Positions 1 to 64,000 of a stretch of 64,000 nucleotides of DNA are shown here, one piece after another. The first letter of the stretch is position 1. Every line of letters begins with the position of its first letter. The position numbers and the translations under genes are program-made. Source of the DNA: Planotetraspora mira (GTDB taxonomy: Bacteria; Actinomycetota; Actinomycetes; Streptosporangiales; Streptosporangiaceae); NCBI RefSeq assembly GCF_016863275.1, contig NZ_BOOO01000014.1:1-64000 (forward strand), in the 5' to 3' direction. The notes beneath the pieces are model-generated. The model was given only the letters and a program-made list of their open reading frames with translations, was not told the DNA's origin and searched no databases.

Positions 1-74
1 CTGTCATCGCCGAGAAGCCCGAGAAGAACCCCGCCGCTCCCGCCATGCCCGGCGGCGGCGACATGGACTTCTAA
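1..74 (+). CDS. groEL: 60 kDa chaperonin GroEL, C-terminal end (partial)
   Basis: Only the last 23 codons are inside the window, read from base 3 to the TAA at 72-74. They end in the glycine/methionine-rich tail PGGGDMDF, preceded by VIAEKPEKNP. That ending is the usual C-terminus of actinobacterial GroEL paralogues of the non-histidine-tailed type. GroEL is the cytosolic ATP-dependent folding chamber. The stop is followed within 20 bases by a strong intrinsic terminator, so this is the end of its transcription unit. The rest of the gene, its CIRCE operator and any groES lie outside the window. Confidence 0.9.
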   Translation, partial: VIAEKPEKNPAAPAMPGGGDMDF

Positions 75-92
75 GTCTTCGCTGCACCTGAG

Positions 93-126
93 AAGGGGCG
101 GTTCCCGACGGGAACCGCCCCTTTTT
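93..126 (+). terminator. Intrinsic terminator of groEL
   Basis: A perfect 14-bp stem (93-106 with 110-123) closes a three-base GAC loop and runs into a T tract (122-126). It lies 18 bases after the groEL stop. This is a textbook Rho-independent terminator and isolates groEL from the convergent gene that follows. Confidence 0.92.
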
Positions 127-160
127 CGTGTTTCAGCTCTCTACGCCCGGCTTCCTGAGA

Positions 161-964
161 TCAGGGGCGCGCCGAGCCGGTCAGCTTGCCGGCCTGACCA
201 TCGACCACCAGGCAGGTGACCGCACGGCCCTGGTTCCAGCTCAGCTCGCTCGGCGGGTACAGGGCGAAGGCCCTGAGCCGCTCGATCATCGGGCTGTCCG
301 CCAGCACCTGGGAGAGCCGCTCCTCGCACGCGGAGGACGCCTGCTCGCCGGCCGCCTGCACCCCGGGCCAGTCATGCGCCGGGAGGGTGATCTTGACGAT
401 GACCTCGGCGTCGTGAGGTTGGGCGCACGGCAGGGCCGTCAGCCTGGTGACCACCTTGCCGTCGACCACGCCGTCCACGCAGTCGCCCTCGTGCAGGCTG
501 GTGCTCGACACCGAGCCGCCGCGGGTCACCGTGCCCGTGTCGTCGCGCTGCGCGGAGCCGAGGGCGGCGACGATGAAGACCAGGGCGATCAGGACGATCC
601 AGAGGCCGGAAAGGATCAGGCCCGCGATCGCGAGGCCCTTGCCCTTGCCGCCTCGCCTCCCGATCTGCACCAGCGCCACGATGCCGAAGATGATCGAGAA
701 CAGGATGCCGCCGATGATCCCGAAGACGAGGGCCGTGATCGCGAAACCGTTGGTCCGCGGGGGAGGCGGCGGATATCCGTACGGCGGGGGATAGGGGGAC
801 CCGTACGGACCGGGCTGAGGCGGGGGATACGGCGACCCGTACGGGCCGGGCTGAGGGGGGTTCGGCGGTGGCCCCTGGGGGCCGGGTGGCGGGGGGTAGG
901 GGGACCCGTAGGAGCCGGGCGGTGGCGCCGCCGGCTCATTTCCCCCGGAATAAGGTTCACTCAC
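161..964 (-). CDS. DUF4190 / septum-formation-type membrane protein
   Basis: A 267-residue protein with three parts. Residues 1-68 are a Pro/Gly/Tyr-rich cytoplasmic tail containing repeated GSPYPPP units. Residues about 72-135 form two hydrophobic segments with the DUF4190 pattern (NGFAITALVFGIIGG, then GLAIAGLILSGL). The remaining 130 residues form an outer domain with Cys residues like the septum-formation family (CVDGVV, PCAQPHDAEV, SSACEERL, TCLVVDG). Such proteins are common in actinobacteria; a septum or envelope role is only suggested by family naming. The start is GTG at 964. Just upstream a short dyad, GGCAC-N6-GTGCC (965-980), could be an operator or simply overlap the ribosome site. 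The gene converges on groEL and shares its terminator region. Confidence 0.8.
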   Translation of the reverse strand: MSEPYSGGNEPAAPPPGSYGSPYPPPPGPQGPPPNPPQPGPYGSPYPPPQPGPYGSPYPPPYGYPPPPPRTNGFAITALVFGIIGGILFSIIFGIVALVQIGRRGGKGKGLAIAGLILSGLWIVLIALVFIVAALGSAQRDDTGTVTRGGSVSSTSLHEGDCVDGVVDGKVVTRLTALPCAQPHDAEVIVKITLPAHDWPGVQAAGEQASSACEERLSQVLADSPMIERLRAFALYPPSELSWNQGRAVTCLVVDGQAGKLTGSARP

Positions 965-1025
965 GGCACCTAATAGTGCCGTGTCCTTATTTATTGCGAC
1001 AAATGGGTAATTTCTATGTGCGTGG

Positions 1026-3005
1026 TCAGAGCAGCTCGGCCGGAAGTTCGGCGGTGTGGAGCACGCTCAACGAGGTGACGGCTCGGGTCAGCACGACGTA
1101 GAGCCGGGCCAGGCCGCGCTTCTCCGCCGCCACGATGTCGGCGGGCTCGACCACGATGACGTGGTCGTACTCGAGGCCCTTGGCGAGGCCGGCGGGCACG
1201 ACGAGCACACGCTCCTCGCCGGTGGAGTCGGCGCCGAGGACGCCGTGTGAGATGTCCCCCAGAGCCGCGGAGACGGCCGGGACCGAGTCGTCCGCCGTGA
1301 TGACCCCGATCGAGCCCTCACGCCGGAGTGCCTGCCGTACCGCGTCGGGGACGGCCGCGGCCGCGTCGGGCGACCGCCGCACGGACAGGGAACCGGCGCC
1401 CGGGCGGAGCGAGCGGGGGGCGGCGAGGTCGGGCGCGACCGAGGGGAGCAGTCGGGCGGCGTAGTCGAGGATCTCGCGCGGCACACGGAAGCCGAGGGTC
1501 AACTCGGTCACCTCGCCGGACGGCTGGCCGAGATGCTCGAGCACGGTCTTCCACGACTGCGCCGACCACGGCGTCGTGCCCTGCGCGATGTCGCCCAGGA
1601 CCGTCGCCGATCCGGTACGGCAGCGCCGTCCCAGTGCCCGGAGTTGCATGGCGGACAGGTCCTGCGCCTCGTCGACGACGACGTGGCCGTGGGAGGCGGT
1701 CCGCTCGATCAGGTCGGCCAGTTCGTCGAGCAGCGCGGCGTCGGCGGCCGACCACTTCGCCGACCTGTGCGACTTGGCCGGCCTGCGCCACAGGACGGCC
1801 TCCTGCTCCTGCGGCGACAGGTCGTCCTTGGCGGCCCGGGCCAGGAAGTCCGCGTCCGAGAGCAGCCGGAAGAGCACCTGCTCGGGGGTGAGCTTCGGCC
1901 AGACGGTGTCGAGGATCTGCTTGACCGGCTTGGAACGGGCGACGGCGTCCTGCACCCGGTCGTCCGGAGACTCGCCGCGCCGCTCCATCTGGACGAGCAC
2001 GGCGTGGGCGAGCCGCTGGGCGAGCGTCGCCCGGCCCGGGGCGTACCGGATCGTGCCGCGGAGCGAGGCGACGATCTCACGCACCGCGTGATCGGCGAGG
2101 CGGTAGCGGTTGATCCCCTTGGTGTAGAGGACGCCCTCCTCGGGCTTGGTCACGTGCAGCCAGAGGGCGCGTTCGAGGACGACGGCCATCCGGGCGTCCC
2201 CCTTGATCGCGGCCGTGACCGGGTCCTCGGGGAAGGAGTGGTCGCCGAGGATCCCCGCGACGGTGGTCTGGTCGACCTTCACCTCGCCGAGCGCCGGGAG
2301 GACGGAGGAGATGTACGACAGGAAGGCCCGGTTGGGGCCCACGATCATCACGCCGTTCCTGGCGAGCCGCTCGCGGTGGGTGAAGAGCAGGTAGGCGGCC
2401 CGGTGCAGGCCGACGGCCGTCTTCCCGGTGCCCGGCGCGCCCTGGACGCAGACGGTCACGCCGAGATCGGCTCTGACGATCTCGTCCTGGTCGGGCTGGA
2501 TGGTCGCGACGATGTCGCGCATGGGGCCGTTGCGGGGTCGTTCGATCTCCTCGGCCAGCAGCCTGCTCTGCGCGAGCTCCCTGCCGTCCATGGGCTCGTC
2601 CTCGTAGGCCGTCAGCTGGCCGCCCTGGTAGCCGAACCTGCGGCGGAGCGTGACGCCCATCGGGTCGGCAGGGCCGGCCTGGTAGAACGCACGGGACACC
2701 GGGGCACGCCAGTCGATCACCAGGGCGCGCCTGTCGTCGTCGTGGACGTGCCGGCGGCCGACGTAGATCGTGCCGGGCAGGTCGCCCCCCGCGGACAGTT
2801 CGAGGCGGCCGAAGAAGAGCGGCGTGTCCTTGTGGTCGGCCAGCGCGGCGACCCGCTGGTCGAGCAGTCCCTGGAGGATCTGCTGGGAGACCCAGTCGCC
2901 GGCGGCGTCGGCGGACAACGACTGGGCGTGCTCGCGCATCGATGTGAGAGCGGCCCGTGATACCGCGAGATGGGCGCGCTCGGCTTCTAGGACGTTTTCC
3001 GGCAT
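1026..3005 (-). CDS. HelD-type RNA polymerase-recycling ATPase
   Basis: A 659-residue UvrD/Rep-like SF1 protein. It has the HelD arrangement: an N-terminal coiled segment (residues 1-60), then a domain with IDWRAPVSRAFYQA (about 97-110), Walker A GAPGTGKTAVGLHR (189-202), Walker B VVVDEAQD, and C-terminal helicase motifs ending in RLYVVLTRAV. HelD proteins bind RNA polymerase and use ATP to remove stalled polymerase or displace bound nucleic acid; some actinobacterial members (HelR) protect against rifamycins. The start is ATG at 3005 with AAGGAG six bases upstream. I searched the 110 bases upstream for a rifamycin-associated element and saw none, so a housekeeping role is more likely than drug-induced HelR. 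It is monocistronic and divergent from a small membrane protein gene. Confidence 0.9.
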   Translation of the reverse strand: MPENVLEAERAHLAVSRAALTSMREHAQSLSADAAGDWVSQQILQGLLDQRVAALADHKDTPLFFGRLELSAGGDLPGTIYVGRRHVHDDDRRALVIDWRAPVSRAFYQAGPADPMGVTLRRRFGYQGGQLTAYEDEPMDGRELAQSRLLAEEIERPRNGPMRDIVATIQPDQDEIVRADLGVTVCVQGAPGTGKTAVGLHRAAYLLFTHRERLARNGVMIVGPNRAFLSYISSVLPALGEVKVDQTTVAGILGDHSFPEDPVTAAIKGDARMAVVLERALWLHVTKPEEGVLYTKGINRYRLADHAVREIVASLRGTIRYAPGRATLAQRLAHAVLVQMERRGESPDDRVQDAVARSKPVKQILDTVWPKLTPEQVLFRLLSDADFLARAAKDDLSPQEQEAVLWRRPAKSHRSAKWSAADAALLDELADLIERTASHGHVVVDEAQDLSAMQLRALGRRCRTGSATVLGDIAQGTTPWSAQSWKTVLEHLGQPSGEVTELTLGFRVPREILDYAARLLPSVAPDLAAPRSLRPGAGSLSVRRSPDAAAAVPDAVRQALRREGSIGVITADDSVPAVSAALGDISHGVLGADSTGEERVLVVPAGLAKGLEYDHVIVVEPADIVAAEKRGLARLYVVLTRAVTSLSVLHTAELPAELL

Positions 3006-3116
3006 GCCGAACTCCTTCAGGACGCGGGAAAGACAAGAGCTTACCGACGGCCTTCCAGCGAACCCAAATGGTTTTCTTGTGCGTGTTGCACCTTCTGTCC
3101 GGGTACCTGTATCGAG

Positions 3117-3422
3117 GTGACGCGGACCTGGATGCCTCCGGCCATTCCCACCATGGCGAGCCTGCTGCTCGCTCTCCTCTGGGTGTTGTCGGTCTTCGGA
3201 GGCTGGGGGGTGGAGGCCTTCTGCCCGGCCGCCGACTCGCCCGGGACGTGTGCCGACCGGATCGCCTCCGCCGCCGTGGTCTCCGGCGTGATCGCGCTTT
3301 TCGCCGCGGTCTCGACGGCGGCCGCCTGGTTCACCCGGAGGCAGGGTCTGCTCGGTGTCGCGGTGATCGCGTGGGTGGTGGCGGTCGGAGCGCTTTTCGT
3401 CGGGGGAGTGATCGCCCAGTAA
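3117..3422 (+). CDS. Small membrane protein, unknown function
   Basis: A 101-residue protein with three predicted membrane segments (about residues 13-30, 51-71 and 78-98). A short outer loop after segment one holds two cysteines (FCPAADSPGTC), which could form a disulfide. I do not recognise a family. The start could be GTG 3117, ATG 3132 or ATG 3153; none has a clear ribosome site, and the first membrane segment is intact with each. Codon use is GC-rich at third positions, as in real genes here, and the divergent position next to helD leaves room for a promoter. The protein is plausible but unverified. Confidence 0.55.
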   Translation: MTRTWMPPAIPTMASLLLALLWVLSVFGGWGVEAFCPAADSPGTCADRIASAAVVSGVIALFAAVSTAAAWFTRRQGLLGVAVIAWVVAVGALFVGGVIAQ

Positions 3423-3588
3423 TCACCCCAATACGCTGCGATTTCTACCAAATTGGCATGGCTCAGGTAGGGCGAATTGCGTGATTTGCGACAAAGATGG
3501 GGTATGGGCGTTCCTGCTGTTCTGGTGTGGGGGGGTGATGCGGTTGTCTAGGGCCAAGGGGATTTCCTGGACCTGACCTGGCACCCGC
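3423..3588. other. Short intergenic stretch, no gene seen
   Basis: About 165 bases between the small membrane protein and the convergent xpb gene. It is less GC-rich than its surroundings at first (CGATTTCTACCAAATTGGCA). I see no convincing reading frame, repeat or known RNA. It ends in the hairpin described next. Confidence 0.5.
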
Positions 3589-3613
3589 ACCCGGCGAGAT
3601 CACCTCGCCGGGT
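3589..3613 (-). terminator. Hairpin terminator enclosing the xpb stop codon
   Basis: A perfect 10-bp stem (3589-3598 with 3604-3613) closes a five-base loop. The TGA stop of the minus-strand helicase gene (3600-3602) sits in the loop. There is no T tract, as is usual in high-GC actinobacteria. It could stop transcription from both converging genes. Confidence 0.65.
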
Positions 3614-5255
3614 TCTCCTCGCCCACGTCGTCGGCGTCCACGATGCGATAGGCGTATCCCTGCTCGGCGAGGAACCGCTGCCTGTGCGCGGCGAACTCCT
3701 GGTCGACCGTGTCGCGGCTCACGATGGAATAGAAACGCGCGCCCCCGCCGTCGGCCTTGGGCCGCAACACGCGGCCGAGCCGCTGCGCCTCCTCCTGCCG
3801 TGAGCCGAAGGTGCCCGACACCTGGATCGCGATGGACGCCTCAGGCAGGTCGATCGAGAAGTTCGCGACCTTCGACACCACCAGGACCTGGATCTCCTTG
3901 TCCCGGAAGGCCTGGAACAGGCGCTCCCGCTCGCGCACGCGGGTCTCACCCTTGATCACCGGGGCGTTGAGATGCTCGCCCAGCTCGTCGAGTTGGTCGA
4001 TGTACTGGCCGATCACCAGCACCTGCTCGCCGCCGTGGCGGCGCACCAGGGTCTCCGTCACCCGGGTCTTCGACGGCGTGGTGGAGCAGAACCGGTACCG
4101 CTCGTCGGACTCGGCCATCGCGTAGGCCAGCCTCTCCTCGTCGCTGAGGGTCACCCGGACCTCGACGCAGTCGGCGGGCGCGATCCAGCCCTGCGTCTCC
4201 ATCTCCTTCCACGGCGCGTCGTAGCGCTTGGGCCCGATGAGGGAGAACACGTCGCCCTCGCGGCCGTCCTCGCGGATCAGCGTCGCGGTCAGGCCCATCC
4301 GGCGACGGGCCTGCAGGTCGGCCGTCATCCGGAAGATCGGCGCGGGAAGCAGGTGCACCTCGTCGTAGATCACGAGCCCCCAGTCGCGGGCGTCGAACAG
4401 CTCCAGGTGCCGGTACACGCCCTGCCGCCTGGTCGTCATGACCTGGTAGGTCGCGATCGTGACCGGGCGGATCTCCTTCTTGGTCCCGGTGTACTCGCCG
4501 ATCTCGTCCTCCGTGAGGGAGGTGCGCTTGATCAGCTCCTGCTTCCACTGGTGAGCGGAGACGGTGTTGGTCACCATGATCAGCGTCGTCGCCTCGGCGT
4601 GCGCCATGGCGGCGGCCCCCACGATGGTCTTGCCCGCACCACAGGGGAGCACGACCACGCCGGATCCGCCATGCCAGAACGCGTCCGCCGCCTCCTTCTG
4701 GTACGGCCGCAGCGTCCAGCCGTCCTCGGCCAGCGCGATCGCGTGGTGCTCGCCGTCGACGTATCCGGCGAGGTCCTCGGCGGGCCAGCCGATCTTGAGC
4801 AGCAGTTGCTTGATGTTGCCGCGCTCCGACGGATGCACGGCGACGGCGTCGGATCCGATCCGGTCGCCGAGCAGCGGCTGGATCTTCTTGGACCGCAGGA
4901 CCTCCTCAAGGACGGCCCGGTCGGTGCTGGTGAGGACGAGCCCATGGGTGGGGTGCTTGTCCAGGCGAAGCCTGCCGTAGCGGGACATGGTCTCCGCGAC
5001 GTCCACGAGCAGCGCGTGCGGCACCGGATAGCGGCTGAATCCGATCAGCGCGTCGACGACCTGCTCGGCGTCGTGGCCGGCGGCCCGCGCGTTCCACAAC
5101 GCCAGGGGGGTGACCCGATAGGTGTGCACGTGCTCGGGAGCACGCTCGAGTTCGGCGAACGGCGCGATCGCCTTGCGGCATTCGTCGGCTCGTTCGTGAT
5201 CGACCTCGAGCAGCAGTGTCTTGTCCGACTGAACGATCAGTGGCCCGTCATTCAA
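3600..5255 (-). CDS. Bacterial XPB DNA helicase (SF2, 3'-5')
   Basis: A 551-residue SF2 helicase of the bacterial XPB type. The N-terminal 180 residues are the XPB-like damage-recognition and thumb-preceding region. Motifs follow in order: Walker A PCGAGKT (204-210), DEVH box (298-301), GLTAT, the RED loop in IREDGREGD, and motif VI QRLGRVLRP. Bacterial XPB unwinds DNA and stimulates partner nucleases; its repair role in actinobacteria is not fully settled. The start is an unusual TTG at 5255, chosen because AAGGGAG lies seven bases upstream and no ATG or GTG fits. It follows a helicase-associated gene on the same strand after 49 bases, suggesting one transcript. Confidence 0.92.
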   Translation of the reverse strand: MNDGPLIVQSDKTLLLEVDHERADECRKAIAPFAELERAPEHVHTYRVTPLALWNARAAGHDAEQVVDALIGFSRYPVPHALLVDVAETMSRYGRLRLDKHPTHGLVLTSTDRAVLEEVLRSKKIQPLLGDRIGSDAVAVHPSERGNIKQLLLKIGWPAEDLAGYVDGEHHAIALAEDGWTLRPYQKEAADAFWHGGSGVVVLPCGAGKTIVGAAAMAHAEATTLIMVTNTVSAHQWKQELIKRTSLTEDEIGEYTGTKKEIRPVTIATYQVMTTRRQGVYRHLELFDARDWGLVIYDEVHLLPAPIFRMTADLQARRRMGLTATLIREDGREGDVFSLIGPKRYDAPWKEMETQGWIAPADCVEVRVTLSDEERLAYAMAESDERYRFCSTTPSKTRVTETLVRRHGGEQVLVIGQYIDQLDELGEHLNAPVIKGETRVRERERLFQAFRDKEIQVLVVSKVANFSIDLPEASIAIQVSGTFGSRQEEAQRLGRVLRPKADGGGARFYSIVSRDTVDQEFAAHRQRFLAEQGYAYRIVDADDVGEENPAR

Positions 5256-5270
5256 AAGTTGCTCCCTTGT

Positions 5271-5335
5271 CCGGATAACCGCATAACAAACTACCGAGCC
5301 GAAATCAGCTCACGTCCGCGATGCCGGTTATCCGG
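5271..5335 (-). promoter_or_regulatory. Long-range inverted repeat spanning the upstream stop and the xpb ribosome site
   Basis: Eleven bases at 5271-5281 (CCGGATAACCG) are exactly complementary to 5325-5335. On the minus-strand transcript one arm lies in the last codons of the helicase-associated gene and the other abuts the AAGGGAG ribosome site of xpb. Folding would bring the stop codon close to the next start. A role in translational coupling is my inference. Confidence 0.4.
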
Positions 5336-7674
5336 TGCAGGGCGAACCGATGGACGGCCGCCCGGGTCTCGTCGTATGCGGTGAGGTAGCCACCTTCCAT
5401 CCGGGCGGGTTCGAGAATGCGGCTGGTGGCGTGTCCCTGTGCGTCAAGGTAGCCGATCCAGACCCGCGAACCCTGGCGGATGGCGTCCTGGAGGGCCTGG
5501 ATCGTCGCCGTCGCGGGTGACCGCGGCACCTGCCCGTCGGGGCCGTGCGACGGGCGGCGGCGGGTGCGGTGGGCCTGGTCACCGGCCCGCATGGCGCGGA
5601 TGGCGGCCGCCGCGACGTCGGGTTCCGGCCCGGTGGGGCCGGCGCCGCGGGCGACGGGCGGGCCGTCGGTCCGCCGGCTGTCGGCCCTGGAGACCAGCAC
5701 GTCGCCCTCCAGGGACTCGGCGACCGGGGCGTATCCCATTGCGCGGAGCGAGTCGATCAGCGTGGCCCTGGACGTCTTCGACGCCAGCACGGTGGGCGCG
5801 AGCCGTCGCAGCCGCAACAGCCCGGCCCGCTTGTCCGCCAGCACCTCGTCGAGCACGGAGGGGTCGTCGCAGCGGACGTAGGCGGACGCCGTCCCGACAC
5901 GGATGCGCCCGTGGCGGCGGGCCACGTCGGAGATCAGGTAGCGCAACGGCTGAGGGACGGCGGTGGCGGAGTGGCGCTCCAGCATGCCGACGAGATCGTC
6001 GGCCGACTGCCCGGCGTCGAGCGCCCGCCGGATCGAGCGTTCGCTGAAGCGGTAGACGGTCGCGCCCCCCTTCGACTCCACATCGGCGGTCAGGGCGAGC
6101 CAGCGTCCGAGATCGCTGGTCAGAGGACCGGGGGCGACCGCGGTCAGGTCCGCCTGCAGCAGCACATGATCCACGGGCTCGGGGAGCAGCGGCGCGAGCA
6201 GCCCGGCGGCCGTGCCGTCCCCGCGCACGATCCCGTGGCCCTGCGCCGAGAGGACTCCCAGCCCGGTGACGCCCACCTGCTCGGCCTCTCGCAGGGTGAG
6301 CTCGGCGAGCCGGTCGCGCTGGGCGCCTCTGCGCCTGGGCTGCTCCCAGGACAGCCTGGCGAGGACGGATGCGGCGGCCGGCGCGAGGCCGGGACCCGCG
6401 GACGCGAGAACGGCCAGCGTCTGGGCGCGCACCTGGGCGGCGGCGGGCCTGCGGAGATCGGGATGGAGCGCGTTCAGCGGCCGGTCGCGGTCGTCACGCT
6501 CGCCGATGAGTCCGGGGACCCGATCCATGCCGGCCCAGGCGGAGGCCAGCAGGGCCCACCGGTCCTCGGTGCTCTTGACCCGCCAGCCGTCGTAGGCCGA
6601 CGTGGGCAGCCACTCGCCGTCGACCGATCCGCCGGACGCGATGAGCCCGGCGGCGTAGGCGATCTCCACGACCAGCCCGGCCGCCCATTCCGGCAGATCG
6701 AGCAACTGCGCCGTCCTCTTCAGGTCCCGGATGGCGAGACCGCCCGTCCGCAGGACTCCCGGAGGATCGACGCTCCAGTGCTCGCACAGCTCCTCCACCG
6801 TCCGGACCAGGGTGAACGCCTGGCCCGCCGCGGTCCTGTCGGCGAGGACTTGGTCGCGCCGGGCGCCCTCGAGGTCCGGTGGGCGGGGGGACAGGTCGCG
6901 ATGGACGCGCCCGTCACGGAGGAAGAGCGCCACCTCGCGGGGAAGGGCCACGCTCTCGTCGCCGGTCGCGCCCAGCAGGCCGCGCGCGAGGAGCTGCTCG
7001 ATCGGCGACTGGGCGGTGGCCGTCCGGATGTCCCTGCGGGCGTTGGGCAGCCGTCCGCTCGCCGGGCCCCAGGACAACTCGTCGAGGGCGGCCCGCGCCT
7101 GCGGTGAGACCTCGGCGACCAGGCGGCCCACCGTCGTGGGATCGGCGAGGAGCTCGGCCAGCCTGTCGCGGGGAGACCCGTCACGCCGGGGAGCCCCGAT
7201 GTCGTCCAGCAGGACGTCGAGCGCCTCCGGCGAATGATGCCGGAACACCTCCGCCGCGGGCGGGCCCAGCCCGGCAGGGGGGTCGAGCGCCTCGACGACA
7301 CCCGGGGCGGGAAGCAGCGCGTCGTCGGGCCCGAAGGCGAGGCCTCTGGTCCTGAGCCGGTCGAGCGCCTCGTCGAGCGCCGCGTCCAGCTCCTTCTTGC
7401 GCGCCGTGCCGGCCGTGGCCTTGTCCAGTAACGACCTGAGCGCCTTGCGGGTGATCGGGCCCGGCTGGAGAGTCAGCGTCTCCACCACGGCGAGGGTGAA
7501 CCGGTCGAGACGGTCGAGCGCCCGGCCGAGGGCGGACGGGCTGCCGGCACGGGCGGCGAGCCCGTCGACGTGTGCGGGCACAGGCGTGATGAGCTCGGGC
7601 CGCGCCGTCACGAGGGCGCGCAGTTGCTCGTCCGTCCGGCCACGCAGCCACTCGGTGAACTCGGTGCTCATCAT
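5305..7674 (-). CDS. Helicase-associated (XPB/Ssl2-like domain) protein with WYL-like C-terminus
   Basis: A 789-residue protein found next to XPB in many actinobacteria. Residues 1-450 are helical with no Walker motifs. Then comes a helicase C-terminal-like region (YLISDVARRHGRIRVG, DDPSVLDEVLADKRAGLLRLRRLAPTV) of the XPB/Ssl2 type. The last 65 residues (RVWIGYLDAQGHATSRILEPARM then HRFALHRI) have the strand pattern of a WYL ligand/nucleic-acid sensing domain. A partner or regulator of XPB is likely; the catalytic activity is unknown. The open frame continues far upstream, but the real start is among ATGs at 7683, 7674 and 7671. I prefer 7674 because GGAACGG precedes the ATGATG pair, and because the region beyond overlaps the divergent gene. 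Confidence 0.85.
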   Translation of the reverse strand: MMSTEFTEWLRGRTDEQLRALVTARPELITPVPAHVDGLAARAGSPSALGRALDRLDRFTLAVVETLTLQPGPITRKALRSLLDKATAGTARKKELDAALDEALDRLRTRGLAFGPDDALLPAPGVVEALDPPAGLGPPAAEVFRHHSPEALDVLLDDIGAPRRDGSPRDRLAELLADPTTVGRLVAEVSPQARAALDELSWGPASGRLPNARRDIRTATAQSPIEQLLARGLLGATGDESVALPREVALFLRDGRVHRDLSPRPPDLEGARRDQVLADRTAAGQAFTLVRTVEELCEHWSVDPPGVLRTGGLAIRDLKRTAQLLDLPEWAAGLVVEIAYAAGLIASGGSVDGEWLPTSAYDGWRVKSTEDRWALLASAWAGMDRVPGLIGERDDRDRPLNALHPDLRRPAAAQVRAQTLAVLASAGPGLAPAAASVLARLSWEQPRRRGAQRDRLAELTLREAEQVGVTGLGVLSAQGHGIVRGDGTAAGLLAPLLPEPVDHVLLQADLTAVAPGPLTSDLGRWLALTADVESKGGATVYRFSERSIRRALDAGQSADDLVGMLERHSATAVPQPLRYLISDVARRHGRIRVGTASAYVRCDDPSVLDEVLADKRAGLLRLRRLAPTVLASKTSRATLIDSLRAMGYAPVAESLEGDVLVSRADSRRTDGPPVARGAGPTGPEPDVAAAAIRAMRAGDQAHRTRRRPSHGPDGQVPRSPATATIQALQDAIRQGSRVWIGYLDAQGHATSRILEPARMEGGYLTAYDETRAAVHRFALHRITGIADVS

Positions 7675-7737
7675 CCGTTCCATCGTAGGGCCGCATTTTT
7701 CGAGCATCACTCGACCAGGCGCGAGCACTGAGGCAGT

Positions 7738-8646
7738 ATGACGAGCATGATCGAGCGTGCGGACCAGCTCGTTCTCGAGTTCGTCAGCAAGGTGGCAGAC
7801 GCCGCTCACGGCAGGCTGCGCCCCGAACAGCGGCTCGACTACGTCCAGCGGCTCCGCGCCAGCGTCGAGCGGGCGCGCGGAGGCAGCGAGGACGCCAGGC
7901 ACGTCGCGAAGGTCATCGCCGGGTTCGGAACGCCGGACGACCTGATCGACCGGGAGGTCCGCAGGCTCGCGGCCGCCCAGCAGGCCCTTCAGCAGACCGC
8001 GGACCAGGCCGCCCAGCCGATCGGCGAGGACGACACGGCGGTCTTCCCCGTCGTCGTCGACGACGGGGGACCGAGGCGAGGGGTTGCCTCCGACGCGGCC
8101 GACGACAGGCGCCCGCCTCCCGGCGTGATCTACGGTCGGCGGGTCGCGAGGGAGCGGATCTCCCGCCAGGCCGATCGGCCGGCCCCGCTGATGCGGTTGC
8201 GCCGCGCGGCGATGGCGGGGGGCAACCCGATGGCCACCGGGGGGAGGGACGCCCGGACGATTTTCCTGAACAACCGCCGCGAGACGCTGGCGCTCGTCCT
8301 GCTCGTGGTGGCCGGGCTGCTCGTCCCGTTCCGTCTGGCGACCGTGGCGATCTTCCCTGTCCCCGCGATCGTGTGGGCGGCGGCCGCCCTGATCCTGCTC
8401 TCCTGCCAAGGCTGGTCGTTCTCCGACCGGCTGATCGGCTTGGCCGCCCCGGTCGTGGCGTACGCGATCGGCGGGGTCCTGCTCGGAGCGGCACGATCGG
8501 AGGGCGGGAGCGTCCAGGCGTTCATGGTGTCGTTTCACAACGTGAGCGGTGTGCTGTTCATTCTCGGAACCGCCGCCGCGGTGTCCTGGCTGGCCTTTCG
8601 ACTGCTCGATCCGCCTCCCAGAGAAAGCGGAAACAATCGCCGATAA
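7738..8646 (+). CDS. Integral membrane protein with N-terminal HAAS-like helical domain
   Basis: A 302-residue protein. Residues 1-85 are charged and helical (RLDYVQRLRASVERARG ... FGTPDDLIDREVRRL), resembling the HAAS domain that regulates membrane proteins through PadR-type partners. A linker with Arg-rich stretches follows. Four hydrophobic segments occupy about residues 178-200, 203-222, 228-248 and 265-290. Function is unknown. The start is ATG 7738 with GAGG five bases upstream; ATG 7747 is an alternative. It is divergent from the XPB partner gene, with 63 bases between starts. Confidence 0.7.
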   Translation: MTSMIERADQLVLEFVSKVADAAHGRLRPEQRLDYVQRLRASVERARGGSEDARHVAKVIAGFGTPDDLIDREVRRLAAAQQALQQTADQAAQPIGEDDTAVFPVVVDDGGPRRGVASDAADDRRPPPGVIYGRRVARERISRQADRPAPLMRLRRAAMAGGNPMATGGRDARTIFLNNRRETLALVLLVVAGLLVPFRLATVAIFPVPAIVWAAAALILLSCQGWSFSDRLIGLAAPVVAYAIGGVLLGAARSEGGSVQAFMVSFHNVSGVLFILGTAAAVSWLAFRLLDPPPRESGNNRR

Positions 8647-8769
8647 ACCACTCGCGCGTCGATCTCGTGATGTGCAGGCTTACTTCCCAGAGTGGGGGTC
8701 CGCAGGGGCCCTCTCAGGGCATAACCTACTTCCAATCACCTTCACGACAGTCTGAACGAGGTCACCCCT

Positions 8770-9168
8770 GTGCCGAGTGGCAAGGTCAAGTGGTATGACG
8801 CCGACAAGGGTTTCGGCTTTCTCACGCGCGATGACGGCGGTGAGGTATTCGTACATTCTTCGGCGCTTCCCAGGGGCACGGAGGCGCTGAAGCCGGGGCA
8901 GCGGGTCGAGTTCGGTGTGGCCGAGGGACGCCGCGGCCAGCAGGCCTTGTCGGTCCGGGTCCTGGAGCAGCCGCCGACGCTTGCGAAGGCCGCCAAACCC
9001 AAGGGCAAGCGGAAGAGCCCGGACGAGATGGTGGTCATCGTCGAGGACCTGATCAAGCTCCTCGACGACATCTCGAACTCCTACCAGAGGGGTAAGCACC
9101 CCGACGTGGCCCACGCCAAGAAGGTGGCGTCGGTGCTGCGGGCGGTGGCCGACGACATCGACGGGTGA
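8770..9168 (+). CDS. Cold-shock domain protein with C-terminal extension
   Basis: A 132-residue protein. Residues 1-65 are a cold-shock domain: GKVKWYDADKGFGFLT carries RNP1, and EVFVHSSAL carries RNP2. It binds single-stranded RNA or DNA. The 65-residue extension (Lys-rich linker, then a helical segment ending VLRAVADDIDG) is typical of the long actinobacterial form and absent from the 67-residue CspA type. The start is GTG 8770 with GAGGT seven bases upstream. The 123-base leader may carry cold-responsive structure, as in other csp genes, but I could not identify one. It converges with an MFS gene 17 bases downstream. Confidence 0.9.
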   Translation: MPSGKVKWYDADKGFGFLTRDDGGEVFVHSSALPRGTEALKPGQRVEFGVAEGRRGQQALSVRVLEQPPTLAKAAKPKGKRKSPDEMVVIVEDLIKLLDDISNSYQRGKHPDVAHAKKVASVLRAVADDIDG

Positions 9169-9185
9169 CGCGGCAGGCGGCGCGG

Positions 9186-10511
9186 CTATCCGGCCGGCTC
9201 GGGGGTGACGGTCGCCAGCCGCCTGCGCCGTACGGCGAGAAGCCAGACGAAGGAGAACGCGAGCCCTGCGGAGACCACCGCGAGTCCCGCGGGGCCGGGC
9301 GCGAACAGCGACATCACGAGGCCGAGCAGGCCGCCGAACACCCAGGCGATCTGCAGCAGCGTCTCCACGACGCCGAAGGTGGACGACCGGACCTCCTCGC
9401 CGATCTCCCGCTGGACGATGGCGTCGAGTGCCAGCTTGCCGAGGCTCTGGCCGAAGGCGCCCACCAGGGCGACGACGAGGGCCGTCCACAGCGAGAAGAA
9501 GAACGCCGCCGCGACCGTGGTGACGGTCGTGACGGCGAGCGTGACCAGCACCGTCAGGAGCGGGGAGCGGGAGCGGGACCACGAGGCGACCGCCGCGCCG
9601 GCCAGGCCGCCTCCTCCGGCCGCGAGCGCCAGCAGGGTCAGGGCGGCCTCGGGGGCGAGCCCGTGGAGATGGTGGTCCTGCACCAGGAAGAGCAGGAAGA
9701 ACACCAGGAAACCGGCCTGGACGCGGATGGCGGCGTTGGCGGTCATCGCCTCGCCGACCACCTGGCCCACGCTGAGCGTGGTCCGCCATCTCGACGGCCT
9801 CACGGGCGCGTCGACGTCGGCCTCCACCTCCACGTCGGGAGAGTCGACGTGCCGCGGGAGCCGTACGGCGACGACGCCGGCGGCGAGGAAGAGCGGCATC
9901 GTGGCGCGCAACACCCATTCGGGTCCCGCCAGGGCGGCCACTCCGGTCGACACCGCCGCCCCCACTCCCGCGGAGACCAGGGCGAAAAGGGAGACCCTGG
10001 CGTTCGCCGTCACCAGCGGGATGTCGGCGGGCAGCACGCTCGGCATGATCGCCGCCCGGGACACGTTGTAGGCCTTGGACAACACGAGCACCGCCAGGGC
10101 GGACGGGAAGAGCGTGAGCGCGTCGGAGGAGTGGACGGCGCCGGCCATGCCCCAGCACAGCAGTCCGCGCGCGAAAAGCGTCCCGGCCATGATGTAGCGG
10201 CGCCCGGAACGGAAACGGTCGAGCACGGGCCCGACGAAGGGCGCCACGACGGCGAACGGGACCATTGTGATCAGCAGGTACAGCGCGACCTGGCCGCGCG
10301 CCTGTCCGACGGGCAGCCGGAAGAGCAGCGCGCCGGCCAGCGACACCGTGATCAACGCGTCGCCCGCCGAGTGGGCGGCGGTCAGTTCGATCAGTCGTCC
10401 GAGGCCGGTCCGGTCGGCGCCATTCGCATGCGTGAGCCGCCGTGTAGCCCGACCTGGCGCTCCCACAGCACGCACAACTTTCGGCCAAAAATTCACCATA
10501 GGCACCGACAT
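9186..10511 (-). CDS. MFS transporter
   Basis: A 441-residue membrane protein with about 12 hydrophobic segments. The N-terminal half contains GPVLDRFRSGRRYIMAG, a form of the loop 2-3 MFS motif (GxLaDrxGrr). A central loop at about 195-215 is acidic (VDSPDVEVEADVDAPV). Substrate is unknown; the family includes drug and metabolite exporters. The start is uncertain. ATG 10511 has AAAGGG directly against it, which is too close to work. ATG 10499 has the same box 12 bases upstream. The gene is divergent from DUF3027, with about 60 bases between them. Confidence 0.82.
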   Translation of the reverse strand: MSVPMVNFWPKVVRAVGAPGRATRRLTHANGADRTGLGRLIELTAAHSAGDALITVSLAGALLFRLPVGQARGQVALYLLITMVPFAVVAPFVGPVLDRFRSGRRYIMAGTLFARGLLCWGMAGAVHSSDALTLFPSALAVLVLSKAYNVSRAAIMPSVLPADIPLVTANARVSLFALVSAGVGAAVSTGVAALAGPEWVLRATMPLFLAAGVVAVRLPRHVDSPDVEVEADVDAPVRPSRWRTTLSVGQVVGEAMTANAAIRVQAGFLVFFLLFLVQDHHLHGLAPEAALTLLALAAGGGGLAGAAVASWSRSRSPLLTVLVTLAVTTVTTVAAAFFFSLWTALVVALVGAFGQSLGKLALDAIVQREIGEEVRSSTFGVVETLLQIAWVFGGLLGLVMSLFAPGPAGLAVVSAGLAFSFVWLLAVRRRRLATVTPEPAG

Positions 10512-10573
10512 CCCTTTCAGTGTTACCCCATAGAGCCGGTGCGGTCCGCTCTCGGCGTGGGTGAAAATGGAGT

Positions 10574-11374
10574 GTGAGTCGTACCCGAATCCGAAGCACT
10601 CCAGTCGACCAGGCGTGTGCCGATGCCGTCGACTTGGCCCGAGCAGTTGCCGAGGAGATGGCCCGCCCGGGTGAAGTGGGGGCGCATCTGGGCTTCGAGG
10701 GCGATGGCGATCGGCTGGTCACCCACTACTTCGAATGCCTGGAGCGGGCGTACTCGGGCTGGCGGTGGGCGATCACGGTCACCCGGGCCTCCCGCGCACG
10801 CAACGTCACCGTGAGCGAGACCGTGCTGCTGCCCGGGCCGGGCGCGCTGCTCGCTCCCGCGTGGCTGCCGTGGAACGAGCGCCTGCTCCCCGGCGATCTC
10901 GGTGTCGGCGACCTGCTGCCGGCCGAGGCCGACGACGACCGCCTCACTCCCGGCTACACCGCCACCGGGGACGATCTCGACGAGCAGATGATCTTCGAGT
11001 ACGGCCTGGGCCGGGCCCGCGTGCTTTCGCCGGTCGGCCGGGACCTGGCCGTGGAGCGCTGGCATTCCGGAGAGGCGGGCCCGCACACCCCGCTCGCGCA
11101 CGCGGCCCCCGCCCAATGCTCGACCTGCGGGTTCTACTGGCCCCTCTCGGGCACGCTGCGGCTCGGCTTCGGCGTCTGCGCGAACGAGTACGCCCCCGAC
11201 GACGGCCGCGTGGTCGCCGCCGACCACGGATGCGGCGCCCACTCCGAGGCGACCACGGTCCCCTCGATGGTCGTGGAGGCCCAGCCGCCGATCCTCGACG
11301 ACCTGGGATATGACGACCTCATGGAATCAGGCTCGGTCGACGCGACCGGCTCCGAGCCGCTCGGCCACTCCTGA
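10574..11374 (+). CDS. DUF3027 family protein
   Basis: A 266-residue soluble protein conserved across actinobacteria. Recognisable segments are the N-terminal DQACADAVDLARAVAEEM, the middle FECLERAYSGWRWAITVTRASR, and a Cys-rich region ending in HGCGAHSEA. That region has CSTCGFYWP, VCANEY and GCGAH, suggesting a zinc-binding knuckle. Function is not established. The start is GTG 10574. Its TGA ends one base before the ATG of the following large ATPase gene, so the two are translationally coupled, and a shared role is a reasonable inference. Confidence 0.85.
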   Translation: MSRTRIRSTPVDQACADAVDLARAVAEEMARPGEVGAHLGFEGDGDRLVTHYFECLERAYSGWRWAITVTRASRARNVTVSETVLLPGPGALLAPAWLPWNERLLPGDLGVGDLLPAEADDDRLTPGYTATGDDLDEQMIFEYGLGRARVLSPVGRDLAVERWHSGEAGPHTPLAHAAPAQCSTCGFYWPLSGTLRLGFGVCANEYAPDDGRVVAADHGCGAHSEATTVPSMVVEAQPPILDDLGYDDLMESGSVDATGSEPLGHS

Positions 11375-11375
11375 C

Positions 11376-14300
11376 ATGTTCGACACCCGGAGATTGCGCG
11401 AGACGGTCCTCGCCGCCTGGACGGCGTCGCCCGCCCGCTTCCGTGAGGACGCCAACGCGGAGGAGGACTTCGCCCTCGGCGGCTACCGCGACCGGCTGGT
11501 CGTCGAGTTGGCCCAGAACGCGGCGGACGCCGCTCTGCGCGCCGGCGTGCCGGGCCGCCTGAGGTTGTCGCTGCGGGACGGCGTGCTCCTGGCCGCCAAC
11601 ACCGGAGCCCCGCTGGACGAGGCGGGGGTCGAGGGCCTTTCCACGCTGCGTGTCTCCGGGAAGAGGGACGAGGCGGGCGCCGCCGGTCGCTTCGGCGTCG
11701 GCTTCGCCGCCGTGGTGTCGGTCTGCGACGAGCCCTCGATCGTCTCGCGCGAGACCGGAGGGGTCCGCTGGTCGCGTGCGGAGACGAACGCCCTCGTGGG
11801 CGCCCGTCCCGAGCTCGCCGGCGAGTTGGCCGGCCGTGACGGCCACGTGCCGCTGCTGCGCCTGCCGTTCCCCGTGGAGACCTCCGAGACTCCCGAGGCC
11901 GCCGAGACCGTGGCGGTCCCCGAGGGCTTCGACACGCTGGTACGGCTTCCGCTCCGCGACGACGCGGCCGAGCAGGCCGTACGGCGGATGCTGGAGGAGG
12001 CCGGACCGGCGCTGCCCCTGGCGATGCCCGCGCTCGAGACCGTCGAGATCGAGATCGACGGGCACGCCCGCACGATCTCCACTGACGGCTGGCGGATCGC
12101 GACGGAGTCGGGGGCGTTCACGCCTGAACAGGTCGCCGAGCTCTTCGCCGGACGGCCCACCGAGGAGCGGGCCCGGCCGTACTGGGAGGTCCGCTGGGCC
12201 GTCAACCCGGAGGTGCGCACCCCGAGAGTGGTGCACGCGCCGACGCCGAGCGACGAGCCCCTCGACCTGCCGGCCCTGCTGATCGCCACGTTCCCGCTGA
12301 CCACCGACCGGAGGCACGTCGCTCCCGGACCGCTCACCGACTTCCTCGTCGGCCGGGCCGCGGAGGCGTACGTCCGGCTGCTCCAGGACCTGCCCGCCAC
12401 GCCGGCCCTGCTCGGCCTCGTCCCCGGGATGATGGGCAAGGGAGAGCTCGACGCCGCCATTCGCAGGGAGATCGTCAGGCTGCTGCCGGACACGCCGCTG
12501 CTCCCGTCGGTCTCCGGAGTCCTTCCGGGCAACCAGGCGCGGGCGGTCGCGGGGTCGCAGGAGTTCCTCGACAAGATCGCGGACATGGTCCCCGGGCTGC
12601 TGCCCGCGGGCTGGGCGTCACGCAATCCCGCTCTCACCACCCTCGGCGTCAGGAGGGTGGAGCTCGCCGACGTCGTGGACATGTTGTCCGGCGACGCCGT
12701 ACAGGACAAGGACCCGTCGTGGTGGCGGTCGTTCTACGCGGTGCTGCCCGCGGACGACCTCGAGGCCATCGGGGCGGTCCCGGTGCCGCTCGCCGACGGA
12801 CGGCTGGTCCGTGGGCCCCGCGGCACGCTGGTGCTGTCTGCGGCGCTCTCAGGGGCTCTCGACGGGGCTCAGGACTCCGGATTGGACCCGGGTGCCCGGC
12901 CGCCCCTCGACCCGGCCCTGCTCGGCCCCCTGGGCCTGCGGATCGTGCACCCCGACGCCGTCCATCCGCTGCTGCTCAGGCTGGGCGCGGCCGAGGCGAC
13001 GCCGAGGACGGTCCTGGAGGACCCGCTCACCCATGCCGCCGTGACCGAGTCGCTCGACAGCGCCGATCCCGAGCCGGTGTCCCAGGCCGTGCTGGCTCTG
13101 GTCGACGCGGCGGGGCTCACGGCCGGTGAGGCCCCATGGTTGTCGGAGCTGGCGTTGCGAGGCGCCGACGGCGAGCTCTACGCGGCGGGCGACCTGCTCC
13201 TCGAGGGCGGTTCGCTGGCCGGGCTGATCGACCAGGACGTGCCCTTCGGCGTCGCCGCGGCCGACCTGGTGGAGAAGTACGGCTCGCACGTGCTGGCGGC
13301 GGCGGGGGTGCTCGACGGGTTCGCCGTGGTCAACGACTCCGACGTCCTGCTGGACCTGTCCGAGTGCGATCACGACCTCGATCTCGAGGACGAGTGGATC
13401 GAGGCCGTCCTCGATCTGCTGCCCGAGTTCGACGTGCCGCCGGTGGCCAGGGAGTTCACCGCCGTCCGCGACCTGGAGTACGTCGCCGACTGGACCTCCG
13501 CGTTGGGCCTGCTCTCCCGTCCGCCGCTGCGTGCCGCGCTGCGCCCGCTCCGCGTGCTCGTGGCCGGCGAGACGGTCGAGGTCCCGTCGTACACGTCCTG
13601 GTGGTTGTCGCGCCATCCGGTGCTCGACGGCCGCCTCCCCACGACGCTCAGGCTCGCCTCCGGCGACCCTCTGCTGTTCGGCCTGTACGGCGACGCCCCG
13701 GTGGGGATCGACGAGAGCGCGCTGAAGATGATCGGCGTCAGGTCGTCGCTCGAGGAGTTGCTGGCCTCGCACGGCGGTCCTGAGGAACTGCTCGACCAGC
13801 TCGCCGACTCCTCGGCCGAGGTCGACCGGGCGCAACTGCGCTCCCTGTGGACGGCGCTGGCGGGGGTGGACCCCTCCCGCGTGAGCCCGCCGGACGCGGT
13901 CCGGGCCGTGCTGAAGGGGGCGATCGTGGTGGCGGAGGCCGAGGAGGGCCCCGTCGTCGTGGAGGCGCCCGACCTGCTGCCCCTGGTCGAGGACCGGCCG
14001 CTCGTGCTGGCGCCGTTCGACCTCGCGGAGGCGTTGTCGGAGGTGCTCGACCTGCCCCTGGTGGGAGAGGTCGTCACGGGTGCGGTGACGTCGTCAGGGG
14101 TGGAGCGGCCGGTGCCGCCGGAGGTGCGCTCGCTGCTGCCCTCGACGCCGCTGAGCTATGTCGAGCACGACGATCTGCTGGTGGACGGCAGGCCGGTGCC
14201 CTGGCGCTTCTTCGAGGGCAAGGTTCACGCCTCGGGGGTGGAGGGCCTGGCCAGAGGCCTCGCGTGGGCGTCCGGGCAGTGGGGCGACCGGCTCGCGGTG

Positions 14301-14381
14301 GCCGCGCTCCTGCGGGACCCCGGCAGGGTTCCGCTGCTGCTGGCCGAGGCCGACCTCGATCCGGTGACCGCGCTCGGCTGA
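11376..14381 (+). CDS. Giant GHKL (sacsin/Hsp90-like) ATPase
   Basis: A 1001-residue protein. The N-terminal 180 residues form a GHKL ATP-binding domain of the sacsin type: N box VVELAQNAADAA, a glycine box GRFGVGFAAVVSV, and LSTLRVSGKRDEAG before it. The rest is long, acidic and without recognisable enzymatic motifs, rich in Leu and Asp/Glu, and could be a scaffold. Sacsin-like ATPases act in protein quality control in eukaryotes; the bacterial role is unknown. The start is ATG 11376, chosen because the upstream part of the frame lies inside DUF3027. It is tightly coupled to DUF3027 and followed by a terminator. Confidence 0.85.
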   Translation: MFDTRRLRETVLAAWTASPARFREDANAEEDFALGGYRDRLVVELAQNAADAALRAGVPGRLRLSLRDGVLLAANTGAPLDEAGVEGLSTLRVSGKRDEAGAAGRFGVGFAAVVSVCDEPSIVSRETGGVRWSRAETNALVGARPELAGELAGRDGHVPLLRLPFPVETSETPEAAETVAVPEGFDTLVRLPLRDDAAEQAVRRMLEEAGPALPLAMPALETVEIEIDGHARTISTDGWRIATESGAFTPEQVAELFAGRPTEERARPYWEVRWAVNPEVRTPRVVHAPTPSDEPLDLPALLIATFPLTTDRRHVAPGPLTDFLVGRAAEAYVRLLQDLPATPALLGLVPGMMGKGELDAAIRREIVRLLPDTPLLPSVSGVLPGNQARAVAGSQEFLDKIADMVPGLLPAGWASRNPALTTLGVRRVELADVVDMLSGDAVQDKDPSWWRSFYAVLPADDLEAIGAVPVPLADGRLVRGPRGTLVLSAALSGALDGAQDSGLDPGARPPLDPALLGPLGLRIVHPDAVHPLLLRLGAAEATPRTVLEDPLTHAAVTESLDSADPEPVSQAVLALVDAAGLTAGEAPWLSELALRGADGELYAAGDLLLEGGSLAGLIDQDVPFGVAAADLVEKYGSHVLAAAGVLDGFAVVNDSDVLLDLSECDHDLDLEDEWIEAVLDLLPEFDVPPVAREFTAVRDLEYVADWTSALGLLSRPPLRAALRPLRVLVAGETVEVPSYTSWWLSRHPVLDGRLPTTLRLASGDPLLFGLYGDAPVGIDESALKMIGVRSSLEELLASHGGPEELLDQLADSSAEVDRAQLRSLWTALAGVDPSRVSPPDAVRAVLKGAIVVAEAEEGPVVVEAPDLLPLVEDRPLVLAPFDLAEALSEVLDLPLVGEVVTGAVTSSGVERPVPPEVRSLLPSTPLSYVEHDDLLVDGRPVPWRFFEGKVHASGVEGLARGLAWASGQWGDRLAVAALLRDPGRVPLLLAEADLDPVTALG

Positions 14382-14402
14382 GAGGGCCTGGCTCCGGCGG
14401 TG

Positions 14403-14429
14403 CGCCGCCGCTGTGTGTCAGCGGCGGCG
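14403..14429. terminator. Bidirectional hairpin terminator
   Basis: A perfect 11-bp stem (14403-14413 with 14419-14429) closes a TGTGT loop. It lies 21 bases after the ATPase stop and overlaps the stop of the convergent DUF2530 gene, so it probably serves both strands. Confidence 0.75.
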
Positions 14430-14630
14430 GGAGTCGCGGCGGTGGACGTAGTAGACGCCGAACAGACCCAGGCCGATCCCTGCCACGCAGGTCCAGATCG
14501 ACCACGTGTGCACGGGCCGGATGATCAGCAGCACCACCAGGGCGACCGCCCACAGGGCTGTTCCCACCACGAGGGTCATGGTGTCGTTCGTCTTGAGCGG
14601 TTGGGGATCTGGTCGGCGCGGCTGGTTCAC
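14418..14630 (-). CDS. DUF2530 small membrane protein
   Basis: A 70-residue protein with two membrane segments (about 18-37 and 44-61), a charged N-terminus with PRRPDPQPLKTND and a basic tail HRRDSRRR. This is the usual size and layout of the actinobacterial DUF2530 family, whose function is unknown. The start is GTG at 14630. It is divergent from the purine permease gene, with 110 bases between starts. Confidence 0.85.
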   Translation of the reverse strand: MNQPRRPDPQPLKTNDTMTLVVGTALWAVALVVLLIIRPVHTWSIWTCVAGIGLGLFGVYYVHRRDSRRR

Positions 14631-14740
14631 TCCGCAAGCTTAAGAGATCGCGTGAATCGGGATGACCTCGGATGACGAATTAGTCACAAAAGGACAACTG
14701 TGTCTTTTCGTCAAAGGCGTCACCCTGTCACTCTGCGCGC

Positions 14741-16204
14741 GTGAACCAGACCAGCAGTTCCACTGCAGTTGATCGCTATTTTTCGATCTCAGCGCGTGGC
14801 TCCACCATGGGCCAGGAGATCCGCGGCGGCGTCGCCACCTTCTTCACGATGGCCTACATCGTCGTCCTCAACCCCCTCATCATCGGAACCGTCGCGGACA
14901 AGACCGGGCAGTATCTCGGCGACGGCAGCGCCTCCAACACCCCCCTGGTCGCGGCCGCGACGGCGTTCGTGGCCGGAATCGTCACGATCGCGATGGGCGT
15001 GTTCGGCCGGGTGCCGTTCGCCCTGGCCACCGGTCTCGGCCTGAACGCCTTCCTCGCCTTCGGCATCGCCAGCCAGATGTCCTGGGAAGACGCCATGGGC
15101 CTGGTGGTGCTGGAGGGCATCGTCATCGCCATCCTGGTGGTGACCGGCTTCAGGGTCGCGGTGTTCAACGCCATCCCCGCCCAGCTCAAGACCGCGATCA
15201 GCGTCGGGATCGGACTGTTCGTCGCGCTCATCGGGTTCGTCGACGCGGGATTCGTGCGGCGCATCCCCGACGCGGCGAACACCACCGTGCCCGTCCAGTT
15301 CGGCTCGCTCGGCAACGGGTCGCTGACCGGCTGGCCGACCCTGGTCTTCGTCGTCGGCCTGATCGCGACGGCGTTCCTGGTCGCGCGCAAGGTGAAGGGC
15401 GCCATCCTCATCGGCATCGTCGGAACGACGATCTTCGCGGTGGTGGTGGAACTGATCGGCAAGCTCGGGTCCCAGCCCGCGAAGCCGAACGGGTGGAGCC
15501 TCAACGTGCCCGCGTTGCCGTCCAAGATCATTGAGGTTCCCGACCTCTCCCTGCTCGGCCAGTTCAGCCTGTTCGGCGCGTTCGCCCAGATCGGCGGTCT
15601 CGCGGCGGTCCTGCTGGTCTTCACGCTGATGCTGGCCGACTTCTTCGACACCATGGGCACGATCGTCGGCGTCGGCCGCCAGGCCGGGCTCGTCCGGGAG
15701 GACGGGACGATGGAGCGGACCCGCGAGATCCTGCTGGTCGACTCCCTCGCCGCGGCGGCCGGCGGCGCGGCCAGTGTCTCGTCGAACACCACCTACATCG
15801 AGTCGGCCTCGGGTGTGGGGGAGGGTGCCCGCACGGGACTGGCGAGCGTGGTCACCGGGGTGCTCTTCCTGCTCGCGATGTTCTTCGCGCCGTTGACCGA
15901 GATCGTGCCGTTCGAGGCGGCGACGCCCGCGCTCGTGATCGTGGGCTTCCTGATGATGACCCAGATCAAGGAGATCGATTTCAGCGACTTCGAGATCGCG
16001 ATCCCGGCGTTCCTGACGATCGTGCTGATGCCGTTCACCTACTCGATCACCGTGGGGATCGGCGCGGGCTTCGTCAGCTACATCGTGATCAAGGCCCTGC
16101 GCGGCAAGGCGAAGGAGGTGCACCCGCTGCTGTGGCTCGTGGGGATCCTCTTCGTCGTCTACTTCGCGCTGGAGCCGATCAAGAGCCTTCTCGGGATCGG
16201 CTGA
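14741..16204 (+). CDS. NCS2-family purine (adenine/guanine/hypoxanthine) permease
   Basis: A 487-residue permease of the AzgA-like branch of NCS2. Diagnostic segments are GGVATFFTMAYIVVLNPLI, ATGLGLNAFLAF, and DFFDTMGTIVGVGRQAGL with the acidic residues of the substrate site. About 12-14 membrane segments. The family imports purine bases with protons. The start is GTG 14741, chosen because the cytoplasmic VDRYFSISARGSTMGQEI segment is normally present. No ribosome site is visible, so the mRNA may be leaderless. A strong terminator follows eight bases after the stop. Confidence 0.9.
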   Translation: MNQTSSSTAVDRYFSISARGSTMGQEIRGGVATFFTMAYIVVLNPLIIGTVADKTGQYLGDGSASNTPLVAAATAFVAGIVTIAMGVFGRVPFALATGLGLNAFLAFGIASQMSWEDAMGLVVLEGIVIAILVVTGFRVAVFNAIPAQLKTAISVGIGLFVALIGFVDAGFVRRIPDAANTTVPVQFGSLGNGSLTGWPTLVFVVGLIATAFLVARKVKGAILIGIVGTTIFAVVVELIGKLGSQPAKPNGWSLNVPALPSKIIEVPDLSLLGQFSLFGAFAQIGGLAAVLLVFTLMLADFFDTMGTIVGVGRQAGLVREDGTMERTREILLVDSLAAAAGGAASVSSNTTYIESASGVGEGARTGLASVVTGVLFLLAMFFAPLTEIVPFEAATPALVIVGFLMMTQIKEIDFSDFEIAIPAFLTIVLMPFTYSITVGIGAGFVSYIVIKALRGKAKEVHPLLWLVGILFVVYFALEPIKSLLGIG

Positions 16205-16211
16205 TGTCGCA

Positions 16212-16248
16212 GGCCGTCATGGTGTCGGAATCGATCACCATGACGGCC
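16212..16248 (+). terminator. Terminator after the purine permease
   Basis: A perfect 13-bp stem, 16212-16224 with 16236-16248, with an 11-base loop that can itself form three further pairs (TCG with CGA). It starts eight bases after the permease stop. It is palindromic, so it may also stop the convergent minus-strand operon. Confidence 0.85.
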
Positions 16249-16306
16249 AGGTCGTGCCAAACGCCCGGGCCGTCGCGGATGGACGCCGCCGCCGTGGGAG
16301 GGGGCG

Positions 16307-16777
16307 TCACACCGTGCCGGCGGCGGCGAATGTGCAGATCGCGGCCGCGAGGATGAGTGTGTGCAGGATCATGTGCTCGAGGTTCGGGCGCGGCCGGTCC
16401 TTCCGGGTGGGGAGCACGATGACGGTCTTCGCGTAGGTCCGCGCGTACAGTCCGGCCCAGCTTTCTCCGGTGCCCGCGGTCGCCCAGGGCACCGTCACTC
16501 CGACGAGATACGGCAGCCACCACAGCGCCAGGCCGCCGAGGACGACGAGCAGTTCGAGGCCCCCTCCGGCGTAGGCGAGGACCGGTAGTCCGGTGAGGCC
16601 CGCCACCCCGAGGAGCACGGCGGGGACAAGCATGACGGGCCCGTTGACGGACACTTCGGTGATCTGTTCCGACCTCTTCGCCTCCCGCACGTTGTTGAAC
16701 GGGAAGAGGTCCACGAGCGTGGTGAGGACGAAGTAGGCGTCGGCCAGGATCAGCAGGACGAGTGCGACGGTGAACAT
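16307..16777 (-). CDS. Four-helix membrane protein, unknown function
   Basis: A 156-residue protein with hydrophobic segments at about residues 2-22, 48-68, 73-98 and 135-155. A charged loop, RTYAKTVIVLPTRKDRPRPN, lies between the last two. I do not recognise a family. It sits 29 bases downstream of a TetR regulator on the same strand, so it is probably co-transcribed and controlled by it. A transport or stress-response role is possible but not shown. Confidence 0.65.
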   Translation of the reverse strand: MFTVALVLLILADAYFVLTTLVDLFPFNNVREAKRSEQITEVSVNGPVMLVPAVLLGVAGLTGLPVLAYAGGGLELLVVLGGLALWWLPYLVGVTVPWATAGTGESWAGLYARTYAKTVIVLPTRKDRPRPNLEHMILHTLILAAAICTFAAAGTV

Positions 16778-16806
16778 GGGGGAGGCCTTTCGTTCGGGGG
16801 GTGGGC

Positions 16807-17379
16807 TCAGCCGGCGTCGGCGCCGTGACGCGCCTGGACTCCGGCGAGGAACGTGGAGACGGCGATGTCGAACCAGGCGTCGTAGTACGCCTGGGGTGCG
16901 ACAGGCGGCTCAGGGGCCTCGCCGAACTCGGCGAGGGCATGACCGGTCACGAGGATGTAGAGCGACTGCACCAGGAACAGCGCCTCCTCGTCGGTGACGC
17001 GCAGACCCGCGTGCATCGAGGTCAGCACCAGGGGGATCGCCTTCTCGAACACCTCGGGCGACGCGTTCCGTACGGCGACGACGGCGGCGGCGCCCGGATG
17101 GGTGCGCAGGGCGTCCCGCAGGGCGTGTGCCATTCCGCTCAGCAGTTCACGCCACCCCAGACCGGGGGTCAGCGTCACGATCACCTGCGCGGCGACGCGG
17201 TCGGCGACCAGTTGGAGCAGCGCGGCCTTGTTCGGCACGTGGTAGTAGAGCGACGCCGCCTTCACATCGAGGCGCGCGGCCAGCGTGCGCATCGAGAGCG
17301 CGGCGAAGCCCTCCTGATCGAGGAGGTCGAACACCTCACGAAGGATCGACTCGATGTCCAGACGTGCCGCCGGGCTCAT
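16807..17379 (-). CDS. TetR-family transcriptional regulator
   Basis: A 190-residue regulator. The N-terminal helix-turn-helix covers about residues 9-52 (REVFDLLDQEGFAALSMRTLAARLDVKAASLYYHVPNKAALL). The C-terminal ligand domain is of the TetR_C type, with RVAAQ and GHALAEFG segments like tetracycline-repressor relatives. The start is ATG at 17379. Directly upstream are two copies of CTAAC-N3-GTTAG, the best candidates for its own operator. It probably represses itself and the membrane protein gene downstream, and possibly the divergent MarR/MFS operon 220 bases away. Confidence 0.88.
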   Translation of the reverse strand: MSPAARLDIESILREVFDLLDQEGFAALSMRTLAARLDVKAASLYYHVPNKAALLQLVADRVAAQVIVTLTPGLGWRELLSGMAHALRDALRTHPGAAAVVAVRNASPEVFEKAIPLVLTSMHAGLRVTDEEALFLVQSLYILVTGHALAEFGEAPEPPVAPQAYYDAWFDIAVSTFLAGVQARHGADAG

Positions 17380-17391
17380 GACGGCTCCTTT

Positions 17392-17424
17392 CTAACGCTG
17401 TTAGGCAGAAACTAACATCGTTAG
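17392..17424 (-). promoter_or_regulatory. Paired TetR operator candidates
   Basis: Two perfect dyads of the same design, CTAACGCTGTTAG (17392-17404) and CTAACATCGTTAG (17412-17424). Their centres are 20 bp apart, about two helical turns. They lie 13-45 bases before the TetR start. Tandem dyads of this size suit two TetR dimers on one face of the DNA. Confidence 0.75.
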
Positions 17425-17578
17425 AATGGACGCGCAAGCGGCCCGTCCGGGAGGCCGGGACCTTCTTGCGGCGGAGAGGGGGCGACCTGGTCCCCGTGGC
17501 TGCGTCACACTGGGGGACCGCCTCGCGCCCGCGAGGCTCTGAGCTCGCGAATTGCGGAATATCGCTGCGCGACATAAA

Positions 17579-17606
17579 GTTAGCAAAGGTAATGAGACAT
17601 GCTAAC
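17579..17606 (+). promoter_or_regulatory. MarR operator candidate overlapping the marR start
   Basis: GTTAGCA (17579-17585) is inverted as TGCTAAC (17600-17606). The dyad spans the AAAGG ribosome site and the ATG at 17599. A MarR dimer bound here would block its own expression. The half-site shares GTTAG with the TetR dyads upstream, so cross-regulation is possible. Confidence 0.6.
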
Positions 17607-18042
17607 AAAGACAGAGAACCTACGCAGCGACGCCGGCCTCGCGTCCGCGTTGCGCGTTTCGCTCGCGCGGCTGAACCGTCGGCTGCGCAAGCAGGGCGCG
17701 CACCACTCGCTGACCCCCACCCAACTCGCGACGCTGGCGGCTGTAGAGAGCCACACCGAGATGACCCCCGGAGAGCTGGCGGAGCACGAGAAGGTGCAGC
17801 CGCCCTCGATGACACGGGTGATCGCCAAGCTGGAGGAGCGGGGTCTGCTGGCACGCAAGCCCCACCCGACGGACCGGCGGCAGGTCACCGTCCGCCTGAC
17901 GGAGGCGGGGACGGCGCTGCTCAAGGAGGAGCGCCGGATGAAGGAAGCCTGGCTGGCGCGGCAGCTCAAGGAGTTGACGCCGGAGGAGAGGGCGGCGCTG
18001 CGCGTGGCCGCCCCGATTCTGGCGAGGCTCTCCCAGATGTAG
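17599..18042 (+). CDS. MarR-family transcriptional regulator
   Basis: A 147-residue winged-helix regulator. The core is LTPTQLATLAAVESHTEMTPGELAEHEKVQPPSMTRVIAKLEERGLL, followed by the wing HPTDRRQVTVRLTEAG containing the conserved D-R pair. MarR proteins usually repress an adjacent exporter until a small aromatic ligand binds. The start is ATG 17599, with AAAGG upstream inside an inverted repeat. The stop is five bases before the MFS exporter start, so the two form an operon, which supports a role in exporter control. Confidence 0.9.
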   Translation: MLTKTENLRSDAGLASALRVSLARLNRRLRKQGAHHSLTPTQLATLAAVESHTEMTPGELAEHEKVQPPSMTRVIAKLEERGLLARKPHPTDRRQVTVRLTEAGTALLKEERRMKEAWLARQLKELTPEERAALRVAAPILARLSQM

Positions 18043-18047
18043 GGGGG

Positions 18048-19301
18048 ATGTTCCGCTCGCTGCGCAACTACAACTACCGGCTGTTCGCGGCCGGTGGTGT
18101 GGTGTCCAACGTCGGCACCTGGATGCAGCGGACGGCGCAGGACTGGCTGGTCCTCGACCTCACAGGCGGCAGCGGCTCCGCGCTCGGCGTGACCGTCGCG
18201 CTGCAGTTCCTGCCGGTGATGTTGTTCGGCCTGTGGGGCGGGATGCTCGCGGACCGCTACCCCAAGCGGCGCGTGCTGGTCGTCGCCCAGACGCTGATGG
18301 GCCTGCTCGCGCTCAGCATGGGCGTGCTCGTCCTGACCGGTTCCGTGCAGGTGTGGCACGTCTACGTGATGGCCTTCACCCTCGGCCTGGTCTCCTGTGT
18401 CGAAGTCCCGACGCGGCAGTCGTTCGTCGTGGAGATGGTGGGCCGCAAGGACCTGCCGAACGCGATCGCGCTCAACAGTTCGACGTTCAACCTGGCCAGG
18501 GTCGTCGGCCCCGCCGTCGCGGGCGTGCTCATCTACTGGATGGGGACCGGCCCGATCTTCCTGCTGAACGCGGTGTCGTTCGCCGCCGTGATCACCGGGC
18601 TGATCCTGATGCGGGGGTCGGAGCTGCGCAGCCCCGAGCCGGTTCCGCGGGCCAGAGGCCAGCTCAGGGAGGGGCTGCGCTACGTCTTGGAGCGGCCGGA
18701 CCTCCTGCTGCCGCTGCTCATCGTCGGTTTCATGGCGATCTTCGCGCAGAGCTTCACGACCAGCATCGCCCTCATGGCCAGGGAGGTGTACGGCGCGGGC
18801 GCGTCGTCGTTCGGCATCGCGTCCAGCGCGTTCGCCGTGGGGGCCCTCGGGGGCGCGTTGCTGGCGGCCCGGCGGGTCAAGCAGAGCCGCCGGTTCCTGC
18901 TCGCCGGATCCGCGTGCTTCGGCGTCTTCCAGATCGCCGCCGGGCTCGCTCCCGACTACGCGGCTTTCCTGCTCCTGCTGGTCCCGGCGGGGATGGCCAT
19001 GATCACGGTCAACACCACCGCGAACACCATGGTGCAACTCGGTTCGTCGCCGGAGATGCGCGGCCGGGTCATGGGGATCTACGTGCTCGTCTTCACGGCG
19101 GGAGCGCCCGTCGGGTCGCCGCTCGTGGGATGGCTGGCCGAGTCGGCGGGCCCCCGGGTCGCGGTCGTGATCGCCGGCGCGCTGAGTGTCGTGGGCGTCG
19201 GCCTCGCCGCACTGCTGACCAAGGTCGTCGCCGCCCGTGCGGCCGCTGGGGAACAATCGGTCAGTGAGCAGGTTGTTCCTGGCGCTGTTGCCGCCGTCTG
19301 A
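18048..19301 (+). CDS. MFS exporter (EntS/MFS_3 type)
   Basis: A 417-residue major facilitator. It begins MFRSLRNYNYRLFAAGGVVSNVGTWMQRTAQDWLVLDL, the hallmark of the MFS_3 exporter group, and has the loop motif GGMLADRYPKRRVL. Twelve hydrophobic segments are expected. Members export siderophores, drugs and metabolites; the substrate here is unknown. The start is ATG 18048 with AGGGGGG directly upstream; the open frame before it is only read-through of marR. The 3' end overlaps the next gene by 38 bases. Confidence 0.88.
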   Translation: MFRSLRNYNYRLFAAGGVVSNVGTWMQRTAQDWLVLDLTGGSGSALGVTVALQFLPVMLFGLWGGMLADRYPKRRVLVVAQTLMGLLALSMGVLVLTGSVQVWHVYVMAFTLGLVSCVEVPTRQSFVVEMVGRKDLPNAIALNSSTFNLARVVGPAVAGVLIYWMGTGPIFLLNAVSFAAVITGLILMRGSELRSPEPVPRARGQLREGLRYVLERPDLLLPLLIVGFMAIFAQSFTTSIALMAREVYGAGASSFGIASSAFAVGALGGALLAARRVKQSRRFLLAGSACFGVFQIAAGLAPDYAAFLLLLVPAGMAMITVNTTANTMVQLGSSPEMRGRVMGIYVLVFTAGAPVGSPLVGWLAESAGPRVAVVIAGALSVVGVGLAALLTKVVAARAAAGEQSVSEQVVPGAVAAV

Positions 19302-19821
19302 CGCGCTGGAGGAGGTCGCCGCGGCGATCGGCCCCGTGCGGGCCGAATGGCCGGGCCTGCGCTGGATCGACCCGGCCCTGTGGCACGTGACCCTCGCCTT
19401 CCTCGGCGAGGTCCCCGACCGGGTGCTGCCCGACCTGCACGTACGGCTGGCCAGAGCCGCATCCCGCCACCCGCCGGCGACGTTGTCGTTCGCGGGGTCC
19501 GGAGCCTTTCCCTCTCCCGCTCACGGGAGGGTCTTCTGGACCGGCCTCGGCGGCGGCCCGTCGCTGAAGGGGCTGGCGGACTCGCTCGCGGCGGGGGCGC
19601 GGCGGGCCGGGGCGATGGAGAAGGACCGCATGCGGTTCCATCCCCACCTCACCCTGGCCCGCTCAAGGGACGGGGCCGACCTGTGGCCCCTGGTCCGCGC
19701 CACGAGCACGTTCAGCGGGCGCCCCTGGGAGGCGAGAGCCGTACATCTGATGCGAAGCCACCTTGGGCCGCGCGTTCGTTACGAGCCGGTCGAGGCGTAT
19801 TCACTCGGTCGTCGCGACTAG
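19264..19821 (+). CDS. thpR: RNA 2',3'-cyclic phosphodiesterase (2H family)
   Basis: A 185-residue 2H phosphoesterase. Two HxTx motifs are present, HVTL (residues 41-44) and HLTL (128-131), and form the catalytic pair. The N-terminal SRLFLALLPP and the LGEV after motif one are typical of the LigT/ThpR group, which opens cyclic phosphate ends of RNA. The start is GTG 19264, inside the exporter gene; upstream codons in frame are unlike the family. It is the third gene of the MarR/MFS unit. It could be an accidental passenger, because ThpR has no known link to export. Confidence 0.85.
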   Translation: MSRLFLALLPPSDALEEVAAAIGPVRAEWPGLRWIDPALWHVTLAFLGEVPDRVLPDLHVRLARAASRHPPATLSFAGSGAFPSPAHGRVFWTGLGGGPSLKGLADSLAAGARRAGAMEKDRMRFHPHLTLARSRDGADLWPLVRATSTFSGRPWEARAVHLMRSHLGPRVRYEPVEAYSLGRRD

Positions 19822-19831
19822 GCTCCTTGCC

Positions 19832-19915
19832 GTGGATCGTCCTCGTCGCTGGTTGCTGCCCACGGTGCTCGCGCTGCTCGTGCTCATCGTGGTGGTCGGG
19901 ACACTGGTGGGATGA
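19832..19915 (+). CDS. Possible 27-residue single-span membrane peptide
   Basis: A GTG at 19832 opens 27 codons: a basic head VDRPRRW and one hydrophobic span of about 18 residues, ending VGTLVG. It lies 10 bases after thpR. No strong ribosome site is visible apart from GGCTCC, so expression is uncertain. The basic-in, hydrophobic layout and compact position argue that it may be real. Confidence 0.35.
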   Translation: MDRPRRWLLPTVLALLVLIVVVGTLVG

Positions 19916-19931
19916 CGCGGGCGGTCGACCC

Positions 19932-20903
19932 CTACCAGGCGTACGCCTCGGGGGCGGCGTGGCCGGGACCGGGGAAGATCTCGTCGAGACGGGCGAGCGC
20001 GTCTTCGTCGATCCCCGTGTGCATGACCTGGTTCGCGCCCTCGAGTTGCCCGAGCGTGCGCGGCCCGATGATCGGAGCGACGACGGCCGGCTGGCAGAGC
20101 AGCCAGGCGAGCGCCACCACGGTGGGATCCGCGCCGATCTCCGCGCAGAACGCCTCGTACTCCTCGATCTTGCTCCGGTGCTTGTCCACCTCGGCGAGCA
20201 TGGTGTCGGTGCCGGACCGCCCCTTCTCGATCTTCTTCAGCACGCCGGAGAGCAGGCCGCCCGCGAGAGGGCTCCACGGGATCACGCCGATGCCGTAGTC
20301 CTCCGCGGCCGGCAGGAGTTCGAGTTCGGGCAGGCGGTTGAGCAGGTTGTAGTGCGTCTGCTCGCTGACCAGGCCGAGGAAGTTCCGGCGCCGGGCGGCC
20401 TCCTGGGCCTTGGCGAGGTGCCATCCGGCGAAGTTCGACGAACCGACGTAAAGGATCTTGCCCTGCTGCCGCAGGACCTCCATGGCCTCCCAGAACTCGT
20501 CGAACGGCGTGTTCCTGTCGATGTGGTGGGCCTGGTAGAGGTCGATGTAGTCGGTCTGCAGGCGCTTCAGTGAGGCGTCGGCGGCCCGGCGGATGCTCAG
20601 TGCCGACAGTCGGCGCTCGTTCGGCCAGTCGCCCATGATGCTGTAGACCTTGGTCGCGATGACGGTCCGCTCCCGGCGTCCGCCCCCCTTCGCGAACCAC
20701 CGGCCGATGATCTGCTCGGTGACACCTTCGCCCTTCTTCTGGCCGTAGGTGTTGGCGGTGTCGAAGAAGTTGATCCCGAGTTCGTGGGCGCGATCCATGA
20801 TCGCGTGTGAGTCGTCCTCGGTGGTCTGCGGGCCGAAGTTCATCGTGCCGAGGCAGAGCCTGCTGACCTGTAGACCGGTTCGTCCAAGTTGTTGATATTC
20901 CAC
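19932..20903 (-). CDS. Aldo/keto reductase
   Basis: A 323-residue NADPH-dependent TIM-barrel oxidoreductase. The catalytic tetrad is visible as D48 and Y53 (FFDTANTYG), K85 (ATKVY) and H127 (YQAHHID). It has the standard C-terminal cofactor segment (PIIGPRTLGQLEGA). The closest type is the YajO/AKR11-14 group, which reduces aldehydes and ketones. The start is ATG 20903. It is divergent from a secreted protein gene, with 54 bases between the starts. Confidence 0.9.
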   Translation of the reverse strand: MEYQQLGRTGLQVSRLCLGTMNFGPQTTEDDSHAIMDRAHELGINFFDTANTYGQKKGEGVTEQIIGRWFAKGGGRRERTVIATKVYSIMGDWPNERRLSALSIRRAADASLKRLQTDYIDLYQAHHIDRNTPFDEFWEAMEVLRQQGKILYVGSSNFAGWHLAKAQEAARRRNFLGLVSEQTHYNLLNRLPELELLPAAEDYGIGVIPWSPLAGGLLSGVLKKIEKGRSGTDTMLAEVDKHRSKIEEYEAFCAEIGADPTVVALAWLLCQPAVVAPIIGPRTLGQLEGANQVMHTGIDEDALARLDEIFPGPGHAAPEAYAW

Positions 20904-20957
20904 CGCGCCAGACTATGCAGCGACGCGGAGGGCTGGCGCATCGGGAATGATTGCCGC

Positions 20958-21995
20958 ATGGGGATCTCGCCGGTGAATCGGGTCAAGAGGGCGTTCTGGC
21001 CGGTGGCGTGTCTCCTCGCCGTCTCCTTCGCCGTTCTGTCTCCGCCGGTGAGCGCACACGCCGACGACGACAAGCACCTCTTCACGATCAAGGACAAACG
21101 CGTCACCGAGTCCAGCGGGCTGGCGTTCTCGCCGACGCACAAGGGCGTCGTCTACACGCACAACGACAGCGGCGGCTCACCGACCGTCTACGCCGTGGGT
21201 CTCGACGGCCGGACGCGGGCGGCCTTCACCCTCGCCGGTGCGGTCGCCAGGGACTGGGAGGCGATGGCGACCTCCGTCGACGCCAAGACAGGCCGGGGCG
21301 TGTTGTGGATCGGCGACATCGGCGACAACCTGGATGGCGCCTGGCCGGACATCTCCGTGTACAAGGTCGTCGAGCCTCGCACGCTGGCCGACGCGACGCT
21401 CCAGGCGACCCGTTACCGCTTCCGCTACAAGGACGGCGCCCGCAACGCCGAGGGCCTGATGGTCGACCCCCGCTCCGGCCGGCTCTACGTCGTGAGCAAG
21501 GAAATCGACGGGTCGATCTACCAGGCGCCCGCGAAGCTGCGGACCGACAGGGTGAACGTGCTCCGCCGGGTCGGGTCCGCCCCCATCATGGCCACCGACG
21601 CCGCCTTCGCCCCCGACGGTTCGAGCTTCGTGATCAGGACGTACTTCTCCGCCTCGGTCTTCCGCTCGCCCGACCATCTGATCGCGCACGTGACGATGCC
21701 GCCCCTGAACCAGTCCGAGTCCGTCACCTACACGCCGGACGGCACCGCCCTGCTGACGGGTTCCGAGGGTGCGCGGAGCCCGGTCTATGAGGTGCCGCTC
21801 CCGTCCGAGGCCCGTGCGCGACCCGCGACGGCCACCCGCTCTCCGACGGCCACCCCGGCTGCGCGGAACTCGACCGCGGCGGCAGAGAAGGCCGGCGACA
21901 CCGGCGTCCCGGCCTCGATGATCGTCTTATGGGTGGCGGTCGCCGCCGGAGCGATCGGTGTGATCCTCGTGATCGCCTGGCGGACCGCCCGCTGA
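20958..21995 (+). CDS. Secreted, C-terminally anchored beta-propeller-like protein
   Basis: A 345-residue exported protein. A signal peptide covers about residues 1-32 (basic NRVKRAF, hydrophobic core, then VSAHADD). The body contains TESSGLAFSPTHKGVVYTHNDSGG, DWEAMATSVDAKTGRGVLWIGDIGDN and GLMVDPRSGRLYVVSKE. These repeat-like strands are found in esterase-like or SdiA-type propellers. A Thr/Ala-rich linker precedes a membrane anchor at about 320-342 with a short basic tail. Function is unknown; carbohydrate or lipid contact at the cell surface is only a guess. Confidence 0.75.
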   Translation: MGISPVNRVKRAFWPVACLLAVSFAVLSPPVSAHADDDKHLFTIKDKRVTESSGLAFSPTHKGVVYTHNDSGGSPTVYAVGLDGRTRAAFTLAGAVARDWEAMATSVDAKTGRGVLWIGDIGDNLDGAWPDISVYKVVEPRTLADATLQATRYRFRYKDGARNAEGLMVDPRSGRLYVVSKEIDGSIYQAPAKLRTDRVNVLRRVGSAPIMATDAAFAPDGSSFVIRTYFSASVFRSPDHLIAHVTMPPLNQSESVTYTPDGTALLTGSEGARSPVYEVPLPSEARARPATATRSPTATPAARNSTAAAEKAGDTGVPASMIVLWVAVAAGAIGVILVIAWRTAR

Positions 21996-22025
21996 GGCAG
22001 GCGGCGCGGTGAGTGCCCGCGGCTG

Positions 22026-22394
22026 TCAGTGCCGGAGCTTCTCGGTGAACCTCTCGCCACGAAGGGCCCGTTCGACGAGATCGACGGCCTGCGCGAGCCG
22101 TACGAGCCGGGGACCCTCGCTGCGGTAGGCCTCGAGCACCGCCTCGACGGCGTGCGGAGGCAGATGATCCTTCAGGTCGACGGCGGCGCCCCGATAGCCC
22201 TCCCTGGCGGCCTGGATCGACGCGCGCACGTGGTGGCCGGCCATCCGCGCCAGCGCGATCGGGTGACGCCGTAGCACTCCATAGGCGCGGTAGTCCGGCG
22301 GCACCGCGTCGAGCAGCCACGCCATCGCGGACAGTTCCCAGTCGGGGCTGTCGGGCGGGCGGACCTCATGCGGCCATTCCGGCGGCACGTACAT
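22026..22394 (-). CDS. Conserved hypothetical protein (actinobacterial, 122 aa)
   Basis: A 122-residue soluble protein. It begins MYVPPEWPHEVRPPDSPDWE and contains AMAWLLDAVPPDYRAYGVLRRHPIALARMA and LVRLAQAVDLVERALRG. I know this as a recurrent actinobacterial hypothetical protein without assigned function. ATG 22394 is preferred over an upstream GTG at 22466 because similarity to the family begins there. It is divergent from the lhgO gene, and the starts are about 120 bases apart. Confidence 0.75.
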   Translation of the reverse strand: MYVPPEWPHEVRPPDSPDWELSAMAWLLDAVPPDYRAYGVLRRHPIALARMAGHHVRASIQAAREGYRGAAVDLKDHLPPHAVEAVLEAYRSEGPRLVRLAQAVDLVERALRGERFTEKLRH

Positions 22395-22512
22395 GGCCGC
22401 CAGTCTACCGAACGTCAGTTCGATCTCGGGTGAGTGGCAGACGAGTCCGCGAGGGCTGGGGGACAATGGCGGGCGTGGTGCCCTTATTCAGCCTTTTGTC
22501 CGCCGGAGCGAC

Positions 22513-23703
22513 ATGAAGCTTGGAATCATCGGTGCGGGAATCCTCGGTCTGGCCGTCGCCAGGGAGATGGCGCGATCGGGCGCCGAGGTGACCGTGCTGG
22601 ACAAGGAAGCCGAGGTCGCGGCCCACCAGACCGGGCACAACAGCGGGGTCGTCCACGCGGGGATCTACTACACCCCGGGTTCCCTGAAGGCGACCCTCTG
22701 CCGGGACGGCATGGCGATGCTCAGGGAGTATTGCGCCGAGCACGGGTTGCCGTACGACGAGGTCGGCAAACTCGTCGTCGCGTCCACCCGCTCCGAGATG
22801 GCGGGACTGCGCCGGATAGCCGATCGCGCCAGGGAGAACCAGGTGCCGGGCATCGCGGAGGTCGACGCCCTCGGCCTGCGGGAGATCGAGCCGGACGCGG
22901 TCGGCGTCGGCGCGGTCCACTCCCCGCACACCGCGATCACCGACTTCCCGGCCATCGCGCGCCGCCTCGCCGCCGACGTGACGGACACGGGCGGCACCGT
23001 ACGGCTCTCGCATCCGGTCCGGGGCATCAGGGAGACGTCCCGGGGGGTCGAGGTCGTGGCGGGCACGTCGCGGTTCACCTTCGACCGGGTGATCTCCTGC
23101 GCGGGGCTCGGCACCGACAGGGTGGCGGCCATGGCCGCGGCGCCGGGTGACGTGCGGATCATCCCCTTCCGCGGTGAGTACTACAAGCTGACGGACACGG
23201 CGAAGACCATGGTGCGCGGGCTGATCTATCCCGTGCCCGACCCCCGTTATCCGTTCCTGGGCGTGCACCTGACCCGCAGGATCGACGGCGAGGTGCTGGT
23301 CGGGCCCAACGCGGTGCTGGCGCTGGCCCTCGAGGGCTACTCGTGGGGCGACGTCTCCCTCAAGGATCTGCGGCGGATCGTGACCTGGCCGGGCACCCGG
23401 CGGATGGCGGCGACGCACTGGCGCACCGGGGTGCGGGAGGTGTACGGCTCGCTCGCGAAGGGGTCGTTCCTGTCAGCCGCGCGGCGTTACGTTCCCGCGC
23501 TGACCTCCGGCGACATCGTCAGGACGCGAGGGGGAGTCCGGGCTCAGGCCGTGGCGCGGGACGGGGCGCTGCTCGACGACTTCGCCATCGACGTGCACGG
23601 ACGGATCGTCCTGGTCAGGAACGCCCCTTCACCTGCCGCGACGTCCAGCCTGGCCATCGCCCGGCATATCGCCTTAACGGCTGCCTTAACTTCGAACTCC
23701 TAA
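22513..23703 (+). CDS. lhgO: L-2-hydroxyglutarate oxidase
   Basis: A 396-residue FAD enzyme of the DAO superfamily. The dinucleotide-binding motif GAGILGLAVAREMA is near the N-terminus, followed by HQTGHNSGVVHAGIYYTPGSLKA, the signature of L-2-hydroxyglutarate oxidases. Later RGEYYKL and GPNAVLALALEGY also match. It oxidises L-2-hydroxyglutarate to 2-oxoglutarate, a metabolite-repair reaction at the membrane. The start is ATG 22513, preceded by CCGGAG. The next gene begins 13 bases downstream, but it encodes a two-component system with no obvious link. Confidence 0.9.
   Translation: MKLGIIGAGILGLAVAREMARSGAEVTVLDKEAEVAAHQTGHNSGVVHAGIYYTPGSLKATLCRDGMAMLREYCAEHGLPYDEVGKLVVASTRSEMAGLRRIADRARENQVPGIAEVDALGLREIEPDAVGVGAVHSPHTAITDFPAIARRLAADVTDTGGTVRLSHPVRGIRETSRGVEVVAGTSRFTFDRVISCAGLGTDRVAAMAAAPGDVRIIPFRGEYYKLTDTAKTMVRGLIYPVPDPRYPFLGVHLTRRIDGEVLVGPNAVLALALEGYSWGDVSLKDLRRIVTWPGTRRMAATHWRTGVREVYGSLAKGSFLSAARRYVPALTSGDIVRTRGGVRAQAVARDGALLDDFAIDVHGRIVLVRNAPSPAATSSLAIARHIALTAALTSNS
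23671..23690 (+). promoter_or_regulatory. Direct repeat before the first two-component operon
   Basis: GCCTTAAC occurs at 23671-23678 and again at 23683-23690, a 12-bp period close to the direct repeats bound by OmpR/PhoB dimers. It lies inside the end of lhgO, 27-46 bases before the response regulator start. It is a candidate self-regulation site for that regulator. Confidence 0.35.
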
Positions 23704-23716
23704 AGTGCTGGATGCC

Positions 23717-24427
23717 ATGGTCACTGCATCTCCCGAAGCTCGGCTGCTCGTCGTAGAGGACGAGCCCAACATCCTGGAACTCCTGGCTGCCAGCCTCCGG
23801 TTCGCGGGATTCGACGTCAACACCGCCTCCAACGGAGGCGAGGCGGTCGCGGCCGCCCAGCGTCACCGGCCCGACCTGATCGTTCTCGACGTCATGCTGC
23901 CCGACATGGACGGTTTCGACATCGTGCGCAGGCTCCGCGGCGGGGGTACGCACACCCCGGTGGTCTTCCTCACCGCGAGAGACGCGACGGAGGACAAGGT
24001 CCGCGGTCTCACGCTCGGCGGGGACGACTACGTGACCAAGCCCTTCAGCCTCGAAGAGGTCGTCGCGAGGATCAGAGCCGTGCTCCGCCGGACGAGCGGC
24101 GACCCGATGGCGATCGCCCCCCGGCTGACCTTCGCCGACATCGAGCTTGACGAGGAGTCGCACGAGGTGTGGCGCGCGGGGGCCGCCGTCCCGCTGTCGC
24201 CGACCGAGTTCAAGCTGTTGCGGTACTTCATGGCCAACGCAGGAAGAGTCCTGTCCAAGGCGCAGATTCTGGACCACGTGTGGGACTACGACTTCCGCGG
24301 TGACGCCGGAATCGTCGAGTCCTACGTCTCGGTGTTGCGCCGCAAACTCGACAACGCCCATCCGCGGCTCATCCACACCCTCCGGGGAGTCGGATACGTC
24401 ATGCGGACACCGCCGTCCGCCGCCTGA
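23717..24427 (+). CDS. OmpR/PhoB-family response regulator (two-component system 1)
   Basis: A 236-residue regulator. The receiver domain is residues 8-125 with phospho-acceptor D58 (LIVLDVMLPDMDG), acidic pair E14-D15 and switch lysine in DDYVTKPF. The C-terminal winged helix holds SPTEFKLLRYFMANAGRVLSK and GVGYVM. Start options are GTG 23705 and ATG 23717; neither has a good ribosome site, and I use the ATG. It is followed after five bases by its histidine kinase. It is closely similar to the regulator at 32.0 kb, so the two are probably duplicates flanking the ABC efflux block. Confidence 0.92.
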   Translation: MVTASPEARLLVVEDEPNILELLAASLRFAGFDVNTASNGGEAVAAAQRHRPDLIVLDVMLPDMDGFDIVRRLRGGGTHTPVVFLTARDATEDKVRGLTLGGDDYVTKPFSLEEVVARIRAVLRRTSGDPMAIAPRLTFADIELDEESHEVWRAGAAVPLSPTEFKLLRYFMANAGRVLSKAQILDHVWDYDFRGDAGIVESYVSVLRRKLDNAHPRLIHTLRGVGYVMRTPPSAA

Positions 24428-24432
24428 GCGTC

Positions 24433-26052
24433 GTGTCGGGGCGCACGCCGCTGCGGATCCGGCTGAGCGCGGCCATGCTGGCGCTGGTCGCCGTGGCCAT
24501 GGCCGTCATCGGCGTGGGCAGCGTCTCCGCCCTCCGTCACTACCTCGTGTCCCGCGTGGACATGCAGCTCGAGATGGTCACCGCCGACGTGGCCGTGCGG
24601 CTGGAACGCGGGCCCGCACTCCTGGCCAGGCTCAGGGTCCCGCCGGAGGGCCGCGTCGAGGTCCGCGACGCCACGGGAAAGATGATCGCCGCGCAGGCGG
24701 GGATGGCCGTCGAGAGCCTCCCCGGCCCGGCCGCCGTCAGCTCGCAGACCCCCCGGACCGTCCCGGCGGTGTCGGGTGACGGGTTGTGGCGCGCGCGGGT
24801 GGTTCCCGTCAGCGGCCTCGGCAGCGTGGTCGTCGCCGTCGACTTCGCCTCCGTGCGTCAGATCACGGGCCGGCTCGCGCTCATCGAACTGCTGGTCGGC
24901 GGCGTCGTGATGGTCGTGCTCGCCGTCGTCGGCGTCCTGATCGTACGGCGGAGCCTGCGCCCGCTGACGGAGATCGAGCGGACGGCGGAGGACATCGCCC
25001 AAGGCGACCTCAGCAGCCGGATCCCGGATCGCGACCCCCGCACCGAGGTCGGCCGGCTGGCCCGCTCGCTGAACGGCATGCTGGCGCAGATCGAGACGGC
25101 CTTCGAGGCCCGCGCGGCGTCGGAGGCGTCCGCGCGCGAGTCGGAGGCCAGGATGCGGCGCTTCGTCGCGGACGCCTCCCACGAGTTGCGGACGCCTCTC
25201 ACGTCCATCAGGGGGTTCGCCGAGTTCCACCGCCAGGTTCCGGACGCCGACACGACCCGGCTGATGGGGCGGATCGAGAGCGAGGCCGCCCGCATGGGCC
25301 TGCTCGTCGAGGACCTCCTGCTGCTCGCCCGCCTGGACCAGCAGCGTCCGCTTCAGTCGGAGCCCGTCGACCTGCTCGCGGTCGCCGCGGACGCCGTCCA
25401 CGACACCAGGATCCTGTGCCCTGACCGGGACGTGTCCCTCGACGTCCAGGGCGACGTGGCGCTCATCGTCATGGGGGACGAGGTGCGGCTGCGGCAGGTC
25501 GTCGGAAACCTGATGAGCAACGCGACCATCCACACTCCCGGCGGGACCCCCATCACGATGCGGCTCGGGACGACGGGCGTGCAGGCGTTCGTCGAGGTCG
25601 CCGACCAGGGGCCCGGGCTCACGAAGGAGGAGGCCGAGCGGGTCTTCGAGCGCTTCTACCGCGCCGATCCGTCGCGGACCAGGCCGTCCGGGGGCAGCGG
25701 GCTCGGGCTGGCCATCGTCGACTCGCTCATCCGGGCGCACGGGGGAGCGGTCAGCGTCCGCACGGCACCGGGCGAGGGCGCGGCCTTCCGCATCGTCGTT
25801 CCGCTCGCGCCCGAGGCTCTGGCCGCCGACGACGGCCTGGACGACGACGGCCTGGACGACGACGGTCTGGACGATGACGGCTTAGACGACGGTGGCCTGG
25901 ACGACGGCGGCTCCGGCGACACCGACCTCGCTGAGGCCTTGTCAGCGGCGGCGGTCCCTGGGGAAGCCGTCACCCCCGCCGTCTCCGGCGAGTTGGAGGC
26001 GCTCCGGCTCGAACCGGAAGCGGTGCCCGCCGTCCCCGAAGCGCCCCGTTAG
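24433..26052 (+). CDS. Sensor histidine kinase with acidic DDGLD repeat tail (two-component system 1)
   Basis: A 539-residue kinase: membrane span 9-35, an outer sensor loop to about 148, span 149-171, HAMP to about 225, and phospho-acceptor H250 in DASHELRTPL. ATPase boxes follow (GNLMSNA, DQGPGL, FERFYR, GSGLGLAIV). After the ATPase domain ends near residue 460 there is an unusual 75-residue tail. It begins with five to six copies of the pentapeptide DDGLD and ends in Ala/Glu/Pro-rich sequence. The tail is absent from the paralogous kinase at 32.7 kb. The start is GTG 24433. The sensed signal is unknown, but linkage to the MacAB-type block suggests envelope stress or a peptide. Confidence 0.9.
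   Translation: MSGRTPLRIRLSAAMLALVAVAMAVIGVGSVSALRHYLVSRVDMQLEMVTADVAVRLERGPALLARLRVPPEGRVEVRDATGKMIAAQAGMAVESLPGPAAVSSQTPRTVPAVSGDGLWRARVVPVSGLGSVVVAVDFASVRQITGRLALIELLVGGVVMVVLAVVGVLIVRRSLRPLTEIERTAEDIAQGDLSSRIPDRDPRTEVGRLARSLNGMLAQIETAFEARAASEASARESEARMRRFVADASHELRTPLTSIRGFAEFHRQVPDADTTRLMGRIESEAARMGLLVEDLLLLARLDQQRPLQSEPVDLLAVAADAVHDTRILCPDRDVSLDVQGDVALIVMGDEVRLRQVVGNLMSNATIHTPGGTPITMRLGTTGVQAFVEVADQGPGLTKEEAERVFERFYRADPSRTRPSGGSGLGLAIVDSLIRAHGGAVSVRTAPGEGAAFRIVVPLAPEALAADDGLDDDGLDDDGLDDDGLDDGGLDDGGSGDTDLAEALSAAAVPGEAVTPAVSGELEALRLEPEAVPAVPEAPR
25828..25914 (+). repeat. 15-bp tandem repeat encoding DDGLD in the kinase tail
   Basis: Units of GACGACGGCCTGGAC recur about five and a half times with small changes, in phase with the codons. 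One unit contains a TTA codon, which is rare in high-GC actinomycetes. Replication slippage could change the copy number in steps of five residues without a frameshift. Confidence 0.85.
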
Positions 26053-26059
26053 CCCGTCG

Positions 26060-26092
26060 GCCTTGTTAGATCGCCAGCCTTGTTAGGTCGCC
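26060..26092 (+). repeat. Short direct repeat between convergent genes
   Basis: GCCTTGTTAGATCGCC (26060-26075) is repeated with one change at 26077-26092, a 17-bp period. The sequence lies between the kinase stop and the adaptor stop. Function is unknown; it overlaps the start of the hairpin below. Confidence 0.6.
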
Positions 26093-26112
26093 GGCCTCGG
26101 ACGGCCGGTGAC
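26087..26112. terminator. Hairpin between convergent kinase and adaptor genes
   Basis: A 10-bp stem (26087-26096 with 26103-26112) with one G-T wobble closes a six-base loop. It sits between two convergent genes, so it probably stops transcription from both. There is no T tract. Confidence 0.5.
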
Positions 26113-26162
26113 CTCGAGGGCCCGCTCGGCGGACCGAAGCCCTGAGGTCAAGCCTGCCGCCC

Positions 26163-28085
26163 TCAGCTCGCCCCGGGGAAGCCCTCGTCGGGGAAGCCGC
26201 CACCTGCGGACCCGGTCGGAAGGACGACCTGATCCCCGTCGGTGAGCCCGTCGACGATCTCCACGTACTGGTCACCGCGGATGCCGGTCTTCACGGTCCG
26301 CTGCACCTGGCCGCCGCCCTGCTGGACCGTCACCGTCGCCGTCCCGTCGGGGAGCGTCCGTACGGCCTGCGCCGGCACGTACAGGGCGTCGTCGGCCGTA
26401 CCGGTGGTCACCTGTGCCGTCGCGCTCTGCCCGAGCAGCAGGTTGGCCGGCTGGTCCTTGAAGGAGATCGTCACGCCGTAGCGGACGAGCTGGCCGCTTG
26501 TGGTCGCCGTGGGGTCGATGTGGGCGACGGTGCCGTCGTACTCCTCACCCGGATGGGTGGCCAGCGTGATCGTGGCTTTCTGGCCCACTTTCAGGGACTG
26601 GATGTCCGACTGGGTGAACATCGCCTGCAACTGGAGGTCGCCGAGATCGCCGAGCGTGATGAAGGTGCCGGCCGTGTACTGCGTTCCCACGGTTCCCGCG
26701 ACCGACAGGATCGTCCCGTCGTCGGGAGCCGTGATCTTCACACCCGCGAGCGCCTGCTTGGCGTCGGCGAGGTCGGAGGTGGCCTTGCTGACCGAGGCCT
26801 CCGCCTCCGCCTCGGTCATCGGCGTACCGCCGCCGCCGCGACCCCCCGAGCCGCCGAAACCTCCTCCACCCTGGCCGCCGCCCCGGCCGGAGCCTCCACC
26901 CTGACCGCCGCCGGGTCCCCCGCCTTGACCGCCTCCACCCTGTCCGGGCGTTCCGCCTCCCGGAGAGCAACTCGGCGAGGGCGTGGCGGACGGTGGCGCG
27001 GGTCGCGTCGGAGTGGGTGACGGCGTCGCGTGCGTGGGAGACGCGCTGGGCGTGGGTGTGGGCGTGGGTGTCGGTGTCGGGGTGGTGGTCGCGGTGGGCG
27101 TCGGCGAAGGGCTGGGATGCTTGACCCTGGTCTGCCGGGCTTGGTCGGCCGTGGTTGCGCTCAAGCCGCTCGCGGATGCGCCGGCGTTCTTCGCAGCGCT
27201 GTCGGCGGTGGCGCTTCCCGCTGCGCCGCCGGTCTTCGCCGTGCTCCCGCCGGATCCGCTCGTCGCCGTGCGTCCCGTCCCGGCGCCGCTCGTACGGCCG
27301 GCGGGGGTCGGTGTGGGCGTCGGAGTCGGTGTGGGGGCGGACAAGACGAGTGGCGGATGCTTCCGGCCGTGACCGCCGGACTCGAACGACACCAGGGACA
27401 CGTTGAGGGCCAGCCAGCTCTGGCTGGACGCCACGTCCGCGGATGCGGATGAGGGGGTCGAAGCGGAGGCGGAGGCCGGAGTGGCGGTGATGCAGGACGG
27501 CGAGGAGCCCCCTGAGCCCCCTGAGCCTCCTGAGCTCCCGGACCCGCCGGAGCCTCCCGAACCCTGGGAACTCCCGGCGCCCTGGGAACCGCCAGAGGGT
27601 GAGCCTGAGGAGCCGCGCCCCGACGAGCCCGATGAGGCGCCCTGGCCTGAGGACGTGCGGGCCATGGCCGGGATGACCGTGACACCCCCGGACGCCGACG
27701 TCGTGGTCACCGAGGTGCCGGCCTCGACCTTGTCGAGGGTGTCCTGCGCGGCGGCCAGCGCCGCCTTGGCGGCGTCGTAGTTCTCACGGGCGATCGTGTC
27801 GTCGATACGGGCCAGCACGCGGCCCTTCTTCACCTTGTCCCCGGCCTTGACGTTGAGCTTCTGCACCGTGCCCGCCGCCCCGAACGCCAGGTCGCTCACG
27901 CCGTCGTTGACGGTGTTGCCCGCGGCGGAGACGTACGCCGACACGCTGCCGCGCTTGGCCGCGGCGAGCGAGATCTGCCCGGCCGCCGAGGATTCGCCGC
28001 TGTTCACATAGATCACGGCGAAGCTCGCGATGGCGACCCCGGCGAGGGCCAGTCCCCCGACGCGGATCGGAATGCTCGGTGTCAT
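26163..28085 (-). CDS. Membrane-fusion (RND/MacA-type) adaptor with a 260-residue low-complexity insert
   Basis: A 640-residue adaptor, far longer than the usual 350-420. An N-terminal anchor (about 6-28) is followed by a barrel strand and the first lipoyl half (GTVQKLNVKAGDKVKKGRVLARIDD), then a short helix AKAALAAAQDTLDKV. An insert of roughly 260 residues rich in Ser, Gly, Pro and Thr follows. It contains PTPTPT runs and GGGQGGG runs. Only then come the second helix (SVSKATSDLADAKQALAGV), the lipoyl return ITAPDDGTILSVAG and the C-terminal barrel. The insert therefore replaces the tip of the helical hairpin. Start ATG 28085 is supported by AAGGA eight bases upstream; ATG 28094 overlaps that box. 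It is divergent from a second adaptor. Confidence 0.85.
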   Translation of the reverse strand: MTPSIPIRVGGLALAGVAIASFAVIYVNSGESSAAGQISLAAAKRGSVSAYVSAAGNTVNDGVSDLAFGAAGTVQKLNVKAGDKVKKGRVLARIDDTIARENYDAAKAALAAAQDTLDKVEAGTSVTTTSASGGVTVIPAMARTSSGQGASSGSSGRGSSGSPSGGSQGAGSSQGSGGSGGSGSSGGSGGSGGSSPSCITATPASASASTPSSASADVASSQSWLALNVSLVSFESGGHGRKHPPLVLSAPTPTPTPTPTPAGRTSGAGTGRTATSGSGGSTAKTGGAAGSATADSAAKNAGASASGLSATTADQARQTRVKHPSPSPTPTATTTPTPTPTPTPTPSASPTHATPSPTPTRPAPPSATPSPSCSPGGGTPGQGGGGQGGGPGGGQGGGSGRGGGQGGGGFGGSGGRGGGGTPMTEAEAEASVSKATSDLADAKQALAGVKITAPDDGTILSVAGTVGTQYTAGTFITLGDLGDLQLQAMFTQSDIQSLKVGQKATITLATHPGEEYDGTVAHIDPTATTSGQLVRYGVTISFKDQPANLLLGQSATAQVTTGTADDALYVPAQAVRTLPDGTATVTVQQGGGQVQRTVKTGIRGDQYVEIVDGLTDGDQVVLPTGSAGGGFPDEGFPGAS

Positions 28086-28150
28086 GGCGGCCATCCTTGT
28101 GACGCCACGTCATCGCCCGCTTGGCCCCACCTGAGAGTTGTCTGAAAATA

Positions 28151-28182
28151 CGGCTTCCAGGAAAAATGCGGCTTCCAGGAAA
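28151..28182. promoter_or_regulatory. Two palindromic TTCCAGGAA boxes between divergent adaptor genes
   Basis: CGGCTTCCAGGAAA occurs at 28151-28164 and 28169-28182, an 18-bp period. Each copy contains the palindrome TTCCAGGAA. The pair lies in the only promoter region shared by the two adaptors, so a regulator bound here could set both. Which regulator is unknown; the flanking OmpR-type pair are the obvious candidates. Confidence 0.5.
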
Positions 28183-28235
28183 CTGTCAGCATCGGCCGAG
28201 GTTGCCCGAAGCGGGATCCGCCAGGGTTCAGCATC

Positions 28236-29411
28236 GTGAAGCTGTCGACGAAGCGCAGAGCGCTGATCATCAACGGCGTCCTGGGAGTGTTGCTGCTCGG
28301 TGGAGTCGGCGTGGCCTACGGCTCCCTCGGGAGCGACTCATCGAACGAGGCGGCGCCGCTGACCACGCGGGTGACGCGCGCAACGGTGTTGTCCTCGGTG
28401 TCGGCCTCCGGCTCCGTCGCAAGCTCCCGGACGAGATCCCTCGATTTCGGTACGAGCGGCACGGTCGAGTCGATCGCGGTCGAGTCAGGCGACAAGGTGA
28501 AGAAGGGCCGCGTGCTCGCGCGCCTCGACGACACCGCCGCGCAGGAGAGTCTCGACGCCGCACAGGCCGCCCTGGACGCCGCGGACGCGGGCGACACCTC
28601 GACCCCGTCCGGCTACTCGCAGTACATCAGTGCGAGGAATTCCTACCGGGCGGCCAAGCGCGCCGTCGCGGGCACGGAGATCAAGGCGCCGTTCGCCGGG
28701 ACCATCGTCGCGGTCAACGGCTCGGAGGGCGGGTCGTCGGGCGGCTCGGGGGGCAGCGCCTCCTCCAGCGGATCGTCGGGCGGGTCCGGTTCGGGTGGCG
28801 GCTCAGGCGGAGGGTCGTCGAGCGCCGCCGCCACGTCGAGCACGGGCACCGGGTTCATCGAGATCGCCGACCCGGCGCGACTGCAGATCGTCGGGCAGTT
28901 CACCGAGGCCGACGTGACCAAGCTCAAGGTGGGCCAGGCGGCCTCCGTCAGCTTCGACGCGCTGACCGGAGTGACCGCGAACGGCAAGGTGACCGTCATC
29001 GACCCGCAACCTCAGACCAGCAACAACGTCGTCCAGTACGCGGTGACGATCTCGCTGAGCGGCGTCCCGAAGACCGTACGGCTCGGCCAGACGGCCAGCG
29101 TCCAGGTCACCGTCGCCAAGGTCGACGACGCACTGGCCGTGGCCAACGCCGCGGTCACCACCGCCGGCGGCCGGAGCACCGTCAAGGTCCTCGAGAACGG
29201 CAAGCAGGTCGTCAAGCCGGTCGAGATCGGCGTCAAGGGCGACACCCTCACCGAGATCAAGTCAGGGCTCAATGAGGGCGACCAGGTCGTCAGGAACCTG
29301 TCCACGACGACCGGCACCGGCGGGGGCTTCCAGTTCCCCGGTGGCGGCGGCGGAGCGTTCGGCGGTGGCGGCGGTGGCGGCTTCGGCGGCGGCCGGGGAG
29401 GCAGAGGATGA
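28236..29411 (+). CDS. MacA-like membrane-fusion adaptor of the ABC efflux system
   Basis: A 391-residue adaptor. An N-terminal anchor occupies residues 9-27. The first lipoyl half is GTVESIAVESGDKVKKGRVLARLDD, with a short hairpin, a return strand IKAPFAGTIVAVNG, then the beta-barrel (LQIVGQFTEADVTKLKVGQAASVSF). A Gly/Ser run of about 40 residues interrupts the return region, and a Gly/Phe-rich tail ends the protein. Such adaptors bridge a MacB-type permease to the outside. The start is GTG 28236. Its stop overlaps the ATG of the ATPase gene by four bases, so the three genes are one translationally coupled operon. Confidence 0.88.
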   Translation: MKLSTKRRALIINGVLGVLLLGGVGVAYGSLGSDSSNEAAPLTTRVTRATVLSSVSASGSVASSRTRSLDFGTSGTVESIAVESGDKVKKGRVLARLDDTAAQESLDAAQAALDAADAGDTSTPSGYSQYISARNSYRAAKRAVAGTEIKAPFAGTIVAVNGSEGGSSGGSGGSASSSGSSGGSGSGGGSGGGSSSAAATSSTGTGFIEIADPARLQIVGQFTEADVTKLKVGQAASVSFDALTGVTANGKVTVIDPQPQTSNNVVQYAVTISLSGVPKTVRLGQTASVQVTVAKVDDALAVANAAVTTAGGRSTVKVLENGKQVVKPVEIGVKGDTLTEIKSGLNEGDQVVRNLSTTTGTGGGFQFPGGGGGAFGGGGGGGFGGGRGGRG

Positions 29412-30145
29412 CCGGGCAGGCGCCGGTACTGGACATCCGGGCCGTGGCCAAGGTGTACGGCGAGGGCGAGACCGCGGTCCACGCGCTTCGGGGCGTGTCC
29501 CTGAGGGTCGAGCAGGGCGATTACGTGGCGATCATGGGTGCCTCCGGGTCGGGCAAGTCGACGCTGATGAACATCATCGGCTGCCTGGACGTCCCGTCGT
29601 CGGGGAGCTATCTCCTCGACGGCACGAACGTGGGCGTGCTCGACGAGGTGCGACTGGCGATCGTCCGCAACCGCAAGATCGGCTTCGTGTTCCAGTCGTT
29701 CAACCTCATCCCGCGGATGAGCGCGCTGGCCAACGTCGAGTTGCCGTTGGCGTACGGCGGGGTGAAGGCGGCGGAGCGGCGCAGGAGGGCATTGGCGGCG
29801 CTGGACCAGGTGGGTCTCGCACAGCGGGTCGGCCACCAGCCCAACGAACTGTCCGGCGGTCAGCAGCAGCGGGTGGCGCTGGCTCGTGCGCTGGTCACGG
29901 CGCCGACGTTGCTGCTCGCCGACGAGCCGACCGGAGCCTTGGACAGCAAGTCCAGCGACGACGTGATGCGGATCTTCGATGGGCTCAGCGCGGACGGCCG
30001 GACCATCGTGCTGATCACCCATGAGGACGACGTCGCCGCGCATGCCAAGCGGGTGATCCGGCTGATGGACGGCGAGGTGGTCGAGGACGCCCGCAGGTCG
30101 CCGGTCGGCGGCCTGCCCCCACGGCTGGCAGAGGTGACCACGTGA
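29408..30145 (+). CDS. MacB-type ABC transporter ATP-binding protein
   Basis: A 245-residue ATPase with Walker A GASGSGKS (44-51), Q loop FQSFNL, signature LSGGQQQR (148-155) and Walker B LLLADE (168-173) followed by PTGALDSK. It belongs to the LolD/MacB branch that powers mechanical extrusion across the envelope rather than import. It overlaps the adaptor upstream by four bases (ATGA) and the permease downstream by four (GTGA). The protein acts in the cytoplasm as a dimer on the permease. Confidence 0.95.
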   Translation: MTGQAPVLDIRAVAKVYGEGETAVHALRGVSLRVEQGDYVAIMGASGSGKSTLMNIIGCLDVPSSGSYLLDGTNVGVLDEVRLAIVRNRKIGFVFQSFNLIPRMSALANVELPLAYGGVKAAERRRRALAALDQVGLAQRVGHQPNELSGGQQQRVALARALVTAPTLLLADEPTGALDSKSSDDVMRIFDGLSADGRTIVLITHEDDVAAHAKRVIRLMDGEVVEDARRSPVGGLPPRLAEVTT

Positions 30146-31428
30146 ACCCGTTCGAGGTCCTGCGTTTCGCGCTCCGCGGCCTGGCGGCCAACAAGCTCCG
30201 CAGCACACTCACCACGCTCGGCATCCTGATCGGCGTCGCGGCGGTGATCCTTCTGGTCGCCGTCGGCGAGGGCTCCTCGCAGCAGATCCAGCAGAACATC
30301 CAGCGCCTGGGCGCCAACTCGCTGACCATCTCCCCGTCCACATCGGGAGGCGGCGGCGGCGGTGGTGGCGGCGGTGGCGGTTTCGCCCGGCTGCTCGGCG
30401 GCGGGGGAGGCGGACGGCAGCAGGGCTCGGGCCCGCGCACCCAGGCCAAGAACCTGACGGTGGAGGACGCCCGCGCACTGGCGGACCCGTCCGGCGCGCC
30501 CTCGGTCAAGAGTGTGTCCCCGGTGGTGACGGCGCAGTCGCAGACGGCCACCTACGAGGGCGCCAGCCACGTGATCCCCCAACTCGTCGGCACGTACCCG
30601 AGTTACTTCGAGACGTCGAACAAGCCGGTGGTCAAGGGCACGTACTTCTACAACGACGACGTGATGGCCGCCAGGAAGGTCGTGGTCATCGGGAACACCG
30701 TCGCCGAGGATCTGTTCGGCGCGGTCGACCCGGTGGGCAAGCAGATCGTGGTGTCCGGAGTGCCGTTCACGGTCGTGGGCGTGCTGAAGGAGGCCGGGTC
30801 GTCGGGGTTCCAGGACGCCGACGACGTGGCGATCGCCCCACTGCCCGCGGTGCAGCAGAGCCTGACCGGGTTCGGGCCGCTCGGCCAGATCCTGGTGCAG
30901 GCCAAGAGCGCCGAGGCGGTGGACTCGGCCCAGGCCGAGGTGACCGACATCCTCAACCAGCGCCACGGCATCACTGGGACGGCGACCGCCGACTTCCGCA
31001 TTCTCAACCAGGCGACGCTGCAGGAGACGGTCAGCGCCGCCACCGGCACCTTCACGGTGCTGCTCGGCGCCGTGGCCGCGATCAGCCTGCTGGTGGGCGG
31101 CATCGGCATCACGAACATCATGCTGGTCACCGTCACCGAGCGGACCAGGGAGATCGGCATCCGCAAGGCGATCGGCGCGCCCCGGGGGGCCATTCTCGGC
31201 CAGTTCCTCGTCGAGGCGACCGTGCTCAGCCTCGTCGGCGGCCTGTTAGGCGTGCTGATCGCGGTGATCGGCGCCCAGTTCACGATCGCGGGGGTCAAGC
31301 CCGTCCTCGTGCCGCTTTCGATCGTGCTGGCTCTCGCGGTCTCGGTCGTGATCGGCCTGTTCTTCGGCAGCTATCCCGCCAACCGCGCCGCCAAGCTGCG
31401 GCCTATCGAAGCCCTGCGCTTCGAGTGA
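30142..31428 (+). CDS. MacB-type ABC permease
   Basis: A 428-residue permease with the MacB topology. TM1 is at about 17-40 (LAANKLRSTLTTLGILIGVAAVILLVAVG), followed by a large outer domain. Three further spans lie at about 305-330, 355-378 and 388-408, with TERTREIGIRKAIGA between them. The outer domain begins with a run of 12 consecutive glycines and a second Gly-rich patch, not usual for MacB. The start is GTG 30142. Substrates of the family are peptides, lipids and drugs; the actual one here is unknown. Confidence 0.92.
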   Translation: MNPFEVLRFALRGLAANKLRSTLTTLGILIGVAAVILLVAVGEGSSQQIQQNIQRLGANSLTISPSTSGGGGGGGGGGGGFARLLGGGGGGRQQGSGPRTQAKNLTVEDARALADPSGAPSVKSVSPVVTAQSQTATYEGASHVIPQLVGTYPSYFETSNKPVVKGTYFYNDDVMAARKVVVIGNTVAEDLFGAVDPVGKQIVVSGVPFTVVGVLKEAGSSGFQDADDVAIAPLPAVQQSLTGFGPLGQILVQAKSAEAVDSAQAEVTDILNQRHGITGTATADFRILNQATLQETVSAATGTFTVLLGAVAAISLLVGGIGITNIMLVTVTERTREIGIRKAIGAPRGAILGQFLVEATVLSLVGGLLGVLIAVIGAQFTIAGVKPVLVPLSIVLALAVSVVIGLFFGSYPANRAAKLRPIEALRFE

Positions 31429-31444
31429 CAGCCAGGAGATGAAT

Positions 31445-32035
31445 GTGAGCAGGCACAAGGCTGCGGACCTGCTGGAGATCTCGCCCTTCGACGACGATCT
31501 CCAGGCCGAGCTGGCGGCCCAGCCCGCTCGGCGCGGGCCGTCGAAGTTGACCATGGCGCTCGGCGCGGGCGTGGTGCTCGTGGCCGGGTTCCTCGGGGGG
31601 GTCCAGGCGCAGAAGCACGCCGGAGCCCCCTCCGGGGGCGTCCCGTTCGGCTCCCTCCTGTCCGGCCAGGGCAATGCCGGCGGGCAGCGGGGGCAGGGCG
31701 GCTTCGGCCGGGCCGCCGGGGGAGGCGGCGGAGGCGGCGCCGGTGGTGCCGGGGTCGGAGGTGGCGGCTTCGGCGGCGCCGCCGCCGGTGCGACCTTCGG
31801 GACGGTCAAGCTCGTCGACGGCGACAAGATCTACGTCCAGACCGCGAGCGGGGACGTCGTCACGGTGAAGACCAGCACCTCCACCAAGATCCAGGTATCC
31901 AAGGCGGGGAAGGCCAAGGACCTCAAGACGGGGAGTGTGGTGATCGTCGCGGGCGACAAGGACGCGCAGGGGACCGTCGACGCCACGTCGGTCACCCAGA
32001 GCTCGGCTCTCGGCGGCAGAGGGGCGGGCTCATGA
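31445..32035 (+). CDS. Single-span, Gly-rich accessory protein of the efflux operon
   Basis: A 196-residue protein. A cytoplasmic head contains LLEISPFDDDLQAELAAQPARR, one span lies at about 38-55, then a Gly-rich stretch of about 50 residues. An outer domain follows (GATFGTVKLVDGDKIYVQTASGDVVTVKTSTSTKIQVSKAGKAKDLKTGSVVIVAGDKDA), which resembles DUF5666-type beta domains. I start it at GTG 31445, because AGGAG lies six bases upstream; ATG 31439 abuts that box. Its ATGA stop overlaps the next regulator start. Its place in the operon suggests an envelope role with the ABC system. Confidence 0.75.
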   Translation: MSRHKAADLLEISPFDDDLQAELAAQPARRGPSKLTMALGAGVVLVAGFLGGVQAQKHAGAPSGGVPFGSLLSGQGNAGGQRGQGGFGRAAGGGGGGGAGGAGVGGGGFGGAAAGATFGTVKLVDGDKIYVQTASGDVVTVKTSTSTKIQVSKAGKAKDLKTGSVVIVAGDKDAQGTVDATSVTQSSALGGRGAGS

Positions 32036-32724
32036 GCGCCGAGGCGCGGCTGCTCGTCGTCGACGACGAGCCGAACATCCGGGAACTGCTGTCGGTGAGC
32101 CTGCGTTACGCGGGGTTCGAGGTGGTGACGGCCTCGGACGGCAAGGAGGCCGTCCAGATCGCGGAGCGCACGAGGCCCGATCTGATCGTGCTCGACGTGA
32201 TGCTTCCGGACATGGACGGCTTCGCCGTCGCCGGCAGGCTCAGGGCCACCGGGCGGCGCATCCCGGCGGTGTTCCTCACGGCCAGGGACGCGGCCGACGA
32301 CAAGCTCGCCGGGCTGGCGCTCGGGGACGACTACGTCACCAAGCCGTTCAGCCTCGACGAGGTCCTGGCGAGGATCCGGGCGGTGCTCCGCCGCACCCGC
32401 GGCGAGGCCGCCGCTCCGCCGCCGCGCCTGCGGATCGCCGACCTGGAGCTGGACCAGGACGGTCACCAGGTGTGGCGCGGAGGCAGGCCGGTACGGCTCT
32501 CGCCGACCGAGTTCAAACTCCTGCACTACTTCATGATCAACCAGGGCCGGGTGTTGTCGAAGGCGCAGATCCTCGACCATGTGTGGCACTACGACTTCGG
32601 CGGCGACCGCAACGTCGTGGAGTCGTACGTGTCCTATCTGCGGCGGAAGATCGACACGGCCGATCTCAAGCTCATCCACACGCTTCGCGGCGTGGGCTAT
32701 GTTCTCCGTGCCCCGCGCCAGTGA
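32032..32724 (+). CDS. OmpR/PhoB-family response regulator (two-component system 2)
   Basis: A 230-residue regulator with receiver acidic pair D11-D12, phospho-acceptor D55 and switch lysine in DDYVTKPFSLDE. The C-terminal winged helix has SPTEFKLLHYFMINQGRVLSK and GVGYVL. Compared with its paralogue at 23.7 kb it lacks one glycine just before DDYVTKPF (LALGDDY instead of LTLGGDDY). That shortens the alpha4-beta5 turn near the dimerisation face. It overlaps the preceding gene by four bases and its kinase by 26. Confidence 0.9.
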   Translation: MSAEARLLVVDDEPNIRELLSVSLRYAGFEVVTASDGKEAVQIAERTRPDLIVLDVMLPDMDGFAVAGRLRATGRRIPAVFLTARDAADDKLAGLALGDDYVTKPFSLDEVLARIRAVLRRTRGEAAAPPPRLRIADLELDQDGHQVWRGGRPVRLSPTEFKLLHYFMINQGRVLSKAQILDHVWHYDFGGDRNVVESYVSYLRRKIDTADLKLIHTLRGVGYVLRAPRQ

Positions 32725-34144
32725 GCTGAGACGGCGGGTAGCCCGCACCCCACTCTGGCTGCGCCTCGTCGGGGGGACGCTGCTGCTCGTCACGCTGGCG
32801 ATCGCGCTGACGGGCGGCTTCGCCGTCCAGTTGCTGCGCGGCTACCTGGTGCAACGGGTCGACACCCAGCTTCTGACGATGGGCAGGCGCCCACCGGACC
32901 TCCAGATCGACGCCGTGCCGCGGCAGGGGCTCCCCGGAGTCCCGCTCCGGTTGTTCGGCTCGTTCTACATCGTCCAGCTCGACGGGACCGGCGCTGTCAT
33001 GCGGACCATCCAGGAGCCGCCCAATGCCGACCTGCCCCTGTTGCCCCTGCCGTCCGACGGCGGGAGCGGCCTGTTCACGGTCGAGTCGCCGTCGGGGTCG
33101 AAATGGCGGGCGATCGTGGCGGACGACGGCGAGGGCGGGTTCCGCGCCGTCGCCATGAGCCTGAACGAGATCGACGGCACGGTCTCCCGGCTGGTGGTCA
33201 TCGTGTCGGGCGTCGGCTTCGCCGTGCTGGTCGCCCTGGGAGTCGCCTGCTACTGGCTCGTACGGCGAAGCCTGCGCCCGCTGGGTGAGATCGAGCGGAC
33301 CGCAGAGGCGATCGCCTCGGGCGACCTGTCACGGCGAGTGCCGCTCCGGCATCCGCGGACCGAGATGGGCCGGCTCGGCCGATCGATCAACGGCATGTTG
33401 TCCCAGATCGAGGCGGCCTTCCGCGACCGGGAGGCCTCGCAGGAGCGCATGCGCCGCTTCATGGCGGACGCCTCGCACGAGCTGCGAACCCCGCTGACCT
33501 CGATCCGCGGCTTCGCCGAACTCGCCCGGCAGCAGCGGTCGCAGGACCCCCTCCGCCTGGTGCGCAGGATCGAGGACGAGGCGGCCAGAATGGGCCTGCT
33601 GGTGGACGACCTGCTCATGCTCGCCCGCCTCGACCAGGAAAGACCCCTGGAACGGCGGCCCGTCGACCTGCTGAGCCTCGCGGCGGGCGCCGTACTCGAC
33701 GCCCAGACCCTCGCCCCGGACCGGGAGATCGACCTGGTCCGGCTGGACGGGTCCGACCAGCCGGTGTACGTGCTCGGCGACGAGACGCGGCTGCGGCAGG
33801 TCATCGGCAACCTCATGCGCAACGCCCTGAAGCACACTCCTCCCGGTACGGCCTTCCGGGTCGGAGTGGGAGTGACACCCGAGACCGAGCAGGCCGCGGT
33901 GCTCGAGGTGACCGACGAAGGGCCCGGCCTGTCACGCGAGGACGCCGAACGCGTCTTCGAACGGTTCTACCGGGCCGACCCCGCGCGCAGCCGGTCCGAC
34001 TCGGGCGGGACCGGACTGGGCCTGTCCATCGCCGCGGCCCTCGTCCAGGCCCACGACGGCACCATCACCGCGGAGAGCGAGCCGGGCCACGGCACGACCT
34101 TCCGCGTTCGCCTTCCCTCCTGTTCGCCCGTCAAGAAAGGCTAG
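32699..34144 (+). CDS. Sensor histidine kinase (two-component system 2)
   Basis: A 481-residue kinase: span at about 20-45, outer loop 46-165, span 166-188, HAMP to about 240, and H260 in MADASHELRTPL. ATPase boxes are GNLMRNA, DEGPGL, FERFYR and GTGLGLSIA. It is the paralogue of the kinase at 24.4 kb but lacks the acidic repeat tail. The start is ATG 32699 inside the regulator gene; GTG 32708 is an alternative. It ends nine bases before a lipoprotein gene, which probably belongs to the same transcript. Confidence 0.9.
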   Translation: MFSVPRASELRRRVARTPLWLRLVGGTLLLVTLAIALTGGFAVQLLRGYLVQRVDTQLLTMGRRPPDLQIDAVPRQGLPGVPLRLFGSFYIVQLDGTGAVMRTIQEPPNADLPLLPLPSDGGSGLFTVESPSGSKWRAIVADDGEGGFRAVAMSLNEIDGTVSRLVVIVSGVGFAVLVALGVACYWLVRRSLRPLGEIERTAEAIASGDLSRRVPLRHPRTEMGRLGRSINGMLSQIEAAFRDREASQERMRRFMADASHELRTPLTSIRGFAELARQQRSQDPLRLVRRIEDEAARMGLLVDDLLMLARLDQERPLERRPVDLLSLAAGAVLDAQTLAPDREIDLVRLDGSDQPVYVLGDETRLRQVIGNLMRNALKHTPPGTAFRVGVGVTPETEQAAVLEVTDEGPGLSREDAERVFERFYRADPARSRSDSGGTGLGLSIAAALVQAHDGTITAESEPGHGTTFRVRLPSCSPVKKG

Positions 34145-34153
34145 GTAGATCCC

Positions 34154-34681
34154 ATGCGCTACGTACATGTCGCGATGGCCGCGGCGCTGGCCGTCGCGGT
34201 CGCCGGCTGCGGCGGAGGCGGAAGCACGTCGGCGGGCCCGACGGCGGCAGCCGCTCCGAGCGGCGACCAGAGAGCCGCCTTCACCGCGTGCCTCCAGAAG
34301 AACGGCGTCACCCTGCCGAGCGGACGGCCCAGCGGGCGGCCGACGGCGAGGCCGAGTGGGCGCCCGAGCGGACGGCCGAGCGGCGGATTCGGTGGATTCC
34401 GGTCGATGTCGCCGGAGATGCAGAAGGCCTTCCAGGCCTGTGCGTCCCTCATGCCCCAGGGCGGCGGGTTCGGCCGCGGCGGTGGGAACAGAACCGGCGG
34501 TGGGAACGGAGCCAACGCGAGCGCGCTGCAGGCCTTCCGCACGTGCATGAAGGACCATGGGGCCGAGCTTCCCCAGGGTGCGGGCTTCCGCAACATCGAC
34601 AGGAACGACCCGAAGATCGCCAAGGCGCTGAAGACGTGCCAGCCGCTGCTGCCGACGGCCGCGCCTTCGCCGAGCGCCTGA
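34154..34681 (+). CDS. Secreted lipoprotein with repeated Cys motifs and a PSGRP linker
   Basis: A 175-residue lipoprotein: signal peptide with lipobox AVAGC, lipid-attachment Cys19. Mature sequence holds four related motifs, FTACLQKNGVTLP, FQACASLMPQ, FRTCMKDHGAELP and KTCQPLLP. The spacing suggests two cysteine-paired repeats. Between the first two runs a PSGRP linker is repeated. Cys-repeat proteins of this type are often found next to MacAB operons in actinobacteria, but their function is not known. It is likely the last gene of the efflux/TCS2 transcript. Confidence 0.8.
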   Translation: MRYVHVAMAAALAVAVAGCGGGGSTSAGPTAAAAPSGDQRAAFTACLQKNGVTLPSGRPSGRPTARPSGRPSGRPSGGFGGFRSMSPEMQKAFQACASLMPQGGGFGRGGGNRTGGGNGANASALQAFRTCMKDHGAELPQGAGFRNIDRNDPKIAKALKTCQPLLPTAAPSPSA

Positions 34682-34760
34682 GCCCTCTCCCCGTGTCCCC
34701 TTCGCCGAAATTTGTCACTGATCGCGGCTTGGGGGGCGCGGGCACGGGAAAGCCGGGGGT

Positions 34761-36476
34761 ATGCAGGGAAACGAAGGGCTACTCGCGGCCCTCCAGAGCC
34801 TGCGCCACCACCTCGACCCGGATCTGTTCCCCCTGGCGATCGGGGACGTCGCGGCCGACCGGCGTGCTCTGAGGGAGTTGCGCGGGCAACTCGACGACTA
34901 CCTGCTGCCGCGTCTCGCCGCCATCGACGCGCCGCTGCTCGCCGTGGTCGGCGGCTCGACCGGGGCGGGGAAGTCCACGCTGGTCAACTCGCTCGTCGGC
35001 GAGAGTGTCACGGAGCCGGGAGTGCTGCGGCCGACCACACTGGCGCCCACCCTGGTCGCCAACCCGGCCGACTCGGCCTGGTTCACCTCGACGAGCATCC
35101 TCCCCGGCCTGCCCCGGGTCACCGGGGACGGCCGCGGCGAGCCGGGCACCCTCAGGATCGCGACGGCCGACCTGCTGCCCGCCGGGCTGGCGTTGCTCGA
35201 CGCCCCCGACATCGACTCGGTGGTCACCGCCAACCGCGAGCTGGCCGCCCAATTGCTCGCCGCGGCCGACCTGTGGTTGTTCGTCACCACGGCCGCCCGG
35301 TACGCCGACGAGGTCCCGTGGAGCTTCCTGCGGACGGCGAGGGACCGCAGCACGGCCCTCGCGGTCATCCTCCAGCGGGTGCCGTCGGATGCGCGCGCAC
35401 CCGTGACCGCCGACCTCACCCGGCTCCTCCGGGAGAACGGCCTGAGCGGCACGCCGCTGTTCGTCGTCCCGGAGCTGGAGCTGCCGTCGGAGCGCGCACG
35501 GCTGCCCGCACAGGCCGTGCAGCCGGTCGCGACCTGGCTCGCCCAACTGTCGGCCGACGCGCGGTCCCGGGCGGCCGTGGTGCGGCGGACGCTGACGGGC
35601 GCGCTCGACAGCCTGGGCACGCGGGTGCCCGCTCTCGCGGACAGGGTCGACTGTCAGCGGACGGGGATAGCCGAGCTGCGGGCGGTGGCGGAGAAGGCCT
35701 ACGACTCGGGCATGTCCGCCTTCGACGAGGGCATGCGTGACGGCATGCTGCTCCGCGGCGAGGTGCTGGCCCGCTGGCAGGACTTCGTCGGGACCGGAGA
35801 CCTCATGCGATCTCTGGAGTCGCGCATCGGGTGGCTGCGCGACCGCATCACCGCGGTGTTCACCGGGCGGCCCGCGCCGGCGAGGGAGCTGAGATCCGCA
35901 CTGGAGAGCGGGATCGAGTCGCTCATCCGCGCGAGCGCCGACGGATCCGCCGAACGGGCCGTGGAGTCGTGGCTGGCCATGCCCGCGGGCCGTGACCTGC
36001 TGGAGCATTCGGGCGTCCGGATCAGCGGCCGGCTCGGGCGCGCCTCCCCGGACCTGCAACCGCGGGCGGGCGCGGCCGTGCGGGCCTGGCAGGGCTACGT
36101 CCTCGACCTCGTCAGGTCGGAGGGCGCCGATCGGCGGACGACCGCGCGGGCCGCGTCGTTCGGCGTCAACAGCCTGGGACTGCTGCTCATGCTGGCGGTG
36201 TTCACGTCCACCGGCGGGATCACCGGCGTCGAGATCGGCATCGCGGGCGGCACCACCGTCCTGAGCCAGAAGCTGCTCGAGGCCATCTTCGGCGACCAGG
36301 CCGTGCGGACCCTGACCCAGAACGCCCGTGAGGACCTCCGGCACCGGGTGCGTGAGGTCTTCGATCTCGAACAGGCCCGGTTCTCCTCGTTGATCGACGG
36401 CCTCGGGCCCGCCGACGACACGGCCGCCCACCTCAGGGAGGCGGCGAAAGCCGTACAGGAGAGGGGCGCCCTGTGA
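34761..36476 (+). CDS. Dynamin-like GTPase, first of pair
   Basis: A 571-residue GTPase. G1 is GSTGAGKST (65-73), G3 is DAPDID (in LLDAPDIDSV), and a conserved Thr-Thr is at RPTTLAP. After about 300 residues of helical stalk (AVEKAYDSGMSAFDEGM) a hydrophobic hairpin occurs at about 465-505, typical of bacterial dynamins that insert into membranes. Such proteins remodel membranes at septa or stress sites; actinomycete DynA/DynB pairs act at sporulation septa. The start is ATG 34761 with GGGGG upstream. The next GTPase overlaps its end by four bases, so the two probably assemble together. Confidence 0.85.
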   Translation: MQGNEGLLAALQSLRHHLDPDLFPLAIGDVAADRRALRELRGQLDDYLLPRLAAIDAPLLAVVGGSTGAGKSTLVNSLVGESVTEPGVLRPTTLAPTLVANPADSAWFTSTSILPGLPRVTGDGRGEPGTLRIATADLLPAGLALLDAPDIDSVVTANRELAAQLLAAADLWLFVTTAARYADEVPWSFLRTARDRSTALAVILQRVPSDARAPVTADLTRLLRENGLSGTPLFVVPELELPSERARLPAQAVQPVATWLAQLSADARSRAAVVRRTLTGALDSLGTRVPALADRVDCQRTGIAELRAVAEKAYDSGMSAFDEGMRDGMLLRGEVLARWQDFVGTGDLMRSLESRIGWLRDRITAVFTGRPAPARELRSALESGIESLIRASADGSAERAVESWLAMPAGRDLLEHSGVRISGRLGRASPDLQPRAGAAVRAWQGYVLDLVRSEGADRRTTARAASFGVNSLGLLLMLAVFTSTGGITGVEIGIAGGTTVLSQKLLEAIFGDQAVRTLTQNAREDLRHRVREVFDLEQARFSSLIDGLGPADDTAAHLREAAKAVQERGAL

Positions 36477-38050
36477 AGCTCCTGCGCGGCAAGGCGGAGG
36501 CGTCGCTGGACGACCGGCTGGTGGCGCTCGCCGAGGCGGCGGACCTGGCTGATGGACGGCTGGACCAGGCGGTGGTCGGCCGGGCCCGCGACGTGGTCGC
36601 CCGGGCGGGCATGCGGCGCAGCCTCTCGGTGGAGCACACCGCGGTCGCCCTGGCGGGGGCGACGGGCAGCGGGAAGTCGTCGATCTTCAACGCCCTGGCC
36701 GGCAGGGAGCTGGCCGAGGTGGGCGCCACGCGGCCCACGACCTCCAAGGCCCAGGCCGCCCTGTGGGGCCCCGACGGCTCGGGCCCGCTGCTCGACTGGC
36801 TCGGCGTGCCCCTGCGCCACGTGGTGGGGGAGGGCTCCGGGCTGATCCTGCTCGACCTGCCCGACCACGACTCGATCGTGCTCTCCCATCGGCTGGAGGT
36901 CGACCGGCTGGTCGGCGTGGTCGACCTGCTCGTGTGGGTGCTCGACCCGCAGAAGTACGCCGACGCGGCCGTGCACGAGCGTTATCTCAAGGCGCTCGGC
37001 CGGCATCGGGACAACATGCTCGTGGTGCTCAACCAGATCGACCGGCTGCCCGAGCGGGCGATCAGGCGCTGTCTCGACGACCTGCGCGGGCTGCTGGCCG
37101 TCGACGGCCTCGAAGGCGTCCCGGTGCTCGGCGTGTCGGCACGGACCGGTCAGGGCCTGCCCGACCTGCGGACCGCGCTCGACCGCAAGGTGTCGCGCCG
37201 CACCGCGTGGGCGGCGAGGCTGACCGCCGACGTCGGCACGGCGGCCGACGCCCTGTCGGAGACGGCGGGCGGCGCGACGGCCTTCACGCCCGTTCCGCAG
37301 ACCGCGCTGGTCTGCCCGCTGTCGCGGGCCCTGTCCGAGGCGGCGGCGGTGCCGCTGGTGGTGCGGGCGGTCGCCAAGGCGCACCGGCACCGTGCGGTCG
37401 CGGCCACGGGCTGGCCGGTGACCCGGTGGGTGCGCGGACTGCGCCCCGATCCGCTCCGCCGCCTGCACCTGTCGCGGAAGGGGCGCACGTCGTTGCCCGC
37501 GCCGACGGCCGTGCAGCTCACGATGGTCGACACGGCCGTGCGCGACGTGGGCGCCGCGGTGTCGGAAGGTCTGCCCGAGCCGTGGGCGTCGGCCGTGCGG
37601 CACGCGGCGCGGTCACGGTCGGACGAGTTGGGCGACGCCCTCGACCGGGCGGTGGCCACGGCCTCGCTCGGCGCCTCGAAGAAGCCGCGCTGGTGGCGGG
37701 TGATCGGAACGCTGCAATGGATGGTGACCGGGACGATGGCGGCCGGGGCCCTGTGGTTGCTCGCCCTGTTCGCCCTCGGCTATCTGCTGCTCCCGAAGCC
37801 GCCCACTCCGACGGTGGGGCAGGCGCCCTGGCCCACCGTGCTGCTGGTCGGCGGTGCCGTGGCCGGGGTGGTCATCGCCTTCGTCTCCCGGGTCGTCGCC
37901 TGGATCGGCGGACGGCGAAGGGCCCGCAAGGTCGCCAAGACCTTGCGGGCCGCCATCGACCGGGTGGGCGAGGAGCTGGTGATCACCCCCGCCTGTGCGG
38001 AACAGGGCCGTTACGTGCGCTTCGTCGACCGGGTGTCGTCGGCCGGCTGA
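36473..38050 (+). CDS. Dynamin-like GTPase, second of pair (YfjP-type)
   Basis: A 525-residue GTPase with G1 GATGSGKSS (62-70), Thr in RPTTSKA, G3 DLPDHDS and G4 NQID. Two membrane spans lie at about 410-435 and 455-480 near the C-terminus, before a short tail. It differs from its neighbour in span number and has a canonical G4, so the two are not simple copies. The start is GTG 36473, overlapping the first gene by GTGA. The last 40 bases overlap the end of a convergent SPFH gene. A membrane-remodelling partnership with its neighbour is inferred from coupling. Confidence 0.85.
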   Translation: MKLLRGKAEASLDDRLVALAEAADLADGRLDQAVVGRARDVVARAGMRRSLSVEHTAVALAGATGSGKSSIFNALAGRELAEVGATRPTTSKAQAALWGPDGSGPLLDWLGVPLRHVVGEGSGLILLDLPDHDSIVLSHRLEVDRLVGVVDLLVWVLDPQKYADAAVHERYLKALGRHRDNMLVVLNQIDRLPERAIRRCLDDLRGLLAVDGLEGVPVLGVSARTGQGLPDLRTALDRKVSRRTAWAARLTADVGTAADALSETAGGATAFTPVPQTALVCPLSRALSEAAAVPLVVRAVAKAHRHRAVAATGWPVTRWVRGLRPDPLRRLHLSRKGRTSLPAPTAVQLTMVDTAVRDVGAAVSEGLPEPWASAVRHAARSRSDELGDALDRAVATASLGASKKPRWWRVIGTLQWMVTGTMAAGALWLLALFALGYLLLPKPPTPTVGQAPWPTVLLVGGAVAGVVIAFVSRVVAWIGGRRRARKVAKTLRAAIDRVGEELVITPACAEQGRYVRFVDRVSSAG

Positions 38051-39120
38051 GCCTCGGGAAGCGCGGAATCGGGAAGCGCGGCCTCGGGAAGCGCGCCGAT
38101 GTCGGCGGAGCCGGGCCCGATCTGGCGGTGACCGATCGTCTCGCTGTCCTCAGCGGCGGCCCTGGCCTCGGCGGCGGCCTGCTCGGCCGCCGCGACGGCC
38201 TCGCTGCCGACCCGGCTCGGCTCGCGCTCGCGGGTGGCGGGCGACGCGGGAAGCGCCTCGGTGAACGCCTTGGAGATTCCCTGCAGCGCCCCCGTGACCT
38301 CACTCGGGATCACCCAGAACGTGTTGCCCTGGCCCTGGGCGAGCTGGGGGAGCACCTGGAGGTACTGGTAGGCGAGCAGCTTGGGGTCCGGGTCGTTGCG
38401 GTGCACGGCCTGGAACACCTCGTCGATCGCCTGGGACTGGCCCTCGGCCTTGAGGATCTGCGAGGTCCGCTCACCCTCGGCGCGCAGGATCGCGCTCTGC
38501 TTCTCGCCTTCGGCGGTGAGGATGTTCGACTGGCGCTGGCCCTCGGCCGTGAGGATCGCGGCGCGCTTGTCCCGCTCGGCGCGCATCTGCTTCTCCATGG
38601 CCTCCTTGATGGACTTCGGCGGGTCGATCGCCTTGATCTCGACTCGGTTGACCCGGATGCCCCACTTGCCGGTGGCCTCGTCGAGAACGCCGCGCAGTTG
38701 GCTGTTGATGGTGTCGCGCGAGGTCAGCGTCTTCTCCAGGTCCATGCCGCCGACGACGTTGCGCAGCGTGGTCACGGTGAGCTGCTCGACGCCCTGGATG
38801 AAGTTGGCGATCTCGTACTCGGCCGCCCGGGGATCGGTGACCTGGAAGTACAGGACCGTGTCGATGTCGACGACGAGGTTGTCCTCGGTGATCACGGGCT
38901 GCGGCTTGAACGACACGACCTGCTCACGCAGATCGATCATGGGACGGACCCGGTCGACGTAGGGGATGACGAAGTTCAGCCCGGGCGCGAGCGTCCGGTA
39001 GTAGCGGCCGAGGCGCTCGACGTTCCCGGCTCTGGCCTGCGGCACGATGCGGACCGCCCGCAGAACCGTGAACACCGCGACAAGGGCGATGACGAGTCCG
39101 GCTATCAGGGCTGCGTCCAT
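38011..39120 (-). CDS. SPFH/band-7 (stomatin-like) membrane protein
   Basis: A 369-residue protein: N-terminal span (4-22), then the SPFH domain (RIVPQARAGNVERLGRYYRTLAPGLNFVIPYVDRV to EKTLTSRDTINSQLRGVLDEATGKWGIRVNRVEIKAIDPP). A long coiled coil with repeated ILTAEGE/ILRAEGE segments and an acidic Ala/Glu tail follow. Stomatin-like proteins form flotillin-type membrane scaffolds. The start is ATG 39120, three bases after the NfeD stop, an operon order usual for SPFH/NfeD. The final 40 bases overlap the convergent dynamin gene. Confidence 0.9.
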   Translation of the reverse strand: MDAALIAGLVIALVAVFTVLRAVRIVPQARAGNVERLGRYYRTLAPGLNFVIPYVDRVRPMIDLREQVVSFKPQPVITEDNLVVDIDTVLYFQVTDPRAAEYEIANFIQGVEQLTVTTLRNVVGGMDLEKTLTSRDTINSQLRGVLDEATGKWGIRVNRVEIKAIDPPKSIKEAMEKQMRAERDKRAAILTAEGQRQSNILTAEGEKQSAILRAEGERTSQILKAEGQSQAIDEVFQAVHRNDPDPKLLAYQYLQVLPQLAQGQGNTFWVIPSEVTGALQGISKAFTEALPASPATREREPSRVGSEAVAAAEQAAAEARAAAEDSETIGHRQIGPGSADIGALPEAALPDSALPEAQPADDTRSTKRT

Positions 39121-39122
39121 GC

Positions 39123-39554
39123 TTACTCCCGTGGATAGACGAGGGCTGTGGCGCCCTCGATCTCGATGACGTCTACCGTGGCCCCCGGGGGGATGACCAG
39201 TGTCTCGTCGTAGGCCCGCGCCGACCACTCCTCGCCCCCGATGCGTACCCGGCCGTCCCGGCCGGTGACCTCTCTGGTCACGTACGCGGCCTTGCCGACG
39301 AGCGCCGACACCCCGAAGCGCTGCGACGGAGGTTGCCTGATGTGGCGCTGGGCGATCGGCCGGACGCCGATGAGCCCGGCGGTCGAGGCCACGATGAAGA
39401 CGACGAGTTGGAGGGAGGGCGGCAGCCCGATCAGGCCCACTCCGGCCGTCAGGAGGGCGGCGATCGACAGGATTCCGAGCGCGGCGGTCAGCGTGAAGAT
39501 CTCAGCGACGCCGAGCGCCGCGGCCAGAATGAGCCAGATGATCCACGAGTCCAT
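39123..39554 (-). CDS. NfeD-family membrane protein
   Basis: A 143-residue protein with spans at about 4-22, 26-46 and 48-66. An OB-fold domain follows, with GKAAYVTREVTGRDGRVRIGGEEWSARA and the terminal VDVIEIEGATALVYPRE. This is the short NfeD form that partners SPFH proteins and may control their assembly. ATG 39554 is preferred; an upstream in-frame start would add a sequence unlike the family. It lies just upstream of the SPFH gene and downstream of the L,D-transpeptidase gene on the same strand. Confidence 0.9.
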   Translation of the reverse strand: MDSWIIWLILAAALGVAEIFTLTAALGILSIAALLTAGVGLIGLPPSLQLVVFIVASTAGLIGVRPIAQRHIRQPPSQRFGVSALVGKAAYVTREVTGRDGRVRIGGEEWSARAYDETLVIPPGATVDVIEIEGATALVYPRE

Positions 39555-39612
39555 TGCCTCGCCTCCATAGCAATGAACGGATTCCGATCTCGCAGGGTTC
39601 CTCCCTTTTAGA

Positions 39613-40734
39613 TTAACTCTGTATGGGAAGTTCGCTGCCACTGAGCCAGTCGGCCCAGGTGAATTGCCAAAATCCCCACCCGTTGTCCGGTGCCAGCTTT
39701 CTGGTGGTTCCTGTGATTATGACCGGATCGCCGCGCAGGGCGTGCTCGAAGAACCATTCGGCCTGGTCGGGCCGGGCGTTGATGCATCCGTGGCTCACGT
39801 TGGCGCGGCCCTGGGCCCATTCGTTGTCCATGGCGTGGACGTATTCGCCGCTGTTGGAAATCCGCACGGCGTAGTCGATCACCTCGTCGTAATATCCCGG
39901 TTCGCCCTTCTCGCGCCCGGGCGAGATCATGCGGACCGGGTCGGCCTTGTCCATGGTCAGGTGGACGCCGCTGGTCGTGGTGTACTCCTCGGTGGTGCCC
40001 ATGCCCGCGCTGACGGCCATCCGCCGGGCCACCTCCCCGTCCTGCTTCACCACCATCTGGTGGGTCCTGGTGTCGACCGTGCTGACCATCGCGCGGCCGA
40101 CCTCGAAGGAGACGGTCCGGTCGGCCGTGCCGTACGTGCCGGGGCCTGTCCGGACACCCGTGAGGTGGGCGTCGAGGACGACCTTGCGCCTGGCGGGCCA
40201 CATCGACCGTGTCCGGTAGACGACCTGCCGGTCGCCGAACCAGTGCCAGGCCCCCTCGACGCCGCTCCGCACCTCCAGAGCCCTCTCGACGGCCGCCCGG
40301 TCCTCGACGGGGCCCGTGAACGTCACGATGATCGGCATGCCCACACCGACGGTCTCGCCGTCGGCCGGAGTGACGGAGCCGATGGCGAGCGTGTGCTGCG
40401 GGCGGAGGGTCCGGAACCTGCCGGCGATCTGGGCGGTGACGCCGTCCCGTCCGGTGGCGACGGCGTTCACCACGTATTCGGTGCCGGGCCGGAGCGTCCA
40501 GGACGAGTGCCACGTCGCACGCGAGGCGTCGAAGGACCCGGGGACGAGATCCCGCCCGGCGTAGGCCAGCACGCTGGTCAGCCTTCCGCCGTCCGCCGTG
40601 ACGGTGAGGCCGCGTTCCGTCGCGGCCGAGGCGGTGTCGGCCGCGGGGGACATCGTGATCCGGGGGGCCGGAGGGACGACCCGCGCGCAGGCCGCCAGTA
40701 AGAGCAGGATCATGATCGTTACCGCGAGACGCAT
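39613..40734 (-). CDS. L,D-transpeptidase lipoprotein (Ig-like plus YkuD domains)
   Basis: A 373-residue envelope enzyme. Lipobox LLAAC places the lipid at Cys16. Two Ig-like domains follow (ITMSPAADTAS... and VTPADGETVGVGMPIIVTF), then a YkuD catalytic domain with HGCINARP, nucleophile Cys317 and His315. This is the LdtMt2 arrangement, forming 3-3 cross-links in peptidoglycan and insensitive to most beta-lactams. The C-terminus has the extra Trp-rich segment GWGFWQFTWADWL seen in actinobacterial Ldts. The start is ATG 40734. No neighbour explains its regulation. Confidence 0.93.
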   Translation of the reverse strand: MRLAVTIMILLLLAACARVVPPAPRITMSPAADTASAATERGLTVTADGGRLTSVLAYAGRDLVPGSFDASRATWHSSWTLRPGTEYVVNAVATGRDGVTAQIAGRFRTLRPQHTLAIGSVTPADGETVGVGMPIIVTFTGPVEDRAAVERALEVRSGVEGAWHWFGDRQVVYRTRSMWPARRKVVLDAHLTGVRTGPGTYGTADRTVSFEVGRAMVSTVDTRTHQMVVKQDGEVARRMAVSAGMGTTEEYTTTSGVHLTMDKADPVRMISPGREKGEPGYYDEVIDYAVRISNSGEYVHAMDNEWAQGRANVSHGCINARPDQAEWFFEHALRGDPVIITGTTRKLAPDNGWGFWQFTWADWLSGSELPIQS

Positions 40735-40770
40735 CGCCCCAGGGTAGCGATGAGTGACGACAGGAACACG

Positions 40771-41871
40771 TTAGGTGGCGGGCAGGATGGTTCCCGACAC
40801 CTCGCCGAGGCTGAGGCCGCCCGGCGTCACGGCGGAGATCGTGACGACGTCGCCGTCCTCGAGGAAGATCCTCTTCTCCCCGCTCCCGAGCTCGATCGGC
40901 TCGGCGCCGTTCCAGGTCAGCTCGATGAGGGACCCCGGCCGGCCGACTCCCGACACGGTGCCGCTGGCGAACAGGTCGCCGGTGCGCAGGGAGGCGCCGT
41001 TCACGGTCATGTGGGCGAGCATCTGATCCGGCGTCCAGTACATGTCCCGGTACGGCGGGGCCGAGATCTGCTCGCCGTTGAGCTCGACGCGCAGAGTGAG
41101 GTCGAGGCCCCACGGGGCGGACCTGCGCAGGTAGGCGACCGGTTCGGGGTCCTGGGCCGGTCCCTCGACCCTGGCGTCCTCCAGCGCCTCCAACGGCGTG
41201 ATCCACGGCGAGACCGAGGTCGCGAACGACTTGCCGAGGAAGGGTCCGAGCGGGACGTACTCCCAGGCCTGGATGTCCCGCGCGCTCCAGTCGTTGACCA
41301 GGGTCACTCCGAAGACGTGGTCCTCGAAGGCGCCGGCCCGCTCGCCGAGGGCGGTGGGCACGCCGACGACGAACCCCAGCTCGGCCTCGATGTCCAGCTT
41401 CTCGGTGGGGCCGAACGTCGGGCGCTGCCCGCTCGGCCGCCTGATCGGCGTGCCGGAGACCACCACCGTGCCCGCCCGCCCGTGGTAGCCCACGGGGAGG
41501 TGCCGCCAGTTCGGCTTCAGCGGCTCCTCGTTCGGCCGGAACATCCGGCCGAGATTCGAGGCGTGCTCGAGCGAGGCGTAGAAGTCGACGTAGTCGGCCA
41601 CCTCGATCGGCAGATGGAGGGTCACGTCGCCGAGCGGGATCAGGTGCCGGGGGTCCCCGGAGGCCGCCACCCGCCTGATGCGGGCCCGCGCCCGCGCCCA
41701 CGCCGTACGGCCCAGCGCCATGAACGCGTTGAGGGACGATGAGGCGAAGACCGGGTCGCCCAGGGCGGGGGCGAGGTCGAGGACCTGGTCCTCGACCCGC
41801 ACGCCCACACGGGGCGCCTCGCCGGGGCGGGAGAACACGCCGTAGGGCAGGTTCTCCACGCCGAAGCTCAC
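40771..41871 (-). CDS. fahA: Fumarylacetoacetase
   Basis: A 366-residue enzyme. Segments EAELGFVVGVPTALGE, VTLVNDWSARDIQAWEYVPLGPFLGKSFATSVSPWI and GASLRTGDLFASGTVSG match the FAH family and carry the metal-binding acidic residues. It hydrolyses fumarylacetoacetate to fumarate and acetoacetate, the last step of tyrosine/phenylalanine breakdown. The start is GTG 41871, which overlaps the hmgA stop (GTGA), so the two enzymes are translationally coupled. No maleylacetoacetate isomerase is visible in the window; either another enzyme supplies it or it is encoded elsewhere. Confidence 0.95.
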   Translation of the reverse strand: MSFGVENLPYGVFSRPGEAPRVGVRVEDQVLDLAPALGDPVFASSSLNAFMALGRTAWARARARIRRVAASGDPRHLIPLGDVTLHLPIEVADYVDFYASLEHASNLGRMFRPNEEPLKPNWRHLPVGYHGRAGTVVVSGTPIRRPSGQRPTFGPTEKLDIEAELGFVVGVPTALGERAGAFEDHVFGVTLVNDWSARDIQAWEYVPLGPFLGKSFATSVSPWITPLEALEDARVEGPAQDPEPVAYLRRSAPWGLDLTLRVELNGEQISAPPYRDMYWTPDQMLAHMTVNGASLRTGDLFASGTVSGVGRPGSLIELTWNGAEPIELGSGEKRIFLEDGDVVTISAVTPGGLSLGEVSGTILPAT

Positions 41872-43040
41872 GCTCGCACCGCCCAGGTCCAGGCGTAACC
41901 GGGGTCCTCGCAGGCGAGGGCCGCCGGGCCGAGGTCGAGGGGCCGGAAGGTGTCGAGCATGACGGCCATCTCGCTGGTCACCGACAGGCCCTGCCGTACG
42001 GCCTCGACGGCGGCCTCGACCGCGCCGGGCTGGGGCCCGTGGGTGAAGCCCGCCGGATGCAGCGAGACCGAGCCGACGTCGATGCCGGAGCCCCTGCGCG
42101 CGGTGTAGTCGCCGCCCGCGTAGAACATGAACTCGTCGGAGTCGACGTTGTGGTGGTTGTAGGGGATCGGCACGGCGTCCGGGTGGAAGTCGAGCGGACG
42201 CGGGCAGAACGAGCAGATCACGAAGCCCGGGCCCTCGAACGTCTGGTGGACCGGCGGCGGCGCGTGGGTGCGCTTCACGATGGGCTCGAAGTCGCGGATG
42301 TTGAAGACGTACGGATACAGGCAGCCGTCCCAGCCCACCACGTCGAAGGGGTGGTGGGCGTAGGTCAGCCTGGTCAGCCCGCCCCGCGTGCGGACCAGCA
42401 CGGCGACCTCCTCGCCGTCCACGAGGAACGGCTCGGCCGGGGCGCGCAGGTCACGCTCGGAGTAGGGGGCGTGCTCCAGGAACTGGCCGTGCTGGGAGAG
42501 GTAGCGCTTCGGCGGGCGGATGTGGCCGGACGCCTCGATGACCAGCGCGGTCACCGGACCGTCCGGCACCCAGCGGTGGATCGCCCCCGTCGGGACGACG
42601 ACGTAGTCGCCCTCGCCCACCTCCATGGCCCCGTAGGCCGACTCGAAGCGCGCACGTCCGCTCGCGATGTAGACGCACTCGTCTCCCATGGAGTCCCGGT
42701 ACAGCTCGCTGGGGGCGCTGGTCGCGGCGTACGAGATGCGGACGTCGGAGTTGCCCGCCAGCAACATCCGGCCGGAGACCAGGTCGCCGTCCGGCCGCAG
42801 GTCCTGCGTGCGGAAGTGACGCGGGGAGAGCGGCAGGTTCGGGCTCAGCCCGGAGCCGCCCTGATCGACGGCCTCGGCCTTGACGATCGCCGTGGGCGCG
42901 TACCGGTGGTACAGGAGTGAGGAGTCGGAGGAGAAGCCCTCCTCGCCCATCAACTCCTCCTGGTACAGCCCTCCATCAGGCCTGCGGAACTGCACATGAC
43001 GTTTATCCGGTACCTCGCCGACGACGCGGTAGTACGGCAT
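41868..43040 (-). CDS. hmgA: Homogentisate 1,2-dioxygenase
   Basis: A 390-residue iron enzyme. The segment HHNVDSDEFMFYAGGDYTARRGSGIDVGSVSLHPAGFTHGPQ carries the Fe ligands and the conserved GDY. It cleaves the homogentisate ring to maleylacetoacetate. It is the first gene of the hmgA-fahA operon. The start is ATG 43040 with the 5' leader carrying a perfect 15-bp palindrome only 13 bases upstream, a probable operator. An IclR regulator gene lies upstream on the same strand. Confidence 0.95.
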   Translation of the reverse strand: MPYYRVVGEVPDKRHVQFRRPDGGLYQEELMGEEGFSSDSSLLYHRYAPTAIVKAEAVDQGGSGLSPNLPLSPRHFRTQDLRPDGDLVSGRMLLAGNSDVRISYAATSAPSELYRDSMGDECVYIASGRARFESAYGAMEVGEGDYVVVPTGAIHRWVPDGPVTALVIEASGHIRPPKRYLSQHGQFLEHAPYSERDLRAPAEPFLVDGEEVAVLVRTRGGLTRLTYAHHPFDVVGWDGCLYPYVFNIRDFEPIVKRTHAPPPVHQTFEGPGFVICSFCPRPLDFHPDAVPIPYNHHNVDSDEFMFYAGGDYTARRGSGIDVGSVSLHPAGFTHGPQPGAVEAAVEAVRQGLSVTSEMAVMLDTFRPLDLGPAALACEDPGYAWTWAVRA

Positions 43041-43053
43041 GGCGACCCTCCAT

Positions 43054-43068
43054 GTCCGAATATCGGAC
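43054..43068 (-). promoter_or_regulatory. IclR-type operator candidate in front of hmgA
   Basis: A perfect dyad, GTCCGA-ATA-TCGGAC. Its 6-3-6 design is the size usual for IclR-family operators. It lies 14-28 bases before the hmgA start, where a bound repressor would block initiation. The IclR gene next to it is the natural candidate to bind. Confidence 0.6.
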
Positions 43069-43127
43069 GCGCGCGTCCTCTATACGTACGACGATCCGCC
43101 AATGCGCACCAGATGTCAAACCATTGC

Positions 43128-43796
43128 CTATGGGGGAAAATCGTCTCGTTTCGGATGGGCAAGCGCGGCGGCGACCTCCGCGGCCGCGGCGAGCACCAGA
43201 GGGCCGACCGCCTCCACATCGAGGTCGCTGAAGGTCACCACGCCCACCGACGCCTCCAGGCCCGTGAGCCCCCGCACGGGGGCGGCGAGGCCCCGAGCAC
43301 CCTCCTGGAGCTGGTCCCTCGTGAGGTGGAGCGACGGCTCGTCCTGTCCCGACCGGAGTGCGAGCAGGGCCAGCCCGGCGGCGCCGCGCGTCAGCGGGTG
43401 CCGCGACCCCTCGCGGTAGGCCACGTGGAAGTCCGTCCAGGACGGCTCCACCACCGCCACGGCCAGGCCGTCCTCGCCCTCCGCCACGGTCAGGTGGGCC
43501 GTCGCGCCGGCCCGTTCCGCGAGCGTCCGCAGCACGGGGACGGCGGCGGCCCGCAGCAGCGGCTGCACGGCCTGGGCCAGTGCGAGCACACCGAACCCGA
43601 GGTGCACCCGCCCCTCCGCGTCGCGGCGGGCGAAGCCCTCCTCCTGCAGGGTCGTGATCAGCCGGTAGACGGCCGGCCGGCTCAGGCCGAGTTCGTGGGC
43701 GAGCTCGGTGGGCGTGTGGCCTCCGTGGCCGTCCGCGAGCAGCCGGAGCAGCCGTAACCCTCGTTCCAGCGTCTGTGCCGACTCGGCCGTCATCAT
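43128..43796 (-). CDS. IclR-family regulator, probably of homogentisate catabolism
   Basis: A 222-residue regulator. An N-terminal winged helix (AQTLERGLRLLRLLADGHGGHTPTELAHELGLSRPAVYRLITTLQEEGF) is followed by an effector domain with HPLTRGAAGLALLALRSG. It is somewhat shorter than the usual 250. The start is set at ATG 43796; ATG 43793 or GTG 43823 are possible, and no ribosome site is seen, so the mRNA may be leaderless. It is upstream of hmgA on the same strand and divergent from the FAD oxidase with only 27 bases between the starts. Confidence 0.85.
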   Translation of the reverse strand: MMTAESAQTLERGLRLLRLLADGHGGHTPTELAHELGLSRPAVYRLITTLQEEGFARRDAEGRVHLGFGVLALAQAVQPLLRAAAVPVLRTLAERAGATAHLTVAEGEDGLAVAVVEPSWTDFHVAYREGSRHPLTRGAAGLALLALRSGQDEPSLHLTRDQLQEGARGLAAPVRGLTGLEASVGVVTFSDLDVEAVGPLVLAAAAEVAAALAHPKRDDFPP

Positions 43797-43822
43797 GTTC
43801 ACGATTATCGCGACAATGAACA
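43796..43822. promoter_or_regulatory. Overlapping dyads between iclR and the FAD oxidase gene
   Basis: TGTTCA (43796-43801) is inverted at 43817-43822. Inside it a second interrupted palindrome, ATTATCGCGACAAT (43804-43817), has its own centre. Both cover the entire space between two divergent starts. A regulator bound here would touch both genes. Confidence 0.45.
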
Positions 43823-43823
43823 C

Positions 43824-44951
43824 GTGAAGTCGGTGATCGTGGTCGGTGCGGGGATCTGGGGACTGTCGCTGTCGTTACGGCTGGCCGAGACCGGCTGGCG
43901 GGTCACGCTGGTCGAGCAGTACGCGCCAGGTCACGTCCGCCAGGCCAGCGCGGGACACACGCGGCTGCTGCGCAGCTCGCACGGGTCGGACGAGTGGTAC
44001 GCGCGGATGGCGCGGCGGGCCGTGGACGGCTGGCGGAGGCTCGGCGAGCGGGCCGGCGAGGAGCTTCTCGTCGAGTCGGGGCTGATGTGGTTCGCCTATC
44101 GGGAGGACGGCTGGGAGAGCAGAAGTGCCCAGGTCCTGAAAAATCTGGAAATCCCCCATGAGCTGCTCGACCCCGAGGAAGCCGGACGCAGGTTCCCCGC
44201 CTTCCGGGGAGATGACCTGGCGTTCGTGCTCTGGGAGCCGGAGGCGGGCGTCCTCAGGGCCCGCGATGCCACGCTGGCGGTCGCCAGGCTGGCCCGGGCG
44301 GCCGGTGTCACGTTCGTCCGCGCCAGGGCCCTGCCGTACGGCGAGCGGACGGGTGTGGTGGCCGACGGCGAGGTGCTGACGGCGGACCGGGTCGTGTGGG
44401 CCTGCGGGGCGTGGCTGCCCGGCCTGTTCGACGTGCCGATGAAGGTCACCAGGCAGGACACGTTCCACTTCGCCGTGCCCCGCGAGTGGGCCTCGCCGCC
44501 GCTGCCGGCCTTCTGCGACTACGACCTGTCGGCCTACGGGCACGGCGACATCGGCGGGGCCGGCATGAAGATCACCAGCGACGCCGAGGGCGAGCCGTAC
44601 GATCCGGAGACCGGGAGCCGGCAGGTGCTCGCGGCCAACGAGGAACTCGCCCGGGACTACATCGGCCGGCGGTTCCCCGCGCTCACCGGCGCGCCGGTGC
44701 TGTTCAGCCAGGTCTGCCAGTACGCGCTGACCGCCGACGCCGAATGGATCATCGCCGAGGCGGCCCACGGGGTCTGGCTGCTCGGCGGCGACTCCGGGCA
44801 CGGCTTCAAGCACGCCCCCGTCCTGGCCGAGTACGTCGCCGAGGTGGTGGAAGGCCGGGCCGAACCCGATCAGAGGTTCGGCCTGCACGAGCGGACGTCC
44901 GCCCGAGGCCTCAGGACGAGCGGGCTTCCAGCCACACGCCGAACTCCTTGA
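43824..44951 (+). CDS. FAD-dependent amine oxidase (monomeric sarcosine oxidase-like)
   Basis: A 375-residue DAO-family enzyme. The FAD motif GAGIWGLSLSLRLAETGWRV is at the N-terminus, and GHTRLLRSSHG and LLGGDSGHGFKHAPVLAEYVAEVV match the monomeric sarcosine oxidase/N-methyltryptophan oxidase group. The usual flavin-linking cysteine of sarcosine oxidase could be the one in FSQVCQYALT. It likely oxidises a secondary amine or amino acid; its substrate is unknown. The start is GTG 43824, directly after the iclR intergenic dyad, and no ribosome site is seen. Its end overlaps a convergent EF-hand gene by 41 bases. Confidence 0.85.
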   Translation: MKSVIVVGAGIWGLSLSLRLAETGWRVTLVEQYAPGHVRQASAGHTRLLRSSHGSDEWYARMARRAVDGWRRLGERAGEELLVESGLMWFAYREDGWESRSAQVLKNLEIPHELLDPEEAGRRFPAFRGDDLAFVLWEPEAGVLRARDATLAVARLARAAGVTFVRARALPYGERTGVVADGEVLTADRVVWACGAWLPGLFDVPMKVTRQDTFHFAVPREWASPPLPAFCDYDLSAYGHGDIGGAGMKITSDAEGEPYDPETGSRQVLAANEELARDYIGRRFPALTGAPVLFSQVCQYALTADAEWIIAEAAHGVWLLGGDSGHGFKHAPVLAEYVAEVVEGRAEPDQRFGLHERTSARGLRTSGLPATRRTP

Positions 44952-45120
44952 GGTTGATGAGGCCGTCGTTGTCGGCGTCCACCTTGGCGATCGCTTCCTG
45001 GGCGCCGTCGGCGGTGATCGGCTGACCGAGCACGTCCATGAGCCGGACCAGTTCGGCGGCCGAGATCAGGCCGTCGTTGTCGCCGTCGATGAAGGCAAAT
45101 GTCGTGGTGTAGTCGCTCAT
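44911..45120 (-). CDS. Two-EF-hand calcium-binding protein
   Basis: A 69-residue acidic protein with two canonical loops, DGDNDGLISAAE (12-23) and DADNDGLINLKE (48-59). Positions 1, 3, 5 and 12 of each loop are all acidic or Asn, so both should bind calcium. Similar small calmodulin-like proteins are found in streptomycetes and relatives, where they may sense or buffer calcium. The start is ATG 45120 with an ideal AGGAGG five bases upstream. Its last 41 bases are antisense to the FAD oxidase gene. Confidence 0.92.
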   Translation of the reverse strand: MSDYTTTFAFIDGDNDGLISAAELVRLMDVLGQPITADGAQEAIAKVDADNDGLINLKEFGVWLEARSS

Positions 45121-45223
45121 GTGGTCCTCCTGGGGGATTGGCGCTCAGCACCCTAGCCGATCAAGTGCCTTCTCCTCAGGTCGTAGCCTGGAACTTGTGG
45201 GTGAACCTTCGCCGCGCGGGATC

Positions 45224-45892
45224 ATGCCCCGCATCCTCGTCGTCGACGACGAGCCGCAGATCCTCCGCGCGCTGCGGATCAACCTCGCAGCGCGCCATTA
45301 CGAGGTCGAGGTGGCGCCCGACGGCGGTGCCGCCCTGAGGTTGGCGGCGGACTGGCATCCCGACCTCGTCGTCCTCGACCTCGGCCTGCCGGACATGGAC
45401 GGCGTGGACGTCATACACGGCCTGCGCGGCTGGACCAGCGTGCCGATCATCGTGCTGTCCGGGCGGCCGGGGGGCTCGGACAAGGTCGACGCCCTCGACG
45501 CCGGTGCCGACGACTACGTCACCAAGCCGTTCGGGGTCGACGAACTGCTGGCCCGGATCCGGGCGGTGACCCGGCGCACCAGCCCCAAGGAGGCATCGGA
45601 GGCCAAGGTGCTCCTGGGAGACCTGGAGGTCGACCTGGCCAACAAGACGATCTCCAGTGGCGTACGGCTGACGCCGACCGAGTGGCACCTGCTGGAGATC
45701 CTTCTGCGTAACCCCGGCAAGCTCATCAGCCAGCGCCATCTGCTGACCCAGGTGTGGGGGCCCGCGTACCTGAAGGAGACCAACTACCTGCGGCAGTACA
45801 TGGCGCAGTTGCGCCGCAAGCTGGAGCCCAACCCCGGCCGGCCCGAGCATCTGCTGACCGAGCCGGGGATGGGCTACCGCTTCCAGCCGTAG
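45224..45892 (+). CDS. kdpE: KdpE-type response regulator, orphan
   Basis: A 222-residue OmpR-family regulator with D8-D9, phospho-acceptor D52 and lysine in DDYVTKPFGVDELLARIRAV. The winged-helix LTPTEWHLLEILLRNPGKLISQRHLL, then LRQYMAQLRRKLEPNPGRPEHLLTEPGMGYRF are diagnostic of KdpE. KdpE normally acts with kinase KdpD to turn on kdpFABC for potassium uptake. Neither is in the window, so its partner must be elsewhere or it acts alone. ATG 45224 is used; GTG 45197 is possible. It ends four bases from the convergent gene. Confidence 0.85.
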   Translation: MPRILVVDDEPQILRALRINLAARHYEVEVAPDGGAALRLAADWHPDLVVLDLGLPDMDGVDVIHGLRGWTSVPIIVLSGRPGGSDKVDALDAGADDYVTKPFGVDELLARIRAVTRRTSPKEASEAKVLLGDLEVDLANKTISSGVRLTPTEWHLLEILLRNPGKLISQRHLLTQVWGPAYLKETNYLRQYMAQLRRKLEPNPGRPEHLLTEPGMGYRFQP

Positions 45893-45896
45893 GGCT

Positions 45897-46877
45897 TCAC
45901 TCCATGAGGCGTTCCAGGGCCTCGACGCCCAGGGTGCCGGGCGCCAGACGCTCGCGGGCGAACCGGTCGGACTCCCGCTGGAGCACGAGGTTGACCGGGG
46001 TGGGCACGCCATGGAGGCGGCCGAGCAGCACGATCTCCCCGTTGAGGTAGCCGGTCTCGATCGAGCCGGCGCCCCTGGCCAGGCTCTGCCACGACGACCC
46101 TCCGCCGCGTGTGACGCCTTCCAGCGGCGCGACCTCGACCGAGTCCCGCCGCGTCGCCCGCTCCTCCTCCCGGGAGGCGTACGGGATGCCGGCGGCGTCG
46201 AGCACGGCGCGGCCCTCCTCGTAGGCGCGCTGGACGATCTTCTGCCGGCCGTCCGCGTGGCCGCACAGGGCGTCGACGGCGTTGCCGAGGTTGGTCAGCA
46301 GCTTGGCGTACTTCCACCGCATGACGTCGGCCACGGGGAAAGCGGCGAAGTTGCTCGCGGTGAGGTCGGCCGCGATCCGCTCGGCCGTCTCGTCCACACC
46401 CTGGGGATAACGGCCGATGGGGAGCATGCCGGACAGCGGCCTGCCGTACGTCGCGACGATCCCGGGCTCGAGGTGCAGAGCGGGCATCCACACGCACATC
46501 CCATAGACCCGGGCGAAGCGGCGCAGCGCGACACGCTCGTTCTCCACGGCGTTCTGCGCGCAGACGAGCGGCAGCCGTTCCGCGGCCGTGCCGTCTCCCC
46601 CGACCGGCCGGTCCGCCCACGCGTCGAGCGCGCCGGCCGTGTCCTGGGTCTTGGTCGCGAGGACGAGCACGTCGTCGTCGCCGAGCCGTACGGGCCGGTC
46701 CGTGACCGGGATCGGCAGGCGGACGTCGCCTTCGGGGGTGATCAGGCGCAGGCCGCCGTCGCGTAAGGCCTCGTAGTGTGCGCCGCGGGCGACGAGGAGG
46801 ACGTCGTGGCCGCTCTGGAAGAGCCGCCCGCCGATGGTCCCGCCGATGGCGCCGGCGCCGATGATGATGTACCGCAC
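45897..46877 (-). CDS. Ketopantoate reductase (PanE/ApbA)-like oxidoreductase
   Basis: A 326-residue enzyme. It begins VRYIIIGAGAIGGTIGGRLFQSGHDVLLVARG, the NADPH-binding motif of the PanE family. The C-terminal domain begins near RWKYAKLLTNLGNAVDALC and carries the catalytic lysine expected there. The family reduces 2-dehydropantoate to pantoate for coenzyme A, but many paralogues act on other keto acids. No pan genes lie beside it. The start is GTG 46877; the frame runs upstream but without similarity. Confidence 0.82.
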   Translation of the reverse strand: MRYIIIGAGAIGGTIGGRLFQSGHDVLLVARGAHYEALRDGGLRLITPEGDVRLPIPVTDRPVRLGDDDVLVLATKTQDTAGALDAWADRPVGGDGTAAERLPLVCAQNAVENERVALRRFARVYGMCVWMPALHLEPGIVATYGRPLSGMLPIGRYPQGVDETAERIAADLTASNFAAFPVADVMRWKYAKLLTNLGNAVDALCGHADGRQKIVQRAYEEGRAVLDAAGIPYASREEERATRRDSVEVAPLEGVTRGGGSSWQSLARGAGSIETGYLNGEIVLLGRLHGVPTPVNLVLQRESDRFARERLAPGTLGVEALERLME

Positions 46878-46982
46878 CGCTCGATCCTGGCACGTGCCGC
46901 CGGGCCGGGGTTCCGGCAGGTCCCACGACCGAATATGCTGCGTGCGGTTCACATTCGCGCGCGTCATCCGGAGGACGGGTCC

Positions 46983-47075
46983 ATGTACAAGGAGTTCCTC
47001 GGCGAGGTCGTCGTCTGGCTGATCCCTGTCGTCGTCCTTGTCGGACTGGCGATCCTGATCACGCGGCCCGCCTGA
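46983..47075 (+). CDS. 30-residue single-span membrane protein
   Basis: ATG at 46983 is preceded by a strong GGAGG at 46972-46976. It encodes a short head MYKEFLGEVV, one span of about 18 residues and a TRPA tail. A good ribosome site, a plausible membrane peptide and placement in an otherwise empty gap make it a likely real gene. Its function is unknown. Confidence 0.6.
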   Translation: MYKEFLGEVVVWLIPVVVLVGLAILITRPA

Positions 47076-47092
47076 CCGTTTCGAGAATGCCC

Positions 47093-47131
47093 GGCCACGC
47101 CGCGGCGGAGCATGATCCGCTCGACGTGGCC
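47093..47131. terminator. Two-tier hairpin between convergent genes
   Basis: Outer arms GGCCACG (47093-47099) and CGTGGCC (47125-47131) enclose an inner stem GCGGA/TCCGC (47105-47109 with 47116-47120). It lies between the 30-residue peptide gene and the TetR gene and touches the TetR stop codon. Confidence 0.5.
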
Positions 47132-47697
47132 TAGTCGTTCTCCGCCGGCAGAAGACCATCGACGATCGTCTTCTCCAGCAGCCGGTAGGACGTGTCCAGA
47201 TCCTCCGACAGTCCGAATCCTCCGGCCACTTCCAGTACGGCGAAGCCGTGGACGGCCGCCCGCAGGCAGCGGGCGGTGTGGACCGCGGCTCCGCCTTCCA
47301 GCCCGCACCCGCGCAGCACGGCGAGCACGACCTCCAGCAGCCTGCCGCCCGCCTCGGCGAGCGCGGGGTCGATCAGCGGCGCCGGGGGCATGGCCGCGTA
47401 GCGGAACGGGTGCTCGACGGCGTAACGGCGCCACACCCGCATCAGCGCGATGACGGCCTCGGGCCCGCCGCGGCCCATCACGGCGGTGCCCACCAGGTCG
47501 GTCATCTCCTCCATGACCCGCTGGGCGATCAGCGTCCGCAGTTCGCTGATGTTCCGTACGTGCTTGTAGAGGGACGGCGTGGCCACGCCGGTGCGGACCG
47601 CCACCGCGGACAGCGTGAGAGCCTCCGGCCCCTGTTCGTCGATGAGGGCGAGCGCCGCGTCGACGACGCCGGCGGGGGACAGGCCCGCTCTAGGCAC
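47131..47697 (-). CDS. TetR-family transcriptional regulator
   Basis: A 188-residue regulator. The helix-turn-helix is ALALIDEQGPEALTLSAVAVRTGVATPSLYKHVRNISELR (about 14-53). The C-terminal domain holds VWRRYAVEHPFRYAAMP, as in the TetR_C group with the WHG-like pattern. The start is ATG 47697. It overlaps by eight bases the end of an alpha/beta hydrolase gene upstream on the same strand, so the hydrolase gene is first in the operon. Dyads at 48500-48535 in front of the hydrolase fit a TetR operator. Confidence 0.9.
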   Translation of the reverse strand: MPRAGLSPAGVVDAALALIDEQGPEALTLSAVAVRTGVATPSLYKHVRNISELRTLIAQRVMEEMTDLVGTAVMGRGGPEAVIALMRVWRRYAVEHPFRYAAMPPAPLIDPALAEAGGRLLEVVLAVLRGCGLEGGAAVHTARCLRAAVHGFAVLEVAGGFGLSEDLDTSYRLLEKTIVDGLLPAEND

Positions 47698-48511
47698 TGA
47701 CGGTCTCCTGGAGGAACTCGCGGATCGCCTCGGCGGTCGGCCCGGGCATGTCCTGGTAAGGGTAGTGTCCCGAGCCCTCGATCATCGAAAGCCGGGCGAG
47801 CGGGGCCATCAGGTCGACCGCCAGCCGGGCCTCCTTCTCCGGATCGGGGAAGTCGGGGTCCCTGGTGCCCATGACGACCAGAACCGGGCATCGCACGTCT
47901 CCCGTTCGCTCGGTCCAGCGGGTCTCAGTGGGTGCGACGACTCCGCGGGTCGCGGCCATCCTGCCGGGCTGCCGCAGGGTCGTCCTGAGGTGGCGCAGGT
48001 GGTCGTCGAGATCAGCAGGCTTCACGGTCGGGAACAGTGACCTGTAGTACATCCCCCACAGCAGCGGGCTGTGCGTGACCAGCCCCTGCGCCGCCCGCAG
48101 GACCAGGCTGAGCTTCGGGTCGTCGACGAACGGGCTGATCAGGACGAGCCCGGTGACGTCGACGGGGGAGTCGGCCGCGGCCCACGTCGCGGCCGCCGTG
48201 CTGGAAGAACTGCCGACCAGTACGGCCGGCCCGCCGAGGTGGCGCACGAGGGCGAGCAGGTCGCCCGCGACGTGCTCGGGAGCGTAGGACGACCAGCCCG
48301 TGCTCGACTCGCCGTGTCCGCGCACGTCGACGACGGCCACGCGGCGCCCCGCATCGGTCAGGAGCGGCGTCAGGTGCCGGTAGGCGGCGCGGGTGTCGCC
48401 CATGCCGTGTGCGCACACCACGAGGGGCCCGTCCTGGGGGCCTTCGACGCTGTAGGCGAGCCGCCCGCCGGGCAGGTCGAGGAATCGCGTCTCACTCTTG
48501 CTAATGCTCAT
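47690..48511 (-). CDS. Alpha/beta-hydrolase
   Basis: A 273-residue hydrolase. GHGMGD-type oxyanion region is seen as VCAHGMGDTRAAYRHL. The nucleophile elbow is VLVGSSSSTAAATWAA, with Ser in GSSSS in place of the usual GxSxG motif (G-S-S-S-S fits G-x-S-x-S). The acid is in VMGTRDPDFP and the His is in EGSGHYPYQD. It resembles esterases/haloperoxidases. It is expressed with a TetR regulator, which suggests a substrate-induced detoxification role. The start is ATG 48511, inside a dyad. Confidence 0.85.
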   Translation of the reverse strand: MSISKSETRFLDLPGGRLAYSVEGPQDGPLVVCAHGMGDTRAAYRHLTPLLTDAGRRVAVVDVRGHGESSTGWSSYAPEHVAGDLLALVRHLGGPAVLVGSSSSTAAATWAAADSPVDVTGLVLISPFVDDPKLSLVLRAAQGLVTHSPLLWGMYYRSLFPTVKPADLDDHLRHLRTTLRQPGRMAATRGVVAPTETRWTERTGDVRCPVLVVMGTRDPDFPDPEKEARLAVDLMAPLARLSMIEGSGHYPYQDMPGPTAEAIREFLQETVSA

Positions 48512-48535
48512 AGCTGAAAAGCTAATGGCTTTAGC
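48500..48535 (-). promoter_or_regulatory. Tandem TetR operator candidates before the hydrolase
   Basis: Two dyads: GCTA-N7-TAGC (48500-48514) over the start codon, and GCTAA-N5-TTAGC (48521-48535) upstream, 21 bp apart. They lie in the promoter of the hydrolase/TetR operon and also near the divergent permease start. Confidence 0.6.
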
Positions 48536-48631
48536 CGTCGTGTGTCAACCGCCAGATCCATACCGGTTTTTGACGTCTTGGGGCTCGGGCCGTATGCACG
48601 GCGCTCAGTAGCGTTTCGTGATGTGGCGGCC

Positions 48632-50527
48632 ATGGACAGGTTGCGCTCGTGGCTCCTGGAGGGGCTCCAGCACGCGGACCTGAAGGCCGTGGGGCCGCAC
48701 GGTCCCGAGGCGCCGCATGCGCGGCACCGGTGGTGGCAGGTGATGTGCCTGACCGGTGTCGACTACTTCTCGACACTCGGCTACCAGCCGGGCATCGCCG
48801 CGCTCGCGGCGGGTGCGCTGTCCCCGATCGCCACGCTGTTCCTGGTGCTCCTGACGCTGCTGGGCGCCTTGCCGGTATACCGGCGGGTGGCGGTGGAGAG
48901 CCCGTACGGCCAGGGTTCGATCGCGATGCTGGAGCGGCTGGCCCCCAAATGGTGGGGCAAGGTGTTCGTGCTGGTCCTGCTCGGGTTCGCGGCCACGGAC
49001 TTCGTGATCACGATGACCTTGTCGGCGGCGGACGCCACGGCGCACATCCTGGAGAATCCGTTCGCGCCGCAGGCTCTGCAGGGGCATCGGGTCGCGGTCA
49101 CTCTTGGCCTGCTGGCACTGCTGGGCGTGGTGTTCCTGATGGGGTTCAGGGAGGCCATCGGCATCGCGGTGGTGCTGGTCGGCGTCTACCTGGCGCTCAA
49201 CGCGGTGGTCGTCGCGATCTCTCTGCTCCACATCGCCGAGCATCCGCCGGTCGTCGCCGACTGGAGGCGGCTGTTGCTGGCCGAGCACGGCAGCCCGCTC
49301 GCGATGATCGGGGTCTCGTTGCTGGTGATGCCGAAGCTCGCCCTGGGGCTGTCCGGCTTCGAAACGGGTGTGGCCGTGATGCCGCTGGTCAAGGGAGATC
49401 TGACCCGCCGGATCAGGGGGACGAAGCGGCTTTTGACGACCGCCGCCCTGGTCATGAGCGTCTTCTTGATCCTCAGCAGTTTCGCGACGAGCGTGCTGAT
49501 CCCGGAGCAGGAGTTCCGCAGGGGCGGGAGCGCCAACGGCCGGGCCCTCGCGTATCTCGCCCACGACTACCTGGGCAACTACTTCGGGACGCTCTATGAC
49601 GTCAGCACGATCGCGATCCTGTGGTTCGCCGGGGCGTCGGCGATGGCGGGACTGATCAACCTCGTCCCGCGCTACCTGCCCCGGTATGGCATGGCCCCCG
49701 ACTGGACGCGCGCCGTCCGGCCGCTGGTGCTGGTGTTCACCGCGATCGCCTTCGCCATCACGATCATCTTCCACGCCGACGTCGACTCCCAGAGCGGGGC
49801 GTACGCCACGGGCGTGCTCGTGCTGATCCTCTCCGCGGCGGTCGCGGTCACCATCTCGGCCCGCCGACAGGGCAGGCGCAGGCTCGCGGACGCGTTCGTG
49901 GTGGTCGACGTGGTGCTCGCCTACACGCTCGTGGCCAACGTGATCGAACGCCCGGACGGCGTGAAGATCGCGTCCTTCTTCATCGTCGCGATCATCGCGA
50001 CCTCGCTGGTCTCGCGGGTGACGCGGTCGATCGAGCTTCGGGTCACCCATGTGAGGCTCGACCCGGTCGCCGAGGATTTCGTCAACGAGGCGGCCGGCGG
50101 GATCCACCTCATCGCCAACGAACCCGGCGCCCGCGACCAGGCCGAGTACAACGACAAGCTGCGTGAGCAGTGGCTGACCCACCGGCTGCGCAGCGAGGAG
50201 CCGATCATGTTCGTCGAGGTGACCGTGCCGGACGCCTCGGAGTTCGAGGCCGAGGTTCGGGTCTGCGGCGAGGACCGGTGGGGCCATCGCGTGTTGCGCA
50301 TGGAGAGCCCGACGGTGCCCAGCGCACTTGCCGCGCTCCTGCTCTACCTGCGCGATCGCACGGGACAGGTGCCGGACATCTACTTCCACTGGGCGGAGGG
50401 CAACCCGGTCGTCGCCATGATCCGCTACGTGCTGTTCGGCGGCGGAGACGTGCCCGCGCTGACCCGTGAGGTGCTGCGCAAGACCGAGCCCGACGTCGCC
50501 TGCAGGCCACACGTGCATGTCGGTTAG
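48632..50527 (+). CDS. APC-family amino acid/polyamine permease
   Basis: A 631-residue transporter. [27 protein letters not shown] begins the first span, with the rest of a 12-span core including the segment [27 protein letters not shown]. The C-terminal 160 residues are a soluble tail ([38 protein letters not shown] and [20 protein letters not shown]), as in long actinobacterial APC permeases. The substrate is unknown. ATG 48632 is used; in-frame GTG 48623 and the far ATG 48542 are possible. It is divergent from the hydrolase operon and shares its operator region. Confidence 0.85.
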
Positions 50528-50601
50528 CCACTCCCCGTAACAGCTCGACAACGGCCGTTGATCCCGCCGTAACCCCGCTGTACCGTCGGCGGCATCGGAC
50601 G

Positions 50602-50632
50602 GAAACTATCGGATGATGCCCGAAAGTTTCAG
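50602..50632 (+). promoter_or_regulatory. GAAAGTTTC-type operator before the sugar ABC operon
   Basis: CGAAAGTTTCAG (50621-50632) holds the palindrome GAAAGTTTC. Its arm AGTTTC is also inverted as GAAACT at 50602-50607. GAAASTTTC boxes of this kind precede xylan- and sugar-responsive genes in streptomycetes and are bound by LacI/ROK-type repressors. It lies 18 bases before the solute-binding protein start. Confidence 0.55.
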
Positions 50633-50649
50633 AGCCAGAAGGGACCACC

Positions 50650-51933
50650 GTGAAATCGTTTCGGCGAAGTGCGGCGCTCTGGGCGGCGGCGGTACTGATC
50701 CTCGGAGGTTGTGGCGGCACGGGGAGCGATGACGGTGCGGGCAAGAGCTCGGCCGGAGCGAAGGTGACGGTCGAGTTCTGGAACATCGCGACCAACGAAC
50801 CGCTCAAGACGGTCTTCGCCACGGCCATCAAGGACTTCGAGGCCAAGCACCCCAACATCACCATCAAGAACGTCCCCATCGAGAACGACGCGTTCAAGCC
50901 CAAGCTGACGACGACCACCCAGTCGGGCAAGGCGCCGGACGTCTTCCAGACCTGGGGCGGCGGCGTGCTCAAGCAGCAGGCCGACGCGGGGCTGGTCAAG
51001 GATCTGACCGCCGACACGGCCTGGATCGGCAACTTCACCGATGCCGCGCTCGCCGCCTACCAACTCGACGGCAAGACGTACGCCATCCCGCACGACATCG
51101 GCATGGTGGGCTTCTGGTACAACAAGTCGCTGTTCGCCAAGGCCGGCATCACCGAGCCTCCCGGCACCTGGGCCCAGTTCCTCGACGACGTGACGAAGCT
51201 CAAGGGCGCGGGCGTCACCCCGATCTCGCTCGCGGGCAAGGCCAAGTGGCCCGGCCACTACTACTGGGCCTACCTCGCCATGCGGATCGGCGGGCTGGAC
51301 GCGCTCAAGCAGGCCGGCGACAGCAAGGACTTCACGGCCCCCGCCTTCGTGCAGGCGGGACAGAGCCTCAAGCAACTGGCCGACCTCCAGCCGTTCCAGA
51401 AGGGCTTCCTCGGCGCGGCGTACGACACGCCCGACGGTGAGGCGGCGACCATGGGCAACGGCAAGGCCGCCATGGAGCTGATGGGCCAGTGGGCGCCGTC
51501 CGTGCAGTCGTCGGCGGGCAAGGGCATCGGCGACGACCTCGGCTTCTTCCCCTTCCCCACGGTGGACGGCGGCAAGGGCGCGGTGACCGAGGCGTTCGGC
51601 GGCGGCGGCGGGTTCGCCATCGGCGCGACCGCGCCGGCCGAGGCCGTGGAGTTCCTGAAGTTCCTCACTGACAGCACCGAACACCGCAAGGCGGTCGAGT
51701 CGGGCGGCGTCCTCCCCGTCCTCAAGGGCGAGGATGACGCGGTCAAGGACCCGAATCTTTCGGTCGTAGCCAAAAACCTTTCGGGCGCAACCGGATTCCA
51801 GCTCTACCTCGATCAGGCGTACCCGCCGGCCGTCGGGCAGCAGGTCAACGACAGCGTGGCCGAGCTCATCGCCGGGACCAAAACCCCTGAACAGATCACC
51901 CAGGCCATCACGGAGACGGCGAAGTCGGAGTAG
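50650..51933 (+). CDS. Sugar ABC transporter solute-binding lipoprotein
   Basis: A 427-residue family-1 extracellular binding protein. Lipobox LILGGC places the lipid at Cys21. Body segments VEFWNIATNEPLKTVFATAIKDFEAKHPNITIKNVPIEND and QTWGGGVLKQQADAGLVKDL are typical. A Gly-rich stretch FGGGGGFAIGATAPAE precedes the C-lobe. Such proteins bind oligosaccharides; the operator hints at xylo-oligosaccharides, but sequence alone does not fix the sugar. The start is GTG 50650 with AGGGA upstream. It leads the operon. Confidence 0.92.
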   Translation: MKSFRRSAALWAAAVLILGGCGGTGSDDGAGKSSAGAKVTVEFWNIATNEPLKTVFATAIKDFEAKHPNITIKNVPIENDAFKPKLTTTTQSGKAPDVFQTWGGGVLKQQADAGLVKDLTADTAWIGNFTDAALAAYQLDGKTYAIPHDIGMVGFWYNKSLFAKAGITEPPGTWAQFLDDVTKLKGAGVTPISLAGKAKWPGHYYWAYLAMRIGGLDALKQAGDSKDFTAPAFVQAGQSLKQLADLQPFQKGFLGAAYDTPDGEAATMGNGKAAMELMGQWAPSVQSSAGKGIGDDLGFFPFPTVDGGKGAVTEAFGGGGGFAIGATAPAEAVEFLKFLTDSTEHRKAVESGGVLPVLKGEDDAVKDPNLSVVAKNLSGATGFQLYLDQAYPPAVGQQVNDSVAELIAGTKTPEQITQAITETAKSE

Positions 51934-51939
51934 CGCCGC

Positions 51940-52935
51940 GTGGAGACGACGACAGAGCCGGGCGCGCCGTCCCGCCTCCCCGCCGCTGCGGCGGGGAGGA
52001 AGGCGCGCCCGGCCAGCGCCGGCGCGCGAGGCGGTCGATTACGCGGCCTCGTGACGATCGCCCTGTTCCTGCTGCCAGGGCTGGTGCTGTTCTGCCTGCT
52101 GGTGGTGGCACCGATCCTGGTGGCGTTCTACACCAGCACGTTCAAATGGAGCGGCCTGGGTGGACCGCCCACGGAATTCGTGGGACTCGACAACTTCACC
52201 AGGCTCTTCGCCAATGAGGTGTTCCTCGGCGACCTCTGGCATGGCGCCGTCCTGATCGCCCTGTCGGTGGTGGTGCAACTCCCGCTCGCGCTCGGCATCG
52301 CGTTGCTGCTCAACCAGCGGCTGCGCGGCCGGGCCTTCTACCGGCTGGTGTTCTTCGCTCCGTACATCCTGTCGGAGGCGATCACCGCGGTCCTCTTCAC
52401 GATGATCCTTTCTCCCGACCAGGGGCTGGCGAACCAGATCCTCGGCATCTTCGGCCTGGACGGCCTGGAGTGGTTCGCCGACCAGTCGACGGTGCTGGTC
52501 GCCCTGTTCCTGGTGATGACGTGGAAGTACTTCGGCTTCCACATGATCATCTATTTGGCGGGCCGGCAGGGCATCCCGAAGGAGCTGACGGAGGCCGCCC
52601 AGATCGACGGGGCCTCCGGCTGGAAGGTGTTCAGGTTCGTCACCCTGCCGCTGCTCGGCCCGACGATCCGGATCAGCATCTTCCTGTCCATCATCGGGGC
52701 GATCCAGCTCTTCGACCTGGTGTGGATCATCACCGAGGGCGGTCCCACGCACTCGTCGGAGACCATGGCCGTCACGATGTTCGAGTTCGGCTTCAACCGG
52801 TTCCAGGTCGGCTACGCCAGCGCGATCAGCGTGGTGATGTTCCTCATCAGCCTGGTCTTCGCGCTCGCCTACCAGCGATTCGTCCTGCGCCGTGACCTCG
52901 AGGGAGCGACCACCGTCATGCGAGACCAGCGATGA
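51940..52935 (+). CDS. Sugar ABC transporter permease (MalF-type)
   Basis: A 331-residue permease with six spans after a 40-residue cytoplasmic tail rich in Ala and Arg. The EAA loop is EAAQIDGASGWKVFRFVTLPLLGP. It contacts a cytoplasmic ATPase that is not encoded here. The start is GTG 51940, six bases after the binding-protein stop. It overlaps the next gene by four bases (ATGA). Confidence 0.93.
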   Translation: METTTEPGAPSRLPAAAAGRKARPASAGARGGRLRGLVTIALFLLPGLVLFCLLVVAPILVAFYTSTFKWSGLGGPPTEFVGLDNFTRLFANEVFLGDLWHGAVLIALSVVVQLPLALGIALLLNQRLRGRAFYRLVFFAPYILSEAITAVLFTMILSPDQGLANQILGIFGLDGLEWFADQSTVLVALFLVMTWKYFGFHMIIYLAGRQGIPKELTEAAQIDGASGWKVFRFVTLPLLGPTIRISIFLSIIGAIQLFDLVWIITEGGPTHSSETMAVTMFEFGFNRFQVGYASAISVVMFLISLVFALAYQRFVLRRDLEGATTVMRDQR

Positions 52936-53780
52936 ACGGCCGGGCGAACCCGGTGATCTCCGGAAGGCTGCGAGGACTCTCCCTGCACCTCGTCGTGCTG
53001 GTGATCGCGGCGTTCGTCGTCGTGCCCCTGCTGTACGGCGTGCTCGGCGGGTTCAAGGACACCGGCCAGCTCTCCACGAACCCCTTCGGGCTGCCCTCGC
53101 CATGGGTCCCGGAGAACTACACGGACGTCATCATGTCGGCGTCGTTCTGGCGCCAGCTGGGGAACAGCACGTTCATCGCGATCGCGACGACGGTCATCGT
53201 GGTCGGCGTGTCCGCGATGGCGGCCTTCGTGTTCGCCCGGTTCGCCTTCCGGGGCAGGGAGTTCCTGTTCACGCTGTTCGCGGCCGGGCTGATGTTCCCG
53301 TTCGCGGTGGCGATCCTGCCGCTGTTCGTGTTGTTGCGGACCTTCGGCCTGCTGGACAACCCGTTCGGCGTGATCCTTCCGCAGGCGGCGTTCGGGCTGC
53401 CGATGACGATCGTCATCCTGCGCGGATTCTTCCGGGCGATCCCCGGCGAGCTCGAGGAGGCCGCGACGCTGGACGGGTGCGGCGCCTTCGGCTTCTTCTG
53501 GCGGATCCTGCTGCCGATGGCCAGGCCCGCGATCGCGACGGTCTCCGTGCTGGCGGTCGTGGCCAGCTGGAACAACTTCATGCTGCCGCTCGTCGTGTTC
53601 AACGATCCGAACTGGTGGACCATCCCGCTGGGAGTGCAGCGGTTCCAGGGGCAGCACGCGTCGGAGACGGCGCGCATCCTGGCCTACATCGTGCTCGCCA
53701 TGATCCCCGCCCTCGGCTTCTACGCCGTGGCCGAGCGGCATCTGATCGGAGGTCTCACGGCGGGGGCCATGAAGGGCTGA
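52932..53780 (+). CDS. Sugar ABC transporter permease (MalG-type)
   Basis: A 282-residue permease with six spans. The EAA loop is EEAATLDGCGAFGFFWRILLPMARP. It pairs with the MalF-type permease to form the channel. No ATPase gene follows, so this operon probably depends on a shared MsiK-type ATPase elsewhere, as is known in actinomycetes. A modest hairpin follows 12 bases after the stop. Confidence 0.93.
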   Translation: MNGRANPVISGRLRGLSLHLVVLVIAAFVVVPLLYGVLGGFKDTGQLSTNPFGLPSPWVPENYTDVIMSASFWRQLGNSTFIAIATTVIVVGVSAMAAFVFARFAFRGREFLFTLFAAGLMFPFAVAILPLFVLLRTFGLLDNPFGVILPQAAFGLPMTIVILRGFFRAIPGELEEAATLDGCGAFGFFWRILLPMARPAIATVSVLAVVASWNNFMLPLVVFNDPNWWTIPLGVQRFQGQHASETARILAYIVLAMIPALGFYAVAERHLIGGLTAGAMKG

Positions 53781-53792
53781 CCCCAAGACCTT

Positions 53793-53817
53793 GACGCCGC
53801 CTTGGCCCCACGGCGTC
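53793..53817 (+). terminator. Hairpin after the sugar ABC operon
   Basis: Arms GACGCCG (53793-53799) and CGGCGTC (53811-53817) with an 11-base loop. No T tract. A weak terminator is likely. Confidence 0.45.
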
Positions 53818-53875
53818 CGTCGTCGTGTTTACCCTGGCCATAGAGGCAACGGGATCTTGTCACGGGGAGGCCTCC

Positions 53876-54463
53876 ATGGTCGGCATGACATCTGTGGCCC
53901 TGCTCGCCGTACTGGGGACGGGGATCGCCGTGCCCGCCCCGGAGGCGCCGCCGCCGTCGCCGTCGGACTCGAAGGTGAGCGCCGTGATCAAGGATGCGCG
54001 CGGGCAGACCGTCGGGACGCTCCAGATCGAGGACAGCGGGAACGGCAAGTCCCTGGTGACCGTGGCGGTCGCGGGCCTGTCTCCGGGATTCCACGGATTA
54101 CACATCCACAGCAGGGGCGTCTGTGACCCCGACTCGAAGGATCCCGCCACGGGCAGCCCGTTCTTCAACGCGGGCCCTCATCTGGGGGCGGGCGAACATC
54201 CGAACCACACAGGTGACCTGCCGAATCTCCTGGTGGGAGAGGACGGGATCGCCGGCGCCAGCTACGTGACGGACCGTTTCGTCGTCAGGCAGTTGATCAC
54301 CCGGCAGGGCACCTCCGTCGTCATCCACTCGAAGCCGGACAACATGGCCAACATCCCCGACCGGTACAGCCATGACGGGAAGACGGGCCCGGACGCCGAG
54401 ACGCTGAAGGCGGGCGACTCCGGCAACCGGATCGCCTGCGGCGTCATCGGGAGCCGGAGGTGA
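53876..54463 (+). CDS. sodC: Cu,Zn superoxide dismutase
   Basis: A 195-residue enzyme with an N-terminal export segment (residues 1-20, without a lipobox). Copper ligands H76 and H78 are in GLHIH, bridging H102 is in GPHLGAG, and H151 is in VVIHSKPDN. Zinc ligands include H111 and D114 in HTGDLPN, with H108 in the expected third place. Cys83 and Cys188 are set to form the structural disulfide, and Arg185 stands where the active-site Arg is expected. It removes superoxide in the envelope. ATG 53876 is supported by GGGGAGG upstream. It is followed by a strong terminator. Confidence 0.93.
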   Translation: MVGMTSVALLAVLGTGIAVPAPEAPPPSPSDSKVSAVIKDARGQTVGTLQIEDSGNGKSLVTVAVAGLSPGFHGLHIHSRGVCDPDSKDPATGSPFFNAGPHLGAGEHPNHTGDLPNLLVGEDGIAGASYVTDRFVVRQLITRQGTSVVIHSKPDNMANIPDRYSHDGKTGPDAETLKAGDSGNRIACGVIGSRR

Positions 54464-54465
54464 GG

Positions 54466-54504
54466 TTTCCCGCCCCCGGCTGGTGGGAGGCCGGGGGCGG
54501 GAAA
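54466..54504. terminator. Strong bidirectional terminator
   Basis: A perfect 15-bp stem, 54466-54480 with 54490-54504, with a nine-base loop and TTT/AAA ends, directly after the sodC stop. It also faces the end of the convergent SH3 gene, so it can act on both. Confidence 0.88.
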
Positions 54505-54550
54505 CGCGGGGTGGATGGTTCTTGGTGCGGGCCGGGAAGGGTGTTCCGGC

Positions 54551-55168
54551 CTATTTCTGGAGGTAGCGCGACGAGGCCCAGCCCGGCCGGCCGTTGGAGG
54601 ACGTGACCGCGACCCAGCCGCGCCAGGCGCTGCACGCTCCGGCGAAGCGGCCGTCGGCCTGGCCGAGCGTCCCGACCCGCTCGTAGGCGAGGCCCGGCCC
54701 CCGCCTCACCTGGAGGTGGCTGCCCTTGCGCAGGTTGGCGACCCGGTAGGTGCAGGAGAGCGCGGGACGCCGTACGACCGATGGGTGGGGTGTGGGGATC
54801 CGGTACAGGTAGCCGGCGGAGGCCCACCCGATCCTGCCGGAGGAGGACTTCAGCGCCACCCAGCCGTGGGAGGCGCCGCACGCCCCCGCGAAGCGCCCGT
54901 CGGCCACCGTGAGGTCGCCGACGGGCCGGTAGCGGAGGCCCGGCCCCTGCCTGACGTTGAGGAAGCTCGACGGGCGGACCTTGACCACCTGGTAGGTGCA
55001 CGACAGGGGTGGCCGGTACGGTTCGAGCACGGGCTTGGCGACGGGCGCGACGGCGGCCGGTTCGTCGATGGGCCTGTCGGCGGCCCGGGCGGGCGCGGCG
55101 GCGATCATGAGCAACCCCGCGGTGGCGCACAGGGTCAGGGCGGGGATGATCCGCTTGACGATTGCCAC
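54551..55168 (-). CDS. Secreted protein with two bacterial SH3 domains
   Basis: A 205-residue secreted protein. A signal peptide covers about residues 1-31 (basic VKRIIP, then hydrophobic core, APARAAD). Two tandem SH3b repeats of about 65 residues follow, starting at CTYQVVKV and CTYRVANL. Each has a conserved NVRQGPG or QVRRGPG segment, GRFAGAC and a terminal GWAS-YL. Each repeat has two cysteines likely to pair. SH3b domains often bind cell wall. The start is GTG 55168 with AAGGGAG five bases upstream, much better than the ATG 27 bases earlier. Confidence 0.88.
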   Translation of the reverse strand: MAIVKRIIPALTLCATAGLLMIAAAPARAADRPIDEPAAVAPVAKPVLEPYRPPLSCTYQVVKVRPSSFLNVRQGPGLRYRPVGDLTVADGRFAGACGASHGWVALKSSSGRIGWASAGYLYRIPTPHPSVVRRPALSCTYRVANLRKGSHLQVRRGPGLAYERVGTLGQADGRFAGACSAWRGWVAVTSSNGRPGWASSRYLQK

Positions 55169-55443
55169 GGTGGCTCCCTTCGGACGCGTTATCACTCTGG
55201 GTTGTTGACCAGTTACTCTCTGTTTACACGCCGGTCCGTCCGCGCGGGATTTCTTTACCGTTTAATGACGAGCGAGCGGCGAGATGTCCGCGAAAGTCGC
55301 CATTCTCGACGGCTCTTTTCTTTGCGGACCACGGTGTTTCCCGGGACGGCTTCCGGGGGGATCCAGACAGCGGCGGCCGCCCAAGGGACGGTCAAGAAGA
55401 TCTCCCCGGAGTGGCCGCCGCGTCTTCGAGGAGTGGTTGCGAC
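55169..55443. other. Intergenic region with divergent promoters
   Basis: About 275 bases between divergent genes. The part near 55200-55265 is AT-richer (GTTTACACG, CTTTACCGTTTAATG) and looks like the promoter of the SH3 gene on one side and of the ZIP-like gene on the other. I see no clear dyad and no gene. Confidence 0.5.
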
Positions 55444-56580
55444 ATGCCCTCAGCCGACTGGACCCGCGCCGTGGCGACGATGCTGCCTCCGGTGTCGGGG
55501 CGCACCTGGACGGCCGTGCTCCTGGTCTGCGTGTCCACCGTCGCCGGAGCCTGGCTCGCACGGCGCAATTCCCGGCGGCTGACGGCATGGCTGGCGATCA
55601 CGTCGGCGTTGATGCTGGTCACGGCCCTCGTCGACCTGCTGCCCGACGCATGGAGCGACGCGGTCGCCAGCGGCGTCCCCCTGTGGGCCGTGGGACTGGC
55701 GGCGGCCTTCGGCTTCCTCGTGATCACGCACTACAGCCACAAGTCCTGCGCCTGCGACCTGGAGACCGTACGGCAGCGCGTCGCCGAGCACGCGCCCGGG
55801 CGGCACCGTCGTATGCGGGACGCGGTCGGCGCCGCCGTCTTCGGCGGAATGGAGACCGCGGCCGCGCTCACCCTGCACCGGGCGATCGAGGGGGCCACTT
55901 TGGCGCTGAACGCCTCCCTGGTCGTGGTCGTCGCGCTGATGGTCCACTCAGCCAGTGAGGGGCTGGCCCTGGCGGCACTGCTCGACGTGGGCGGGCAGCG
56001 CCTGACTCCGTGGCTGGTCGTCGCCTGCGTGAGCCCGGCCGTGGGTGTCCTCACCGCGACCTTCAGCCCGCTTCCCGGCCAGGTGGTGCCGATCCTGCTG
56101 GGCATGGTGACGGGAGTCGCGCTGCGTACGGCCATCGCCGGCATGCAGCACGCCGCCAGCAGGCACGAGCGGGGCTTCCTGTCCAAGCGCCACCTGGACG
56201 CGGCGGCCGCGATCGTCGTGACCGGAGGCGTCGTCCTCGTGGCCGCTCACGGCGTGCGCGCCCACCGTGAGCAGGACGGGCATCCGGTGGCGAGCGCCTC
56301 GATCACGCCCACGGCCACGCCGGAGAGCACGTCGTCCCCGATGACCCGCGCGGACCTCGGTACCGCCGTGGCCTCCGGCCGGATGAGCCTCGCCGACGTG
56401 CTCCGGGACGATTCCGGCGTGGCGGGCCGGGTCGGCGTCCTGTGGATCCTGCGGCATCTGCCCGGCCACGGCTCGGCCGAGGTCGGCGCCCTGCTGGCGG
56501 CCATCGGCGTCGACGGCAGGAGCCACGTCGGAGATCTCGACTCCCGCGAGCGCAGTGCGCTGGTGAAGACGTTCCACTAG
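55444..56580 (+). CDS. ZIP-like metal transporter fused to an mIHF-like domain
   Basis: A 378-residue membrane protein. Seven or eight spans occupy residues 23-270. The pair of HxxxEG motifs H145-E149-G150 and H168-E172-G173 match the two metal-site helices of ZIP transporters. A His/Cys-rich loop HYSHKSCACD (96-105) lies between spans three and four. A Thr/Pro/Ser linker (282-300) leads to a C-terminal domain, 303-378. It has the order of mycobacterial integration host factor: GRMSLADVL, then LPGHGSAEVGALLAAIGV, then HVGDLDSRERSALVKTF. In mIHF these are the helix-two-turn-helix DNA contacts, though several of its basic residues are changed here. The start is ATG 55444 with AGGAG ten bases upstream. 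It converges on a multicopper oxidase. Confidence 0.7.
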   Translation: MPSADWTRAVATMLPPVSGRTWTAVLLVCVSTVAGAWLARRNSRRLTAWLAITSALMLVTALVDLLPDAWSDAVASGVPLWAVGLAAAFGFLVITHYSHKSCACDLETVRQRVAEHAPGRHRRMRDAVGAAVFGGMETAAALTLHRAIEGATLALNASLVVVVALMVHSASEGLALAALLDVGGQRLTPWLVVACVSPAVGVLTATFSPLPGQVVPILLGMVTGVALRTAIAGMQHAASRHERGFLSKRHLDAAAAIVVTGGVVLVAAHGVRAHREQDGHPVASASITPTATPESTSSPMTRADLGTAVASGRMSLADVLRDDSGVAGRVGVLWILRHLPGHGSAEVGALLAAIGVDGRSHVGDLDSRERSALVKTFH

Positions 56581-56608
56581 ACGACCGCGCTCTTGGGAGA
56601 TCCACGAC

Positions 56609-58603
56609 CTAGCCGCCGTGCGCCCCGTGGAACGGCGTGGTGACCCCTTCGTACGCCAGGTGCAGGGCCATGCCCTGGTCGGCGTGGACGAGGTTGTGGC
56701 AGTGGTTCATCCACAGGCCGGGGTTGGTGGCGCGGAAGGCGACCTCCCACACCTCGCCGGGCTGCAGGTCGAAGGTGTCCAGCCACAAGGGGCTGCCGGT
56801 CGGTGCCCGCCCGTCGCGGGAGAGCACCAGGACACGATGACCGTGCAGGTGCCACGGGTGGATGTCGCGGCTCCGGTTGACCACGGTGAGGCGGACGAGA
56901 TCGCCGGTCGACACGACCTCGGTCGGGATCGAGGGGAACGCGTGCCCGTTGACCGTGTACGCGTACATCGGCCGCCCACCGGCCAGGGAGAGGCCGCGGT
57001 CGAGCACGAGGGTGAACCGGCGGTCGAACGTGTCCGCCGCGGTTATCGGCGTCGTGGCGGGCGTGCCGTACGTGGTGAGATCCAGGTCGGGCCAGCCGGT
57101 CGTGTCCTCTTTCGCGTCCTCAGTCGCACTGGCCGTCGCGTTGGCCGCCGTGCCGGCTGTCGCGCTGGCTGTCGTCGACGTCGCGGCGGCCTGCCGCGTG
57201 AGCCGTACGGACGGGGTTCGGTCGTCGGTGTTCAGCACGACGTCACGGGCGGCGGGCATGACGAAGGTCAGGTCGTACCGGCCGCCGGCGGGCAGGCGCA
57301 GGCCCATCCGGTCGAGTTCGCCCGGGCCGTTCAGGTCGGTGCCGTCGACGGCGACGAGCCGGTACGGCGTTCCGGTGAGGGTGAACCGGTGCGGGGTGTT
57401 GTCGGTGTTGATGAGGCGCAGCCGTACCGGTGTTCCAGGAGCGACGCGCTGGTCGAGCGGCTGGTCGTGGTCGCCGAAGACCGTCCGGCCCGCGAACGTG
57501 TGGACGGGGAGGGTCAGATCGACGCCCGCCGAGGGTGGGCCGACGACCAGCGTGCCGTACAGGCCCATCCTGACGCCGAGGTCGGAGACCTCATGGGTGT
57601 GGTACCAGAAGGTCCCCTGCCGGTCGGCGAGGAACCGGTAGACGAACTCCTGCCCGGGGAGGACCGCTTCCTGGGTGAGCCCCGGCACGCCGTCCTCACC
57701 AGCCGGTACGTCGTAGCCGTGCCAGTGCAACGTCACCCCCGACCGGATGTTCGCGTTGCGCAGCCGCACCTCGACGAGATCGCCCACGTTCGCCGTGATC
57801 GGCGGGCCGGGGACCTGACCGTTGAAGGTCCACGCGTCGACCTTCCGCCCGGACGACAGGGTGATGGCGGCGGTCTCCGCGGAGAGCGTGTAGCGGCGGA
57901 CGACGCCGCCCGCCGCGGGTGTGGCCGGCCCTCGTAACGAGGTCACCGGCCGGCCCTGCGGTTTCGCCGGGGAGCCGGCGGCCATCGCGAGATGACCCAT
58001 GCCACTGTGGCTCAGGGTGTGGTCGAGGCCGTCGTCCATCGCCGGGGAGGGGAAGAAGGCGAGCCCCGTACCCGCCAGGCCAGTCACGAGCGTGATCGCG
58101 ATGACGATCCGCGGCGATCGGCCGGGACCCGCGACGATCCGCCAGGTGACCAGCATGGCGACGGCGACGACGGCCACGGTGACGAGGGCGGTGCTCAAGG
58201 TCGCGGGGTAGCCCATCAGCAACGTGACGGCCAGACCGCCTGCCGCCGCGTATCCCGCGCCCAGCAGCGCCACGACGACGGCGGGCGATCCGGCGGCGCC
58301 GGCATCCGCCTGGGAACGGGCCGCCCTGACCAACGGGGGAGCGGCCAGTGCGGTCGCGGCCACCCCGGTGACCAGGAGCAGCGGCAGGGCGACCGTGACC
58401 TTCTCCTGGACGAACCACCAGCCGGCGCCGGCGAGCCCGCCCACGACGCCCGCACGGGCGAGCGAGGCGAGCACCGCCGCCGCGAGGAGGGCGAGCGCCG
58501 TCCTCGGGCGACGGGACGCGGCCGCCACGCCGGCTCCCAGCCACGTCGCCGCGGCCAGAACCGCGGCGAGCAGGTCGAGCGTCATGAGCAGAGCGGTGGT
58601 CAT
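56609..58603 (-). CDS. Membrane-anchored multicopper oxidase
   Basis: A 664-residue protein with two parts. The first 185 residues hold five or six spans. A linker follows, containing a His/Asp/Met patch (MDDGLDHTLSHSGMGHLAMAA), then a cupredoxin-type oxidase. Type 2/3 copper motifs are HWHGYD and WYHTHE; HPWHLHGH and HCHNLVHADQGM (634-645) give the type 1 centre with Cys635, His640 and Met645. A low-complexity Ala/Thr linker splits the oxidase domains. It may oxidise copper(I), phenols or metals outside the cell. ATG 58603 overlaps the preceding gene stop (ATGA), so the two are coupled. Confidence 0.88.
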   Translation of the reverse strand: MTTALLMTLDLLAAVLAAATWLGAGVAAASRRPRTALALLAAAVLASLARAGVVGGLAGAGWWFVQEKVTVALPLLLVTGVAATALAAPPLVRAARSQADAGAAGSPAVVVALLGAGYAAAGGLAVTLLMGYPATLSTALVTVAVVAVAMLVTWRIVAGPGRSPRIVIAITLVTGLAGTGLAFFPSPAMDDGLDHTLSHSGMGHLAMAAGSPAKPQGRPVTSLRGPATPAAGGVVRRYTLSAETAAITLSSGRKVDAWTFNGQVPGPPITANVGDLVEVRLRNANIRSGVTLHWHGYDVPAGEDGVPGLTQEAVLPGQEFVYRFLADRQGTFWYHTHEVSDLGVRMGLYGTLVVGPPSAGVDLTLPVHTFAGRTVFGDHDQPLDQRVAPGTPVRLRLINTDNTPHRFTLTGTPYRLVAVDGTDLNGPGELDRMGLRLPAGGRYDLTFVMPAARDVVLNTDDRTPSVRLTRQAAATSTTASATAGTAANATASATEDAKEDTTGWPDLDLTTYGTPATTPITAADTFDRRFTLVLDRGLSLAGGRPMYAYTVNGHAFPSIPTEVVSTGDLVRLTVVNRSRDIHPWHLHGHRVLVLSRDGRAPTGSPLWLDTFDLQPGEVWEVAFRATNPGLWMNHCHNLVHADQGMALHLAYEGVTTPFHGAHGG

Positions 58604-59046
58604 GAGGCGTGCGCCGCCGTGTTCCGCGTGTCGCCCGCAGCCGTGCCCATGGCGAGTCGTCGTGCCTGGCGGAACACCATGGCCGAGACCGCCGCGATCG
58701 CCATTCCGTTGATCGCGTGCAGTCCGAGGACCGCGAGTGAGGCAGGGGTGGTGTTGCCCGAGCTGTCGTTCAGGGCGTTCCCGAGCGCGATGATCAAGAC
58801 CTGCACGATGATCAGCCCGAGCGGGAGGATGGTGAGCCCGATCGTACGGCCGGGCGCCTTGGAGAGTGCCGCGGCCACGGTGGCCAGCAGCGAGAGGATC
58901 GGAATGATCATCATGCCGTTCATGCTGTGCAGTGCGAACGAGTCGTCCTCCTGCGGCTTGTCGAACGCGCCGACGGCCGCGAGGTACCACTGCACCATGA
59001 CGGCGGCCAGCATCAGGCCGGCCAGGCCGAGATAGACCTTGCGCAA
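58600..59046 (-). CDS. DUF6220-like membrane protein, partner of the oxidase
   Basis: A 148-residue protein with four spans (about 5-24, 43-63, 68-90 and 105-125). HSMNGMM and LHAINGMAI are a repeated motif with His and Asn in helices, which could bind metal or heme. This pattern resembles DUF6220. The start is TTG 59046, supported by GAAGGGAG six bases upstream. It is the first gene of a two-gene operon with the oxidase; both probably work on copper or redox at the membrane. Confidence 0.75.
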   Translation of the reverse strand: MRKVYLGLAGLMLAAVMVQWYLAAVGAFDKPQEDDSFALHSMNGMMIIPILSLLATVAAALSKAPGRTIGLTILPLGLIIVQVLIIALGNALNDSSGNTTPASLAVLGLHAINGMAIAAVSAMVFRQARRLAMGTAAGDTRNTAAHAS

Positions 59047-59164
59047 GGCGTGCTCCCTTCAACGTGGACCAACAGTGGCGATGGTGTCCCGGCATGGGTC
59101 GCCCCGTCGTCCGCCGCCCGGCGACACATCGCCTACTGCCCAAGGAGTACGCCCTCCCCCTCGG

Positions 59165-59183
59165 CTACTACCCCTCCAGTAGT
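59165..59183 (-). promoter_or_regulatory. ACTAC-N7-GTAGT dyad upstream of the oxidase operon
   Basis: ACTAC (59167-59171) and GTAGT (59179-59183) are inverted repeats, with a second shifted pair CTACT/AGTAG. They lie about 120 bases before the operon start. The half-site resembles BlaI/CopY-type boxes (TACTAC), which would suit copper or cell-wall regulation; this match is suggestive only. Confidence 0.35.
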
Positions 59184-59202
59184 CCCCCTCCTCTCAGCTG
59201 GC

Positions 59203-59678
59203 CGTGATCATGCACAGGTTCGTGATCACGCCCCCTGACCGGCCACGACCCCGAGCGTGATCATGCACAGGCTCGCCGGCGCGGTGCCTGAGCAGCGGAA
59301 ACGTATGCCGTGATCATGCGCAGGTTCGGGAATGTGCCGTGTGACCTGCGTAAACATCGTCCGTGATCATGCATTTGGGAAGGCGGCTGCCGGACGCGAA
59401 CGACATGCGCTCTTCCGGGGCCGCGGTTGAAATCGCGGTCGGGGTCGCAGGTTGTGCATGATCACGGACGATGTTCGTCCAGGTGGTGCCGTAGACAGCC
59501 GAACATGCGCATGATCACGAATGGTGTTCGCGCAGGTCGTGCCGTACGTGACCGAACTTGTGCATGATCACGCCGGAGGTCTGGGCAGGTCAGGGCGTGT
59601 ACGGCCGAACCTGTGCATGATCACGCGGAAGGTTTGGGCTGGCCGGGGGGTGTGATCACGAACTTGTGCATGATCACG
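59203..59678. repeat. 53-bp-periodic inverted array of a 20-bp box
   Basis: The box CGTGATCATGCACAGGTTCG or close variants starts at 59203, 59256, 59309 and (degenerate) 59362. The inverse box ends at 59466, 59519, 59572, 59625 and 59678. Every step is exactly 53 bp, five helical turns. The 33-bp stretches between boxes are not random: they share GCAGGTC-like cores and mirror each other about 59440.5. For example, the stretch at 59223-59255 matches 59626-59658 inverted. There is no coding potential. The centre (59374-59451) has no box at the expected position 59415. It lies between the oxidase operon promoter and the end of the STAS gene. Confidence 0.95.
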
Positions 59679-59727
59679 CGGGGGGGTGGGGGTTCTGGGT
59701 GGGGGGGCTTGAGCTTGAGCTTGATCC

Positions 59728-60084
59728 TTAGCTTGATCCGGAGGTTGACGCTGAGGCCAGGGCTTCGTCGAGGGTGGGGTAGATGGGGAGGCGGCCGGTG
59801 AGGCCGAGTATGTGGAACAGGCGCCGGATGTTGGGCAGCAGGCCGCAGACGGCCACCCGGTCGCCTCGCCCGAGCCGGCCGTACGCGTCGAGGATGACGC
59901 GGAGTCCCGCGCTGTCGAGGAAGCGGAGATCGGTGAGATCGAACAGCAGTCGCACCGCTGGCCGGTCGAGGAGTTCGTCCACCTGGGCGCGGAACGCGGG
60001 CTCGGTGATGATGTCGATCTCCCCGCTGACGGAGACGACCGTGAACGGCGGGTGCGTCTCAACGGTCACGCGGAAGTCGCTCAT
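59728..60084 (-). CDS. STAS-domain anti-anti-sigma factor
   Basis: A 118-residue STAS protein. The core is VVSVSGEIDIITEPAFRAQVDELLD, with the phosphorylatable serine in DLRFLDSAGLRVIL. Such proteins are dephosphorylated under stress and bind anti-sigma kinases, freeing SigB/SigF-type factors. No anti-sigma kinase or sigma gene is adjacent. ATG 60084 is preferred: GGAG lies six bases upstream. ATG 60090 overlaps that box. The gene is monocistronic. Confidence 0.9.
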   Translation of the reverse strand: MSDFRVTVETHPPFTVVSVSGEIDIITEPAFRAQVDELLDRPAVRLLFDLTDLRFLDSAGLRVILDAYGRLGRGDRVAVCGLLPNIRRLFHILGLTGRLPIYPTLDEALASASTSGSS

Positions 60085-60489
60085 ATCCATCTCCGCAAAC
60101 AGGCAGGAAGTCAGGCGGTGCGTCGTACGTAGTAGCGACCACATCCAGATCACAGGCGATCAACGTAAGAGGGGGACGACGGAGTGTCTCGGTCTCCACT
60201 CCAAATTGGAACTGTTCTTTTACTTGAATGAATCCAGTTAATTGTTAGAATTGCTGCGTACCCGTTGACTTGTGTCCGGGATTCGAGCAGGTGACGCATC
60301 GCCTGGCGTCTGCACCGGGCCGGCGCGAAGGCGGCCTGGAGCCGCGAACACTCGCAGGCGGACCTGGGTCCCGCGTCACGGGTGCGGCGAGGTCATGAAC
60401 ATCGACGGCCGTCGGCATCAGTAAGTCCCTCCCCGTGAAGCCGGATAAAAGAAGATCGCATACAGTATACGGAATACCAAGGAGGAAGT
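60085..60489. other. Intergenic region, AT-rich in part, no gene seen
   Basis: About 400 bases between divergent genes. From 60190 to 60260 the sequence is far less GC-rich than anything nearby (TACTTGAATGAATCCAGTTAATTG), as is usual for promoters or a scar of transfer. It includes a TCCAAATTGGA palindrome (60200-60210). Near the histidine kinase start, ACAGTATACGGAATACC (60462-60478) could include a -10 element. A 102-codon minus-strand frame (60245-60553) overlaps the kinase start and has no ribosome site or similarity; I do not call it. Confidence 0.5.
60200..60210. promoter_or_regulatory. TCCAAATTGGA palindrome
   Basis: An 11-bp perfect dyad in the AT-rich part of the region before the STAS gene. 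It may be an operator or promoter element; no regulator is assigned. Confidence 0.3.
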
Positions 60490-61908
60490 GTGGTGCGCGG
60501 AAGGTCCAGATCAATGGCGGGTATACGAGGCCGTCTGGCCCGTATGCGGCCACGGTCCATCCGCGGCCGCATCACCGCCCTGGTCACGCTTCTCGCCGTC
60601 CTCCTGCTCATACCGACCGCGCTCGCCGAGGGCGCCGTGGGACGGCAGGCGGTCACGGACGACATCTGGCTGTCGGCCCGGCGCCAGGCCGACCTCACCG
60701 CAGCGGCCGTACGCCTCGGGCGGCTGTCCCAGCCTGTGCGGCCGGCGGTCGGGGGCGTCGGCCTCATCCAGGTCGTGAATCCGGGCCATCAGGTCGTCGA
60801 CGCGTCCCGGCGCGCTCGTGGCCTGCCGGCCCTGAGCCAGGTGTGGCCGACCCCGATCAACCCCGAGCGGGACGTGGAGACCTGTACGTCGGCGGCTCAC
60901 CTGGGCTGCATCCGGCTCGCCGCTCTCCGCGTCGACCCTGAGGCGGACTCGCCGGTGGTCTACGCGGGCAGGCCGGCGGCGAGCCTGAACTCGACCGAGG
61001 TGTTCGGCCGGTTCTTCGGCCTCCAGGACGGCCTGCTGATCATCCTGGCCGCCTGGGCGACCTGGGTGATCACGGGACGCACGCTCAAGCCGGTGAAAGC
61101 CATCAGCGCCGACCTCTCCGCCATCAACGGCAACGACTTGAGCACCAGGGTGCCCGAGTGGGCCGGCCAGGACGAGATCGCCCGGCTGGCGCGGACCGTG
61201 AACGGCACGCTGGGCCGGATCGAGGACGCCAAACGGGTCACCGACCAGGCGCTCGGCCGGCAGCGCCAGTTCGTCGCCGACGCGTCGCACGAGCTGCGGA
61301 CCCCCCTTGCGGGTCTTCGCGCCGAGTTGGAGGAGGCCCGACTCCACCCCGCGGAGACCGATCTGCCTGATCTGCTCGACCACACGCTGTACGACGTGGA
61401 CAGGCTGGAATCGATCACCACCGATCTGCTCCTGCTGGTCCGGGTCGGGGCGGAAGGGGACGCCGAGCGGACCCGGGTGGACCTGTCGGAACTCGTCGAG
61501 CGCGAGGTCGTCCGGCGGATCGACCGGCTGCCCGTCCGCCTGCACGTCGAGCCGGGGGTGACCGTGCACGCGGCCCTTCCTCAGATCGTCCGCGTGCTCA
61601 TGAACCTGGTCGACAACGCCCAGCGGCACGCACGGCATGCCGTTGAGGTCTATCTGCGGCGTGGCGTCGGCTACGTCGAGCTCTCCGTGACCGACGACGG
61701 GCCGGGAATCGGGGCGGACGACCGTGAGCGGATTTTCGAGCGGTTCACCCGGCTGGACACCGCGCGGAGCCGGAACCACGGCGGCACCGGCCTCGGGCTG
61801 GCGATCGCGCGCGACATCGCCCACGCTCACGGCGGCACGCTGGTGGCGGCCGAGTCGCCGGGGGGCGGCGCCAGGTTCGTCTTCAGGATTCCCGTCTGCG
61901 ACGACTAG
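60490..61908 (+). CDS. Sensor histidine kinase, orphan
   Basis: A 472-residue kinase: span at about 29-48, outer loop 49-178 with Cys132 and Cys140 likely to pair, span at 179-196, HAMP to about 250, and H267 in VADASHELRTPLAG. ATPase boxes are NLVDNAQ, DDGPGIG, FERFTR and GTGLGLAIA. Start codons GTG 60490 and 60493 are both possible; AAGGAGG is upstream and fits 60493 slightly better. No response regulator gene adjoins it, so its partner is elsewhere. It converges on another kinase, with overlapping stop codons. Confidence 0.88.
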   Translation: MVRGRSRSMAGIRGRLARMRPRSIRGRITALVTLLAVLLLIPTALAEGAVGRQAVTDDIWLSARRQADLTAAAVRLGRLSQPVRPAVGGVGLIQVVNPGHQVVDASRRARGLPALSQVWPTPINPERDVETCTSAAHLGCIRLAALRVDPEADSPVVYAGRPAASLNSTEVFGRFFGLQDGLLIILAAWATWVITGRTLKPVKAISADLSAINGNDLSTRVPEWAGQDEIARLARTVNGTLGRIEDAKRVTDQALGRQRQFVADASHELRTPLAGLRAELEEARLHPAETDLPDLLDHTLYDVDRLESITTDLLLLVRVGAEGDAERTRVDLSELVEREVVRRIDRLPVRLHVEPGVTVHAALPQIVRVLMNLVDNAQRHARHAVEVYLRRGVGYVELSVTDDGPGIGADDRERIFERFTRLDTARSRNHGGTGLGLAIARDIAHAHGGTLVAAESPGGGARFVFRIPVCDD

Positions 61909-63758
61909 CCCTTGCCGGGGTGGTCCGGCGGAGTCGGAATGGCCACGAGCAGGGACGTCCCGCTGCCGGGCGGGCTCGAGATCTCCATGGTCCCGCCGAG
62001 CACCTCGACGCGGTCGCGCAGGCCGATGAGGCCCGAGCCCCGCACGGGGTCGGCACCCCCGATCCCGTCGTCGCGGACGGACAGGCAGAGGCGGGACTTC
62101 TCGATCGCGAGATCGACGTGGACGATCGTGGCCCTGGCGTGCTTGGCCACGTTCGTCAGCGCCTCCGACACGATGTAGTAGGTGGTCACCTCGATGTTCT
62201 CGGCCAGGCGTCTCGGGGCGCTCACGCTCAGCTCGACCGGTACGGCTGAGCGGCGCGCGAGGGTGCGCAGAGCCGAGGCGAGGCCTCCCCTGGACACGAT
62301 CACGGGATGCAGACCGCGCGACAGCTCCTGAAGATCCTCGACGACGCCCGCGAGGTCGTCGGAGGCGCAGGACAGCTGCTTCCTGAGATCCGTCATCTCC
62401 GGCGAGGTGGCGGCCTCGACCGAACGCAGCCGCAGTCCGAGGGAGATGAGCCGCTGCTGCGTCCCGTCGTGCAGATCACGTTCGATCCTGCGGCGGGTCT
62501 CGTCGGCGGCCGCGACCACACGGGCGCGTGACGCGGCGAGTTGCTGGCGCACCTGGGCGTTCGCGATGGCGGTGGCGACGAGCTCGGTGAACTCCAGCAT
62601 GTGCGCCTCCACACAGGCCGGGGGGTCGGGCTCCGCCGACAGGGCGACCGTCGCGCCCCACAGCCGTCCCTCGACGACGATCGGGATGCCCACCGCCGAA
62701 TTGACCCCGTGCTTCCTGGACTGCTCGAAGACGGCGCCGGCATTGGTGGCGTAGTCCGTCATCCGGGCCGGTCGCCGGGTCTGACGGACCATGCCGGCCA
62801 CACTCGGTTCGTCGGCGGACCAGCGTGTCCCTTCAGGGACCACGAAGCCGGGACCGCGAACGCTCCACGAGCCCACCACGATGAACGTTCCGTCGGGGTC
62901 GAACCGGGTTATCGCCGTGTGGTCGACCTTGAGGACCCGGCCCATCTCATCGGCGACGGCTCCGAAGAGCTCTTCCGGAGCCACCCGGTGTGCGACCAGC
63001 GTCGCGACGCGCCGCAGTGCGGCCTGCTCGTCCGCGACCCGCTGGAGCTCGTCATGGCTCGTCTTCAGGGCCTTCGTGATCGACTCGCGGTCGAGCGCCG
63101 CCCGCAGCAAGGTGCTGAGCGAGCAGGGGAGACGGTCGTGAACACGCTGAAGCGCCGGCTCGGGAAGGTCCTTCGGGACGGCCACCCTGCCGAGCGTCCT
63201 GCCGCCGTCCCTGAGCTGTACGGCGGTGCGCAGCCGGTCGTCCGTGATCGGTTCCATTTCGATCGTCAGGCCGGGGGCTTCCAGCTCGACGGCGAGCAGG
63301 CTGGAGGCGGCGCGGAGGGCCGCGTAGAGATCCTCCGCGTTCAGCAGCAGGCCGCCCAGTTCGGCGGCCAGAGAGGCCTCCCTGCGGCGCTCCTCGGCGT
63401 CGACGGCCGCCGAGCGGGCCAGGGCCGCGAAGGACCCGGTCAACACCGCGACGACGAGGAAGACGGCGAGAGCCACCCACTCCGGGCCCGTGGAGATCCT
63501 CAGGACGAGGAAGTAGCCGAAGGCGAACGCGCTGGCCAGCGCGGTCAGCGTCCCGAGCCCCCACCCCCATAGGACCGAGACCGCCAGAACGCCGGGCAAG
63601 TAAACTATGCTCAGGGAACTCGGTGGCGCGACCTTCGTCAGTGGATTTGCAACAAGGGTCTCCACCGCGACCAACAAAACGCCTATCAGTATCCCCGTCA
63701 TGAGGGGTGGGCGCGTTGGGCGTAGCAACGACGACAACAGTCGTGCGCGCACAGTCAC
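61905..63758 (-). CDS. NarL-type sensor histidine kinase with DUF4118 and GAF domains
   Basis: A 617-residue kinase. N-terminal spans at about 20-115 form a DUF4118 (KdpD-like) membrane region. A helical region follows, then a GAF domain at about 250-402, HisKA_3 with H430 in RIERDLHDGTQQRL, and an ATPase domain with YYIVSEALTNVAKHA and GSGLIGLRDRVEVLGG. This class transfers phosphate to NarL-type regulators. The start is GTG 63758. The regulator fragment beginning at 63.9 kb is divergent from it and is the probable partner. Its TAG stop overlaps that of the opposing kinase in the sequence CTAG. Confidence 0.88.
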   Translation of the reverse strand: MTVRARLLSSLLRPTRPPLMTGILIGVLLVAVETLVANPLTKVAPPSSLSIVYLPGVLAVSVLWGWGLGTLTALASAFAFGYFLVLRISTGPEWVALAVFLVVAVLTGSFAALARSAAVDAEERRREASLAAELGGLLLNAEDLYAALRAASSLLAVELEAPGLTIEMEPITDDRLRTAVQLRDGGRTLGRVAVPKDLPEPALQRVHDRLPCSLSTLLRAALDRESITKALKTSHDELQRVADEQAALRRVATLVAHRVAPEELFGAVADEMGRVLKVDHTAITRFDPDGTFIVVGSWSVRGPGFVVPEGTRWSADEPSVAGMVRQTRRPARMTDYATNAGAVFEQSRKHGVNSAVGIPIVVEGRLWGATVALSAEPDPPACVEAHMLEFTELVATAIANAQVRQQLAASRARVVAAADETRRRIERDLHDGTQQRLISLGLRLRSVEAATSPEMTDLRKQLSCASDDLAGVVEDLQELSRGLHPVIVSRGGLASALRTLARRSAVPVELSVSAPRRLAENIEVTTYYIVSEALTNVAKHARATIVHVDLAIEKSRLCLSVRDDGIGGADPVRGSGLIGLRDRVEVLGGTMEISSPPGSGTSLLVAIPTPPDHPGKG

Positions 63759-63876
63759 TGAATATACTCGGGCTCCGCCCGAGGAGATCGGGCGGCCACC
63801 TTCTCAGGCGCCGATGCGATCGCCCTCGTGGCACCCGCCCGATGAGGGGTGGCGCAGACCGGTGCGAGACGACGAA

Positions 63877-64000
63877 ATGGCGGTACCTGCCCGGACTCGG
63901 ATAGCGCTCGCGGACGATGACGTACTGCTCCGTGAGGGGCTGGTGAGCCTGCTGGAACGATCGGGGTTCGAGGTCGTCGGCCAGGCGGGAGACGCCCCCG
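63877..64000 (+). CDS. NarL-type response regulator, N-terminal part (cut by window end)
   Basis: The first 41 residues of a receiver domain, MAVPARTRIALADDDVLLREGLVSLLERSGFEVVGQAGDAP, with the acidic triplet DDD of the phosphorylation site at residues 13-15. The helix LLREGLVSLLERSGF is typical of NarL/FixJ regulators. Start candidates are ATG 63877, GTG 63862 and ATG 63814, all in frame; none has a strong ribosome site. It is divergent from a NarL-type kinase, 118 bases away, and is likely its partner. The rest lies beyond the window. Confidence 0.85.
   Translation, partial: MAVPARTRIALADDDVLLREGLVSLLERSGFEVVGQAGDAP

Follow-up and report, generated by a model that had tools for sequence, protein, structure and literature searches.

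What kind of element is the array of short boxes, repeated every 53 bp and mirrored about its centre, that lies beside a STAS-domain gene of Planotetraspora mira? The array occupies positions 59203-59678 of the analysed stretch of 64,000 nucleotides (hereafter the window). An initial annotation had described it as nine 20-bp boxes at a 53-bp step, four in one orientation and five inverted. Place and step were confirmed: seven full boxes were matched (at most 3 mismatches) against 0.00 expected from 100 shuffles, with starts at 59203, 59256 and 59309 on the + strand and at 59500, 59553, 59606 and 59659 on the - strand. The two other boxes of the earlier count, at 59362-59373 and 59455-59466, proved to be shortened 12-bp forms, CGTGATCATGCA, with which each arm ends. 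The array consists of three forward units and a half box, an 81-nt loop, and a half box followed by four reverse units, with the following features.

59173 to 59202, + strand: pyrimidine- and C-rich, G-poor leader ahead of the forward arm (from the sequence; a general feature of arms in this genome)
59203 to 59255, + strand: forward unit 1, a 20-bp box (59203-59222) plus a 33-bp spacer (box match)
59256 to 59308, + strand: forward unit 2 (box match)
59309 to 59361, + strand: forward unit 3 (box match)
59362 to 59373, + strand: truncated terminal box of the forward arm (half-box position)
59374 to 59454, no strand: 81-nt loop separating both arms (from the arm-pair layout)
59455 to 59466, - strand: truncated terminal box of the reverse arm (half-box position)
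59467 to 59519, - strand: reverse unit 4, box 59500-59519 (box match)
59520 to 59572, - strand: reverse unit 3, box 59553-59572 (box match)
59573 to 59625, - strand: reverse unit 2, box 59606-59625 (box match)
59626 to 59678, - strand: reverse unit 1, box 59659-59678, closest to the STAS gene (box match)
59679 to 59708, - strand: C-rich, G-poor leader ahead of the reverse arm in - strand reading (from the sequence; a general feature of arms in this genome)
59728 to 60153, - strand: STAS-domain gene, 3' end towards the reverse arm (open reading frame; Pfam STAS)
58600 to 59046, - strand: DUF6220 gene on the other side, directed away from the array (open reading frame; Pfam DUF6220)

The stop codon of the STAS gene, whose start codon is uncertain, lies 49 nt from the first box of the reverse arm; the forward arm has no called gene behind it in its own direction. 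At the orthologous loci of three congeneric genomes, 6 (G004), 8 (G003) and 1 (G002) boxes were detected. Comparison of positions 58500-60500 of the window with Rfam 15 gave two matches up to E 1, the best of which scored 17.6 bits, below its cut-off of 380.

The repeat unit is 53 bp long and not palindromic, and carries the conserved elements CGTGATCATGC, TTCG and GACCWGC. Box detection made no use of the step. Counting same-strand neighbours up to 120 bp apart in the P. mira genome, 154 of 157 steps measured exactly 53 and 2 measured 52, unlike the singly scattered boxes without a step that the initial annotation had named as its refuting case. Addition of 58 sibling loci gave 373 steps of 53, 12 of 52 and 4 of 54 among 393, but each of these loci had been selected by one or two perfect 53-bp pairs, and the P. 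mira count is therefore the fair figure. Of 172 arms from P. mira and the sibling loci, 136 had a half box exactly 53 bp past their final full box (53 of 67 in P. mira).

Agreement between units reached 91% in the box and only 46% in the spacer, where the conserved positions were above all 33-41. Across 48 orthologous unit pairs, the chosen conserved positions differed in 3% of comparisons and the remaining positions in 15%. Because the detection rule favours box positions, the block 35-41 (the GACCWGC region), which plays no part in detection, provides a cleaner test; it showed 16 differences in 336 comparisons versus 197 in 1248 for the rest of the spacer (p 1.4e-8; counts rebuilt from rounded fractions). 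A CRISPR has unrelated spacers between identical repeats; here the parts between boxes share GACCWGC, so that the array is not a CRISPR, as had been concluded earlier. The 25 strongest covarying position pairs all lie at most 3 positions apart, and thus there is no sign of paired RNA within the unit, in which no pairing signal was found. Conservation within the unit had no significant 10.6-bp periodicity (p 0.23 and 0.47), and helical phasing is therefore argued from the step alone. The near-constant step fits a DNA-bound nucleoprotein complex, as the initial annotation had proposed, and makes its placement of all boxes on one face of the DNA plausible.

A search of the P. mira genome (9.03 Mb, 100 contigs) with at most 2 mismatches returned 426 forward and 451 reverse boxes, whereas the reversed pattern as control returned 6 and 2 (877 versus 8 boxes). 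The box is accordingly a dispersed genomic repeat, which was among the possibilities first listed. In 1.664 Mb of P. mira sequence, tiled from box-positive contigs and thus not a random sample, 42 arrays were found, which extrapolates to roughly 200-230 per genome. These arrays lie at many other genes, which speaks against the regulator platform specific to the oxidase operon that had been considered for the window. Their spacing along the genome is irregular (36 gaps, mean 34.8 kb, CV 1.12). The longest array-free stretch in the tiles covers about 170 kb (contig C4, about 253-426 kb) and holds no called gene longer than 4.5 kb; it could be recently acquired DNA.

Among other genomes the family is narrowly distributed. 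In a scan of 60 genomes, the five of the genus held 188-648 boxes each and the other 55 held 0-21, so that all five Planotetraspora genomes were positive in the wider box search that had been proposed. A double-box pattern searched in GTDB contigs matched 58 stretches from three named species only, all Planotetraspora. Two boxes one step apart were found in 19 of 345 genomes of the order: 149-744 matches in each of the five congeners, 532 in a genome of another genus (G105), 1-13 in four genomes of a third genus and 1-2 isolated matches in nine genomes. With a relaxed pattern, arrays were detected in 5 of 15 genomes of the third genus, that of G120 (2-208 matches); this patchy presence suits the finding of a gene that accompanies arrays. 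Searching by the second block added a fourth genus, with 45 matches in G243 and 9 in G242. In a class-wide scan of 394 genomes, those outside the family Streptosporangiaceae had 0-2 matches each, many of which were one recurring sequence resembling part of a conserved gene.

Each lineage has its own box type: CGTGATCATGCACAGGTTCGG in most Planotetraspora, CGTGATCATGCAGAASTTCGG in the congener G001, CGTGATCATGCACAGRTTCCCG in G105, CGTGATCTTGCAGTTTGTCGC in G120 and CGTGATCTTGCggatNCTCGCA in G243 and G242, with lower-case letters marking weak positions. Common to all types are CGTGATCWTG, a block near GACCWGC and a step of about 53. The step equals 53 in 12 of 12 cases in G001, in 4 of 7 in G120 and in 43 of 48 in G243 and G242 (a count that includes some overlapping loci twice). 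Of 40 steps of 51-54 counted in G105, 28 are 53 and 10 are 52; the step is thus held more strictly in P. mira than elsewhere.

In order to follow the history of the arrays, orthologous sites were compared. Of 21 sibling loci that matched P. mira tiles, L049 was excluded since the match did not span its arrays, and L072 since its site lay at a tile end. The P. mira site held an array for all 19 loci examined (18 distinct sites, as L031 and L078 map to one array); the sibling loci had been selected for carrying arrays, the P. mira side had not. Many orthologous arrays differ by one or two units, and a minimal one-unit version stands at some sites in G002. One array of G003 is missing in G002 and G004, where a terminator-like stem can be seen by eye, and the P. 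mira genome is without one array that G001 has. Since orthologous sites are shared, with gains and losses at others, the arrays appear to be mostly old and vertically inherited, with gains, losses and turnover of units. Orthologous arrays with unequal unit numbers offer a natural experiment for transcript mapping. In one orthologous gap (L248 and contig C2 of G001), two species carry arrays on opposite strands.

The main rival to any host function is an interspersed repeat of the MIRU or REP type, selfish or neutral, which is tolerated in gene 3' ends, changes its unit number by slippage between boxes and does nothing for the host. The unequal unit numbers of many orthologous arrays, the gains or losses of whole arrays and the lineage-specific box types, which resemble repeat subfamilies, would fit such a repeat. 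Less easily explained by it are the arrays common to species at 19 of 19 examined loci, the GACCWGC block kept in orthologous copies while the remaining spacer drifts, and a step held though the spacers are near random. Moreover, the RAYT-type transposase Y1_Tnp (PF01797, the REP transposase family) was found in only one of the five genus genomes, G001, and thus not in P. mira. Plasmid, phage and viral relatives were not found: the searches gave one Aeromonas match (E 0.5), none in phage, and two IMG/VR matches that are other repeats. Altogether we regard a selfish or neutral repeat as somewhat unlikely; even if it were correct, a repeat whose step is held despite near-random spacers would be unusual. 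On one IMG/VR contig (L254, 3388-3578), unrelated and apparently coding 18-bp repeats containing GTGATCATGC were observed.

The position of the arrays relative to genes was assessed with stop codons and gaps from a simple, purpose-made, retrained gene caller, leaving out edge arrays (5 single, 9 inverted) and one-box matches. Single-arm arrays stood at a gene 3' end and ran in the same direction as the gene in 36 of 46 cases; the other 10 had no called gene behind them in their own direction. In 14 of the 36 the TGA stop codon lay within the first box, which looks like insertion into the end of the gene and is a point in favour of the selfish repeat. Inverted arrays favoured convergent genes: 24 lay between convergent, 22 between co-directional and 5 between divergent genes, and in 27 of these 51 at least one arm had no called gene behind it that ran the same way. 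In P. mira alone the inverted arrays were in 9 convergent, 11 co-directional and 2 divergent gaps, compared with 148, 497 and 268 gaps of at least 50 bp in this genome. When arrays of any kind were counted over gaps of at least 40 bp, leaving out array-free gaps above 700 bp, they were present in 15 of the 150 gaps between convergent genes, 24 of the 501 between co-directional genes and 3 of the 258 between divergent ones (p 0.002 and 0.001). Neighbouring arms on opposite strands were ordered + then - in 57 of 57 pairs. As only 42 of 909 gaps carry arrays, general termination must be independent of them. Stems beside arrays were neither clearly fewer nor more, in sets whose gap lengths differ, and a strong stem is retained beside one G001 array.

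The 30 nt ahead of the first box were rich in C and poor in G in P. mira (65 arms: C 53%, G 18%) compared with control 3' ends (n=791: C 37%, G 34%). This leader was present in the 44 arms with a called gene behind them and in the 21 without, and therefore seems to be part of the element itself. In G105 the 9 arms behind a gene showed it (C 52%, G 23%; control 36% and 32%) and the 5 arms without one did not (C 39%, G 28%); in G001 it was weak (4 arms: C 45%, G 29%; control 39% and 32%), and the G120 sample comprised 3 arms only. A rut-like feature, meaning a C-rich, G-poor transcript stretch before the stop zone, is thus found in the P. mira genome and more weakly elsewhere.

The step, the block conservation without distant covariation, the direction, the leader and the shared positions favour phased protein sites at transcript ends. 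From these observations, made by computation on the sequences, we infer three things: that the reader of the boxes is a protein, that it recognises them in the form of DNA, and that its effect falls on transcription. The explanation that we tentatively prefer, at somewhat less than even chances, is that the arrays are phased DNA sites for a putative factor and act as polar transcription terminators or insulators. Each arm would offer a putative lineage-specific factor a polar series of binding sites on double-stranded DNA, one every 53 bp, mostly placed where transcription should end and oriented the way the transcript arrives. The bound array would stall RNA polymerase leaving the gene as a roadblock, the C-rich transcript ahead of it would let a Rho-type factor release the polymerase, and an inverted pair would shut the gap from both sides. 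The genome-wide box change in G001 described below and the G003 array found where two relatives have a terminator-like stem also count in its favour. Weighing against it are the arms that have no called gene behind them (the forward arm of the window among them), the small share of gaps with arrays, the strong stem kept beside a G001 array, the looser step of G105, the missing 10.6-bp period, and a leader that is weak in G001 and absent from G105 arms without a gene. The Sal-box/TTF-I and Reb1 terminators of rDNA, in which repeated, oriented sites follow the gene and a DNA-bound protein stops the polymerase, may work in a similar way; they are eukaryotic, and no homology is claimed.

Multi-site arrays with a nearly fixed step, a genome-wide spread and a lineage-specific code would also be expected of a chromosome-organising site, read by a nucleoid protein, loading condensin or guiding a translocase, that merely avoids coding DNA. 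The random spacing of the arrays (CV 1.12 over 36 gaps) and the orientation that tracks the upstream gene (36 of 46) argue mildly against it, and likewise against the parS- or centromere-like site of the initial annotation; the C-rich leader is not expected from a chromosome-organising site. We consider this role improbable.

The mirror symmetry of the window had raised two further possibilities, an inverted duplication of a tandem array with drift and an RNA hairpin that ends transcription from the STAS gene. The symmetry is real, since the arms of 170 nt are 74% complementary. Most of it, however, arises because the two arms share one type of unit: in 60 inverted arrays, the arms of one array matched at 66% (64% in the other register) versus 61% for unrelated arms. 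Because each arm behaves as a polar array by itself and 51 arrays of at least two boxes are one-armed versus 60 inverted, an inverted duplication is improbable as the main history. A transcribed RNA element, whose two arms would pair into a long hairpin and so end the transcript or protect it, agrees with the strong folding of the window array (-309 and -266 kcal/mol for the two strands, z about -15, against shuffles that lose the inverted layout) and with the better folding of the sense strand in 15 of 22 co-directional arrays. The many one-armed arrays, the small extra pairing of cognate arms and the lack of distant covariation within units all speak against such a hairpin, as does the window itself, where the strand that folds better is the antisense strand of both flanking genes. 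G-U pairs were nearly balanced over the 22 co-directional arrays (202 sense versus 179 antisense), so that a sense-strand G-U bias, striking in the window, was not upheld. We judge a hairpin element to be very improbable. At four other arrays (P. mira C2:206367 and C8:79535, L042 and L051) arm mismatches are strongly skewed to one G-U sense (for example 5 versus 20, or 2 versus 17); such skew occurs also between convergent genes, where there is no defined sense strand.

The box type of G001 differs from that of its congeners throughout the genome. G001 contains 638 exact CAGAAS boxes and its four congeners a single one apiece, whereas exact CACARR boxes occur 3 times in G001 and 297, 221, 63 and 294 times in the congeners. 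Four G001 array sites, with flanks 83-91% identical, were compared with P. mira, which holds an array at three of them. At one G001/P. mira site the spacers and the unique end align and both boxes differ; judged from this alignment, the boxes there clearly changed in place. At another such site the arrays lie on opposite strands, so that an array may also have been gained anew at a favoured position. A shift at hundreds of scattered sites agrees with their having co-evolved with a trans-acting factor; alternatively, a new repeat type may have spread. That the arrays form a dedicated gene-end punctuation, with polar phased arrays, a putative lineage-specific reader and a recognition code rewritten at hundreds of sites in one species, is an extended version of the preferred explanation, and this extension we hold to be unlikely.

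The single CAGAAG box of the P. mira, G002 and G004 genomes lies within an array whose end is some 200 bp upstream of a Rho-like gene; in G003 the single box lies in a different array. In P. mira the gene (region C59:5965-7152; L289 with L294) encodes 395 amino acids, and an inverted array is found within 0.4 kb after it. The protein scored 483.7 bits against the NCBIfam model 'Rho, short form' (NF041509; cut-off 628) and 468.2 bits against TIGR00767 Rho (cut-off 509), but passed the Rho model NF006886 (458.3; cut-off 315), and its RNA-binding domain scored 34.6 bits in Pfam (cut-off 27). Since it falls below two Rho cut-offs and passes the third, the protein is classified by its sequence as a diverged Rho. 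By proximity alone, this short Rho is a possible reader of the arrays or partner of their reader; as the gene was met by following one odd box, the proximity carries little statistical weight.

Pneumococcal BOX elements are dispersed repeats built of modules, the middle one of which recurs in tandem; the arrays resemble them in being modular and dispersed and differ in sequence, host and step. Classical U-tract terminators are scarce in GC-rich actinomycetes. Should the arrays indeed terminate or insulate transcription, these bacteria would have a new way to separate genes, through a code able to shift genome-wide between sister species, and the question of how a factor and hundreds of its sites can change together would become testable. 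Among the papers listed by searches of open-licence literature, none described this repeat family. It is a kind of interspersed gene-end repeat, with a real chance of being a new kind of transcription boundary.

Among repeats described in the literature, MIRUs are 40-100 bp long and occur at dozens of intergenic loci with isolate-variable copy number (PMC2734929); insertion at start codons, coupling an ORF to the next gene, is also described (PMC12548453). By these descriptions, the arrays are like MIRUs in their tandem intergenic units within this size range and in their variable copy number, and appear to differ from them in that most stand at gene ends (after a stop codon in 36 of 46 single arrays), that many are inverted pairs and that a single step is almost constant. 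REP and BIME sequences are described as high-copy extragenic repeats, frequently opposed in orientation, that lie chiefly past the ends of genes, in gaps between genes that converge or run the same way; REPs are palindromes of 20-40 bp with GTAG or CGTC tags, of which the GTAG ones are tied to RAYT transposases (PMC3733652). The arrays share the location downstream of genes and between convergent genes, whereas their 53-bp, non-palindromic unit lacks the palindrome and tag by which REPs are defined in that account. Finally, the TAACTGA direct repeats of Beggiatoaceae form many short intergenic sets thought to bind a regulator; these heptamers lie just upstream of start codons, and a role in translation has been proposed in the same source (PMC4679880). 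The arrays likewise form many intergenic repeat sets, but of 53-bp units at gene ends instead of heptamers before starts.

Within the family, TTCGTGATCA continues the box of some first units, that at 59219-59230 of the window included, and forms a short inverted repeat with it; this continuation occurs in 8% of first units, 5% of second units and 0-1% of third and fourth units.
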